A DNA stretch of 64,000 nt from Obelidium mucronatum (taxonomy: Eukaryota > Chytridiomycota > Chytridiomycetes > Chytridiales > Chytriomycetaceae), in NCBI GenBank assembly GCA_025765595.1, contig JAIVFH010000039.1, forward strand, positions 62,001-126,000, read 5' to 3'. Positions 1 through 64,000 of this stretch are shown here, in pieces; the first letter of the stretch is position 1, and each line of letters begins with the position of its first letter. A program made the position numbers and the translations under genes. Below the pieces are notes generated by a model. That model saw only the letters and a list, made by a program, of their open reading frames with translations, made no database searches and was not told the DNA's origin.

Positions 1-3000
1 AATTTGTGGAGAGAGGAAGCCGAGGCAAGTGGGGCTGGCGGCAGCTTCATTGGTGTGCTCGATATCTACGGATTTGAGCATTTCAAAAAGAATTCCTTTG
101 AGCAGTTTTGTATTGTACGTATAAATCGTATCTTGGTGTTGTTGATGGCATTTTGACTGATACTTTTTTGTTTCTTTCAGAACTATGCAAACGAAAAGCT
201 GCAACAAGAATTCAACCAACACGTGTTCAAGCTGGAGCAAGAAGAATACGTTGCAGAAAAGATCAACTGGTCATTCATTGATTTCAACGACAATCAGCCT
301 TGTATTGATTTAATCGAAGGGAAACTCGGTATTCTCGACCTGCTGGATGAAGAATCTCGTCTTCCATCAGGAAGCGATGGATCATTGATTACAAAGCTAT
401 ACCAGCGGTTTGATGGGAAACAAAAGTTCTTTGCCAAGCCAAGGTTTGGTCAGACGGCTTTCACAGTCAAACACTATGCGGTGGACGTGACTTATGAAAT
501 CGAGGCCTTTATCGAAAAGAATAAGGATACTGTTTCCGATGAACAATTGAATGTTTTGAATGCGTCTGGTTTCGAATTCTTGAAGGAAGTCTTGTACATT
601 GAGGATGTTGTTCAACCAGAGGTGCGAACCTCTTTGCATGCTCGTTTATTTTAAAAGGGTTTTCAATTGTTAACTCTCTTGCTGTTTTGCAGGCTGTTTC
701 TGGACGACAAGGTGGTGCACAGGTTAAAAAACCTTCTCTTGGATCTATTTTCAAGGGCTCGCTTGTAAATCTCATGAGCACACTTCGAAACACCCAAGTA
801 CACTACATTCGTTGTATCAAACCCAACCACACAAAAACAAGTTTTGGTTTCGAACCCCAACTTGTTTTATCCCAACTTCGGGCCTGTGGTGTTCTTGAAA
901 CTATTCGTATTTCATGTGCCGGTTATCCATCTCGATGGACCTTCCAAGAGTTTAGTGATCGTTACTACATTCTCGTGCCAAGCGTGAAATGGTGTCAAGA
1001 TTCCAAACTATTGACATCTCGAATTGTTGAACACACAATCTCGAATAAGGATCTCTATCAAATGGGATTAACCAAAATCTTTTTCCGGGCGGGAGAGTTG
1101 GCGAGCTTGGAAAAGCAGAGAAGCGAGAAACTGCGATACTGTGTGGTGTTGATTCAAAAGAACATTAGACGGTTTGTGTATCGTCAAGAGTTCTTGAGGA
1201 AGAAGGCGGCTGCTATCGTTATACAGACTGGTAAGAAAAAAAAAAAACTTTCTTGGATTTAGAAGTTGTTGTTTTTTCTGAGTGCTTTATTTTTTCTTCC
1301 TTAATTCAGCCTTCCGTGGATACCTTGCACGTAAACAATACAAAGAAGAACGTGAAGCCCGCGCTGCTGTGGTAATCCAAACCGCATACCGCCGATACAC
1401 CGCCATGAAAGCCCTTCGCAAAAAGTTGGACGCCATCATCCTCATTCAATCCACCTACCGAATGCGGGTAGCAGTTCTCAAGTACCACAACATGCGATAC
1501 CGTACCGCTGCCGTGAAACTCCAAAGCGCGTTCCGCGGGTACCTTGCGCGAAGAACATACCGAGAAAAGTATGATCTGATTGTCCTCCTGCAAAGCATTG
1601 TGCGTCGCAAGAATGCCGTGGAACAACTCAAAAAAATGAAGGTGGAAGCCAAATCTGTTGGGAAACTGAAAGCCATGAACTACACGTTGGAGAACAAGGT
1701 GATTGAGTTGAGTGTGGGTGTCAAGAGCCATGTGACAGAAAACAAGGCGTTGACGGAGAAGGTTGTCAACTTGGAGAGTCAGCTTGCGTCGTGGAAAGAA
1801 AAGTTTACACGATTGGAGCATAGCTCAAAAACTGCGTTGGAGAGTAATGCCGATTTGAAGGCGGAGCTGAAGGCTGCTATCGAGTCCAGAGATTCACTGC
1901 AAAGAGATGTGGACCGTTTGGGAGTTGAGATGGGCAAGAAGGATGCCGTGGTTGTCGGTCTACAAAGCGATGTTGCCAAGTTCAAGGAGGAGATCAAGAG
2001 AATGCGAGAAGAGTTATTCAAAACCCCCGTCGCCGTCCCTAAGGCTAACTCTGTCGACGAAAGTGCATTCATTGCTGCTCTTCGGAAGGAGAATGCCTTG
2101 TTGAGAGATCAGGTCAATAGGCTCAGCAGCTCTCCACCCGAGTATGAGAAGCCTACAACTCAAGCTTTCACGACTGATGTTACTGTGGCCCGAATGGAGC
2201 TTCCAAGGCAACAACAACAGCAACTCAACAAAATTGCTTCCAAGGCTGTTGAGTCGGGCGGTCCTTTCGGATCTGTTGAATATATGGTGAGGAACGACAA
2301 AGCTCAATCCATCCACCACGTTGATTTACCGTATTTGATTGCTTCTTTGACTGGCCTTTTGTGTATATTGGGGCTCCGTCTGCTGGACCAAATGGTCTTC
2401 AGCCAGATTTAAAAAAAAAAAAAAGGAGTACCTCAAGAAAAGTGCCATTGTTCGCTATTTTTGTTTCTTTTTTTTTTTCTTCTGCACCTTTTCCCCCCCT
2501 CTGTTACCTTATATACATTTAAATTAGAGAATAAACCAACCCACTTTTTTTTACCCCCTACAAAAATTAGAATCCAAGTGCATCGTTTGACGATAAGGCA
2601 TTGGAAGATGAAATTATTGACTCGTTGATTACAAATTTGCGGATTCCACTTCCCAGTACACAGACAATTGCAACACGACCTGAAATATTTTTCCCTGCGC
2701 ACTTGATTGGACTTTCATTGAAGAAATTGTTGCTGTTCAATTTAGGGGCAAGGACTCAAGCGATTATGGGGGCTATAACATCTGGTAACATTGTCTCTCT
2801 CTTTACTTTTCTCTGTCTTATATTGAAACTAACCCATTTCCTCTCTCTCTTTCTTTCTTTTTGATAAAGCCGTGCAACTTCTCACCAAGCGCTTTGAAGA
2901 TGACTACGTGTCTGCCTTCTGGCTTTCGAATTGCTACGAACTCGCATGTATTGCCAAAGTGATTCAACAACAACTTGAATCACGCTATCGAGCTGAATTT

Positions 3001-4162
3001 GAAGGATCCGAAACCGATGTGACGCTTCGAAAGTTTCAGGAAGATTTGAGTGATATCATGAATGATATTTATTCGGGTTGGATCAAGGTTTTGAAGCGCC
3101 GTTTGTCGAATATGATTATTCCTGCAGTCGTTGAAAATCAGTCACTTCCAGCTTATATGAGGTTTGATTTCTATTTATTTTTTTATTTTGGTGCCTTCGT
3201 TTTTAATTGGAAACTCCTTTTTTGCAAAACAACAACAAAAAAAAAAGCAAACAACCTGGTGGCGCCTTCTCCAAAATCGGCAAAACTCCTGGTGGAACGC
3301 AATTCAAGATTGAACAACTCTTGAACTTTTTGACCAAGTTGTCCAAGACTTTGAAATGCTATTACATGCATCCGCAGTTGTCGTCCCAGATTCTTTCCGA
3401 GTTGGTCAGAGCTATTGGTGTTTCTGCGTTCAACCATTTATTGGTGCGCAAGAACTTTTGTACGTGGAAGCGTGGAATGCAACTTCAGTATAATGCGCAG
3501 AGATTGGAGGAATGGTGTTTGACTCAGCAGTTACCAGATGGTAAGAAAGGGGAGGGGGGGGGGGGGGGGGGGGGGGGGGGAGAAATCAACAAGAATCATG
3601 AACCCATTTGGACTAAATGCATCATTTTTTTTGGTTCCCTTATCCAGCGATTTCGCATTTGCAGCATTTCAACCAAGCAGCCAAGCTATTTGTTTTAATG
3701 AAGTCTCCGCCTTCTGATGTTGAGATTGTTTTCAAAGAGTTGAGTTGAGCTCACTTGTTTGTTTTGTTTCCCGTCATAACTGATTTTTACTCCTTCGCCA
3801 AAAAAAATTATAATAATGATAGATGCTATTTGCTCAACGCAACCCAGATCAAGAAGCTGTTGATTCTTTATTACGTGACAGACTTTGATCCGCCAGTGAG
3901 ATATATTTTTGTATTATTTTTTTTTGTCGGTCCTCTCATTTACCCCGATCCCCCCACACCAATGTAGCTTCCCCAAAGACTCGTGAGTATCATTAGTTCC
4001 CGTGCAGGTCCAAATGATGAGGCGGTTGATATATTGTCTCTGGACTTGGACAAGGTGCCCGAGTTTGAGCAACCGGGCTGGCAGGCGTTGGAAGCGGGGA
4101 TTGATTCATTTGTTCCGCAATGGATCTCGTTGCCACACATTCGAGCATTGTTGTCTTTGTGA
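1..4162 (+). CDS. Class V myosin heavy chain, 5' end missing
   Basis: Actin-based cargo motor. Ten exons are visible: 1-114, 181-621, 693-1230, 1310-2286, 2571-2784, 2870-3161, 3248-3540, 3648-3738, 3823-3895 and 3968-4162; all join in frame and give about 1,075 residues. Exon 1 opens inside the motor domain (relay region with SFEQFCI, continuing [12 protein letters not shown]). Exon 3 completes the motor and starts the IQ neck; exon 4 has further IQ motifs (FRGYLAR, twice) and then coiled coil; exons 5-10 encode the globular DIL cargo-binding tail (for example [18 protein letters not shown]). The intron at 3739 uses the unusual donor GTTGAG. The intron at 3541-3647 contains a 27-bp G run. 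AATAAA-like motifs follow the stop. Upstream motor exons lie outside the window. Family assignment is secure from motor, IQ and DIL order. Confidence 0.95.
3554..3580. repeat. Poly-G tract in myosin intron
   Basis: An uninterrupted run of 27 G lies a few bases downstream of the 5' splice site of a myosin V intron. Length in such runs is often unreliable in assemblies. Confidence 0.9.
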
Positions 4163-4232
4163 AGTGAAGAAAAGCGAAATCAAATAAATAAGTATCATTA
4201 TTGTATTATTTATTTAATAGATAAACAAAATA

Positions 4233-5450
4233 ATGTGGACTGGCGGACTTGCTTTGGCCCAACTCTACGCTCTATCTCAATCGGAATCGAGACCGCTACA
4301 AGAAGACATTGATTCTGGCGCATTAGTCAGCAAACAGTTCAAAACTGGGATTGATGGAGAAGGAGGCGGAGGAGGTGTTGGCATTGGCCACCTTCCGCGC
4401 GAACTTCTTGATCAGATCTGCGCATACCTTCCTTTGGAAAGCGTCAAAGTCGCTGGTTTAACATCCAAACATGTATTCGGATGTGCTTTGTTCGGATCGC
4501 TCCCGTTTGCACGTCGGCACTTGGATTTGAAGGGCTACGAGGCCTCTTTTGTGCCACGGTTCAACAACCAACAACTATTTGATTCTCTGCCTCTTACATA
4601 CAAAGCCGTTCTTCATGAGCACATGTTTGTCACGCGTCTCGTCTGGAAGATGAACAATTGCATTGTATCTGAGGCGCAAGCGACGGCTATCGTGCATCTT
4701 CTTACGGACGCACAAGCGTTCCCTGGCTTCGATATTCACGTGAATGCAGACATTGTATTTCGGTGGTGCGCCAAGCTGGGATTTTTGGGCCTAATGAAGC
4801 AGCTGGAGCAGAGTCAGACGCACGGGGAGCTTGCGGCGTCGGCGCTGGCAGACGCGGTGCAGTGGGCGGCCACGAACGGCGACGTGGCGATGGGGGCGTG
4901 GCTGCTCGGGTTTGCGCGCACGGACCCCGGCGCCGACCACGACTACGCGCTGCGGCTCGCGACGACGCTCGGCCACGGCGGCTTCGTGGCGCTGCTGCTG
5001 GCGGACGGGCGCGTCGACCCCGCCGCCGACGCAAACAACGCCGTGCGCGCGGCCGCGGCGCTCGGCCACGCCGCCATCGTCGGCGCGCTGCTGGCGGACC
5101 CGCGCGTCGACCCCGCCGCCGCACACAGCAACGCGCTGTGGGCCGCCGCCGAGGCCGGCCACGCGTCAGTCGTCGCGCTGCTGCTCGCCGACGCGCGCGC
5201 CGACCCCGCCGCTGCTGAGAACCACGCGCTGCGCATGGCCGCCGCAAACGGCCACGCAGAAGTTGTTGCGCTGCTGCTGCGCCACGCTGCCGTTGACCCG
5301 AACGCGATGGGCGGCGCTGCGCTTGCTGCCGCTGCGGCGCGCGACCATGCTGACGTGCTGAAGATGCTGTGCACCGATCCCCGCGTGGACGCAGTGACTC
5401 GCGCCCAGTTTACAAAAACGGCTTGGAATATTGGGTCATGGTTTTCTTGA
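4233..5450 (+). CDS. F-box-like / ankyrin-repeat protein
   Basis: Single-exon 405-aa protein. Residues about 52-80 (LPRELLDQICAYLPLESV) resemble an F-box, the Skp1-binding motif of SCF ubiquitin ligases. Residues about 215-395 contain at least five ankyrin-type repeats of the A-x-x-GH-x-x-V-x-x-LL-x-D-x-R-V-D pattern, a protein-binding solenoid. A role as substrate adaptor of an SCF ligase is inference. From about 4810 to 5400 the DNA is extremely GC-rich with G/C-ending codons and alanine-rich output, unlike the AT-rich first 550 bases of the same ORF; every frame is open there, so long overlapping ORFs on both strands are compositional shadows. The gene starts 70 bp after the myosin stop. 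Confidence 0.8.
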   Translation: MWTGGLALAQLYALSQSESRPLQEDIDSGALVSKQFKTGIDGEGGGGGVGIGHLPRELLDQICAYLPLESVKVAGLTSKHVFGCALFGSLPFARRHLDLKGYEASFVPRFNNQQLFDSLPLTYKAVLHEHMFVTRLVWKMNNCIVSEAQATAIVHLLTDAQAFPGFDIHVNADIVFRWCAKLGFLGLMKQLEQSQTHGELAASALADAVQWAATNGDVAMGAWLLGFARTDPGADHDYALRLATTLGHGGFVALLLADGRVDPAADANNAVRAAAALGHAAIVGALLADPRVDPAAAHSNALWAAAEAGHASVVALLLADARADPAAAENHALRMAAANGHAEVVALLLRHAAVDPNAMGGAALAAAAARDHADVLKMLCTDPRVDAVTRAQFTKTAWNIGSWFS

Positions 5451-5942
5451 ACTCTGCTTGTGGGTTTTATTTAATCAAAGTAAAATCTACAAAACTTGAT
5501 CATCAGCCAATTCCTTTTGAACCTATATGAAGTTGAAATAAATACTTCACCCTTGTTGCTTCTGCGGAAGTAAGCTTGTGCGCAAGCAACTGAAGGGACT
5601 ACGACGTCAAGACCACTGTGCGGACTGCAAACCACAAATTGGTCATGAACCTGACTGGGGTACAGCTGGACCACCTCAACAAAAGCCTCACCGTTGCTTA
5701 AGTACCAGCCACGCAGAACTTGTTCAACGTTGAGTTGACAGCAGCAGTCGATAAAGAGCACAAGGCACTTGTCCTTGGCATCGACAATGCCCACCACCAA
5801 CAACCTGGAGAAATCCCCAAGGCAATGTTCCAACTCTGGACCAAAAAAGGCCAAACAATTGTGCAAGCCTTTGGCCACAACCAACAGCCACGAAGCAGTC
5901 GTCAGTCTGTAATTTGAGACTGAACAGGACAAACTCAGATGC
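5451..5942. other. Intergenic, no supported gene
   Basis: Open frames exist on both strands (minus 5471-5944; plus 5720-5917), but none resembles a known family. The plus-strand reading looks slightly protein-like and may be the decayed upstream part of the element at 5943-6770. I cannot assign it. Confidence 0.4.
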
Positions 5943-6770
5943 ATGCAGCTCCATCCATGCCTCTACTTTAACTGCAACACAGCAAATTTGGCTGACAAAG
6001 ACAAATCTCCGGACACTCGACGACACAGGGAACAAACCAGATCCCTGGTCGTAAAGGACATGGAGAAATACACAAGAGCCCAAGGCTGGGACAATGCTGT
6101 GCGCGCGCTTGGAAACGGAAAAACAAACTTCAAAATTGTCAGAGGGGATAGGATAAAAAAAATCCCCTACTCTCATGTGGTCGTGATGAAGGCAGAAGAC
6201 GATGCAAAGAAAATGGACAACACTGTGGTGAGGAAAAACAAAAACACATATACCCAGAATACTAAAACCAAAAACCAGTACCAATTCCCAGCATCAAACT
6301 CAACCTTCACGTTTGTCAGAAAGCTGGTCAGAAAACCAGATGGAACATACAGAAACCGGGAATACTGCAAACACTGCCTCATGGACCATCTCCACCAAAA
6401 CTGCCCAACACACAAGAAAGAAGTTGAGGAACACTTGAAAAGACTGGGATAAAGAACCTGCTACCTATCAATAAGTGGAGAGGAGGTCAGACAAATCTGC
6501 GTGGACCTCAGAAACCTTGAAAGCAAGGGAGCACAAGCCAAAGGATGCTGCCACTTGGAAATCCACATGGCTGAGGCTATCAAGCCCATCAAACCAACAA
6601 CCAGAATGGGGAACAGCACTGCCAAACTGCCAAATGCAACCAGAATCTTGTCCAACGCCCAACGAATGGCTCTCCAAGGAACCCCTCCCACAACTGGAAG
6701 AGCTCCAACTGGAAGAACCTTTCAAACGGAAGATAATGTTAAAATGACCTGTCTTATAGGATATTTCTCT
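5943..6770 (+). pseudogene. Gag-like zinc-knuckle ORF remnant
   Basis: The first open frame (5943-6452, 169 aa) is Lys/Asn/Thr-rich and ends with a C-x2-C-x3-H-x4-C cluster (YCKHCLMDHLHQNC), close to but not identical with the CCHC knuckle of retrotransposon Gag proteins. After its stop a different frame stays open to about 6770 (reading EEVRQICVDLRNLESKG onward), suggesting a frameshifted continuation. No reverse transcriptase, integrase or long terminal repeat could be tied to it. A degraded retroelement is the best guess; a lineage-specific protein is possible. Confidence 0.4.
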
Positions 6771-6793
6771 ATAGTTCCGTAGGTGGAAACCCG

Positions 6794-6819
6794 GGTTCGA
6801 TTCCCGCTAGTAACTTTTT
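6794..6819 (+). other. tRNA-like B box with T5 stop
   Basis: A perfect RNA polymerase III B-box (GGTTCGATTCC) in a T-arm-like context is followed 10 bp later by TTTTT. No D-arm or acceptor stem can be folded upstream, so this is a tRNA 3'-half relic or the head of a SINE-like element, not a working tRNA gene. Confidence 0.5.
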
Positions 6820-7151
6820 ACTTCAATCTTCTATTTTTGATTTTGTCATCTTTGATTTGTCAGCTTTATCAATCTTTTCAGTTTCATTTTGTGATATCAT
6901 TCTTGATTTCACATAATATTGTGCTATCACTCTTGCTATCACAATTTTCTGTTTGATTTTCAGTTTGTTTTCTGTTTTGAACTTTTGTTATTTGTAATTC
7001 CAGAACTTGCATAAATAGCAAGCTTTCTGCTCTGAGTTTTAGTTCAGTTTCAATACATTCTGTGTTAGTCTTACAGTTTTGTAACTCTTTGTCTCCGTCT
7101 CTCGTGACCTCAAGCCGTTATTGGACAAGCTCTCGTGCCCCCTAAGCCCTC
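6820..7151. other. AT-rich leader, possible promoter
   Basis: AT-rich segment with a TATA-like CATAAATAG at about 7010 and pyrimidine-rich sequence leading into the ORF at 7152. It could be a promoter or a decayed LTR; no second copy is present in the window to decide. Confidence 0.3.
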
Positions 7152-7517
7152 GTGCCCTCTAGAACCCTTAAGTCTTTTATTGACTATCTGGTTCTAACAG
7201 AAGAACAGAAAGAAGAGCTAAAGATGGCAGTTCAAGCTAAGGTGAATGAGCTCAAAAAGGAGATGGAAACAAAGATAGAAGCAGAAATGGAAAGAGTGAA
7301 AGGGGAGTTGGAAGAGAAGATGGAGATCTGGATGAAGGAAAAGGATAACAGCCTGAATGACCAATGGGCAAAAATCCAGAATGACATGGAGGAGGAAGCA
7401 ATTAAACCCATGGCGGAAACAACGGAAGAAACTGAAAAGGGGGAGGAAACTGACGAGCCAACAAAGTTGGAGCCATTCGATGAGGAAATGACAGAGGAAG
7501 AAGGGGAATCCCTTTGA
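7152..7517 (+). CDS. Small charged coiled-coil protein, unknown
   Basis: Predicted 121-aa protein, nearly all Glu, Lys, Met and Asp. Residues about 12-85 have strong heptad character (coiled coil); the C-terminal third is acidic. There is no ATG at 7152 (the codon is not AUG), so an in-frame ATG further in or an upstream exon must supply the start. Composition and position between element remnants fit a Gag or accessory protein of a mobile element, but I recognise no family. Confidence 0.35.
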   Translation: MPSRTLKSFIDYLVLTEEQKEELKMAVQAKVNELKKEMETKIEAEMERVKGELEEKMEIWMKEKDNSLNDQWAKIQNDMEEEAIKPMAETTEETEKGEETDEPTKLEPFDEEMTEEEGESL

Positions 7518-7544
7518 GAGGCAATCATTGGCAAAATCAAGGTG

Positions 7545-9007
7545 TTAAAGGAAAAAATCTTTGGAAAACAACTGCACCGCCCAAGGAAGGCTGATCATCG
7601 CGGGAGGTTTCAGTTGGATTGAAAACTCAACACGATCCATCAAATTCCGGATGCGCGACTCAATATGTTTGGCATTTGATACCCCAAACATTCTGATGGA
7701 ATCACCTGGGAATAAAGTCTTGATGTTGGTCTTGAGGGCCGTAAGAGCGCCAGACATTGTTCGTCTGGTCAAAACCATCCCCTCCTCATCACAAAAGATG
7801 AGCAGTTCATCCAAAGCAACTCGAACCAGAGCTTCAAAGGAATCTTCCAAGACCGTGTATGGTAGTACTCCTGTTCATAAATTTCCATAAACTCATAAAG
7901 TTGAACCAAAGCGGCAATCACCTAAATTGGCAACTTGAACTTCAAACTTTTTCTTGACAGGAAGAGCGCCATAAATATACTGTGCATACAGAGACTCGGA
8001 TGAATTCATGGCGAATTATGCTTGTGAGAAATTGCACCAACTCCCTACTGGAGTCATGTCCACTGTTTTCATTCAACAGCTGGCGGCAATCCACATCACC
8101 AGCAAGTAAATGACTACCCAACGCAAAGCAACATTGCACAGTTGATGCCAAAAAATCATTGGCACAGCTGTGTCGTTCGCGTTCTGGATGGGCAGCAAAG
8201 TTGCGACCGTGAACCGCATTTTTCAAGACAGCTTTTCCAATGGACGTGTTGATAAATCTGGAGCATTCAGAGACGTCGTCTGAGATCTTGTTTGTGCGAC
8301 CGACGAGACCGTTTGATTCCATGTTCATCGCTAATTCAAAGCTTGCTCTGGCAGTGGTCACGGTAGCAGCTTGATCGACCGGCTTCATAGTTTCGCGTGT
8401 ATAGGGCCGTAATTCTGTGTCGTCGCGGTTGCATGCGGAGGAGGAGGAGGTATCGCTCGAGATTGCAGTGAGTCGTGTGTTGTATTCTCTCAAGCTCCCT
8501 GCTTCTGAAACAACTCTTTTGCGAGCGAGGGGCGAATCAGGCGATGACAATCGTATATCGGCAAGCTTTTGTTTTTGACTCTGATGAGTTCCAGTTTGGA
8601 CTGCCAGAATATCTGCGAGGTTCTTGTTGCTGTCACTGACGATATGAATTACAGCTTGTCGCACAGCCTGCATGTATGCAAATTTAGAACTACAACTGTC
8701 TGTCCGCTGGATAAAATACCTCCACTCGAGTTTTCTCTGCCTCGAAGGACCTTTTCGCTGCAAAAGTTGGAACCAGCAGAATTAGGCAAGTATTCATCCT
8801 GGCGGGCGATAGCTTACTTCTCTTCTTTTTCTTCAGTTCGGCCTTAATGCGCTCGAGTTTTGGCTGGTTGTCTGCAGTCGAGACACGCAATGCTGCATCA
8901 CAAACGTGAATCAGAGCCTTGACTTTTGACAGGTATGTGTCCCAAGACTCCTCCAGATTTCGGGCACTTGCAAGCTCGTCTGGAATGGCAATGTAGATAT
9001 TCTCCAT
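7545..9007 (-). CDS. Unrecognised multi-exon gene, model uncertain
   Basis: Three coding blocks run down the minus strand: 9007-8818 (MENIYIAIPDELASARNLEE, then a Lys-rich helix), about 8757-7950 (273-aa open frame) and about 7890-7545 (ending KDFFL). A GTAAGC donor at 8817 and a TTTGCAG acceptor at 8758 bracket a 60-nt intron, but splicing them leads to an early stop rather than into the long middle frame, so either another splice pair is used or the gene has decayed. The middle block ends in a helical, hydrophobic stretch (LVQFLTSIIRHEFIRVSV) and the last block is a clean helical reading. I do not recognise the protein. A Harbinger-like transposon sits 43 bp upstream of the ATG. Confidence 0.45.
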
Positions 9008-9050
9008 TTTTGGACGCGTATTTTAATTTATTTTTTATTTAAAAGATAAT

Positions 9051-9067
9051 AGACATGTGCCGGTTTT
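9051..9067 (+). repeat. Left terminal inverted repeat
   Basis: 17 bp, identical to the reverse complement of 11608-11624; preceded by AAT. Confidence 0.9.
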
Positions 9068-9189
9068 TACCGGCGATCGATAGATCGATAATAAACGCTA
9101 AAAATCGGTCTCTATATTGCGGTTTTTATAGAGAATTAGCGCAATAGCGCATCGCAATAAAAATATCGTTATCGGTCAACCACCAAAAA

Positions 9190-9262
9190 AAATACTTAGT
9201 GGGAATCGAACCACTAGCCTTAAATATCCTTCACTTAAGCAGTAACTCACTGCGCTAGTGAC
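9190..9262 (-). other. tRNA-derived segment inside the transposon
   Basis: On the minus strand an A-box-like TAGCGCAGTGAG (9257-9246) and a perfect B-box GGTTCGATTCC (9212-9202) are correctly ordered and followed by a run of eight T. GCAG/CTGC can form a D-stem, but the anticodon loop lacks U33, the T-loop would be eight nucleotides and no acceptor stem pairs. It is a tRNA relic or SINE-like insertion carried by the element. Confidence 0.55.
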
Positions 9263-9411
9263 TCAACGTTCATTATCTAAGTTTACAATACATTGGAAAT
9301 AAAATCAAATAAACAAGCAAGCGGCGTTATGCCCATAGACAAAAGAAAAGAATAACTCTAAAGTAAATAAGAGAAAATCTTCAATATTAAATTTATTTTA
9401 CTATCCTACAT

Positions 9412-10388
9412 CTAAGGATACCGCTGTTGGTTCTTGAAGGTGTACATTGTTGTGCTGTGAATAATAACTTTGATGATATTCCAGAGGTAGGAGCGATCCA
9501 TTTGTCCAGGGTTGAAGGATTCTGGAACTCTGCGAACACGATTTGTGTGTTTGATTGCGGTGTAGCGCTTTGCAAATCCAAAGGAATGCTCGACTACCAC
9601 GCGTTTGATGGCGTGCATGTGGTTGTAGGCGCGCTTGAAGGGGGTGAGTGGCGTTCTGGCAGTAGATTTGAAGGGCACAATCAGGCTGAGGGCTCGTCCG
9701 CGAGGACCCACATAGCCCTTATCAGCCAGCACCAACTCGCCCGGATCCAATTGAGGATGATCACGGGCGTACATGGTCATGTCATGGATGGATCCTTTGA
9801 ACATCTGGTACTTCAGTTAGAACTGTTGATGTTTGACAGCAAGACATACCATTTCCCCCATCCAGCAGATGTTACCGCGATTGTCATGTAAGGCATTGCA
9901 CTTTTACGCAATGCCTCTTGTACTTACCAGAGAAGAACCTTCTCTGTTTGCGATGGGGTGGCCTCTGGATATAAACCTAAGAAAAACTAAGTGAATAACA
10001 AATGCAGAATGATAAAATAAAGAAATAAGTAAAATAGACCACTTACCGGAAATGCGTCAAGGGAGAGGCGGTGGCGTAAGTCAAATGACCCATCTGTGAT
10101 GTCATTTGCATCACACCAGCGATCATCCCACACCTCCTCCAGTTCGTTGATGACACTTCCCAAATAAATAATACCCTTTTTAATTTTTCCAGCAAGGGAT
10201 CCGTAGGATTTGCGGGTTTTATATTCAGCTGAGGCCCGTTTGGTTGTGTCTGTCTTCAAACTCTGAAAACAGTCAAACAAGTACTTGCGGGTCTTGATTG
10301 GTGTATTTCTGCCGCAGTACTTCAGGAACAACTCCTCCAAGCGTCTCTTGATCCAATCCAGTTGATGCACGTAAGCTCCCAACAACAA
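9412..10388 (-). pseudogene. DDE transposase (IS5/Harbinger type), frameshifted
   Basis: Coding blocks on the minus strand: about 10388-10047 (ends SLDAFP), intron 10046-9977, 9976-9884 (VYIQRPPHRKQRRFFSGKYK, running to a stop), a block ending GEM at about 9850, a 45-nt intron, and 9804-9412. Together they match a DDE_Tnp_4-like catalytic domain: first Asp in LDAFPVYIQRP, second in LADKGYVGPRG, Glu in VVVEHSFGFAKR. At 9886-9884 the frame hits TGA; one base fewer would continue as DNRGNICWMGEM and then FKGSIHDMT, the expected next motif. The break is therefore a single-base frameshift (or sequencing error) in the core domain. An extra 5' exon is possible, because a GTAAGT donor lies upstream of 10388. 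Confidence 0.8.
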
Positions 10389-10530
10389 AGTTCCATGACA
10401 TTTTTTATTCTACTGATTACTTACCTGTCTTGTAATTACAACTGATATATAGAAATGGAATATTCTAATGAATTGTTTAAATGGAATTTATTTGAAATCT
10501 AATAAAAGAAACGCGTCTTGACGCGTAGAA

Positions 10531-11337
10531 ATGAAACACCCCCCCAACTTCATGTCAGCATCCAAAAACACAAAGAAGCCTATCACTTCAAAGTCAGCCA
10601 GCCCAATTAAGAAGCCCGTATTTGATGACGTTATTCCTCTCTTTCAGTCTCCACGTAAGAAGCAGCTAATGGGGACATGGTAAGTAACACTAGACAACCA
10701 TCACCTTTCCACCATGTATCAACACTTACCTTCGCAAATCATGGATAGGTTCCGCCAAACACGCACTAGTAAGCGCACAAAGTTCACCCGACTTGCAGCA
10801 ATGATCAAGCAGAAGCTGGGATTGACGATTGACTCCATGAAGCTCAAGAGCCGCAGCAACGAGCTTGATGAACTTGCTGACGCTCTTCCAGCAAGCGAAG
10901 GCGATGATGATGTGGTGGAAACTGATGCCCTATTAGCCGATATCCAGGAGTCAGCAGCAGCGACGTCAGGAAATCATAACACTAGATACCTTAAACAGAT
11001 TGCCACCTTCCTCAGCCGAATCGCTACTTCACAAGAATCTCTTGTGAAGCAAAACGCTGCCCAGATCTTTCGCCAGAGTGTGGCTGTAGTGTCCAATGCT
11101 GGGGTTTCATTCGACGCAATGGAGTCCATGAAGCTCTCGAAGACTGACAGTTTGAAGGTGGCTGCAAATAAGAAGAAGTTAGCAAAGGAAAAGGAAAAGA
11201 AGAAGAAAGCGGTGAAGAAGATGTCAAAGAAGAAGGTTGTTGGTGAGGGGGGGAAGGGGGAAGCTGAGGACGATGAGGATGAGGATGAGGATGAGGAGGA
11301 GGAGGAGGAGGAGGATGAGGAGGATGAGACTTTATGA
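10531..11337 (+). CDS. Second protein of the Harbinger-like element
   Basis: Two exons, 10531-10679 and 10749-11337, joined by a 69-nt GTAAGT...ATAG intron. The 245-aa product begins with a Lys/Ser/Pro-rich basic region, has a helical middle (residues about 55-150), a Lys-rich stretch (KKKLAKEKEKKKKAVKK) and an acidic Asp/Glu tail that ends the protein. Harbinger elements usually encode a second DNA-binding (Myb/SANT-like) protein needed for transposition; location and divergent orientation fit that role. I see no clear tryptophan-spaced Myb repeat, so the function is inferred from context only. Confidence 0.6.
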
Positions 11338-11607
11338 AGGGTTAGGGTAGGAGGAAAATGGTTTGTTACCTTGGCGGCGGTAGCGGCGGTGATTTTTGAC
11401 ATTTGTTGTTTTTTTTTTTGGTTTGTTTTTGCTATCGATAAAATTCGATGTTTTGCAAAAAATTATCGTCGACTTATCGCAAAATAAAGAGATTATGATA
11501 ATTCACTATATTTAACTTTATTTATCGATAAAATTACCAAGGATTACCGATATTTATGGTAAACCTGTAATTAGCGATATTCTATCGCTAAATACCGATT
11601 TTCACAG

Positions 11608-11624
11608 AAAACCGGCACATGTCT
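11608..11624 (-). repeat. Right terminal inverted repeat
   Basis: 17 bp, the inverse of 9051-9067; followed by AAT. Confidence 0.9.
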
Positions 11625-11684
11625 AATATAAATCTCTTTTTTCTCAAAACAAAACTTGCCTGAAAACACTGGTCGCATAATGAC

Positions 11685-11912
11685 GGGAGATGGACCCCAC
11701 ATACCGCGTCCATCTTCCGGCGGATACCCCACATACTGCGTATCCGTCCGCCTCTGAGGACCCGGAGGGTTTATCAGGGGGAGTGTTCCTGTTTTTTGAC
11801 ATTGACCATTATGCGGTGAAGGTGAACCCCACATACCACGTTCACCTTCGGCGGATACCCCACATACTGCGTATCCGTCCGCCTCTGAGGACCTGGAGGG
11901 TTTATCAGAGGC
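11685..11912 (+). repeat. Four hairpins with one conserved loop
   Basis: Two tandem units of about 131 bp each contain two hairpins. Loops are 11696-11707, 11728-11739, 11828-11839 and 11859-11870, all CCCACATAC followed by CGC, TGC, CAC and TGC. Stems differ between unit halves but pair fully: AGATGGAC/GTCCATCT (extendable to 11 bp with one G-T), CGGATAC/GTATCCG (twice, extendable) and GAAGGTGAAC/GTTCACCTTC. Each unit ends with a shared segment around CCTCTGAGGACC and GGAGGGTTTATCAG. Compensated stem changes with a fixed loop point to selection on, or a copying mechanism that preserves, the folded form. Confidence 0.85.
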
Positions 11913-12413
11913 ATGTCAAAAAACAAATGTACAAACGTGTTGATGAAGATGGGTGTTTATATTTCAGTTCTTGTATTGTTTCAGAATCTTCACAGAATTT
12001 TCAGATCTGATGTTTAATGCAGCTCTGATATTTAGTTATGGCGTGTCGAAATTTGATTGTAATTTAATAAACTATTTACTATTGAAAATATTCTTATTCT
12101 GTATTTCTCTTTTCTTCATTCCACGAGCCCTAATTAATATTTGAGGACACAGTTCAACAAACTAAATCTCTCAGCAAAAAAGAATAATTAGATGAAATAA
12201 AAGGGCAGACTCAAATGAAAGAAAGTTTTATTCATCGAATTGACCGACCAGCAAAAATAAACACAAAACGATGAAAAATAAAGGAAAGAAAGCAAAAAAG
12301 AACCAAGGCCGCTCTTGGTGAAAAAAGTACACGCGAAAGCGAGAGGGAGAGTGGGTGTGCAGAGATGAGAAAAGGTTGCCGTTTAAGATTTAACTGCGTG
12401 TGACTCGACTCAT
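11913..12413. other. AT-rich, no supported gene
   Basis: AT-rich spacer. Only short ORFs without family resemblance are present. It follows the hairpin units and precedes the 3' end of the minus-strand fragment at 12414. Confidence 0.5.
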
Positions 12414-12710
12414 TCAACCGATGGTGGATTCGCTCTCCTCGGCACCAGTTTTTTTGTGCGAAATGTCAATGGCCACAAATTTGGTGGCATTTTTGTGTTC
12501 GCTATCACCAAAAATGAATAAATACTTCTTCCTCATTCCCGACGCTCTCAGCGACTCCATTTCATCAGCTTTGAGCTTCTTCATGAGTTCTTTGAATCGG
12601 TGTGCGCAGTTCTTTCCCGTTGCCTTTAATTCCGACACGGCAAACTCACACATCAAATTCACGTTACCTGCCACTCTGTCCCATGCCTCTTCTATACGCC
12701 CATGCTTCAA
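12414..12710 (-). CDS. Myb/SANT-like domain fragment
   Basis: An open frame of about 98 codons on the minus strand reads EEAWDRVAGNVN, then ATGKNCAHRFKELMKKLK, which resembles the second and third helices of Myb/SANT-like (trihelix) DNA-binding domains common in transposon-derived proteins. There is no ATG at the 5' end of this frame; an ATG (12760) upstream lies in another frame, so an intron or frameshift must lie between them, or this is a truncated relic. The C-terminus ends ESTIG. Function unproven. Confidence 0.4.
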   Translation of the reverse strand: MKHGRIEEAWDRVAGNVNLMCEFAVSELKATGKNCAHRFKELMKKLKADEMESLRASGMRKKYLFIFGDSEHKNATKFVAIDISHKKTGAEESESTIG

Positions 12711-12912
12711 GCTGGCGTTTGCGGGTCATGGCTGCGTTGGCGGGCTCTGTGTTGTTCATCCGGCGAACACGATTTTTTTTTCAAATTAATGATTTTTTTT
12801 ATTGCAAATTTGTTGGGCATTTTTCTTTGTGCCACCACAAACACGAAAAATGAAAAATGAAAAATGAAATTTGTCGACTGCGAAACCTCTCTATTTGCAT
12901 TTTTTTCTTCTT

Positions 12913-14424
12913 TTACTCGAACCCGCGTAACGCCTTCACAAGATCTGCTAAATCATCCACCTTTACTTTTTTAGTTCTTGAATTATCTAATGCGGCATCC
13001 ATTGGGGCATCATCGTCGTCTGCAAGTCTCTTTTTTCCTTTTCTTCCTCCCTCGTGGACTGCAGTTGTCACGAGAGAAGCGTGATTCAGACTGATGCCCT
13101 TCCTCTTGGGTTTCTTCTTTTGCTGTTGTTCTTTAATCCTGCGAGACTTTACTGTCGACATTGCTTTCACGTTCATGTTGGCAAGGCTATTTTTGCTCAG
13201 ATTTCCTTTCTCTTTAGCTACTTCATGAAACATTCGTTCCTCTTCTCCTATTTGAACATATTCAAGAGTCTGTTGTGAACAAAACCAAAAAAGACTACAG
13301 TAAGGAAAAAAAAAGGAAGAAGAAACCTTGTAACCCAACAACTGGAATTTTGTGTCCTAAAAATCCTAAATCGATTCCACCGTGTCTCATTGTCATTTCC
13401 GCAACTTCTTTGGCAACAGATCTTTTGAAACGCACGTATCCACACAAATCACCTTCTGTGAAAATGCATTCAGAAACCGGTGCCAACTTCTGAAATTCCG
13501 AGCGTGCAGTTGCTTGAATACTGGAAGATGTGGATCCAAGCGTCTCAGGGTCTTGTTTCAACGTGAACTTGATGACACGGTTTAGGGGGAACCCCAAAAC
13601 AGCGGACGCTTGGACGGACGGCTGACCCTTTTGTTTGATTGGTAAAGAGCGAGGATCACAGGATGTGAGGCTAGGATGATTGAAATCAAACGATGGTGTT
13701 GTTGACTTCTTGGGTGAAGGCTGAGTTTCGGGAAACTGCCCAAGACTGATGGATATAGAATTATCATCGTATTCGAGAGATTTTGAAGAAGCAAGTAAAT
13801 TGATCATGATTTGAGGATCCGTGAAATTAACGTGGCACATGATCTTGAAAATGGAGGGTTATTATTGGTGTTGAAAACAAAAAAGACCACAAAACCTACA
13901 AACTCTTGGACAAGAGACCGTGCACTAAACTGATACTTCTCAACTTCTCCAAATTTGCTAGTAATAAACGAGATGAAATCGTTCTCCGGTGTGTCTTTTG
14001 GGATTCCCTTGAACAAACAACAGGACTTTGTGATGATTGACGATTTCTTCACAACTTCAGCCGCGTTTCTTTGATTGAATGAAACCATCCGGCGCATACA
14101 TGATCCATCGGCCGACACTTCAAACGCGCCTGGAATCAAAGTTCTTGCTGTGATCAGAAACACTTGAGGTGTCGCCCGTAATTCCTTTGCGGCTTTGAAA
14201 GACGCCAACAACGCAGCAGGCACAAATCCACGTTGGTAACCGCAATTCGGATACGCTGAGGCAGCAAGTTTCAAGATGTTCTTAATCTCCTTGTCACAGA
14301 AGTAGACGTCAAGAAGGGCAATAATGGATTCTTGCAGCGTCGGCACTTTAACTCCCGAGAGAACAAGCGAGTGGAGGCCACCAGAAATGAATGGAAGATG
14401 TTGCTGCTCACGATCAACGTCCAT
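12913..14424 (-). CDS. La-family RNA-binding protein (LARP7/Pof8-like)
   Basis: Exon 1 (14424-13900) encodes a La motif: LLDVYFCDKEIKN... through RGFVPAALLASFKAAKELR and FEVSADGSCMRR, the winged-helix module that binds RNA 3' ends. It runs into an RRM (SCCLFKGIPKDTPENDFISF). A 56-nt intron (13899-13844, donor GTAGGT) leads to exon 2 (13843 to about 13325), which after a Ser/Pro-rich linker has a second RRM-like domain (CIFTEGDLCGYVRFKRSV), the arrangement of the C-terminal xRRM of LARP7-type proteins. The last block (about 13268-12913) is Lys-rich with nuclear-localisation-like clusters. The final splice pair could not be fixed in frame. LARP7 proteins hold 7SK or telomerase RNA; which one here is unknown. 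Genuine La is the alternative. Confidence 0.7.
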
Positions 14425-14677
14425 GCAAAAGAGAAAAAAAAAGTGTAGAAACAAAAACAAAATACAGAAATTCAACCAATAACCACCAATAAATAGCAAG
14501 CAGATGAGTTGCGTTGACGAATAATGGAGGAAAGTGATTAATCAAATAGTTTATTTTTGGGCTTCCCCCCCTTGAGATGGGGAAAAATAATCCAACTTGA
14601 AGTAGAAATAAATACAATCAACTCATTATAGTTATTCAATTTTTTGTCTTGTTCTTCCCGTCCTTTTTGTTCATAAA

Positions 14678-16276
14678 ATGCAATCAGTGGGACAGGACAC
14701 ATCCAAGCCACTAACCAAAGTTCCAACAAAGACACCAGAGGCCTCGTCTGTCGGTAATGGAAAAACATATTGCATTCATTTCTTCGTTCCACTTCTGAAT
14801 TGTGTTGCTTTCAGATGATTCCAATGTGTTGGTTCTTGGAGGCGGTAACTTTGGGACTTGTTTGGCTGATCACTTGGCCGGTGAGAACAGAGAGCAGAAT
14901 AGACCCCGTTAGATTACACAGCCCTACACATTCTCTCGAATTGTACTTGTGGAATCGGCAGTCTTGGGATGGTTTGCGTCACTCAACTAACTCACCAACA
15001 AACAGTCATGGGCAACAGCGTTACAATTTACGCACGCGATCAAAAAGTAGTGGATGGAATCAATAAAGAACATCGCAACGTTAAGTACATGAAAGACGTG
15101 AGTGTGTGAGAGAACAGCAATGATCGGAACAAATCGGAAAGCAAATAACCATACTATCTTGCATTTCTTTTCAAAGGTGCTCTTGCCGGAATCTTTAAAA
15201 GCAACTTCAAAGCTGGATGATGGTGTTGCTATTCGTGCTGCAGATGTGATTCTCTTCTCAATTCCCACGCAACACCTTCGGTAAGGATCCATTGCTTTTC
15301 ATCATAATTTGATTCTCACTTTCTCTCTCTCATTGTATAGTGATATTTTGGCCGTATCGAAGCCTTTTATTCGAAAAGACCATCTCACAATCTTTGTAAA
15401 TAAGGGAATCGAAATACATTCTGGAAAACTTCCCTGTGACATTGTCGAAGAGGTTTGGGGAAAGGAAATTGGAGAATGTGCCACGTATTTGGTGTGTGTG
15501 CACGCCATGTGTGTTTGTGTCTGACTCACTCGCCAATATCATTTAGTCTGGCCCCAGTTTCGCAGCAGAAGTTGTGAAAAGACAACCAACTTGTGTTTCT
15601 GTTGCAAGCAGAGTCAAATCACGGGCTCTTCGAGCTCAAGCCGTATTCCACGCGCCTTACTTTCGGGTGTATGATTGTGATGACGTTGTTGGAGTTGAAG
15701 TTGCAGGTGATTGGATTGTTGTTTCATTTCTTGTCGCGATTAATTGATGTATTTGGTGCGCGGCGAGTAAAGGTGCCCTGAAGAATGTTATTGCCCTAGC
15801 TGCTGGTGCTTGTGCAGGTCTTGGCTTCCAACAGAATGCCCGAGCCGCCATTATCACACGAGGGTAAGATCTTTTAACTGGAGACAGTTGAATATAACAA
15901 AATTATTTGTCGATGTAGATTGGCTGAAATAATGAGAATTGGCGTTCGATTGGGAGCAGATCCCTTGACTTTTAGTGGTCTCGCTGGTGTTGGGGACTTG
16001 TTTTTAACTGCCCAAAGTGAGAAATCAAGAAACTACACGGTTGGATATCGTCTTGGTCGTGGTGAAACACTTGATCACGTTCTTGAAACTTTGGGATCTG
16101 TAGCCGAAGGTGTCGAAACAACAAAGGCTGCTTATGAGTTGTGTCGGAAGCTTAACGTTGAAAGTCCAGTCTGCGATGCTGTTTACAGCGTCTTATTTGG
16201 AGGAGTGGAAGTGAAGGCTGCTGTGAAGATTCTTATGGCGAGAGATCCGCATGCTGAATTTCACGGATTGCGATAG
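14678..16276 (+). CDS. NAD-dependent glycerol-3-phosphate dehydrogenase
   Basis: Eight exons (14678-14753, 14815-14880, 15006-15097, 15177-15280, 15341-15491, 15547-15706, 15773-15863, 15919-16276) give 365 aa. It reduces dihydroxyacetone phosphate to glycerol 3-phosphate for glycerol and lipid synthesis and redox balance. Visible motifs: the dinucleotide-binding GGGNFGT near residue 34, SGPSFAAEV, the catalytic-lysine region [18 protein letters not shown], and the substrate-binding [17 protein letters not shown] and GLAGVGDL resemble the GpsA type rather than yeast Gpd1, so the nearest relatives deserve checking. Length fits the family. All exon phases agree. Confidence 0.92.
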
Positions 16277-16351
16277 TATTTCTGGGTAGGGGTTCGATTT
16301 CTGGAAATAAACCAGCCACAAAAATCATATCAATCAAACTCCCAATACAGA

Positions 16352-17743
16352 ATGACTATATCGAGGAAGGACATATCGCCATCGGAGCAAACAGTGTTAA
16401 CATATCAAGCCACGATGTATTATGGGTCGGCCGATTGTAGCAAGAGCAACGTCAAGACGATTGATTATCGACCGTTTACTACGCAAACATGTGCGCCATG
16501 GACCTGCAGCGCCACTGATTTTGGGCAATCCTCGACCATGTGCCTCAACACTTTCTCTGATGCCCTGGTGGACACAACCTCGAGTCTGTTTGGCTCAAAT
16601 GTGCAATATGCCCAAGTCAAGTTTTGGAACGGTCCAGGATGCTCTGGAATGGTCAGAAACATTCACTACAAACTCAATGAATGTGTTGTTTCTACTTCAA
16701 AGTCGGATGGCTCCAAGTCCTATTTCATATCGTATTTTACTGTAAATGGAATTGTTTCGATGACCAACAAACGCTACTCTGACTCTGAGTGCAAAAACGA
16801 AATACTTCAAGCTTCGCTTGCGATGGATGTTGTAACTCGTGATTGTAGTGCTGGTCCCTTGTGGGACACATACCGGTATTCAGTAGATATACTAACTACT
16901 GCAAAACGTGACGCGGGGAACGACAGCGCCATGAATGTGGGGGCCATTGTGGGCGGAACTATTGCTGGCTTGTTTGTTGCTTTTGCTATTGGTTTTGCAT
17001 TGTATCGGCAACGGGTGAAAAAGGGGGAGGTTGCCACTACAGCTCATTCAAACGACAATAGAGCTAACAACACAGTGGAACAAATTCCACTTCAGCATCA
17101 GTCACAATACGGGAGCTTTCGTGAGAATGTTGCAGGCCATCCAACTTCAACTACACATTCAGTATCTGGTGTGCGCGATTTTTCAAGCTCGTCATCCGTG
17201 TCTTCTCAAAGTGTCATTTCGCAGCCACAAAACATTATTACCAGGGCTGTAACTGAAACCAGCGCTCAGCCATTCAGAAAGCCAATTGAAGAAAAACGGC
17301 ACTCCATGTTCGACGTTATGACAACTGCCGGATCATCGTCATCGTCCAGTTCTCATTCCACCACAGTTTCTGCTGTTGCGGATCCGTTTCAAGATGATCG
17401 TCTTCATATCATGGAATTGAAGCTTCCTGCCAATCCAGCAGATTGGACCATTGAAGAGGCAGCGCGTTGGATATCTAAATTTGGAGGAGGTGTTGACTAC
17501 CTTGAGGCAATGAAGGAGGAAGAGATTGATGGAAGATGTTTGCTCGTTATTTCGGAAAAGCAACTGTTTACTGTACTCAAAGTGACCATTATTGGTCGGC
17601 AAGCAAAGCTATTGGACAGACTAGCCCGGTTGAAGGCATTAAGCGCGACGTTGAATGAAACTGCACAAACAGCACCACTGGGGAATGCTGCTGACTGGGA
17701 AACACTTCCTCCTGCCTATCAAACTGTCCATAAGAGCGAATAA
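16352..17743 (+). CDS. Single-pass membrane protein with SAM domain
   Basis: 463 aa in one exon. Residues 1-190 are Cys- and Thr-rich with an extracellular look; residues about 195-217 (VGAIVGGTIAGLFVAFAIGF) form one membrane span followed by basic residues; then a Ser/Thr-rich cytoplasmic linker; residues about 360-425 (WTIEEAARWISKFGGGVDYL to DRLARLK) form a SAM domain; PPAY near the C-terminus is a PPxY-type WW-binding motif. The layout suggests a receptor-like or scaffold protein that oligomerises by its SAM domain and may recruit a WW-domain ubiquitin ligase; this is inference. No signal peptide follows the chosen ATG, and an AG precedes it, so an upstream exon may be missing. Confidence 0.75.
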   Translation: MTISRKDISPSEQTVLTYQATMYYGSADCSKSNVKTIDYRPFTTQTCAPWTCSATDFGQSSTMCLNTFSDALVDTTSSLFGSNVQYAQVKFWNGPGCSGMVRNIHYKLNECVVSTSKSDGSKSYFISYFTVNGIVSMTNKRYSDSECKNEILQASLAMDVVTRDCSAGPLWDTYRYSVDILTTAKRDAGNDSAMNVGAIVGGTIAGLFVAFAIGFALYRQRVKKGEVATTAHSNDNRANNTVEQIPLQHQSQYGSFRENVAGHPTSTTHSVSGVRDFSSSSSVSSQSVISQPQNIITRAVTETSAQPFRKPIEEKRHSMFDVMTTAGSSSSSSSHSTTVSAVADPFQDDRLHIMELKLPANPADWTIEEAARWISKFGGGVDYLEAMKEEEIDGRCLLVISEKQLFTVLKVTIIGRQAKLLDRLARLKALSATLNETAQTAPLGNAADWETLPPAYQTVHKSE

Positions 17744-17815
17744 AGAAGATTTCTTATTGCTTGATTTCTTTTGGTGTTTATTTAATTTTATTATTATATT
17801 TTTTGGACAATTCTT

Positions 17816-20800
17816 ATGGGACTCGTGGAAAACAGTGTATTGCTGGCAGAACTATCGCCTGGAGAATCAAACGACTTTGATCCAGCCAGATCAGTATTAA
17901 TAGCGGAATCTGTGCTGATTCAATGGGTCGCCGAAGATATCATTGGAACATCAGTGTCAGAAGCAGACTTTAGCGATCCATTCCTCTTGATACAAGTTCT
18001 TGCAATACTGGCTCCAAATTCAGTCAACTTAAACTACTATTCTTCGGATCACGCCTTCAGCTGTGAGAATCTTAATATAGTTACTGTCGATATGCTGTTC
18101 AATGGACTGAAGTCATTGGGGTTTGAGAATCTCCCTGTTTCCAAAGATCAAATCCTGGAAGGGAACAAGAGCGCAATGTTGGAAATAATTCGAATATTAT
18201 ACGAATGGAAAGGTGTTAAAAATACGAACGGCGCTATTGGCAAAGCGCCATTGGCCTCAGCTCCTGAAGCGGCGTTCGCCGTCACTGAATATCCCGAATT
18301 CAATACCATTCCATCGAAAGCAGCTCTGGCCAAGATTGAAAGAATCGATAGCATGGTTTCTGCCATAGAATCAGTCTATGAACCGTCAGAGCCATCATTT
18401 ATTCCATGTTTGCGATGGTTTTTTCGCCTCGTCAATGATGAATCCGATGGTGATCAATTTGGCGCGTCGTACAATTGCGCTCAAGAAGTGCAAGAAATGA
18501 CTCGTGTTTTAGAATCAGTGGTGAGTAGTCATACCCCACCCTTTTTGTTCCAAACCTTCATTTATAACACGATAAATGGCAGTCAAAAGCAATACCTGAA
18601 GGGAACATCCTCTCTTCTCTAACTTATGGAGCCATGTATACTATGGCATGCAAAATTCTATTTGAGGATTCCAAATTAAACAAGTGGATCGAAACCTTTC
18701 TTCCACCTTCCGACAAAGAGAAGCAAGTGGACTGGATCAACCAAAAAGACGGATTCTTGGATCTTCTCATCAGCCATGGTTTACTAGACTTTCAAGAAAG
18801 TTTGAAAGCATGTATTGGTGATATGATCCGAGATGATTGTCCATTTTATGAGGTTCGCTTCTTGTATTCTTCAATTTTTTTCGAAAGACCTTACACACTT
18901 TGTCACAGTCGATACATTCCAACATTATTGAAGCCCTAATGCAACACTCTGTGTCGGATATAAATGTGGAAGATATTGTGAATCATATGAAGTAAAGTGA
19001 ATACATTTAATTTTGAGAAACACTAACATCACCACCCAAATCAGCAATAAAATTCCGAACACTCAAATTAAAGACTACCCCTACGACATCGAGGAAGCAT
19101 TGCTTCTTTGGTTCAGAAAGTGCGTTGATCATGCCATCAAATTAACTCGTGACCCAAAGATAATTCAATGGAAACGCCAAACCATGGAAACCAGCGAGCT
19201 CACATCATTTCTTCACGACGGAGTTGCCCCGTGTTTAGTTGCATTTTCATACATCAACGGATTCAAGATCAACGATGTTTCTTTTGAGGGAGACATTGGC
19301 TCTAATTGGAAACTCTTGGAAACACGCGGAGCTGCGGATGGAATCCCAATCGCTTGTTGGAAACCGGATGAAATTATTAGGCATGGTTGTTTGACTTCAT
19401 TTGAAGTACCGTTCTTGGTTTTTGCTTGTGATTTGTTCGAGTGGATTGAGCTGTTGAGTTTTTTTTTTTTTTTTCTTTTTTTAAAAAAATTTTTCATTTT
19501 TTTTTTTTGGCCTCCTCCTCATTGATGTTTTATTATTTTAGATCCAACAAACTTCCTATTGATGAAATCGTTCAAAATGTAGTCGAAGCAAAAGGAAACA
19601 CTGAAAGCGCGAGGCCTGGATCTCACGTACCTTGGCTTGACCAACAAGAAACATACAAAGGAGCAGCCCTTCTTGAAGACTCACCTAGTGAAACAACAAA
19701 AGCTCTCCCTAGAGAATATACCGCTAATCCAGAGGTCCAAGGAAAGTGGCTGCCAATTGATGATCACCTTTTTGGAGTGCAAAAGGTGCATCAACCGCCG
19801 CCGCCGCCGTCCGAACAAATTCCTTCCGAATCTCCACCACCATTATCATCCATTTCTTCACTTTCAAATCTTGATCTTTCTCTTTCAATGGATGAATCGA
19901 AACCTCTTGAGACTGAGACAGTATCAGTCCCTCCCCAGTCAGATACACCCGCCGCAAGAGCTTCAACATCTGAAAGTGCAGCCCTGAAGGATCAAAATGA
20001 AGTTATTTTTCAAAGCTTCATGAAGCAATTTGACGACGCTGTAGATTCACATTCAGTAGACTTTGTGGAGCAACAATCCCTTGTGCGGATGGAATCTGTA
20101 GAATCTACAATCTCATCACAAGATATGTATAGTACTATGGAGCCCGTCGCTTTGGCGCCCAACCATTCAGGAAGCCATAAAGAAACTAAACCAGCCGTAG
20201 CAGCGTCGAGGGACAGCCATTCACCTGTTACAACTTCAAAACCAGTGGACCTAGAAGCTTTCCGCCAACCATCAGTCTCGAATTTGGGTGAACCAAAACC
20301 ACCACAACCTCAAATGGCTCCTCAAGCGGCAAAGCCAAAGCCACCAGCAAACCCGCCTTCCACCACCAAAGCCGCGAGTCCCAAAAAAACAAACTCTGTA
20401 AAAAAGGAGTCTCCATCCACAAATGGAAAACCAAAGACCATTCCATTAACGGACCAAACGAGAACAACAACAGCACCAACGAACGATCAAATCGCAGTCG
20501 CCGCCGAAACACCACGATTGAAAAGTTCCACAACAACAACTACAACGACAACAGTCACAACAAACTCGCAATCAATCACATCCACCTCTTCCTTGAATGT
20601 GACTTCCCCTGCAAAAGACCGAAAACGGAAGCTTCGGAATCTGGGTGGAGGTTGCGAATCACATCCAGAAACAACGGCAACCACAGCTACACCACCGACA
20701 CCATTGAAAAGTGCGGAAACCATCGGAACTACTACCACCACAACCACCACGAGTTTTGAAACCCCCGTTGTCGTGCTGCCTAAAATTCTATCCCCGCCAC

Positions 20801-22673
20801 CACACCATACAGCCGCACCGCTGCCACCGCCGCCACCATCGCTCGATTCAAGCGGCGGCGGCACCGCCGGGCAGTCTGAAAGCACAATAACCACAACAAC
20901 AACGATAATCAAAAGCGGGCGAACCACTCCAGAGTTATTAAAACTCCCACCAATACCAACAACAACGCAAACAGTCCGAATTGTCTCAACAACATCAATC
21001 ACTGTTCATGAGCAAGACACGGCAGGAACAGTAGTAGTCAAGGAAGAAACTGAAATCCTACCTGTTCAAGAACCGGCAACGGAAAGCTTGATTGGACATC
21101 ATAATCATCAAGTTCTGTCCGAGTTGGACGAGGAAGCGTATGATAGTACTGGGGATGACAATCGACCACCCAGTTTCAATTTAAGTGACATGATTATGAG
21201 TGATTCGGAACCAACTGATGATGAAGAGGAGTTGGGAACACGACAAAAGAATAGACGTCAACAGAAACAACAACAAGCGTCAAACGGCAAAAGAGGTGGT
21301 TCTACTGCATCTACTGCAATTGCTAAACCATTGAAATCTTCTCTCAAGAAAACGACTTTGAATTATCAGCAGCATTTGTTGCAGCAGCAGGCGGCGGCTA
21401 TACTAGCTGCCACTGGGTCTTCAGTTGGTGTGACTGATGGGGATTCAGTTGAAGCACAAGATGAGGATGACGAGTGGGTAGAGTTGTATCGACAGCCACG
21501 CAATTCGTCTTCAAAATACAGTAATAGTGTGAATGGTTCAGGAAAACGGAGAAAGCATTCCAGGAAACTGATTCGAGTGCCTGCTGACATTATTTTATCT
21601 AAATCCAAGAAACTTGAACCAACAATAACGGAGTTTGAAAGTGATTCTGTTGTTGTTCCTAAGAATGAAGAAGTTGAGGAGGGAAAACAGCAGGAATCAG
21701 CGGGAATATTGAAAAGCACTGCGTTGGAGAGTAACATTGAATTCGCAAATGCAACGAAAGATCTGCCGAAATTTAAAGGCCTTGTCTTTGTTCCATTTGG
21801 TGATGATGCGATGCACATGAGTGACAATGATTCAGATGGCGACAAATGTGGGTTTATTACTGCCAGCACCTTGACAAACCATTTCTAACTGATCTGTAGT
21901 GTCGCTTGATCCACCACCAAGAAGCAATCTACCCCGAAGATTATCGGCTAGATTTGCATCCTTATCATCGACAACAAAGTATGTTAAAATTATGTTTCTG
22001 GCCATGCATGGGTTTCTTAAATGAAAAGTGCAGGAATCTTGTTCCACCCTCATTGCCAACAAAACTCGTGCCAGGACAGAGTTTCCGGGGAGATGATACA
22101 AAGCCATCAGAGCAGTGGGGGGAAGTCATCTCCCACCAAAATCAACAAGAACAACCACTGGTTACATTCCCGATTCCACTGGCAGCTTCACCCCAACCAC
22201 CATCACACCAAGAAAGGCAGTCATCATCAATACTAAGAATATCGCCATACGGCAAAAAAAGCGCAAACAACCGCCAAATCATTCAGAATGCATTAACTCA
22301 CGTCTGTTTGGCCGGGGGCGTCAATAACATGATGAAGCAAGACGTATTTGATAAACTGTCAAACAGTACTTGGAAGCACCACATGATAATTCTCAAAAAC
22401 CCTCAAAATCACACGTATTTCGGATTGTGTGCTTATAATCCGCAAATGAATCATTTGGAAAGTATTCATAGCGTTCAAACATCGAGTAGATCTGCAAGTG
22501 GTGGTGGCACCAATAGTCACGGTGGAGGAGCATCAGGCATGATGCGAATAATCGCAGAAATGGAAGTGGATACTTATTACAAGTATGATTGTGGTGGTCG
22601 AAGATTTAGGGAAGTCAAGACTGGGGGTTTTGGGCTGTGTGTTGACGCTGTTGTCTTGAAAAGAATAAAATAG
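17816..22673 (+). CDS. CAMSAP/Patronin-like microtubule minus-end protein
   Basis: Seven exons (17816-18520, 18583-18852, 18909-18991, 19045-19452, 19542-21847, 21900-21978, 22034-22673) total 1,496 aa. CAMSAP proteins cap and stabilise free microtubule minus ends. Residues about 350-480 read as a calponin-homology domain (ELTSFLHDGVAPCLVAFSYI ... VPFLVFACDLFEWIE). A long Ser/Thr/Pro-rich disordered region fills most of exon 5. The C-terminus (from about 22240) matches the CKK domain that defines the family: RQIIQNALTHVCLAGGVNN, MIILKNPQNHTYFGLCAYNP, YYKYDCGGRRF and a final VDAVVLKRIK. Intron 4 uses a GTTGAG donor. A loop in CKK holds a Ser/Gly-rich insertion. The START gene begins only 4 bp after the stop codon. 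Confidence 0.88.
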
Positions 22674-22677
22674 ACGA

Positions 22678-23509
22678 ATGAGTGCCACAATTCTCACAAA
22701 GGAGAGGGCGCTTGCGATGAACCGTGACTTTGAAGAAATGATAGCAGATGCTAAAAACTGGGCGATAGTCTCAAACAGGGTGAGTCTATCTGCTTCGCTT
22801 GTTTTGGTTCGTCTTTGAGATCTAACCACACAACCAGAACAACGTCACCGTGAGAAAGCGATCGGCTGATGGGCAATGGATCGCACAGGTATAATCATCT
22901 TCTGCTAAAGTGAAGAACGACAACTGACACTTGAGTGGTTCAAAGGGTGTACTGGCGATGCCAGCCAAAGTGGCTATCCAATTGTTGACGGAACCGGAAT
23001 CGCGGTTAAAATGGGACAAAGTATTCGATAACTATGTATATGTCGAGTCGCAGAAATTTGAAGCAAGTGATGTTGGAATTGAAGGCACCTTTGATGTAAA
23101 CTTCTCAGTGACACACTCACGACTATCGCCTGCGGCAGGTGGTATGATTTCATCAAGAGATTTTCTGGACACTAGTTTGGTAGTTGTAGCGGATGAATCA
23201 GAAAGCGATCCACACCACAGTTTGATTTGGCAATCGTTAGATCCACTTGTGCATGGCGACTACATCTCCACAGTGACGATTCCCCCGTCGCGAAGTGCCT
23301 CCTCTGCTGTTTCGATTCGTGGAGTTAATCATCTCGGTGGATGCCGGATTTCCATCAAGGAAGGGATGGATAAGGACAAGGAGTGTCACATGGACTATTG
23401 TGTCCGCAGCGATATTAAGGGCAGTGTGCCAGTCTGGTTAGTAGACATGGGAACGGGCAGCTCCCTCGAATCCATCTTTGCGGAGATTAGAAAGTTGAAT
23501 GTAAATTGA
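22678..23509 (+). CDS. START-domain lipid-transfer protein
   Basis: Three exons (22678-22779, 22838-22888, 22946-23509) give 238 aa, about the size of one START domain. START domains bind a lipid in a helix-grip fold and move it between membranes. Typical features: N-terminal helix, strand pair NNVTVRKRS, PAKVAIQLLTEPESRLKWDK, the central DISYSxS-like strand replaced by local variation, and a C-terminal helix SSLESIFAEIRKL. No membrane span or targeting domain is present, so it is probably cytosolic. The ATG is 4 bp from the preceding stop, so the two genes must have overlapping transcript ends and starts or be co-transcribed. Ligand unknown. Confidence 0.75.
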
Positions 23510-23608
23510 TTGATCCATCTTCATTCCACTTTGAGCCCATGCACTTTAAAAATTTCCAAATTCCAATGAAATAAATAAATCAAAAAAAGTTTGACGCAGA
23601 GCAGACGG

Positions 23609-26600
23609 ATGCTGTTTTCCTCGAGCAGCGGACAGTCGCAGCGGCCGCACCACGGCCTCGTGACGGTGACGGCGCTCTTTGTGGCGATCACGCTCGGGCT
23701 GCAGCACGTGCTCGTCTGCGACTACGCGTTTGCGGCGGCGTCGCGCGCGGACTTGCAGCGGCTGGCGCCCGTGGCGGTGGCGGACGCGTCGGTGGCCGTG
23801 GCGGCGGGCGGCGACGCGCGCGCACTGTTTGGCGCCGGCTGCGCTTTCGGCGCGCTCGCGGGCGCCCTGGCGCTGGCGCGGCTGCGCTACGCGTACGGCT
23901 TCGCGGCGGCGGCGGCGGCGGCGGATCCGGCGGGTCGGACCAGCGGCGCGGGCGGACACAACCCCCACTTGGCCGCTGCGGCGCGCCGCACCGTGCGCTT
24001 CAAAGTGCCGGCGCCGCCGAAGCAGGCGGCGGCGGCGGCAAGGCAGCGCTCCTTCTCGTTCACCGAAGACGGCGGACCCGACGCGATCAGCAACAACTTG
24101 AACGCGATCAGCAACAACCACAACAACAACCACAACAACACAGCAGCTTCCACGGATACGCTGGCGCAGAATGCAGCAAATCAAAACAAAAAAGAATACA
24201 GCAACAACAACATGATCGATTCAGATCGCTTCTTGAGTCGGAATCACATTTCTCTCCAGTCGTCAAAACAACAATCAAAGATCTGGCTATCAATGCACAT
24301 GACAAAGGCCCAAGCTCAAACAGCATGGCTCAATTGCTTTGTTCTTCTAGGGATCTCGCTTTTTAGCACCTTTGCCTTTGGTATGATTTCCACTTCCCCC
24401 TTAAAAATTCCATAGTGCTTGGCTCACACATCTCCCCATCCTTACAAGCCGCATTCAACACTGCCGGCATCATTCTTGTTGCTGTTCGATTCTCGATACC
24501 CTTCCAGTATTTTGGAGAAGGTCTTGCTCGCGCATGTCTGACTTCAGTCTTTGCTATGCTTTCGTTTGTTCTTCTCCTGCTAGACACACTCAACTTTTAC
24601 AGAGCTTACAGACGCTACAGTCGAAAAAACTCTTCTTCAACTTCTTTGATACCGACAAGTGCTTCCTTTGGGTCCAGTAAAACTCGGAATATTCTCTTTG
24701 CTTCTTCCACAAATTCTACAATCAACGTGTTAACGACGACAACAACAAGTCCGAGTAATCAAAAAGGTCCTCCTGTTGATCTTATGGAAAATGAAGATAT
24801 CGTTCTTGCAGCAATGTTGTGTGTTTTGATTGTTACAATCAATGTGTCAGCTGTTGTTTTCATGTCCATTGAAGGATGGAATTTTCGTAATGCAGAACAG
24901 TGGTACTTGGCTTCTATTTCAACTCTAGGTGCGCTTTTTTATTGTTTTATGAATTTATAATTTCAAACTAACTGACTTGTTGCAAATTCAGGATTTGGAG
25001 TTGTTCAAGTTAAGACACCGCTGGGACGAGTCCTTCTAATGTTCTTCAGTAAGAAAAATCTTTATTTTTTTCTGTCATTTATTCTGACGTCTCCTTTTCT
25101 GGTTGGTAGACACATTTGGCATCATCTTGGTTGGGTTGATTCTTACCATGACTTCCACAAAGCTGATTCAATTAATTCGCAAGTTTTTGTTGCGAGGAAT
25201 TCGAAATATGCGTCGTCGTGCAGCTGACCGAAAACGGCGTGTTCTACATCGGCGCGCTGTACTCGCTGCCAGGCAACAAGAAGCTGATCGTATTACTCGC
25301 GAAAAGCAACTAGCTGAACTTCAAGCTTTTCAAAATAGTGAACATGACCACGTCGCTTCAAATGGTGGCGGTAGCCTATATCGTTTTGGTAGTTTGGGGC
25401 AACGATGGGCGTCTACGGCGACATGGCATGGAAATACTAACTCAGGAAAGGTTTTGGCAGACGCTGGCAGAGCCATAGGATCGGCCGGCAGGTCGAATGA
25501 TACAATACTTGAAAATGCGGAGGGAGGGGAGCGTGCTAGTGTCATCTCTGAAAATGCCATAAACAATCTGGCAATTGCAGATTCAAAAGCTGCAGGTGCT
25601 AAAGAGCTGGCACGTACAAGGTCCGAGTCTGCATTGACCAGCCTCTTTGGCATCAACATTAAAGCCAACATTGGCAGTCGTCCATCTCCAGCAGTATTGC
25701 TTGAAGCATCAGTTGATCAAAATACTGCAACACCAGGAATTCCACCAGTAGACAGTCAACCTTTGACACAGAATGCTCCAACGACATCAACCACAGGATC
25801 CGACCAAGAAATAAGTCATCAGACCTCCCAAGCCACCCCCTCTTTCATACCCTTGCCACAGAGAGCCGCGACACCCAGTAATTCCGCGTCAGCAAACAGC
25901 GCCCCCTTCCTCCATCTCCATCCACACCACCTCCAACCGCACTACCGAAACGCCTATTCATCATCCAGCCTTCCTTCCTCACGCACCCAGAGTCCCCTTC
26001 CATACCGCAAGGTTACTAAATCCCACCAATCGCAATTCCCGAAACCATCCATCATGGCAGCGCAGCAACAACAACACCCATCGATCCCATTTCCATCGCT
26101 TGGTTCCACCGCCGCTACAGCTATGCGAACAAGTACACCTGATTTGTTCCGGGGCGCTTCATCGGTATCACCGGATCCGTATTTCGACTTGGGGCTTCCC
26201 CTTGTTCGAACAGATACGGTGGATAGTACAACGGAAGCAGCGTTGCAGCTTGGATATGATATAGATTCAACTGAAGATGAGTGCGAAAGTGAAGGTGGTG
26301 GTGGTGGTGGTGGTGGTAACGGCGGCGGCGGTGGTGGTGGGGACTCTGAAGCAGAGCAGCATGCTGATAGCGACGATGAACATGAGGATGACGTGGTTGA
26401 AGCCACTGCCTCTAAAAAGAAGGGGGTTGTGGGAAGGAGTAGGTTGTATGGGAGGAGACGGTCGAAGATGTATGATTCTAATGGAGCCGACCTTGAAAAC
26501 GGAAGGACGGAAAATGCATTGGATGCTGTTGAAGAAGAAGAAGAAGGGCGTCACAACGGTAGAAGAGGTAGTTTTGATCGGTGGAGTTGGTTGAACTTTT

Positions 26601-27589
26601 TTGGAAGTACTGCAGGCGTCGTAGGAAAAGGAAGCAGAAGCGGAAGCTGCGTAGGAGGGATGGGGGAAAGGCGGGCTTCCGGTGTTCGTGGTAGCGTTGC
26701 AGTTCCGGGAAAAGAATCGAGCTCAAACGGCTTTGGATTACAAAAGGAAAGATTTTCGCCAAGTGAAGTGGTAGATCTTCAAAAGAACTTGCCTGTGGCA
26801 GTCGAAGGGCTTGATGATGAAACAAGCACGACTTTTACCCACCCCAAGTTCGTTGATCAACAACTAGGCGTTGTGCCTGATGCTACAACGAAAGACGAGT
26901 CCTGTTGCACTTTGGATGAGATTATCACAGCTGATGCCAAGCACGGCGGAGGAGAAAATGGTGGGGAGACGATTCATCCTTATTCTCGAACGCTGGATTA
27001 CAGAACTTCAAGCTGTCCATCGTCCACAACAACCAATACGGCGTCACTTCGTAGACGCAGGAAGCGCTTTGGTCTTTCAAAACCCCTCCAAAAAGTACAT
27101 GAGTTTATGGATCTCCATGCAGATACAGTATCTGTTGGTTTCTTGATTGCATTGACGCTATTTGGGGGAAGCTGGCTATTCTACCTTGCAGAAATCGAGA
27201 CATGGTCGTATTTAGATGCGCTCTACTTCATGTTCTCGTTAATTTCAACGACTGGTTATGGAGATCTCTATCCTGTAACTGGTTGGGGGCGTACATTGGT
27301 AGTTATCATGATTTTTGTGGGGCTTGGGTTATGGGCTTACGGTGTTTCCACTATTGGTAAGCAAAGATCAAACACAATATATATTCGACTCATACCCACC
27401 CTTTTTTTTCCATCAGTTGCGCGTTTACAGGCTGCCAAAGTGGGAATGACGGCAAGGAGGATTCACGCAGAAAGAGCGTCACGGAAGCAACGGACGAAGG
27501 AAGCAGCAGATGGAGCTGATGATGATGGGATTCAAGCAACACCCAAGGCGTCCAGGAGTAGTATGCTGAGGCGAAGAATCGCTAGGTAG
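23609..27589 (+). CDS. TOK-type two-pore potassium channel
   Basis: Five exons (23609-24380, 24416-24928, 24992-25048, 25110-27356, 27417-27589) sum to 1,253 aa. Several N-terminal membrane spans precede pore 1 (EGWNFRNAEQWYLASISTLG then FGVVQVKTPLGR); pore 2 is ETWSYLDALYFMFSLISTTG-YGDLYP. Two pore loops in one chain after extra N-terminal spans is the fungal TOK1 (outward rectifier) design, acting in plasma-membrane K+ release. Pore 1 has LGFG without the Asp that usually follows. About 600 residues of low-complexity sequence (poly-Gly, poly-Glu) separate the pores, far longer than in yeast TOK1. The first exon is a GC-rich, Ala-rich island. Intron 1 is only 35 nt. Confidence 0.88.
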
Positions 27590-27766
27590 AAAAGGGCATG
27601 AGAGAAAAGAGTATTCCTTGATTCTTAAAATAGTAAATAACTGTATAAATTCGGAATGATACTTCATTCCCTCTTCAAAGCTTGGGTTGCGATTTTTTCC
27701 AAACATTCCCGCTCACAAAGTTAAACAAAAACGCTCAAAAACGTGGCCAACAACTAACCAAAGGCC

Positions 27767-30700
27767 ATGACCGCAACCAACAAAGACATAGGCGACTCCA
27801 GTGTACCTGAGAATAGTAATTCCAGGTAAAGCTTGGCTGCCTGTTTTCATTGACAAGCTGGCAGCAGCCTTCAAATCACTCGCGGTACTTAACAACTTGC
27901 TTCTACCAGCGCCAACGACGATAGCATTGTATCTGAGCTGGAGAATATCCAGCGAAAGTTTTCAGACGCGTTGAAAAGGTAAAGAAACGAGAAGTATGGT
28001 TGCATGCTTGGCAAACTAACAAACTCAAACGCAGCAACAATGTGGCAGCTATGGCATCCGCTGCGACTGAAGTAAGCAATCTTAAAGAGCGCTTGGTTTC
28101 TGGAGAATCCGCGTCTGAATTAAGAGCGTCACTTGATGCTACCTTGCTTGAATTCCACTCGATTGTGTCTTCATTCACATCATCGCATCAAACTACAGCT
28201 TCTAGGTGTGTATCTTCTCTATTGGATTTCTTTTTTTCTTTCACGCTTTAAGCTATGTTTTCTAATACTTGTATATACCCCCATAGCAGAGACGTATTTA
28301 CTCTCGAAACCATGACTTTGGATGACGAAGATGAGGATGTAAACGAAACCCCTTCAACACAGGACAATGAGCTCAATCGCGTCTTTTCTCGCGCAAACAA
28401 ACTCTTTGGCGTGGATTCTTTGGAGACTGTTGATTTTGACGCGTTTGACGTTTTGGCATGTGACGATTCCGCATTCAACATGGAGGAGGAAGAAGAAACA
28501 GACGAAACTGAACCGCCTGTGTCCAATCAGAATGAAGGTTTGCAATGCCTTTCCTTGCCCACACTCTTGACTTGAGCGGTTTTTTTTAAAACTTTTTTTT
28601 TTACAAGAACCGGCGGAGCAAACTGAAAGCACCCGCCGGTTTGATGAATTGCTTCAAAGCATATCTTCAATTCGTGCACGCTCAGCTGAAACCGCGGAAT
28701 TGCAACGGAGAAATTCGGAAGATTGGACAAGGAAGCAACAGGATATCAAGTCTTTGAAAGCAATCTTGCGCTCGGATGTGGATCCAGAAGGTCGCTTATC
28801 TGGGTTTGAGCGCCTCCAGCGTGTTCAGAAAATGGAACATGTGCTGTTTGACCAAGAACGCGGCGCTGGTTTCAGTCAACCTGCTAACGACGAGAACAAT
28901 GAATCCAGCTCGATTGGATGGAATGAATCAGTAGAGGCTGGAAAAGCCTTTGCGTTGGCTCATTATGGTGAAGAGCTTCGTGAACAGGAGGGAGAGATTC
29001 AGCGTTTAAGACAAGAGCTGGCAAATTTGAAGCAGAAACAAGCATCTGCAGTCGATGATGTTACAGCCGATAGCCAACAAGTTTTTGACTGCTCAATTTC
29101 AAATGAGAGCAGACGTATTCAGGAAGCCACTAGCGCATTGAAATCGTGAGTGCTCCTCTATTTTGAATCTTTTCTCATGAGTTTCCATATAGTATCGGTG
29201 TTGAAATTAGTGAAATCCAAATGGAGTTTGGGGCGGCTTTATCTTCGTGAGTTTTGTGATTTTTCTTTGGAAAGTTAAATTAACCTGTCATTCTCACAGA
29301 AACGACCCCAACTCAATTACGAGAATTGTGGAAAGATGCGAAGCGTTTAAAGAGTCTTGCTCCAGTCTTTTTGCGCAGCTATCTCAACAGATTCGAAACA
29401 GTGACTTTAATGAGGCATCGATGAGTTTAATGGAGAATATTAACTCAACCCTCGCTGCGTTCCAAGATATCACATCTTCACGTAACAAAGCTCAAATTTC
29501 TTTGGAAACCCAAACAGAAATCAACAACTCAGATGTCATGTTTGTTTCCTCTTTTTTTTTATTTGGGTTGCAGAAAAAATTTTATAATCGTTTTTTTTTG
29601 GACAGTGAGACACAAAGTGCGGTCTCTTCTGGCGCAGACTCAGCCTACGATGGAATCTTGAGCACTCAATCTAGAAAGGGACATACTACAACAAGCCACG
29701 TAATGATGTCTCCAGCCGATTTGATGAAGACCCTTTCTCGCGCGGATCAGGCGTTTGGAATTACCAGCGATGATGGCATTGATGAAGCCTCAAATTCGAG
29801 CCGCGCACCACAGGAAACTTCTGCCGCTTCCCTTTTGGCGCAGCACGAGTCCCGAATTGAAGAAATGTCAACCATTCTTGGCATGGCCTGCAATGGACTT
29901 GCTACTGAAACTGAGCGTCAACGTCAAATTATGATTGATCTTTATGAGCTTCGCGAAAAAAGCACAAATGAGCAGAATTCAAGACGACTGCAGATTGAAG
30001 CGTTTGAAGCACAGCAAAAGAAGCTCATTTCGTTGAAGGAGCAGTTGGGCGAATTGAAGAAGGCTGAAATTGCGGCTGATGGTGGCGAGGGTACCAGTCA
30101 GGAGCAAAGAGGAGTGGCAGCTGATCGAGTTTTAAAATTGCGGCAAATGAAGGAAGCCTTTAAAAAACTTGTCGATGGGGAAGGAGAAGAGGAAGAGGAG
30201 AATGATTGCAACGATCAAGATGATGAGATCGACGAAGGTGATAGGGATCAAGGTGACCATGCTGCCAAACTGGCTGCATTGAGTGCATATCAGAGCGAGT
30301 TGCAAGGACAAGAGGACGAGATTGCTGTTTTGAGACGACAGTTGGTTGAGTTACGTCAAGCCAAAGAATTGTTAGATGACAAGAAGAAAATGCTGGCCTC
30401 TGTTTTGCAGACTGGAGAACGCAGCTATGACTCTCGTCGCTCGATGTCCCGCGATCATGGACAGCTGTTTCAAACTGACGCTGTTAATGAGTCAGAAGAT
30501 GTGGACGGAGAAACTGTTGAAGAAGATGCCGAGCTTGTCGCGTTGGAGGAAAATCTGGAGTCGATTCGGAGATATCAAGAGTCAATGAAGGCAGAAGCAT
30601 CTATTCGCGGTGGATATGGAGCATCTGGCTTTGTCACCACTGGTTCCAACAAGGGAGCACGCTCAGTTCAATTTAGTTCCACTGTTGAACAAATCCAGGA

Positions 30701-33700
30701 CGCCCCGCAAGGAAGCGAGCAAAAAGATGCTACATCAGAAACCGAACCAGATGGCGTGGATACATCCGTTGACCAGCTTCTTTCGAAACTACTAGAGAAC
30801 TCTGTCAGAGAGAGGGTAGAAGCGCATCTTAACTCCACCACTGCATGTCCTAGTACAACAAATACAAGCGTTTCTAGGTCTTCAAGAGTGTATGACATGA
30901 GAAATGATACACAACTCTTGGTTGACGCATTTGAAACCCACACTGGATCTTCACTGAACCAAGAAGAGAAGGAGTACTTGCGCCGAAGCTTGGAGAAAAA
31001 GGATTCTCAACTGAATGAAACGATGCGTAGCATTTGGGATGGTGATATGGACGGATACGAGGATATTGAGGTTGAGACGTTTGGTGAAACTTGCTCATCC
31101 CACCAGCAATGTGGTCATAAGGAAGATGTTACTCAATCTCAAAGTTCAAAATCTTTAAACACGTCGAATATCCGAACAACGGGTCGATATGGTTGTGAAT
31201 CAGAGAGTAGCAGTGTGGAACTGACGCCAGCGGAGATGAGCCCAATTCGCCCGAGCCAAATGGAGATTGATTCTGAAAAAATCGATGCTGCAAATATGTT
31301 GAACGTTGATGAGGCGCAAGTTGAAGAAGCTGCGAGCAAGGTTGAAGACGGCATTGCTGTAAGAGAATATCCAAATCACTGATGTTTCTCTTGACGTTTC
31401 TTCTTTTACAGCAAATTCTTCGTCATATCTCAGATTTGAAAAACACGGACGTTGATTTCTCCAAGCCGGAACACATTCGTGCATACACTGAGCTTTTTGG
31501 CAGTTTGTCTGGTCAGCTGGAGCAATTCATGGAAGCACGCAAAACTATCCAACAGTTTAAACAGGTTCTTGAAAAGCAAAAGGTTTGCAAGGAGATGTGA
31601 TTAAGTATCTGCTCATTTTTGGTTAACATCTTGCCTGCAGCAGCCACTGAGTGGCAGATCTAGTACAGATAATCTGGAATCTGAATCATTTAGTTTCATG
31701 CCGCGGCCACGTCCCCTTAGCCAGGCGAGCCAGGAAATCACGAGTCGTTCGGAACGGGTCCTGCAACCACAACCAACAAAGCGGATATCCGAAGACTTTG
31801 ACAGTATTGACAACATCATGTATTCAAATTCTTCCAGCAGAGGATATGCAAAGGAAGGAACTCGTCAAAGTCAAGAAAGGTTTGACGATGACCAAGAAAA
31901 GTCCAATGATATATCCGAGATGGATGAAGAAAGCGAAGGTGCTGAGGAAGAGGAGGAGGACGAGGAAGAAGAACGAACGTTGGATGCAAAAGGTGTATAC
32001 AGGTTAACGAAAAGCGGGTCAGGAGTTACTGGATCTAGTGGCTATTCTTGGGTTGAGGCTGCGAAAGTAGATGAAGTGGAAGTGGAAGATTTGAAGCGAG
32101 CAAACGATATTGTTCGAGCCAGGTCACGGCCAAACCGCCTAAGCGAGTCGCAAAGTACTGAGTCAAAGAATGTCATGGATTCCTATTCAAAAAAGTGAGC
32201 TCTTTTTTTTTTTTTTTTTTTTTTGGTGTTGTGACTGGTCCCTTTCAGGCTGTATAATCAAGTGAAAGATTCAATCTATCGCGGTGCAGCCAACACCATT
32301 TCAAAGTATGAGCACGAGCCCTACTTTTTAGTGAGCACGTTTAAGGGTCTTCAAAAGTTGGACACTCCATATCTGAGACAGAAATTCTTGGTAAGAGTGA
32401 TAATAGAAATCCGTCAATTACAAACTCAATACGTTTTTCTTATTTCTCTTTCCAATCTTCAGTTGTTGTTGGACTCTGTGCTAGAAGAGCGAGACCAAAT
32501 TCAAAATGAAGAACCAGACCCTGAGCTTGCTGGTGAAACTGGAGATGCGGACAGCTTTGATGAAGATAATGAGTATTTAGAAAACAAACTTGCTGATGAT
32601 TCCATGGAGCCACTTGGAAACAGTGTCTCTCAGGTAAGGGTGTTGGCTTGAATTGGGACACGCCTCACCATGCAATGTACATTAGTGGGAGGCTTCTTCG
32701 CCGGCTCGCATTAGTGGAAGAAACCAGAGGGCCTATTTTCATGATGTTGAGAGTGATGAAAATGTCGGTTATGGGGTACGTTGATTTGATGATGGATTGG
32801 TAGACAGCTTGTAAACCCCAAGCCAAACGCAGGATCGAATTGCAAATTGCATTACAAGCTTGGTGAATGAGTCTCATCCATCGTCTCGATTCACTGAGTC
32901 GCAAATTGGAAATCTACAGAACTTTCTTACGAGTTTAATTCATGCGGAGCTGTACAGCAATACTAGTATTGGAAGTGGCAAGGAGAGAAATTCGAGTGCC
33001 CCAAATGATGAATGTTTTGAGGATAGTGTTGATGATGTTCGTGCCACTTTATCAGAATTTGCGATTGCCAAGTTGATGGAAGACATGACGGCCATGTTGG
33101 ATGAGCGATTGAACCGCTACATTGGTCTGCATATTCACAGAGTTCGTCGAGCTTTAGTCAATGAGTCGCTGGATTGTGTAAGCGATGCTTTGCAGGAAGC
33201 AAGATTGGCAGTAGAGGCCGGTTGGGCCAAAAGAGTCGCTGAACAGGAGGAGTCAAATTTCCTGCGCCGACGAGTCATTCGAGACAGATTGGCTACCACC
33301 GAAAATGTTCTGCAGCACGAGAATGTACAACGGTACAGCAGCAGAAGTTCTGATGCCGTGAAGCCGTCAAATTCTTCCCTTCGTTCTGGAGAGTTACAAG
33401 GGTACACTGAAACTTCAAAAAAGGCTGTTCAAAATGAGAACCAAAGACAGAGTGTGGAGTCGATGCTGAGATATGTTGCGTCTGGGGACGAAAGTTATGG
33501 AGAGCCGATTGTTATTCAACGAGCGAGGAATGAGATACGGTGCGATGAGTCAGTAAGTCCGGCATCTACCATTCGAGCGGAATCGTTCAATTCCGTGAGA
33601 CAGCGTTCGCGGGGGGTAGTGCAGAAGGACGCGTCGGAGAGGTTGAATGAAGCATTTGAGTCGGCGGCGCCAAGACGAGAGTGGGGTGGGTTGTTGTCAA

Positions 33701-33756
33701 GCAGAAAGTCGGGTAGTGCAGCAACGCTTGTCAATCGAACATCGTTCAATTCTTGA
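27767..33756 (+). CDS. Large coiled-coil protein, unrecognised
   Basis: Fourteen exons can be joined without breaking frame (27767-27825, 27910-27978, 28035-28205, 28287-28537, 28608-29145, 29193-29246, 29300-29539, 29606-31358, 31412-31582, 31641-32194, 32249-32390, 32463-32633, 32686-32775, 32833-33756), giving 1,728 aa. The chain alternates acidic low-complexity stretches with heptad-rich helices such as EELREQEGEIQRLRQELANL and QDEIAVLRRQLVELRQAKEL. No enzymatic domain or membrane span is visible. Centrosomal, pericentriolar or trafficking scaffold proteins have this composition, and a PCM1-like protein would make sense in a zoosporic fungus, but I cannot show homology. Intron 7 (29540-29605) is 66 nt, in frame and stop-free. 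Confidence 0.75.
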
Positions 33757-33893
33757 GAGAAGTAATGAGCAATAAAAGAAGGATGGGAAGTGTGTATTTA
33801 CTTTTTTATTGATGTTGTAGGACTTTACAATTTGTGCGAGAAGTGAAAGATTTCTCACTTTGATCTCAGATTGCAGAAATAATCACAATAAAA

Positions 33894-34506
33894 ATGTCAG
33901 CGATCGATTTAACGGCGCCCATAACGGCGGACGTAGCGGGGCCCAGGAGCGTCCGGAAGGCAGCGGGACAAACGCCGGCGCCGCAGCTCGCGCCGAAGCC
34001 GCAGGCGGCGGGCAACGTCCATTCGCACGCGTCGGCGAGCCACCGGCCGGCGTCGGCGCCCGCCGCCGCGCACTCGCCGACGGCGCCAAAGTCCGACGCT
34101 GCTGGCGCCGCCGACAGCGACGGCGACGGCGGGGCGGCCGCGCGCCTGGCGCCGCCGCCGGCGGCCAGCGGCGGACACCGCGCGTCCGTGGCGTCGGCGG
34201 CGGCGTCCGTGGCCGCGAGCAGCAGCAGCAGCGACGACGACTCGGCGTCGAACTCGACGGCCGCGTCGGCCGCGGCGTCCGTGTCGCTGGGCCGCTGCGT
34301 GACAGTTGAGCCGGCCTCGTGCGTGCGCCAACAACACCCACACTAACCGCGCTAAATCAATCAGGGCGCCTCGTCCATTCTGGCGTCGGGATCTGAGTTT
34401 ATCCACTCGCGCATCGGCGTCACGCCAAAGCGGATGGCAAAACTGTTTCCGGAACTGGCCCAGGAAGGCGAAGCTGTGTTGTTTGGTAACATTCCTTTTG
34501 TTCGTG

Positions 34507-34559
<53 letters not shown>

Positions 34560-37500
34560 GGGTGGGTGGGTGGCTGAAAGTCCCATCTTTTGAATGAAAT
34601 AGTCTATAATTGCGCTCTCGAAAAGGATATCCTCTGGCAGGGAAAGCTATATTGCACTACAAACTACCTATGCTTCCACTCGGTTGTATTTGGAAAGACT
34701 GAAAAGTTGATCCTGAAGCTCAAGGATATCATTTCAATTGAAAAGAAAATGACGGCCGGTGTATTTCCGAACGCAATCAAAATGACTCTCCTGGACGGAA
34801 AGGTGAGGACTCTTTCACTCACTGAATGATGTGATTTTAAAGGTGTTGGGTGTTGTTATTCTTTGGTTTAGTACACATTCGCTTCTTTCTTGAAGCGAGA
34901 CAGCTCCTATGCAGACATTTCGGCACAATGGAAGTCCGTCAGAGGAAGTCCAAAGGTGCTACTGGGAAGCTCATCTGGTGGAAAGTATAGTCGGCGGTCA
35001 GAAGTGCGACTTTTGAAGGGCAGTCTTGCTGCGGAACAGCCATATTCTTCAAGTAGTGATGATAATTGCGACACCGGTAGTCACTTGTTGCATTTTAAAG
35101 GTCCAGTCAGAAGTATGGGGGCTCTCTCTGATTCTTCGCGAAGTCTTGCAAATCATGTGGAAATAGCTTCTGCAATTGATTCACTTCCCAGGTAGGATTT
35201 TGAGACCCTTCTGATCCCAACTTATCATTTGTTTTTTATCAATGCAGGCGGCCTCGTTCAACCACAGCGCCCTTTGATCCACCCCGGCCAAATAACACAG
35301 TTGAGACGAAATCAACGCAACGGCAGCGGGCCGCAAGCCACCTTATTTCTAACAGTGCTAGCGACTCGCCGCTTCTATCGAATGATCGAGAGCGAATGTT
35401 TTCGACAGCGCCAACGAATTTTTCGGACAGTAATTCCTTGCCAATCAACGCCAGTTCTTCTGGACAAATATTTCCAGGAACCACACAAAGCTCATCACCG
35501 CCCAACTCAATATTCAGCTCATTTCAGCCTAGTGCTTCAGTCCCACCCCAATCTTCCATTCCTTGCACCAGTGCTTCTCCATCTTACCAGCTACACCACC
35601 CTCATCACCATACACACATCTTAAAAAAGCCTTGCCTCGTCAATTCCAATAGCAACCAACATCATCAAAGTGGGGGGTCGTCATCACCATTTGTACATAG
35701 CTTTGATGTCTTGAATTCGACTGTCTCTCCTCCTCCGGGAATGTCCCTTCTGTACGACCCAACCCGAGGCATTGTCTCCAAGGCTACTAACGTTGAAGTT
35801 GAAAAACTAAAGAAAGTGTTGAGTTCGGGTTCTGGTGGGTCTACGAATAGCCGCAAAGGACCTGTTGATTCTGTTGAAGATTATGGAAATGAATCTGCTG
35901 CTGATTCTCGCGCGGCAAGTGGTCAGTTTGGTGGTGATGGTGGTGGTGGGGGGTCCCAGGGCGAAAACAATCGAGGCAAGGGCAAACTTGGCGGCAACTT
36001 AAACAACAGCGGCGAAGACGGAGACAGAGATGACAGTAAAGCCACCGGTTTGGAAGAAGATGATAAAAAAGTCACTGTGGGAAAGTGCCCCTGCGAAAAA
36101 CATGATGGTCATTTGTTGGTGAATGAAGTGCTCCCCCATAAGTTGAGGGCTCTTGTTGAAAATGTATTGAAAGAGGAAGGAAGTCGCATTCTTCAGGATG
36201 CATACAATGCGTGTGGATCTGATGGCTACGTTTTTTGGCGATGGACTGTGGGGCAAGATGGGAAGTGGGTTTCTAGAGTTGTGGAATATACAGCAAGGTT
36301 TGCAGGATTTATGAGTAACTGTCCAAATATTTTTTGGTTTTTTTTTTGGGTCAAATATGCTAAATAATCTCTCCAATTAGATGCGGAACCAATTCTTTGC
36401 AAGGAAACTCAAGAAGTCCTTGAGTCAAATGAAGAGTTGAGTTTTGTCATTTACGACTGGCTGCTTTTTAAACGGGTGGTTTTTTTTCCACAGATGCGTT
36501 GTCTTCCAGTTGAACGTTGAGTCGGCCCAGAAATTTGATATTGGTGGGATCCATACCAGTGTCTCCTTTACAAGTCGAATTTGCTTGACATATGAAGGAC
36601 CACAGAAACTACGTATCAAAGTACACTCTCGAACAAATGGAATTAATAACCCTGGTAACTAAGTGCTCTGATGAAAGCCGCCTGGATTTCAGTTTAATTT
36701 CTCTTAATATTAGACGTAGAGAAAGCGATTGTAGCTCGTAACCATAACTTCTGTAACAGTCTCCTCAGATCTTTGAAGGGGGCAGATACACGAAGTAGCC
36801 CAACTCCACAACAAACTGGAGCAAATGCCACACCACCACCAGGAATACATCCACACACACCGTCTCCTGACCTCGTAGTGCCTCCTGGGAAGCGAACATC
36901 TTCTCTCCAATCAAAACCACCGCCGCCGCAATCTGATTCCTCCTCGTCTTTCTTGACATCTGTAGATTTCTGGAAGTCGCTTGTGGATAACGTTGTTATT
37001 GTGCCCGCTATTTCCGCGGGAAAAGCGCTTGGCGTGTTGGTTCCAATTGAAGCCACAGTACCAACCGAATCATCGGCGACTTTGGGAACCGCAGTTCAAC
37101 CTCCACTACCGTCCAAGAAACACGGGAAAAAGAAACGCCAACAGAGTCACACGGATGCGAAAACTGCACAGCCATCATCGGGGCCTGCACCTACAGATGG
37201 TAACAGCAGCAGCCTTGGAGCAAGTAGACTAAGTCTTTTACGATCAGCTAGTACAAACACAAAAATTCTCGGTTTGGCAATGTTGGCTGTTGTTTTTGGT
37301 CTTGGATTGACTGTTTTGAATGTGGTTTGGATGGCAGAATTGAGTGATCGGTTAGAACGAACTCTGGATGCAGTTAAAGTTGCAAGAGAAAGGAATTTGT
37401 CTTTAAAACGTGGTGGTGGTGGTGGTGGTGGTAAAATTGTTGTAAATGAAGGGGGTGGGACGATTCCTGTTGCAGTTGAGAGTTTGGAAGAAATGAAGGG

Positions 37501-37696
37501 CCGACTCTTGGATCATTCGCAACACTTGATTTCATCGCTTCCGTCCGCACTGGCCAAGAGTTTGGAGAGTGTTGATGGGTTGCAAACCAAGTTGAGGGAG
37601 TTGCGAGAAGAGTTGTTGAGGGAACCAATTGTGGGAGTCCCAGTGCTGGTAACAAATGGGGGCAAGTCTCTATCTAATGAAGGTGGGGATCGCTAA
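33894..37696 (+). CDS. LAM/GRAMD1-like sterol transfer protein (GRAM-VASt-TM)
   Basis: Eight exons (33894-34298 or -34322, 34365-34485, 34603-34802, 34872-35191, 35248-36314, 36381-36435, 36494-36654, 36714-37696) give about 1,103 aa. After a GC-rich Ala/Ser N-terminus comes a GRAM domain (KLFPELAQEGEAVLF, DILWQGKLYCTTNYLCFHS, KDIISIEKK, FPNAIKMTLLDGKYTFASFL). A long linker follows, then a VASt domain (from GHLLVNEVLPHKLRALVENV to SFTSRICLTYEGPQKLRIKV) and one C-terminal span (ILGLAMLAVVFGLGLTVLNV). Family members sit in the ER at membrane contacts and return sterol from the plasma membrane. The intron at 36436 uses a GTTGAG donor; intron 2 holds a (GT)n run. Confidence 0.85.
34508..34558. 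repeat. (GT)n microsatellite
   Basis: About 25 GT units within intron 2 of the GRAM-VASt gene. Confidence 0.95.
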
Positions 37697-37761
37697 TGAG
37701 CTTTAGAAGTGCTTAAGGAAGACAGTAACAAATACAATGAAGCTCTTATTTTTGTTTGTAT

Positions 37762-40164
37762 ATGATTTCAATTCTTAACACCCTCAGGCAACGCACAAGC
37801 AAAGCAAAGGACTTGATGTCGGAAAAATCCCCACCTGCTCCGAAAACAAGTGAGCATCGTAGGAGAGGCAGTGGCCGTAATAGGGGCGCTACTGGTAGTT
37901 ACCCACAAAGTTGGGTGGCCCTAGCAGCCATGGTTGTATTATTGGTAAACAGCCAGTCGATCCTGCTCAAACGCGCCAACTCTAAATCAATTCAACATTT
38001 TTTTCTACAGCAAGCGCTATTTGCAGTCTACATATTCAGGCAATATGCGTTTCCAAGTCCAAGTGAAAGATACCTCATCTTAAACGCCACATTATACACT
38101 CTTGACCCTACGTCACCAGATGGCGCTGACGCCTTTGTTGTCGACGCACAAGGACGCTTTGAAGTCATTGGCTCAACTCCAACTCTCTCAGCAAAGTATT
38201 GGAACTTGAAACAATACAATGCACACCGCAAGCTGATTATTCCCGGGCTTGTGGACTCGCATGCGCATTTATTGCATGCTGGAGTCAGATCCATGCAAGC
38301 AAACTTGGCCAAATCGAAATCTGTTAAAGATGTGGTTTCGAGGCTTGTGAGGTTTTTGAACGCGAATCCGGAATTCTCGGATGGCGGATCGTCGTCTGGT
38401 AAATGGCTTCAAGGACATGGTTGGGATCAAACTTTGTGGCCAGGGTCTTCGTTTCCTACTGCGGTGAGAATAGTGTTGGTTAACCTCTAGCAAAGGCATC
38501 AACTCTAAGACATAAGTTTTTATTTTGTTCTCAACAAAAAAAAAAAAAAAAAAAAAACAGGCGGATCTGGATGCGCATCCGCGACTGAAGAATATACCCA
38601 TTGCCCTTGTTCGTATTGATGGACATGCAATGTGGTGCAACTCGCTGGCATTAGCGCTATCCTCAATCCCACGCGATCCAAACGTTCCTATTCCTGGAGG
38701 GGAAGTAATTCGCGATCCTGAAACAGGTCTACCCACTGGCGTTTTAATTGATAATGCAATGGCATTCGTTTCAAACGCGATTCCTCCTCTTGATTTGGCA
38801 ACGAAAAGAAAGGGTGTTCAGATTGCATCAAAGTTGATGCTTGAGAAGGGTTTGACTGGTTTGCATGATGCTGGCGTTTCGATAGATGATATATCGTTGT
38901 TCAAAAGGTTTGCTTTTTTTTTTTTTTTTTTTTTTTGAAAGTGTTCTTTAAACACCCACACAACAGTATGATTGACGATGGCCAATTTTTTATCCGTAAC
39001 TGTGTGTATTTGATTTTTGTCTCCTTCCCGTTAAGAGCTCTAAAAAAAGCCATTCATTTCGTAGACGCGATGATTCTATGCGACCTTGTTTGCGAGTCGC
39101 TACCTCAAAAAATTGAAGATGGCTACAAGAATGGTTTGCTAACAGTCAAATCTGTGAAACTTGTCATGGATGGGGCGTTAGGATCTTGGGGTGCTGCAAT
39201 GATTGATCCATATTCCGATGCACCGACAAAACGTGGAATTCTCAAGATTCCAGAGCAAAACGTACTAGGCCTTATTAAATCCGTGATATCTCAAAGTTAT
39301 CAAGTAAACGTTCACTGTATTGGAGACTTAGCAAATAAGCTCGCCCTAGATGCATTCGAGTCAATTTCAAACTCGAGAAACGACGGCGGAAAATGGATGA
39401 AGAGTCTCCGTAATCGAATTGAACACTCGCAAATTATGGTGAACATACTTTTATTATTATTATGTAAATGTGGATTTAAGCTAAGGCATTTAATATAGCG
39501 AGTCTCTGACATCAAGCGCTTTGGTTCTCTGGGGGTAATTCCTTCTGTTCAGCCAACCCATGGTATTTACTTTCAACCTTTAAATTTTCCTATTCCGCCC
39601 ACCCCCTACTTACTTTTGGTTCGACCTAGCAACTTCCGATATGTCCTATGCTGAAAGTCGACTGGGAAAATCCCGTTTGGCTGGTTCGTACATTTGGAAG
39701 TCTTTTCTTCAAGATTTGCCACATTTGCCTCTTGGAAGTGATTTCCCAGTGGAAAACCTTGATCCTATGAAGGGGATATATGCAGCAACAACTCGAAAAT
39801 GGGAGAACGGCTCATCGGTATGTTTCTTGGGAGAAATTACAATTCAATGGGGGAACTTATCTTCAATGAAACTCAGCCTGCTGGTGAAGACCAAGGTTGG
39901 TATCCACATGAACGATTAACAAGATTGGAGGCTTTGAAAGGATTTACTATCAGTGCTGCTTACGCGGCATTTCAAGAAGATGTTTTGGGGAGTATCAGTG
40001 CTGGAAAATGGGCAGATTTCGTTGTTTATGAGGACGATTGGATAAAGGAAGAAGAGGATGGGGGACATGTTGGCGAGTTGGATTTGTTAGCGGTGAGCCC
40101 AACAGTCACAGTTGTTGGTGGTGTACCACGCTTTGGTAAACTACTTAAATTCCAAAGGGGATGA
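37762..40164 (+). CDS. YtcJ-like amidohydrolase with N-terminal membrane anchor
   Basis: Eight exons (37762-37944, 38011-38463, 38561-38907, 38967-39001, 39065-39438, 39499-39562, 39630-39817, 39877-40164) give 643 aa. A basic N-terminus is followed by one hydrophobic segment (WVALAAMVVLL joined to QALFAVYIF by splicing), a likely signal anchor. Then an amidohydrolase-3 barrel: PGLVDSHAHLLHAG (metal-binding HxH), GHGWDQTLWP, VRIDGHAMWCNS, VKLVMDGALGSWGA, VNVHCIGD, IEHSQ, VQPTHATSDM, LPLGSDFPVE and a C-terminal GKWADFVVYEDDW. These fit metal-dependent amide or lactam hydrolases of the YtcJ group; the substrate cannot be read from sequence. ATG at 37816 is an alternative start. Intron 1 is 66 nt, in frame and stop-free. 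Confidence 0.87.
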
Positions 40165-40296
40165 AAAAAAACCACCGGCATACGAAGGATGAATGTTTCT
40201 AGAACACATCTCGTTTGAGACTTTGGTGTGAGATAAATAAATCATAATTGAAGTGAAAGGGGAACGGTTTTTGCTATTCATGTTCTATTATTTTTT

Positions 40297-40703
40297 TTAC
40301 GATCGCAACGTTTCTTTCAACAAAACGATCTCCGCCAAATTTCGGGCATGCCGCGCTTCCACGGCCTCAACCAAGGGAACACAAAGTTTATCGAGCACCG
40401 ACGTCATATTTCGCAGATACACTCCGCTGTAGTGGGACGTTTCTAACGACTGCATCCCCTTCAATTTGTCTTGCTCCTCTTTCTTGGAGCTGTTGCTGCT
40501 GCCTCCAGATATCGCCTTGTTGAAGAACTCGTTTTCCTCTTGCAAGAATATAGCCGGGATTCGATAGAGTTGCTGCAGAGATTCGGGCGTGATTCCTTTG
40601 TCGCTTCGGCCAATGAATACTGGCACTTCCTGCCGCCTACCATGCCAAAAAAAAAAGAAAGTGATTTGTTCAGACTTCAGAGAGCACTCAGGAAATCATG
40701 GAT

Positions 40704-40736
<33 letters not shown>

Positions 40737-41451
40737 TACTCAATACTCACACCAAGTCCCCACCGTCAGCAACGCTTCGGAACGCAATCAGCTGGCACTT
40801 TTGAACACCATTGAAATCGTTAAACACGCTCAGAATCAGACCAATGAATGATTCGCTGAGCATTTGCTGGTCCCGTTGGCATCGCAAGTCCACGTGTGAA
40901 GGAAGAACCGTAATGTGGGGGTGCGAATGCGCTGGAAAGTCGTTACTATCGTGAGAAAAGAGGCTTCTCGCGCAGCAAACCGCAATCGTCACGATCCACC
41001 ACAATTCCAACAAGAATAATATTCACGCAACTAAATAGCACCAACGCTACGCATTTCCCAAATTGCACATAAACTTACCCCATCCAATAACAGCCGTTTC
41101 TGTAGCTTCGGCATAGCTAATGGCCTCGCTCAATTGTTCGCTGGATATCTCCTGCAAGTGGCAACCAATTTAATCCCACAGCCACCACTCACGACCCCCA
41201 AGAATGCCAATTACCACACGATCCTTGCGCTTGTCTTTTCGTTGGCAGAATAGGCAGTGCGTGACTGTCACGACCTGCCCGTCGCCGGATGTAGTCCCCA
41301 TCAACATGGCAAGTGTCTCTTCCTTCTCTGCAAGACACGTGCGCTTAAGGATTCAGTCCATCAGCGCAGGCATTGCTTGCGATATACCTGTTGCGAGAGC
41401 ATACGTGCTTAGTGCCAGGTACACGTCAGCGGCCACCACAACTTGGCTCAT
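40297..41451 (-). CDS. BRCC3: BRCC36-like JAMM deubiquitinase
   Basis: Five exons (41451-41388, 41327-41215, 41151-41079, 40931-40751, 40636-40297) give 256 aa. BRCC36 is a zinc metalloprotease that cleaves Lys63-linked ubiquitin in the BRISC and BRCA1-A complexes. The JAMM motif is intact: an early Glu (ALATEKEE), then HSHPHITVLPSHVD with both His, Ser and Asp. KDKRKDRVEISSEQLSEA and the C-terminal helical part (IPAIFLQEENEFFNKA ... LRNMTSVLDKLCVPLVEAVE) also match this subfamily, not CSN5 or Rpn11. Intron 4 carries a 32-bp G/C run. The gene starts 60 bp from the stop of the Lon-like gene, same strand. Its usual partner Abraxas is not in the window. Confidence 0.88.
40704..40735. repeat. Poly-G tract in BRCC36 intron
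   Basis: 32 consecutive G on the plus strand within intron 40750-40637. Confidence 0.9.
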
Positions 41452-41511
41452 GTTTTTTCACGACTATTTTTATTGCCAACGATGGGGGCATAGATTCAAC
41501 ATAGATTGTCA

Positions 41512-44500
41512 TCATTCCTCGCGGGCATAAAGCGCCACAAGGCCATCAAAGGACGATACATAGACTGGCACAACTCCCTCCAACAATCCCTTGGGGATCG
41601 TTTCCCACACACCCTTTGAGCCCACAGCCAGAACAATCGCCTTGGCACCCCCTTCCACTGCTTTCAGAATTCTCTCCACAAGATCCCCTTTCACGCCAAC
41701 CATGCGCCCCGTCAGCTTTAGTGCCACCAACAGCGCCGTGCGTTCAGGCAGCTTGAGCCCAAGACAATCACTCACGTAGGCAAATGCCGTTGCTGCGAGC
41801 AAAACCCCATCTCTCGATGACAAGCTGCTGCTGACATCTACTAACACTTTCCCGCCGCCACCGCGTGCCTCAATGACATCTGGTCGCGTCTGCTTCATCC
41901 AGCTCTTGGCGAACCCAACTCCCATTTCTACTTCCATGCACTCAGGATGATTCGATACCACCGCTCCAAGAGGACCTTCGCTCTCCAGTACATCCACGCT
42001 CTCCAATCCGAACTCACTCACCCACACACAGCTCCCCCAGCCTCCTCCCACAACTCCATTTTCCCATACGCCTTCATCCACTTCCGTTTGCACGCTTTCG
42101 CCATTCAGCAAACCAATCACGTTTTCGGAATCAACCAAAAGTGTGTCAACATCGTGGACCAGCAGTCTAGCGCAGCACTCCTCCACAACTTTGACAACAC
42201 TCCGCTCCATTTCAACGTATCCAATCGCACCTCCGTGCGCACTCACCCTCTCCACAGCGCCTCGCGTCCAGAGTACACGGCCTACACATCCCAAATCTTC
42301 CAAAACCTTTGGCAACACAACAGCCCAAGCAACATGAACAACTTCTTCCAGAGTAGGCGCTGGCACCCGAATCGCATGTATTTTGGTGAGAGCGGTGAAG
42401 GAAGCAGGGAGCCAGGTTCCATCCGCAATAGTGAGAACAAACAACGTATTGTACAAATCAATGTTGATGTTGAGGCTCGGATCATGGAAGTTGTGGGTTG
42501 GAGACGAGAGAATTTGCAGGACCGTTTCCGCAATGGCAGCTTCAGGATCAATCTTATCGACTGCACAGCTTTTGTGAGAAAAGAAGGTACCAATCATGTC
42601 ACTTACAGTTGTCAAAGAGCACCATAGTCCCCATTCGGTCTTCTCCACATGCAGCAATCTTGGCAAACACACTGCTGCGCTTCTTGTCGCCGATTATTTC
42701 TTCTGGTTCCGCAATCACACTCAAATCAATTCGGTATGGCTCCAAATCCAGAGCATCAGCAAGGATTCTTGTTACAGTGGTTCGACCGCTGCCTTGGGGT
42801 CCCCTCAAGAGAATTACCTTGCCATTGGCACTGAATTGAATGGGGTTGTTTGACACATACTCGAGAGTACGGGCACCGTGGGCTATATACCAAAGAAAGA
42901 AGAAGTCAGTTTAGGCACACAAAAAATTTCCCATCAACATACGGGATGGGCTAGAAAGTAGAATAGATCGTCTGTTGCTATGGCTCAACGAACTGAAGAA
43001 ACAAGACGCAACAAATGACGACAACTGTTCTTTGACGGTCTGGGATCCATAGAACAACTCGTTCCAACGAGTGCTGAACTCGTTGAATTTGGAACGGTAG
43101 TTTGACTGCGGAAATTCCATCTGAGCATCATCCGAAAACTAGCGAAAACCCTGTTACACCAAAGCCCAGACAGCTTTCAGAGACTTACTTCGTCGCGGAC
43201 TTCATTGCCTTCCATTTGATATTCAAGATCCTCTGCGTCAATCGCCTGCGTAGTCACAATCTCCTCTGTGTCGTACATGTCGACCAAGTCGTCGGCAACG
43301 GGAGCAAATGCTTCTCCATCGCTTGCATCACGCGTAACGATGGTAACGGACTTGTCGCCCGTTGCCCGCACAGGCTGCTGCGGAGAAAGAGCGACATAGA
43401 TGTCCCGACCTTCAAGCTCAGTATGACTGAAGCCAACGGCCTTCTCGGCTGCCTCAACACTGAAAAAGTCAATGTACCCGAATCCCTTTGGCGCGCCATC
43501 TTGCCCTGTGATGATGCGAACGGACTGAATCTCTCCACAGCTGGAAAAGTAATCCGCAACACTTTCGGCAGTGGCAGACGATCCGAGATTTCCGATAAAA
43601 ACTGAGCAAATTCTCAGCGCCAGACACACAACGAAATTTCTCAATTCGCCACTTACCAGTCTTCGCCAATGGTTGAATCGAAATCGCAGGCAACGATACT
43701 GGAAACAATAGTCAAAACACACAATAAAATATTTTTAACAAGCGGATCATTACCTGGGCCTTCTCGTGGGGCATCGACAACAACAAACTCGTCTACAGCA
43801 TTTTCTGCTGCTTCACTGTCGACGTTCAATTCACGCTCTTCAACAACAATGAATTCCTCCACAATATCGTCGATAGCCGCTGCATCTGTCGCTTGCTCTT
43901 CCTCACTTGACTTGATCACTCCATCGGAAAGCCGGGCGTCTTTCTTGCCCCCAGCCGCAGCAACTTGGCTTGGAGAGAATTCAAACACAGTTTCTTCTAC
44001 AACCACAACAGTGGTTATTTCGACGACTCCTTCTTCCTGCTGGTATGCCGACAAAGGTCCAATAGATCGTGGCTCAACGCCAGTCTCTTCCACGACTGCT
44101 TCATTCATATCCAAAAGTGTATGCGTCTCTATGACGGTTGTCTCTTCGCATACAATTTCGGATACCGTCGCATCAACCGGCACTGGAAGCTCGCCAACCG
44201 AAACAGCCACAGTTTTCACTGTAACTTCTTCAATCACAGTGTGTTTTGCAGTATTATTCAGTTCCTCAGTAAGAATTTCGGTCGGCTCGGGTGCCTTTCT
44301 CGTCAGACCATCCTTCCCCCCTTCTTCATCAGAATACAAGAGCTCTTTCGCGGTCAACGAATAGGCTTCGTCAATGACAAGTTCCGCCGGACTGGTTTTT
44401 GGTTCAACAACAGCGATCTCAGCCTCCTCAACATTTGTTACATCGATAGTTTCGACGGTCTCTTCCACAATACTTGTGACGCCATCGAAAGATTCGGTTG

Positions 44501-46655
44501 CACAAACGGTCGTTGTGACTGTAGTTTCCTCAATGATCACAGTGGTGACTCCAGCACCTACCTGCAGAGGCAGTTCAGAAACAATTTCTGTTCCACAGAA
44601 AACAGTTTCTTCGACGACTTCCGAAAAAGGAGTTGAATTGCGTGCTTTGCCGACAATCACCTCTTCTACTATCGTTTCCACGGTTTCCAATGTTGTTCCG
44701 TCATGCATGCCTACCACTTCGACCACTACCACTTCTTCTTCCTGGATTTCTCGAACATTCGTTTCAACAAAACTGACAGGCACCGCATGAAGAACTTCGA
44801 CCGTCTCCACCGTCGTAATAGTTTCAACCAACGCCTCCTTCTGCCCATTCCGTAAAATTAATGGAGTATCTTCAACAACTTCGACGATTTCTACTTCCTC
44901 CACAATCACCTCCCGAGTGGACGCATCGACCGCGATAGGAAGGTTTGTCACAATTTCGGATGTTGTCACTTCCTCCACAATCACCTCCCGAGTAGACGCA
45001 TCGACCGCGATAGGAAGGTTTGTCACAATTTCGGATGTTGTCACTTCCTCCACAATCACCTCCCGAGTAGACGCATCGACCGCGATAGGAAGGTTTGTCA
45101 CAATTTCGGATGTTGTGACTTCCTCCACAATCACCTCCCGAGTGGAAGTGCCAACTGCAACTGGAAGCTTTACTCCGGTATTTTCCTCTGCTATTGCCTC
45201 GCGAGCGGCAACAGCATCGAGGCTAATCGAGCCTCCATCTGAAGTAACAGCAGACACTTGAATTTCGCGACTGGCCAAAATCGAATCTTTGGCTGTTGCT
45301 GTATGAATGTCAACTGTTTCAACCACTTCAACGATTTCCTCAATAACTTCTCCTTCAACGCATCCAGTAACGACGCTGGAGGTCTCAATGATGGAAATTT
45401 CTTCGATAACAATTTCCACTGCACCTGCTGTTGCAGCCGCTAGGATATCTGCCGGTAGCTCCGAAACCAAGAGTGTAACAGTTTTCTCCACAGTAACAAT
45501 TTCTTCAGTCGTAGTAGTGGCATCAAATGGTCCATCATAACTTTCAGGCAGATCTTCAATAATTTCTTCAATTGATGTTGTTGTAACACTGCTCAGGACT
45601 GAAGATTTTTCAATATTAGTCCAACTGCGGCCAAGAATCTAAAACCTAATACCTTTGGGCTCTTTTGGCGCGTTCTGTAAGTTTCTAGCATGGTGGGTAT
45701 TATTTCTCGCAAGTGCTTTATCAACAGCAATTCGGCACGACACATCTTCAAAGGCAAACGTAAAGGTCAGAAGACTATCAAAAGCCAAACATTAATTATC
45801 GCTTAAACAATATTGATAGAATAACAAAGAGACTGACGTTCTGTTATTTTCAATAGCGGCGGCGATAGCTTGCTCCACCGACAAGCTAGCGAATGGCAAG
45901 CATCCAAGCCGTAGCGATGTCAACGTAGTATTTAACGAAATTACTTGAGCAAAAGACTCCAATACAGTGTTCGTGAGATTGTTTCCTTCTAGGTTAACAG
46001 CCACCAAGACAGCATCAGTCTCCAACAACTAAATTGGTACCGTTATTACAACATCCATCCACCGTGAATAAACAAGCTTATACCTTCGCAAGGGCAAGAG
46101 CGACAGCCTCCGTGATTTCCGTCCCAGACAAGTCCAACGTTTTGAGAAAGGTATTTCCAGCCAATGCTTCAACCAAGAGCAACCCTTGTTCGCGGACCAG
46201 TCTAGAATTGTCTTTCAAATTCAAACTGACAATTTCGGAACTATTGTTGACCAGCGCCACAATAATAGCGTCAACAGCAGCAGGTTGACCTTGCTTGGCA
46301 GACGCCACATTGCAAGCAGACTTCTCTGCCACCATCGCCATATCCTCAGGAACATCCAGCAATTCTATAGACTCAACAGTTACAACTTCTTCGACGGTAG
46401 TTGTGGTTTCATAGGGGCCGTTGTAGTCTGCAGGAAGGTCCTCATAGAAAACTTCGACAACGGTGGTGGTAGTAGTTTCAATAACTTCATCTGCTTCTGG
46501 AGCATTCTGCAATTCGTGAGCTGGCTCTGTTGGGTTAGGGACGTTCATTGAGCGCTGCTATTCTACAACCAACCAGGAACAAGGGTCTCTTCATTGGCCT
46601 CGGAAGCTGCTGGAACATTCCCCGATGACAGGGATGGAGTTTCTTGGTCGGACAT
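41512..46655 (-). CDS. LRR-repeat-RRM-Lon-like fusion protein, catalytic sites lost
   Basis: Ten exons (46655-46574, 46526-46084, 46028-45838, 45774-45653, 45598-43754, 43698-43657, 43601-43189, 43138-42943, 42882-42607, 42560-41512) total 4,659 nt, 1,552 aa, with consistent phases. Order: tropomodulin-like LRR (residues about 95-270; SLNLKDNSRL, KTLDLSGTEITEA, VNLEGNNLTN, TLTSLRLG), Val/Glu/Thr-rich region to about 900, RRM (VFIGNL and KGFGYIDF), then a Lon module: helical YGSQTVKEQLSSFVA, AAA+ with GPQGSGRT, FDNFDKIDPEAAIAETVLQ and LFVLTIADG, and a C-terminal Lon-protease fold (RDGVLLAATAF ... GGAKAIVLA). Walker A Lys is Arg, Walker B Glu is Asn, the protease Ser position is Leu and the Lys position Val. 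An RNA-binding, non-catalytic scaffold is inferred. Confidence 0.8.
44901..45150 (-). repeat. Tandem 75-bp coding repeats (25 aa)
   Basis: Three near-identical 75-bp units plus a partial fourth within exon 5 of the LRR-RRM-Lon gene. The peptide unit is STREVIVEEVTTSEIVTNLP plus IAVDA. Units differ by only a few bases, so the expansion is recent. The right arm carries the same array at about 62025-62274. Confidence 0.92.
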
Positions 46656-47239
46656 AGAGCAAAGGGGGTTCTTCTGAACTAAATATTGGTGTGGCAATTG
46701 CAACAGTAGATTCGTGGAAAAATTGCGTCTGGAGATGGAGTGATTAAATGGCGTAAATAATACACCGTTATTCTCTCAAAATCAGCGATACAATGGCGTC
46801 TTCCATCTAGTGAAATAAAGCAGATGAACCTTAGGGGAGGTGAGTTTCGAGAATGCATTCTAGCATGGTCTCTTGATCGTGAAAAGTATTGTTGGAACAA
46901 CCGGAGGCAAGGAACAATGGCTACTTGCTCTAAGGTGTGAAAAGGTCCATTCTTTCTCAATTCATTCACCGAGAAAATAGCGGATCAGGTAACGGACGGT
47001 TGCAATGTGATTGGCTAAAAAACTTCCGCCCAAAAAAGGTGGGATATCCCATAAAAAGACAAGAATAATGCCCTAACAAACCCTCGCGAACTCTGCACCA
47101 GACAGAGTCGCTGAATATAGCGTGGCTGGTTTGGTCAGATAACTCCGGGAAAACTCGGATAGCTCTTATCAGACGAATGACTCACATGTGCAGCTAAAAT
47201 TTCCGAATTTGTTCTTTTCACTTTTACAAAAAATCAAAC
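46656..47239. promoter_or_regulatory. Divergent promoter, LRR-RRM-Lon gene and cytochrome c
   Basis: 584 bp separate the two oppositely oriented start codons. A CCAAT box in reverse (GATTGGC, about 47010) lies roughly 230 bp before the cytochrome c ATG; CCAAT-binding Hap complexes control respiratory genes in fungi, so a role is plausible. No other gene is visible. Mirrored at 59935-60518. Confidence 0.5.
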
Positions 47240-48087
47240 ATGGCTGGTGAGTCGTCAATATTCTCTCATCGCTTGTTCGACGCGGCTATAGTAGCTGGAG
47301 CTTTTGTGGATAACAAGTTGCGTGTGATCTTGTGGAAAATGGCTGGGGCAGTTGACGACGGACAGCTATTACAAATAGTGTGCAGAATGGCCGGCATATC
47401 GAGGATACATCGCAGGAGCGATCTGACTGCAATCTCTCATGGGAGGTCGTTCGTATTGCTGTCCGCGAGCTTTGGGGGATTACTGCACGCTCTTTCACTT
47501 TTTCTTTTTTTTTTAGTCCGTTGACGTTTTTATTATCTCTGTTTGTAGGTGACGCTGTTAACGGTGCTAAACTCTTCAAGACTCGTTGTGCCCAATGCCA
47601 CGTTGTCGAAGCTGTAAGTAATCTCATCCTACTTGCTGGGACGGATGATCGTCTGGTGGATTGTTAAAATAGTGATCCAAAGTCAGATGCTGATAGGGTG
47701 GTGGATAGTTAGATTGGAGGCATCTGGTATGGATTGCTTTCGATGTTGATATTGGATGTTGATGCTAGCTAGTGTTGATGTGAAAGGGCCTGGGAACCAC
47801 GTGTTCTTTTTCGCTGGCCTTTCGCTAACTTTTATGAATAGGGTGCCCCACACAAAGTTGGACCAAACTTGAACGGTCTTTTTGGAAGAAAGTCCGGATC
47901 TGCCTCAGGTTACGCATACTCTGACGCTATGAAGGCCAAGCAGGTTACCTGGACCGATGACCAGATGTTTGTCTACCTTGAGAACCCAAAGAAGTTTGTT
48001 CCAGGCACTAAGATGGTCTTTGCTGGATTCAAGAAGGAGTCTGACAGAAATGACATCATTGCCTACTTGAAGAATGCCACCAAGTAA
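47240..48087 (+). CDS. CYC1: Cytochrome c, left-arm copy
   Basis: Three exons (47240-47246, 47549-47613, 47842-48087) encode 105 aa. The tiny first exon supplies MAG; intron 1 is 302 nt. Haem attachment CAQCH and the axial Met region PGTKMVFAG are intact, as are [13 protein letters not shown] and the C-terminal helix [12 protein letters not shown]. The protein shuttles electrons between complexes III and IV in the mitochondrial intermembrane space. The nuclear gene context (introns, CCAAT promoter) is normal. A second copy with an identical coding sequence lies at 59086-59934 in the other arm. Confidence 0.96.
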
Positions 48088-48410
48088 TTGGGATCTTCTG
48101 CAACGACAACCTATTTAAGGTCTTGTTTGTTCTTTGTTTCTGGCTTCTCTGAATTCAGAGTGATGTAGGAGAGGGAAGAGATTGGGAGAGCTAGACTGAA
48201 AATAAACTTCCAATTCATAACATCTGTGTTTTGATATTTAACTTTTGAAGTGGATGATGCAAACAAAACATATTCCAGAAGCCCGGTAGATATCTAGATC
48301 ATTGTCTAGACTTCCTTCTTTTTGTATCATCTCACTTTTTGTTTGGTGGCAAATTGCAATCCAAAAGGAACCCACATCATTGCAGCTGTCATGTTAAAAG
48401 ATCGTAACGC
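48088..48410. other. Cytochrome c 3' flank
   Basis: Contains an AATAAA at about 48201 that can serve as the polyadenylation signal of the cytochrome c gene. No gene seen before the retrotransposon fragment. Confidence 0.6.
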
Positions 48411-49159
48411 TTGGCCAAGACGTACCACCCAACCTTGGCGTCAGAAGCACGGGTCTCCAAACCTTCGCCCTGCCTGTTGCCCCTGAAGAATTCGAAACAA
48501 AGACCAAACCAGCTGTCAAATTCCCCAACGGTAAACAAAACCCACCAAGCATATGATACACAAACACTAAAATCCAACAAGCCCTCCCTACAGGACCTCT
48601 GCAAGAAGACAACTCTGGCCAGAGAACAATTCCCAAAAGCTGTGCAACCACACCTCGACACCAACGCTGCACTCTCCAAATCTGACCACCCAGACGACTT
48701 TATCACAATTGATCTAATCAACGGGGCCGAACCAACCTATATCAAGCAGTACCGCCTGCCATTCAAGAAACACGCAATTGCCACGGAGCAAGTATCATGC
48801 TGGCTAAAAGATGGAATAGCATCGTTAGCCCCTGGCACGAGCACAACAGTCCGCTCATCTGCCCACCACACATAGTGAATGGCAAACTAACTAAGTACCG
48901 AGTATGCATCAAAATACAAGCAGTGAAGAAAATCACAAAAGACTACAAACAAATCAACCAAGGCACCTGCGACGTCCCAGAAGAAGTCACGGATTCCAAC
49001 CTGTTCTCTACCATGGACCTCGACAGAGCCTACCACCAATACATCCTTGCCCCAGAACCTATACCAACTAGACAAAAACGGCTCCAGGAAATACATCCAG
49101 TTTGTGGCAAAGTTGTTTTCACTTCACCAAAGAAACTACTCCACCACACACAAAGATGA
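48411..49159 (+). pseudogene. Ty3/gypsy reverse transcriptase fragment, left copy
   Basis: Two overlapping frames (48411-48875 and 48797-49159) together read as the start of a Ty3/gypsy reverse transcriptase: EPTYIKQYRLPFKKHAIATE, SPLICPPHIVNGKLTKYRVC and NLFSTMDLDRAYHQYIL. The frame change between them and the abrupt end before the YxDD active site show that it is dead. It abuts, tail to tail, an integrase/chromodomain fragment on the opposite strand. Confidence 0.75.
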
Positions 49160-49812
49160 ATGGAATTTATTGGTGGCCATGTTTGCTGATCCAAGGTTTT
49201 TGGTTTGGCGTTCCAAGCTTCCATGGTTTGGTTGTTGTTCTTCCGTAAATTTGGGTTGGTCATGTTGGTGTTGATGGTATTTGTGGAATTTGCTGATGAT
49301 AGTGGTGTTTTGGAAGTGGGAGTGTGGTATCCACTTGTTGTATGAGTCATCAAAGTTTTTCCATGAGACTAGGTATTCTTTTTCCTGGGTAGGGCTTGTC
49401 CTGAAGGCGTGAATTTTGGAGACTTTGGCTGTGGGAAGGAATGTAGTGTGTGTGCTGAGATTAGTTTTAGTTGATGTGGTGCGTAGTTGCGGCTGAGGTG
49501 ATCCGTCGGCGTCCACCAGGCGGTAGGTGGCGTTCTTGATTACTCTGTATGGTCCTTTGTCATGCGGCTCAGTTTTGCTTTTGCAAACGGCTGGTTTGCC
49601 ATCATGTAGGAGTTCAGAGGGAATAGTTTGTCCGTGACGTTGAACTTCCTGTTGAATTCTCTTGCATGATGGATTGGTAGCAGCAGGTTGTGGCCGCAAT
49701 TTCCTGGTAGACAGGGTAGTGCATGTGGTTGCAGCTGAAGTTCTTCAAGTGGCAGGTTTCTTTGTTTGTCAAAGGAGTAGTCAGTGAATGTGTTCACGGT
49801 TCTGGCAAACAT
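49136..49812 (-). pseudogene. Integrase C-terminus and chromodomain, left copy
   Basis: Minus-strand frames 49812-49540 and 49699-49136 overlap and read as the end of a chromovirus (Ty3/gypsy) polyprotein: AREFNRKFNVTDKLFPL, then PHDKGPYRVIKNATYRLVD after a frame change, then a chromodomain-like EKEYLVSWKNFDDSYNKWIP. Chromodomains guide chromovirus integration to heterochromatin. The orientation is opposite to the adjacent reverse transcriptase piece, so the element was rearranged before the arm was duplicated. Confidence 0.7.
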
Positions 49813-49825
49813 TAGGCTGAAAGTG

Positions 49826-49887
49826 TGGTGCAGTTGGCAAGTCCAGGTTTTAAGAATCTGTAGGTGCCGGATTCAATCCCTGGTTAT

Positions 49888-49934
<47 letters not shown>
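49826..49934 (+). other. tRNA-Leu-like SINE head plus 43-bp T tract
   Basis: A-box-like TGGTGCAGTTGG (49826-49837), an anticodon arm CAGGT-TTTAAGA-ATCTG (49844-49860, anticodon TAA) and a B-box variant GGATTCAATCC (49869-49879) are correctly ordered. D and acceptor stems do not pair, so it is not a functional tRNA. A run of 43 T follows from 49892. Mirrored at 57239-57347. Confidence 0.6.
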
Positions 49935-49935
<1 letters not shown>

Positions 49936-50861
49936 GAAAAAAACACATTTTTAATCACTTGAAAAAACAGATAGATATTTGTCTGATTGCTGGGCCAGGA
50001 TAGTTATGATGCAGCATTGGGGGTGGGGGATTTTACTTTGAAACATTTTGTCAAGTAGTGCACTTACATGGCAATTTTTTTTTGTTTTTTGTGACAAAAT
50101 TCTGATCTAGCCTGCCACTCAACTGCCCAAACTTCTCTCTGGCACAGTATCATGGACATTATAGACATTTCTGGTAAAAAGAAGCATGGCATAAATGACA
50201 CTGCCTAACCAAAAGGTTAGGTAAAACACATATATCTGCAAGACTGTCTGAGGCTACTGGAGAGCAAAGTGCCCAGGATATTCTTGAGATTGCAATGAAA
50301 GATGAATAGGAATCTAGGGAGAAATCAAAGATATATTTTGGGATGGTCAAGATGGTGGGAAGTGCTTTTGGGATTCAAATGGGCGAAAACATGAAGTTGT
50401 TCAAAGTGCGCAAAAGGCAATGAATTTATAGCTGGGTTTAACTGAGAGAAGCAAAATGCCATCCATATTGAACACTGGAATTAGAGTGTTGGATTCATTG
50501 AGAAAGACTGTAAATGATGGAGTTTTATGGGAAGAATTTAACAAGTTGGAAAACAGTAAAAGGGAGAAGTGGGAAGGAGTTAGAGTTTTTAGTTGCAAGT
50601 GGCATAGTGGCATGGTATCACTTAGTATGTATTAGTTTGATGAAACTGTAAAGAGAATAGAAGGCTGGAATACAAACTTGCCTGTGATGAACTGGGATGC
50701 AGCAGTGGAAATTTGCAAAAAGAGAGCCTTTTCTGTACAATAGAATGAAATGGAACATGAGGAGCAAGTGGGGTTAAGGAATGAGAGTGTGCAAGGGAGT
50801 GAAAATGAGAGTGTGGAAGGGAGTGAAAATGAGGTAGAGTTTAAAAGTATAACCACCTGAA
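49935..50861 (+). other. Decayed coding sequence of an unknown element
   Basis: Between about 50400 and 50855 one plus-strand reading is protein-like (for example KMPSILNTGIRVLDSLRKTV) but interrupted by several stops, ending in an ESVEGSENEVEFKS stretch. It probably is the upstream part of the ORF at 50862. Nothing is supported in 49935-50400. Confidence 0.35.
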
Positions 50862-51599
50862 ATGAAGCTAATATTGTACTATTTGCAATATAAAGCACAC
50901 ATTCTTTCAATTGGAAGCAGCACCATTGAAATGTCTCAATCTTCTTTCCTCAAAAGAAAAGCACCTGGCTCCTTCCAGGCAAACAAGTATGCCAAAGTTA
51001 AGGAAGCCCAGAAACTACTTTCATTGTCTAGACTTTCCCTGGAACAGTTGCCAATGGAGAAACTCTTTGATCCTGCCACAAAACTCAACTTTGCCACAAT
51101 ATCTTCCTTTGTTGAGCAAGAAGTAAACCCTGCCAACCTGTTGGAAGACATTGATTACAAGCTCACACAAAAGGGAACTCTTGCCAATGGATTCAATCTT
51201 CTCAAGTGCAAGTCTTCTGCATTCACTTCCATTGTCCTCAATCAAGGGAAAATTGTCAATATGCTTGATGGCCAGTCCTTCTCCAAATTGCTATGCTTTC
51301 AACAACTACAGCAACCCACTGGGGAGGACTCTATGATCTTCTGAAGGAGTATGAACCTGTTCACGACTTTGTAAACAAACATAATACTCCATTGGCTGTT
51401 TGATATGGACTGAAACAATCCAGACAAGGGGATCCTGATGATTTCGACATCAACGGGGGCTCCACAATTGATGCTGAAATTGCAGCCCACCTTGGAAAGA
51501 TTAAACGTTCGAAGGCAGCACATGGTGCAAAACCTGCCAAGCAAAAAAACACAGCCTATAATGCTGCCGAATTTAACAGCCTGAGACCTGTGTTTCAGT
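50862..51599 (+). pseudogene. Unknown element ORF, left copy (5' deleted)
   Basis: The 160-aa frame contains MSQSSFLKRKAPGSFQANKY and helical, lysine-rich sequence; near 51300 the reading shifts frame and continues (YDLLKEYEPVHDFVNKHNTP, then one stop, then FDINGGSTIDAEIAAHLGKI) to about 51598. Relative to the right-arm copy, 309 bp encoding upstream residues are missing here. No known family recognised. Repeat context suggests a transposon gene. Confidence 0.45.
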
Positions 51600-52135
51600 A
51601 AGTTGACAATACTTGATACCAATCTAAAGACAATTAATCTTACTTTCCCAGCACACCAACCACCCAGAGAATTGTTCTTCCAAAGCCCCATGGAGGGCTT
51701 CAGAATCAGTCTAAACCTTAGGTTTCTTTGAGCAAGCCACCAATTATGTTCAACGTCAGCCAAGATTCTTTTTAACATCGATCCCTTCGCCATGCTCAAA
51801 AATTCCAAAATTTCAGTAACATTCAATTTATTGTTTAAGCAATTTCTGTGGTCAGCATATTTTACAGAGGTTTTAGCGCGGCGTGAGCGTAGCAAGCCGC
51901 CTCTTGTTATTAGCCTGGCTGATTTTTTTTCGAAAACCAGAATGCAGATTCGGCATATTTAGTTCCCAACCAGTCAATCGGCATCACTATAACCAAGCGG
52001 AACCTATTGAAGACAGTTAGAATGAGTAATTAGATCTGTTGAACACCAAAAATAAGGCCGCCCAGACGTAATTCTTGTTCAGATACGTCTGTTGCAAAAA
52101 AAAGCTTAGAATGGCCAGCGCCGTAAAAGAAAGCA
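51600..52135. other. Transposon-type debris, no supported gene
   Basis: AT-rich. A 198-codon minus-strand frame (51299-51895) overlaps the ORF above antisense and lacks any family signature; I treat it as incidental. Mirrored in the right arm. Confidence 0.4.
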
Positions 52136-52469
52136 TTACCTGGCCCACACAATGTTGTTTGAGTCACTCTCTTGAGCAGCAATTAGGCTGCAATTTCCAT
52201 GCTGCACTGCAGTTTTGAGGGTGCATTGGGCTTGAAAAGTTACCCTGTGTTCCTTGGACGGCGGCCGTATAAATATACGCGCTCTTCTTTCTGATTGTGC
52301 TCTTGCTGGGCTTTTGACGAGACGCACTGCGGTGTTCGGCCTTTGTCATTAATATTGAAGTTATTTTTTGGGATGCTAAAGGCACATGAAGAAACATGTC
52401 ATTAACGCCAACATAAATCCAAAAAAGGCAATGTAAACGGGCCGCAGACGCATCGTGTTGATTTGCCGG
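52136..52469 (-). pseudogene. Unknown ORF fragment at inner edge, left copy
   Basis: Reads LFWIYVGVNDMFLHVPLASQ and RSASRQKPSKSTIRKKSAYI before an 11-bp deletion shifts the frame relative to the intact right-arm version (54384-54728). Product unknown. Confidence 0.4.
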
Positions 52470-54383
52470 ATACTGAATGCCAGTGATCATAGGTGACATT
52501 GGAAATATTTGGGTAGTTAAAAATTCTAGCATTTCAAACACACAAACACACACATAGACATTGTGTATGGTTTAGCCATACCTTTTTTTTATTTTATGAA
52601 TGAAAAAATTAAACTAAATTATTCCAAATCAGAATCACCAGTGTCCTCAAAAAGGCACTTTGTCTTAGGGGTTGGAGGTGTTGTCAAAAGAGAAGCAGAG
52701 GGAACACCATCTGGTGGGTATCCAGAATCCTCCAAGCTAGCTTTACTTGTAGCTAAAACTGAGAAGGACATCACTTCCGCCTTCAATATTCTTGAACAAA
52801 ACATATTTCACCAGAATGTTCACCACCAAAACCTCCATCTCTACCTTCATGAGGCTCCAAATGACAACATCAAAATTCAGCAAGTGTTCCATTTTCTTTT
52901 CAAAGATGAAGGCAATGTTCTCATTTACTGTCCGACAAGAAGTGAGACAGAGTCGTTGGCTAAACGGCTCCAGAGCAAAGGCAAAATTGCGGATTTTGTC
53001 CACGCCGGTCTCTCATATGAGGAACAATCTACTTAAGTTCAAAAATTTCTTGGAGAACTTCTTGCTGGAGAACCGCGTTGAATACTCCTCTCCACAGTTG
53101 TTTCAAATATGGGTCTGGATAAAAAAGACCCGTCCGTTGTCTACCATAATGGACTTCCAAGGTCGATGGAAGAATACACATTGCAATTCAGTCTGTCGGC
53201 TTTTCTGGATTCCATCCGATTATTCAAAGACAGACTCTCTTGTGAACCAAAGTGTGACCAAAAACAAGATTGAGGATTTAGTTCACAGCGTTTGCCTTTC
53301 AAAAAATCAAAACCACGACGCCAGCCAAAGTTTTGATGAAGACGCAGACAACAAATATTTAGAAATGCAAGGAATTCCAAATTGTGTTCCAGCACAAGCC
53401 CAGTCTTTTGAAAGGGCTGGATCATCTGCCAACTTGGGCTCATTGGAGCGGAAGAATGCAACTCCCTCCTTCTACCAATATAAAATTGTTGGGGAGCCTT
53501 CTGTGGGTCGTCTTCAACATATTGTTTCCAATGCTTATCTGGCCGTCCAGTCAAACAAGTCCAGGTCTTTTTGGGCCTTTGTAGAGACAATTCAAAGCAA
53601 ATCTTGTATGTGGAGCTCTATTTCGGCATACTCCGGGTACATCAAAGGCTTCAATTGTTTCAATTGCCGCAAGTGTGTTCCTTGGGATCTGCGGCACGAG
53701 CCTTTTAACCTCTTCGATGATTCCGATTGGAAGAAATATCTTAATTTTATTGTAGATCCTGTTTATTATCCGGTTTTCTCCAGTTAAGACAGCTATAAAG
53801 TTGGAGTTCAGTACCTGTGTGGATGCCAGAAAGCAAAAGCGAAACTTGGTTACTACTTGCTAAGAAAGAAAAGAACCCTAAAATTGGAGAAGTCAAATGC
53901 CGCCAAGAACATGTTTAACGCGTTAAAACAATATGATTGGAAGGAAGTATGGGCAGATAGCCAGGCAAAGCGGGCAAGGGATAGAAATGGAAGCATTGTG
54001 TTTATTAGTTGTTGGTCTCAAGAAATTCAAGTTGTTTTATTCCACGGTCAATTTTTAGGTTTTGTTTTTTTAACTCTCCAAAATTCCACCGAGACTGTTG
54101 GACAATTGTGCCCTTAATTGAGCTTATCCGGCTAGTTGGTGTTTGGAGAGTAAAAAGAGCCTTCTGCTGTTTCCTGTCTGTCTAAGTTGGTCGCCCGTCG
54201 CAGTCGGATGTATATTTCCACACCAAACCACTGTCAACAACTCAACGTCACCCACAGCCCACGCTACGTCTATTAAGAAGCACCTTTGTTTGACTTTATC
54301 GGCACGTTTTTTTGACATGTTTTTTCTTTCTTATAAGTTATCTAACATAATTTGTTATTTTGAGACAAAGTGCCGCCGACAGC
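52470..54383. other. Spacer of the inverted repeat
   Basis: 1,914 bp unique sequence between the two arms, mostly occupied by the RecQ-like helicase relic at 52618-54118. The rest (54119-54383) shows no gene. Confidence 0.85.
52618..54118 (+). pseudogene. RecQ-like helicase C-terminal half, decayed
   Basis: Frame 1 (52563-53036) ends with helicase motif IV sequence NVLIYCPTRSETESLAKRLQ and VHAGLSYEEQST; after in-frame TAA (53034) and TGA (53079) the same frame continues VQKFLGELLAGEP, then ILLSTVVSNMGLDKKDPSVV and YHNGLPRSMEEYTLQ, matching RecQ motifs V-VI. A frame change near 53250 leads to a zinc-binding-like CMWSSISAYSGY...CFNCRKC and NLFDDSDWKKYLNFI (to 53787), then a last block to 54118. 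Motifs I-III are absent. Both stops could arise from single C-to-T changes (CAA, CGA). Telomere-linked RecQ genes occur near fungal chromosome ends, so a subtelomeric origin is possible. Confidence 0.65.
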
Positions 54384-54728
54384 CCGGCAAATCAACACGA
54401 TGCGTCTGCGGCCCGTTTACATTGCCTTTTTTGGATTTATGTTGGCGTTAATGACATGTTTCTTCATGTGCCTTTAGCATCCCAAAAAATAACTTCAATA
54501 TTAATGACAAAGGCCGAACACCGCAGTGCGTCTCGTCAAAAGCCCAGCAAGAGCACAATCAGAAAGAAGAGCGCGTATATTTATACGGCCGCCGTCCAAG
54601 GAACACAGGGTAACTTTTCAAGCCCAATGCAGGTTCCAACGACCCTCAAAACTGCAGTGCAGCATGGAAATTGCAGCCTAATTGCTGCTCAAGAGAGTGA
54701 CTCAAACAACATTGTGTGGGCCAGGTAA
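54384..54728 (+). CDS. Unknown ORF at inner edge, right copy
   Basis: A 123-codon frame (from 54360, starting just inside the spacer) with a hydrophobic segment (CLFWIYVGVNDMFLHVPLA) and a basic region, ending ESDSNNIVWAR. A splice donor-like GTAATG follows. Unlike the left copy it keeps the 11-bp segment and frame. No family recognised. Confidence 0.35.
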   Translation, partial: PANQHDASAARLHCLFWIYVGVNDMFLHVPLASQKITSILMTKAEHRSASRQKPSKSTIRKKSAYIYTAAVQGTQGNFSSPMQVPTTLKTAVQHGNCSLIAAQESDSNNIVWAR

Positions 54729-55264
54729 TGCTTTCTTTTACGGCGCTGGCCATTCTAAGCTTTTTTTTGCAACAGACGTATCTGAACAAGAATTACGTCT
54801 GGGCGGCCTTATTTTTGGTGTTCAACAGATCTAATTACTCATTCTAACTGTCTTCAATAGGTTCCGCTTGGTTATAGTGATGCCGATTGACTGGTTGGGA
54901 ACTAAATATGCCGAATCTGCATTCTGGTTTTCGAAAAAAAATCAGCCAGGCTAATAACAAGAGGCGGCTTGCTACGCTCACGCCGCGCTAAAACCTCTGT
55001 AAAATATGCTGACCACAGAAATTGCTTAAACAATAAATTGAATGTTACTGAAATTTTGGAATTTTTGAGCATGGCGAAGGGATCGATGTTAAAAAGAATC
55101 TTGGCTGACGTTGAACATAATTGGTGGCTTGCTCAAAGAAACCTAAGGTTTAGACTGATTCTGAAGCCCTCCATGGGGCTTTGGAAGAACAATTCTCTGT
55201 GTGGTTGGTGTGCTGGGAAAGTAAGATTAATTGTCTTTAGATTGGTATCAAGTATTGTCAACTT

Positions 55265-56155
55265 ACTGAAACACAGGTCTCAGGCTGTTAAATTCGGCAG
55301 CATTATAGGCTGTGTTTTTTTGCTTGGCAGGTTTTGCACCATGTGCTGCCTTCGAACGTTTAATCTTTCCAAGGTGGGCTGCAATTTCAGCATCAATTGT
55401 GGAGCCCCCGTTGATGTCGAAATCATCAGGATCCCCTTGTCTGGATTGTTTCAGTCCATATCAAACAGCCAATGGAGTATTATGTTTGTTTACAAAGTCG
55501 TGAACAGGTTCATACTCCTTCAGAAGATCATAGAGTCCTCCCCAGTGGGTTGCTGTAGTTGTTGAAAGCATAGCAATTTGGAGAAGGACTGGCCATCAAG
55601 CATATTGACAATTTTCCCTTGATTGAGGACAATGGAAGTGAATGCAGAAGACTTGCACTTGAGAAGATTGAATCCATTGGCAAGAGTTCCCTTTTGTGTG
55701 AGCTTGTAATCAATGTCTTCCAACAGGTTGGCAGGGTTTACTTCTTGCTCAACAAAGGAAGATATTGTGGCAAAGTTGAGTTTTGTGGCAGGATCAAAGA
55801 GTTTCTCCATTGGCAACTGTTCCAGGGAAAGTCTAGACAATGAAAGTAGTTTCTGGGCTTCCTTAACTTTGGCATACTTGTTTGCCTGGAAGGAGCCAGG
55901 TGCTTTTCTTTTGAGGAAAGAAGATTGAGACATTTCAATGGTGCTGCTTCCAATTGAAAGAATGTGTGCTTTATATTGCAAATAGTACCCAAAATTTATT
56001 GTTGATTTTAAGTCAATTACTTCCATGTCAGGATAGGTTTTTCCTCTCCCAATTCTCAAGAGTCTCTGAACAACTGGCGTTTCCAGAATTTCATTCAATT
56101 CTGACTTCGTAACAAACATACTCACCATGTTTAAAAACACTTTCTGTTTCAACAT
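55265..56155 (-). pseudogene. Unknown element ORF, right copy (longer 5')
   Basis: Mirror of 50862-51599 but with 309 bp more at the 5' side, which extends the frame upstream to 211 codons (MLKQKVFLNMVSMFVTKSEL, then IGRGKTYPDMEVIDLKSTIN). The same downstream frame change and stop are present, so both copies were already damaged before duplication; the left one then lost the extra segment, or it was never there. Confidence 0.45.
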
Positions 56156-57236
56156 GTCTTTTGTTCCTAGAAACTGATCCTACAGGCCGAGAACGTTTAG
56201 ATGTGCGCATTTCTTGAAGTAGCTCCCCTACTGCAGTGGCTACTGTTTGTGGGATTGACTTCTTTGTTGACCTTGTGTTATGTCGGTTCTACTTATAATA
56301 TTAGGCTTCATTTCAGGTGGTTATACTTTTAAACTCTACCTCATTTTCACTCCCTTCCACACTCTCATTTTCACTCCCTTGCACACTCTCATTCCTTAAC
56401 CCCACTTGCTCCTCATGTTCCATTTCATTCTATTGTACAGAAAAGGCTCTCTTTTTGCAAATTTCCACTGCTGCATCCCAGTTCATCACAGGCAAGTTTG
56501 TATTCCAGCCTTCTATTCTCTTTACAGTTTCATCAAACTAATACATACTAAGTGATACCATGCCACTATGCCACTTGCAACTAAAAACTCCAACTCCTTC
56601 CCACTTCTCCCTTTTACTGTTTTCCAACTTGTTAAATTCTTCCCATAAAACTCCATCATTTACAGTCTTTCTCAATGAATCCAACACTCTAATTCCAGTG
56701 TTCAATATGGATGGCATTTTGCTTCTCTCAGTTAAACCCAGCTATAAATTCATTGCCTTTTGCGCACTTTGAACAACTTCATGTTTTCGCCCATTTGAAT
56801 CCCAAAAGCACTTCCCACCATCTTGACCATCCCAAAATATATCTTTGATTTCTCCCTAGATTCCTATTCATCTTTCATTGCAATCTCAAGAATATCCTGG
56901 GCACTTTGCTCTCCAGTAGCCTCAGACAGTCTTGCAGATATATGTGTTTTACCTAACCTTTTGGTTAGGCAGTGTCATTTATGCCATGCTTCTTTTTACC
57001 AGAAATGTCTATAATGTCCATGATACTGTGCCAGAGAGAAGTTTGGGCAGTTGAGTGGCAGGCTAGATCAGAATTTTGTCACAAAAAACAAAAAAAAATT
57101 GCCATGTAAGTGCACTACTTGACAAAATGTTTCAAAGTAAAATCCCCCACCCCCAATGCTGCATCATAACTATCCTGGCCCAGCAATCAGACAAATATCT
57201 ATCTGTTTTTTCAAGTGATTAAAAATGTGTTTTTTC

Positions 57237-57238
<2 letters not shown>

Positions 57239-57285
<47 letters not shown>

Positions 57286-57347
57286 ATAACCAGGGATTGA
57301 ATCCGGCACCTACAGATTCTTAAAACCTGGACTTGCCAACTGCACCA
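57239..57347 (-). other. tRNA-Leu-like SINE head, right copy
   Basis: Mirror of 49826-49934, with an A tract on the plus strand at 57239-57281. Confidence 0.6.
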
Positions 57348-57360
57348 CACTTTCAGCCTA

Positions 57361-58037
57361 ATGTTTGCCAGAACCGTGAACACATTCACTGACTACTCCT
57401 TTGACAAACAAAGAAACCTGCCACTTGAAGAACTTCAGCTGCAACCACATGCACTACCCTGTCTACCAGGAAATTGCGGCCACAACCTGCTGCTACCAAT
57501 CCATCATGCAAGAGAATTCAACAGGAAGTTCAACGTCACGGACAAACTATTCCCTCTGAACTCCTACATGATGGCAAACCAGCCGTTTGCAAAAGCAAAA
57601 CTGAGCCGCATGACAAAGGACCATACAGAGTAATCAAGAACGCCACCTACCGCCTGGTGGACGCTGACGGATCACCTCAGCCGCAACTACGCACCACATC
57701 AACTAAAACTAATCTCAGCACACACACTACATTCCTTCCCACAGCCAAAGTCTCCAAAATTCACGCCTTCAGGACAAGCCCTACCCAGGAAAAAGAATAC
57801 CTAGTCTCATGGAAAAACTTTGATGACTCATACAACAAGTGGATACCACACTCCCACTTCCAAAACACCACTATCATCAGCAAATTCCACAAATACCATC
57901 AACACCAACATGACCAACCCAAATTTACGGAAGAACAACAACCAAACCATGGAAGCTTGGAACGCCAAACCAAAAACCTTGGATCAGCAAACATGGCCAC
58001 CAATAAATTCCATTCATCTTTGTGTGTGGTGGAGTAG
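57361..58037 (+). pseudogene. Integrase C-terminus and chromodomain, right copy
   Basis: Mirror of 49136-49812; the translated frames are identical, including the frame change between the two blocks. Confidence 0.7.
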
Positions 58038-58762
58038 TTTCTTTGGTGAAGTGAAAACAACTTTGCCACAAACTGGATGTATTTCCTGGAGCCGTTTTTG
58101 TCTAGTTGGTATAGGTTCTGGGGCAAGGATGTATTGGTGGTAGGCTCTGTCGAGGTCCATGGTAGAGAACAGGTTGGAATCCGTGACTTCTTCTGGGACG
58201 TCGCAGGTGCCTTGGTTGATTTGTTTGTAGTCTTTTGTGATTTTCTTCACTGCTTGTATTTTGATGCATACTCGGTACTTAGTTAGTTTGCCATTCACTA
58301 TGTGTGGTGGGCAGATGAGCGGACTGTTGTGCTCGTGCCAGGGGCTAACGATGCTATTCCATCTTTTAGCCAGCATGATACTTGCTCCGTGGCAATTGCG
58401 TGTTTCTTGAATGGCAGGCGGTACTGCTTGATATAGGTTGGTTCGGCCCCGTTGATTAGATCAATTGTGATAAAGTCGTCTGGGTGGTCAGATTTGGAGA
58501 GTGCAGCGTTGGTGTCGAGGTGTGGTTGCACAGCTTTTGGGAATTGTTCTCTGGCCAGAGTTGTCTTCTTGCAGAGGTCCTGTAGGGAGGGCTTGTTGGA
58601 TTTTAGTGTTTGTGTATCATATGCTTGGTGGGTTTTGTTTACCGTTGGGGAATTTGACAGCTGGTTTGGTCTTTGTTTCGAATTCTTCAGGGGCAACAGG
58701 CAGGGCGAAGGTTTGGAGACCCGTGCTTCTGACGCCAAGGTTGGGTGGTACGTCTTGGCCAA
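58014..58762 (-). pseudogene. Ty3/gypsy reverse transcriptase fragment, right copy
   Basis: Mirror of 48411-49159, identical in translation. It is again tail to tail with the integrase/chromodomain piece. Confidence 0.75.
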
Positions 58763-59085
58763 GCGTTACGATCTTTTAACATGACAGCTGCAATGATGTG
58801 GGTTCCTTTTGGATTGCAATTTGCCACCAAACAAAAAGTGAGATGATACAAAAAGAAGGAAGTCTAGACAATGATCTAGATATCTACCGGGCTTCTGGAA
58901 TATGTTTTGTTTGCATCATCCACTTCAAAAGTTAAATATCAAAACACAGATGTTATGAATTGGAAGTTTATTTTCAGTCTAGCTCTCCCAATCTCTTCCC
59001 TCTCCTACATCACTCTGAATTCAGAGAAGCCAGAAACAAAGAACAAACAAGACCTTAAATAGGTTGTCGTTGCAGAAGATCCCAA

Positions 59086-59934
59086 TTACTTGGTGGCATT
59101 CTTCAAGTAGGCAATGATGTCATTTCTGTCAGACTCCTTCTTGAATCCAGCAAAGACCATCTTAGTGCCTGGAACAAACTTCTTTGGGTTCTCAAGGTAG
59201 ACAAACATCTGGTCATCGGTCCAGGTAACCTGCTTGGCCTTCATAGCGTCAGAGTATGCGTAACCTGAGGCAGATCCGGACTTTCTTCCAAAAAGACCGT
59301 TCAAGTTTGGTCCAACTTTGTGTGGGGCACCCTATTCATAAAAGTTAGCGAAAGGCCAGCGAAAAAGAACACGTGGTTCCCAGGCCCTTTCACATCAACA
59401 CTAGCTAGCATCAACATCCAATATCAACATCGAAAGCAATCCATACCAGATGCCTCCAATCTAACTATCCACCACCCTATCAGCATCTGACTTTGGATCA
59501 CTATTTTAACAATCCACCAGACGATCATCCGTCCCAGCAAGTAGGATGAGATTACTTACAGCTTCGACAACGTGGCATTGGGCACAACGAGTCTTGAAGA
59601 GTTTAGCACCGTTAACAGCGTCACCTACAAACAGAGATAATAAAAACGTCAACGGACTAAAAAAAAAAAGAAAAAGTGAAAGAGCGTGCAGTAATCCCCC
59701 AAAGCTCGCGGACAGCAATACGAACGACCTCCCATGAGAGATTGCAGTCAGATCGCTCCTGCGATGTATCCTCGATATGCCGGCCATTCTGCACACTATT
59801 TGTAATAGCTGTCCGTCGTCAACTGCCCCAGCCATTTTCCACAAGATCACACGCAACTTGTTATCCACAAAAGCTCCAGCTACTATAGCCGCGTCGAACA
59901 AGCGATGAGAGAATATTGACGACTCACCAGCCAT
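59086..59934 (-). CDS. CYC1: Cytochrome c, right-arm copy
   Basis: Exons 59934-59928, 59625-59561 and 59332-59086 mirror the left gene; the protein is identical, with CAQCH and PGTKMVFAG intact. Intron 1 differs by one base in a T/A run. Both copies keep the whole promoter, so both could be expressed if the repeat is real. Confidence 0.95.
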
Positions 59935-60518
59935 GTTTGATTTTTTGTAAAAGTGAAAAGAACAAATTCGGAAATTTTAGCTGCACATGTGAGTCATTCG
60001 TCTGATAAGAGCTATCCGAGTTTTCCCGGAGTTATCTGACCAAACCAGCCACGCTATATTCAGCGACTCTGTCTGGTGCAGAGTTCGCGAGGGTTTGTTA
60101 GGGCATTATTCTTGTCTTTTTATGGGATATCCCACCTTTTTTGGGCGGAAGTTTTTTAGCCAATCACATTGCAACCGTCCGTTACCTGATCCGCTATTTT
60201 CTCGGTGAATGAATTGAGAAAGAATGGACCTTTTCACACCTTAGAGCAAGTAGCCATTGTTCCTTGCCTCCGGTTGTTCCAACAATACTTTTCACGATCA
60301 AGAGACCATGCTAGAATGCATTCTCGAAACTCACCTCCCCTAAGGTTCATCTGCTTTATTTCACTAGATGGAAGACGCCATTGTATCGCTGATTTTGAGA
60401 GAATAACGGTGTATTATTTACGCCATTTAATCACTCCATCTCCAGACGCAATTTTTCCACGAATCTACTGTTGCAATTGCCACACCAATATTTAGTTCAG
60501 AAGAACCCCCTTTGCTCT
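59935..60518. promoter_or_regulatory. Divergent promoter, right copy
   Basis: Mirror of 46656-47239, including the CCAAT box (now AGCCAATCAC near 60160). Confidence 0.5.
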
Positions 60519-63500
60519 ATGTCCGACCAAGAAACTCCATCCCTGTCATCGGGGAATGTTCCAGCAGCTTCCGAGGCCAATGAAGAGACCCTTGTTCCTG
60601 GTTGGTTGTAGAATAGCAGCGCTCAATGAACGTCCCTAACCCAACAGAGCCAGCTCACGAATTGCAGAATGCTCCAGAAGCAGATGAAGTTATTGAAACT
60701 ACTACCACCACCGTTGTCGAAGTTTTCTATGAGGACCTTCCTGCAGACTACAACGGCCCCTATGAAACCACAACTACCGTCGAAGAAGTTGTAACTGTTG
60801 AGTCTATAGAATTGCTGGATGTTCCTGAGGATATGGCGATGGTGGCAGAGAAGTCTGCTTGCAATGTGGCGTCTGCCAAGCAAGGTCAACCTGCTGCTGT
60901 TGACGCTATTATTGTGGCGCTGGTCAACAATAGTTCCGAAATTGTCAGTTTGAATTTGAAAGACAATTCTAGACTGGTCCGCGAACAAGGGTTGCTCTTG
61001 GTTGAAGCATTGGCTGGAAATACCTTTCTCAAAACGTTGGACTTGTCTGGGACGGAAATCACGGAGGCTGTCGCTCTTGCCCTTGCGAAGGTATAAGCTT
61101 GTTTATTCACGGTGGATGGATGTTGTAATAACGGTACCAATTTAGTTGTTGGAGACTGATGCTGTCTTGGTGGCTGTTAACCTAGAAGGAAACAATCTCA
61201 CGAACACTGTATTGGAGTCTTTTGCTCAAGTAATTTCGTTAAATACTACGTTGACATCGCTACGGCTTGGATGCTTGCCATTCGCTAGCTTGTCGGTGGA
61301 GCAAGCTATCGCCGCCGCTATTGAAAATAACAGAACGTCAGTCTCTTTGTTATTCTATCAATATTGTTTAAGCGATAATTAATGTTTGGCTTTTGATAGT
61401 CTTCTGACCTTTACGTTTGCCTTTGAAGATGTGTCGTGCCGAATTGCTGTTGATAAAGCACTTGCGAGAAATAATACCCACCATGCTAGAAACTTACAGA
61501 ACGCGCCAAAAGAGCCCAAAGGTATGAGGTTTTAGATTCTTGGCCGCAGTTGGACTAATATTGAAAAATCTTCAGTCCTGAGCAGTGTTACAACAACATC
61601 AATTGAAGAAATTATTGAAGATCTGCCTGAAAGTTATGATGGACCATTTGATGCCACTACTACGACTGAAGAAATTGTTACTGTGGAGAAAACTGTTACA
61701 CTCTTGGTTTCGGAGCTACCGGCAGATATCCTAGCGGCTGCAACAGCAGGTGCAGTGGAAATTGTTATCGAAGAAATTTCCATCATTGAGACCTCCAGCG
61801 TCGTTACTGGATGCGTTGAAGGAGAAGTTATTGAGGAAATCGTTGAAGTGGTTGAAACAGTTGACATTCATACAGCAACAGCCAAAGATTCGATTTTGGC
61901 CAGTCGCGAAATTCAAGTGTCTGCTGTTACTTCAGATGGAGGCTCGATTAGCCTCGATGCTGTTGCCGCTCGCGAGGCAATAGCAGAGGAAAATACCGGA
62001 GTAAAGCTTCCAGTTGCAGTTGGCACTTCCACTCGGGAGGTGATTGTGGAGGAAGTCACAACATCCGAAATTGTGACAAACCTTCCTATCGCGGTCGATG
62101 CGTCTACTCGGGAGGTGATTGTGGAGGAAGTGACAACATCCGAAATTGTGACAAACCTTCCTATCGCGGTCGATGCGTCTACTCGGGAGGTGATTGTGGA
62201 GGAAGTGACAACATCCGAAATTGTGACAAACCTTCCTATCGCGGTCGATGCGTCCACTCGGGAGGTGATTGTGGAGGAAGTAGAAATCGTCGAAGTTGTT
62301 GAAGATACTCCATTAATTTTACGGAATGGGCAGAAGGAGGCGTTGGTTGAAACTATTACGACGGTGGAGACGGTCGAAGTTCTTCATGCGGTGCCTGCCA
62401 GTTTTGTTGAAACGAATGTTCGAGAAATCCAGGAAGAAGAAGTGGTAGTGGTCGAAGTGGTAGGCATGCCATGACGGAACAACATTGGAAACCGTGGAAA
62501 CGATAGTAGAAGAGGTGATTGTCGGCAAAGCACGCAATTCAACTCCTTTTTCGGAAGTCGTCGAAGAAACTGTTTTCTGTGGAACAGAAATTGTTTCTGA
62601 ACTGCCTCTGCAGGTAGGTGCTGGAGTCACCACTGTGATCATTGAGGAAACTACAGTCACAACGACCGTTTGTGCAACCGAATCTTTCGATGGCGTCACA
62701 AGTATTGTGGAAGAGACCGTCGAAACTATCGATGTAACAAATGTTGAGGAGGCTGAGATCGCTGTTGTTGAACCAAAAACCAGTCCGGCGGAACTTGTCA
62801 TTGACGAAGCCTATTCGTTGACCGCGAAAGAGCTCTTGTATTCTGATGAAGAAGGGGGGAAGGATGGTCTGACGAGAAAGGCACCCGAGCCGACCGAAAT
62901 TCTTACTGAGGAACTGAATAATACTGCAAAACACACTGTGATTGAAGAAGTTACAGTGAAAACTGTGGCTGTTTCGGTTGGCGAGCTTCCAGTGCCGGTT
63001 GATGCGACGGTATCCGAAATTGTATGCGAAGAGACAACCGTCATAGAGACGCATACACTTTTGGATATGAATGAAGCAGTCGTGGAAGAGACTGGCGTTG
63101 AGCCACGATCTATTGGACCTTTGTCGGCATACCAGCAGGAAGAAGGAGTCGTCGAAATAACCACTGTTGTGGTTGTAGAAGAAACTGTGTTTGAATTCTC
63201 TCCAAGCCAAGTTGCTGCGGCTGGGGGCAAGAAAGACGCCCGGCTTTCCGATGGAGTGATCAAGTCAAGTGAGGAAGAGCAAGCGACAGATGCAGCGGCT
63301 ATCGACGATATTGTGGAGGAATTCATTGTTGTTGAAGAGCGTGAATTGAACGTCGACAGTGAAGCAGCAGAAAATGCTGTAGACGAGTTTGTTGTTGTCG
63401 ATGCCCCACGAGAAGGCCCAGGTAATGATCCGCTTGTTAAAAATATTTTATTGTGTGTTTTGACTATTGTTTCCAGTATCGTTGCCTGCGATTTCGATTC

Positions 63501-64000
63501 AACCATTGGCGAAGACTGGTAAGTGGCGAATTGAGAAATTTCGTTGTGTGTCTGGCGCTGAGAATTTGCTCAGTTTTTATCGGAAATCTCGGATCGTCTG
63601 CCACTGCCGAAAGTGTTGCGGATTACTTTTCCAGCTGTGGAGAGATTCAGTCCGTTCGCATCATCACAGGGCAAGATGGCGCGCCAAAGGGATTCGGGTA
63701 CATTGACTTTTTCAGTGTTGAGGCAGCCGAGAAGGCCGTTGGCTTCAGTCATACTGAGCTTGAAGGTCGGGACATCTATGTCGCTCTTTCTCCGCAGCAG
63801 CCTGTGCGGGCAACGGGCGACAAGTCCGTTACCATCGTTACGCGTGATGCAAGCGATGGAGAAGCATTTGCTCCCGTTGCCGACGACTTGGTCGACATGT
63901 ACGACACAGAGGAGATTGTGACTACGCAGGCGATTGACGCAGAGGATCTTGAATATCAAATGGAAGGCAATGAAGTCCGCGACGAAGTAAGTCTCTGAAA
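60519..64000 (+). pseudogene. LRR-repeat-RRM gene, right copy, frameshifted, 3' cut
   Basis: Exons 60519-60600, 60648-61090, 61146-61336, 61400-61521, 61576-63421, 63477-63518 and 63574-63986 mirror the left gene. One extra C at 62469-62470 (GGCATGCCATG against GGCATGCATG) shifts the frame and gives TGA at 62472-62474, inside the Val/Glu-rich region; translation would stop near residue 580, before the RRM. Downstream sequence is otherwise open in the original frame. One Val-to-Ala change lies just before. The window ends in the intron after the RRM exon, so whether a Lon-like part follows is unknown. A sequencing error cannot be excluded. Confidence 0.85.

Follow-up and report, generated by a model that had tools for sequence, protein, structure and literature searches.

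The window, a stretch of 64,000 nucleotides of contig JAIVFH010000039.1 of Obelidium mucronatum, contains a ten-exon gene on the minus strand (46655 to 41512; Table 1) with a predicted product of 1552 amino acids. Splicing of nine GT-AG introns (46-63 nt each) gives 4659 nt, stop codon counted, which reproduces the in-phase exon chain of the initial annotation, and the domain order claimed there (LRR, Val/Glu repeats, RRM, Lon tail) was found in the product. A tropomodulin-like LRR domain, a long Thr/Val/Glu repeat spacer, the nucleolin-like RRM and the Lon module (AAA+ and protease) share a single reading frame, and a second genome preserves their arrangement. The assembly has the gene twice: the second copy (99.9% identical, within an inverted repeat) has one inserted C in the repeat region, resulting in a frameshift and a stop at codon 579. 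The candidate polyadenylation signal is the sole AATAAA of the minus strand in the range 41200-46655.

Table 1. Features of the gene and its surroundings (positions in the window).
Feature	Position	Strand	Remark
Exons of the whole gene (10)	46655-46574, 46526-46084, 46028-45838, 45774-45653, 45598-43754, 43698-43657, 43601-43189, 43138-42943, 42882-42607, 42560-41512	-	
Tropomodulin/leiomodin-type LRR domain	45696..46287	-	~residues 108-265; contains introns 2 and 3
Val/Glu/Thr-rich repeat region	43767..45653	-	~residues 280-890; V 17.8%, E 17.3%, T 12.4%
75-bp tandem unit in repeat region	44893-45143	-	
RRM	43399..43657	-	residues 909-976; intron 6 in its first codon
Pseudo-Lon module (AAA+ plus Lon protease-like domain)	41515..43138	-	residues 1047-1552
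Degenerate Walker A, GPQGSGRT	42779..42802	-	Lys to Arg
Degenerate Walker B, LFDNFDK	42553..42619	-	Glu to Asn; contains intron 9 (42606-42561)
Sensor-1 region, LTIADG	42418..42435	-	Asn to Ala
Former catalytic Ser segment, SRDGVLLA	41794..41817	-	Ser to Leu
Former catalytic Lys segment, GDLVER	41671..41688	-	Lys to Arg
AATAAA, candidate polyadenylation signal	41469..41474	-	~40 nt past stop
Left arm of large inverted repeat	40170..52469		gene inside
Right arm of large inverted repeat	54384 to beyond window end		
Second, inverted gene copy	60519..64000, on past the window to ~C39:127,660	+	

Domains preceding the Lon module

By profile comparison, the LRR domain is of the tropomodulin/leiomodin type, an assignment new over the initial annotation: profile A1 matched leiomodin-1 (4z79, E=2.6e-20) and tropomodulin (1io0, E=5.7e-19), and the Pfam LRR models scored under their cut-off for the 1552-aa protein. 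As in tropomodulin and leiomodin, the entire ABS2-type LRR domain aligns, including its C-terminal tail, but their N-terminal domain (PF03250) is not among the matches listed for the 1552-aa protein; a search of the O. mucronatum genome for PF03250 gave no match, and the controls of that search gave none either. The tropomodulin/leiomodin-like character of the LRR domain lends weight to the earlier proposal of cytoskeletal partners, but actin binding itself is a prediction from this likeness. No open-licence paper on tropomodulin in chytrids was found, and passages of PMC12050087 make no mention of tropomodulin.

The repeat region has a shared EDLPxxYxGP module. The N-terminus is acidic (42 Asp/Glu versus 15 Lys/Arg among residues 1-279) and seems, judged from its sequence, unlike a mitochondrial presequence.

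The RRM matches Pfam RRM_1 with E=1.2e-16, and both motifs reported for it were located (RNP2 VFIGNL at residue 909, RNP1 KGFGYIDF at residue 947), with the aromatic residues expected in them. Its closest counterpart elsewhere in the genome (49%, with an intron position in common) belongs to a gene at C64 that is labelled nucleolin-like here from its acidic stretches, RRMs and RGG tails. Intact RNP motifs are a further likeness to nucleolin and Gar2-like proteins, from which the product differs in its single RRM, the absence of an RGG tail and its other partner domains.

The Lon module and its replaced sites

Residues 1116-1537 are collinear with Lon from AAA+ through the protease domain, in agreement with the annotated Lon-type tail running from before the P-loop to the C-terminal end. 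A phmmer search of the PDB with residues 1047-1552 found mitochondrial Lon: the top match (E=1.6e-13) falls into two stretches, and the next (E=1.9e-13) is one collinear stretch over query residues 70-491. A profile of 32 true Lons matched the whole module in hmmsearch with E=3.1e-17, whereas 2 reversed and 200 shuffled decoys, 202 in all, gave no match to that profile at E<=10. The NCBIfam model lon gave the 506-aa module 56.5 bits (E=1.8e-15, under the 608-bit cut-off). The protease part alone had no hmmsearch match to the 32-Lon profile at E<=10; in profile-profile comparison it reached E=2.5e-4, whereas a reversed and a shuffled control scored 0.41 and 0.64, respectively. PF05362 (Lon_C) is not listed at E<=10 for this protein, nor is the Lon N-terminal substrate-binding domain PF02190 listed for the 1552-aa product at that threshold, and the pseudo-Lon gene is not one of the 11 matches to Pfam Lon_C in the search of its own genome. 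The initial annotation had let its interpretation depend on a Lon match of the C-terminal part: the whole module matches Lon strongly, but Lon_C alone stays below threshold. Structure prediction, also proposed there, agrees, in that Lon is the best structural match of a template-free AlphaFold model in which part of the protease half is of low confidence and for which true Lons were in the input alignment.

At each of eight functional sites the 32 true Lons share one residue without exception and the module has a different one, which bears out the claimed loss of catalytic residues. Besides the five sites in Table 1, the sensor-2 Arg and the pore-loop Tyr have been replaced, and the Arg-finger position, previously given as "no Arg", has indeed lost its Arg and can be refined to Lys. 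The module resembles LonA and mitochondrial LONP1-Pim1 in its collinear AAA+ and protease-like parts, and differs from them in its unmatched N-domain, in the replacement of all eight tested functional residues and in its fusion behind the LRR domain, repeats and RRM.

RadA and ComM are not known to have protease activity. According to passages of PMC11612176 their Lon-like domain serves assembly, and in passages of PMC10164562 BrxL is described as showing no obvious Lon active-site motif. The chytrid module is like these proteins in having a Lon-like domain, with its dyad replaced, but the bacterial proteins have an active ATPase, as the same passages describe (PMC11612176, PMC10164562), whereas the ATPase sites of the chytrid module are replaced as well and its apparent parent is a eukaryotic LonA.

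A second chytrid gene and the likely parents

The same domain order was found in one further chytrid genome, that of Siphonaria sp. JEL0065, which encodes a protein (a prediction, from an NCBI record flagged UNVERIFIED_CONTAM) that is 79% identical in the Lon part and has the same eight sites replaced, six of them by the identical residue. It spans the RRM-Lon junction, supporting one gene rather than two, and runs across both introns about which the initial annotation was in doubt (43188-43139 and 42942-42883); the junctions of introns 5-9, compared by eye, are consistent with it. No open-licence paper on Siphonaria sp. JEL0065 was found. The presence of this protein in another chytrid genome suggests that the gene has been maintained as a new protein and is not falling into decay. 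Protein searches, whose candidates were chosen by shared five-residue words so that distant relatives could escape, found one relative, the Siphonaria protein, among 7998 candidates listed; the same relative among 1259 candidates; and, among 8000 candidates listed, four matches, namely the window's own exon and three true Lons of bacteria or metagenomes. Neither these searches nor those of the open-licence literature, none of them exhaustive, yielded, beyond this protein and its Siphonaria ortholog, a LonA with both ATPase and protease sites replaced or a Lon fused to domains of RNA- and actin-binding type.

At the level of intron position, to judge from splice sites placed by eye, the modules are related to genes of three families in this genome: four introns match, in codon and phase, introns of an LRR/TVE-repeat gene, the nucleolin-like gene and a mitochondrial-type Lon gene (best solved relative: yeast Pim1). 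Intron 9 is identical in codon and phase to an intron of this Lon gene, and the pseudo-Lon (22% identical to its product) appears to be derived from mitochondrial-type Lon. The gene looks assembled from three known parents, a reading new over the initial annotation. Another Lon at C78, labelled peroxisomal-type here, was rejected as parent because its nearest intron, read from the sequence, is two codons off and because of its place across a 93/89 split. Horizontal transfer from bacteria or viruses was rejected on the intron in common with the mitochondrial-type Lon and on a scan of viral_contigs, with two short peptides only, that gave no confirmed relative among 64 pattern matches.

Possible functions

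Inactive enzyme copies frequently turn into scaffolds. The chances are about even that the product is a mosaic protein that functions in chytrids (the one named case belongs to the Chytriomycetaceae) without being an enzyme. On the most likely reading it oligomerises into a scaffold that has no enzyme activity and connects RNA with actin; we infer oligomerisation, RNA binding and actin binding from the anatomy observed. The protein would act in the cytosol or nucleus, as its acidic N-terminus suggests; its Lon module would have lost protein unfolding and cutting, kept the fold and become an oligomerisation or docking platform, and such a platform would multiply the RRM and LRR copies and therefore cluster RNA and tether it to actin. 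Self-assembly of the Lon module, which the initial annotation pictured as a hexameric scaffold, may be judged an even prospect, and the tether from RNA to actin is possible but doubtful. The fullest version is rather improbable as a whole: a eukaryotic lineage would have recast its mitochondrial Lon as a pseudo-protease ring of the cytosol or nucleus, on which RNA-binding and tropomodulin-like actin-binding domains are arrayed, and chytrids would thereby have a dedicated RNA-actin tether, built through exon shuffling from three genes still in the genome.

Alternatively, with a probability of about one chance in four, the module may be monomeric and control the RRM or LRR, either through a P-loop that binds nucleotide without hydrolysis or through the old substrate groove, which would bind peptides. 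The P-loop stretch (residues 1122-1146, 92%) is among the best conserved parts, with the GxxGxG-T frame kept in both species, but the Walker A Lys, Walker B Glu, sensor-1 Asn, Arg finger and sensor-2 Arg are replaced in both pseudo-Lons, and a change of the Walker A Lys to Arg usually weakens nucleotide binding. A dominant-negative subunit that regulates true Lon in mixed rings would fit the apparent descent from mitochondrial-type Lon, but is highly unlikely given the unlisted N-domain, the acidic N-terminus and the low identity to the mitochondrial-type Lon. That the gene is an artefact, either two adjacent genes or a prediction that wrongly fuses a pseudogene to an RRM gene, is most improbable: the gene model is predicted from DNA, one of the two copies is frameshifted and the ortholog is itself predicted from a flagged record, but the identical fusion and the linker across the junction are conserved in a second genome, the only AATAAA of the minus strand in the range given above lies past the Lon end, and the Lon part is conserved fairly evenly. 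Two separate genes were rejected because the ortholog spans the junction, as was a decaying pseudogene on the fairly even conservation, and a catalytically dead Lon within one real gene is almost certain.

If the Lon module of the proposed scaffold still makes rings, it would be a natural test of what the Lon fold does when neither ATP nor proteolysis is involved. How the protein arose can be traced, since its likely parents are all in the same genome, marked by shared introns, and a chytrid family of tropomodulin-type LRR proteins bears on the origin of the pointed-end cappers of animals.

Gene model and genomic setting

The gene model of the initial annotation was reproduced, since splicing nine introns gave a coding sequence of 4659 nt encoding 1552 aa (see table), and the sole AATAAA between 41200 and 46655 on the minus strand lies ~40 nt 3' of the stop codon. 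About 60 nt past the stop, a downstream neighbour starts MSQVVVAADVYLALSTYALAT and is presumably a BRCC36-type JAMM gene. A divergent neighbour has a common upstream region with the pseudo-Lon gene, and its frame looks, by eye, like nuclear cytochrome c.

Features of the pseudo-Lon gene, its product and its surroundings (window positions or protein residues)
Feature	Position	Remarks
Pseudo-Lon gene	46655 (ATG) to 41512 (end of stop), minus strand	nine GT-AG introns, 46-63 nt
Short acidic N-terminus	ahead of LRR	with Thr/Val/Glu module
LRR	residues about 108-265	
Val/Glu/Thr-rich repeats	residues about 280-890	include 75-bp tandem unit
RRM	residues 909-976	E=1.2e-16
Lon-type module	residues 1047-1552	
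Intron 7	43188-43139	
Intron 8	42942-42883	
Inverted repeat, arm with gene	40170-52469	
Inverted repeat, other arm	54384 to past window end	ends at about 129,006 of the contig
Divergent neighbour	about 47240-48090, plus strand	
Downstream neighbour	about 41451 downwards, minus strand	

The gene lies inside an inverted repeat whose arms, about 12.3-12.6 kb long and 99.25-99.75% identical to each other, are separated by about 1.9 kb. A recent palindromic duplication would account for it, as would a fold-back in the assembly. A test stretch outside the repeat (20001-20800) occurs once in the assembly, as does one from the spacer (53000-54000). The second copy has four differences over 5.4 kb: one intronic, two single-base coding changes, and a C insertion whose frameshift leads to a stop at codon 579.

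Lon homology and replaced functional sites

With the 506-residue module as phmmer query against PDB sequences, mitochondrial Lon chains occupied the top four rows (E=1.6e-13 to 2e-13), the first aligned in two stretches and the second in a single stretch (70-491). The module also matched NCBIfam lon (1.8e-15) and, by hhalign, 32 true Lons (8.6e-16, 417 columns), and a two-sequence pseudo-Lon profile matched Lon at 4.9e-15. A local set of 631 sequences was made up of decoys (2 reversed, 200 shuffled), window ORFs and test proteins; within it, the only matches of the whole-module profile at E<=10 were the three entries that carry the Lon parts under study and two window ORFs, which are open frames of the pseudo-Lon gene itself. 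The expected Lon match held for the module as a whole, but not for Pfam Lon_C (PF05362), from whose matches the gene was absent both in the own-genome search and in the protein's Pfam listing. The protease part alone gave no hmmsearch match at E<=10 in the 631-sequence database, and by hhalign reached only 2.5e-4 over 104 columns (controls: 0.64, one shuffled; 0.41, one reversed). Judged by sequence, the Lon identity of the AAA+ part is therefore certain, whereas for the protease part collinearity carries most of the weight and that part's own signal is weak.

By eye, LFYGSQTVKEQLSSFVAS (residues about 1074-1091; exon 8, about 43055-43000) resembles the Lon pre-P-loop helix HYGLKDVKDRILEFIAV; in the alignments, however, that position is taken by the following segment, RTLEYVSNN, and an insertion or duplication ahead of the P-loop is possible.

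In a 35-row alignment, 32 true Lons were compared with the window's gene over two rows (exon 9, and exon-10 ORF P0002, whose intron-derived first residues were ignored). Eight columns are invariant in 32/32 true Lons, those known in Lon as the Walker A Lys, Walker B Glu, pore-loop Tyr, sensor-1 Asn, Arg finger, sensor-2 Arg, catalytic Ser and catalytic Lys. In this order the window's gene reads R, N, S, A, K, V, L, R, and its Siphonaria ortholog R, N, S, T, K, L, L, R; all eight are replaced in both, six by the identical substitute, and a separate six-row alignment gives the same readings. The Walker B Asp is retained in pseudo-Lon. Spliced from contig C219, the organism's mitochondrial-type Lon has 1064 aa, with yeast Pim1 as its best solved relative, and keeps 8/8. 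The ATPase and protease engines of pseudo-Lon look dead, and with its ATPase, pore and dyad residues lost, the module, as read from these sites, cannot cut proteins by the known mechanism.

Ortholog and proposed parent genes

A search of 5.8 billion proteins with word-based candidate choice found at least one relative, the Siphonaria sp. JEL0065 protein HDU68_005081. Siphonaria is placed in Chytriomycetaceae; NCBI marks the record UNVERIFIED_CONTAM, so the host name may be wrong. This 1837-aa protein, itself a gene prediction, has the same domain order, with two LRR units, and runs on across the splice junctions of the two introns that had been doubted (7 and 8). Identity is 79% in the Lon part, 71.7% over residues 843-1551 (RRM and RRM-Lon linker included) and 55.7% over residues 54-265 (LRR included), and conservation within the module is fairly even (six segments range from 74.5 to 82.9%, 25-residue windows from 60 to 92%, and the final five residues stand at 40%). 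Apart from true Lons and an exon of the pseudo-Lon gene itself, two more protein searches, also with word-based candidate choice, yielded no further relative.

A three-row LRR profile matched leiomodin-1 ABS2 (4z79, 2.6e-20) and tropomodulin (1io0, 5.7e-19), each in a single stretch over the entire LRR domain, C-terminal tail included. MOP84A scored higher as a whole protein (2e-25; best single stretch 1.1e-10) because several repeats add up, and further LRR proteins of this repeat type match too (LRRC34, 2e-18, whole protein). By these matches the LRR is tropomodulin/leiomodin-like; the N-terminal tropomodulin domain is not among the protein's Pfam matches. Elsewhere in the genome such LRRs gave 32 matches at E<=1e-3, several being exons of one gene or copy pairs. 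One LRR gene, on contig C4, runs on into very long Ala/Thr/Val/Glu repeats and has an EDLPxxYxGP module in common with the pseudo-Lon gene; contig C195 has matches in both LRR and EDLPxxYxGP searches. On C4 (50001-65000, stretches L032/L031), the repeat frame behind the tropomodulin-type LRR has no stop for 1677 aa within L032 alone.

With splice sites of the compared genes set by eye as GT-AG, both LRR introns, intron 2 in phase 0 and intron 3 in phase 2, correspond to introns of the C4 gene. Intron 6 (phase 1, between KT and VFIGNL) recurs in two of three nucleolin-like genes on contig C64, one reading KT and VFVGNL; the third has no intron at that site within the stretch shown. Intron 9 (phase 1, between DN and FDK) corresponds to intron 3 of the mitochondrial-type Lon (phase 1, between DE and IDK); an intron of the peroxisomal-type Lon lies, as read from the sequence, two codons upstream of that site. 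For the remaining introns no such correspondence was established. For the Lon intron alone, we estimate the chance of coincidence at roughly 0.003 to 0.02 (four Lon introns, all phase 1, in ~445 aligned codons). These positions link each matched module with a further gene in the genome, pointing to three parents.

In a 20-row tree (rooted for drawing only), the two pseudo-Lons, which differ in composition from the remaining rows, group with the organism's mitochondrial-type Lon; support is 93/89, below the tool's 95/80 mark, and the pair sits on a very long stem with short tips (0.21 and 0.10). By raw bit score the mitochondrial Lon does not stand out (third, 53.4 bits). Copies of the mitochondrial-type Lon lie on C219 (L028), C558 (L027), where the frame is broken relative to C219, and C258.

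Possible role of the pseudo-Lon protein

Conservation in two genomes says, at the level of sequence, that pseudo-Lon does something other than proteolysis. A Lon-like domain is needed for oligomerisation in RadA and ComM (PMC11612176), and BrxL is described without an obvious Lon active-site motif (PMC10164562). By this analogy we favour an oligomerising or docking scaffold, although the three proteins keep a working ATPase, unlike pseudo-Lon, whose ATPase residues are replaced. Such a scaffold would hold the RRM and the tropomodulin-like LRR in an array, spaced by the repeats, and a reasoned guess from domain identity is that the protein may serve as an RNA-to-actin tether.
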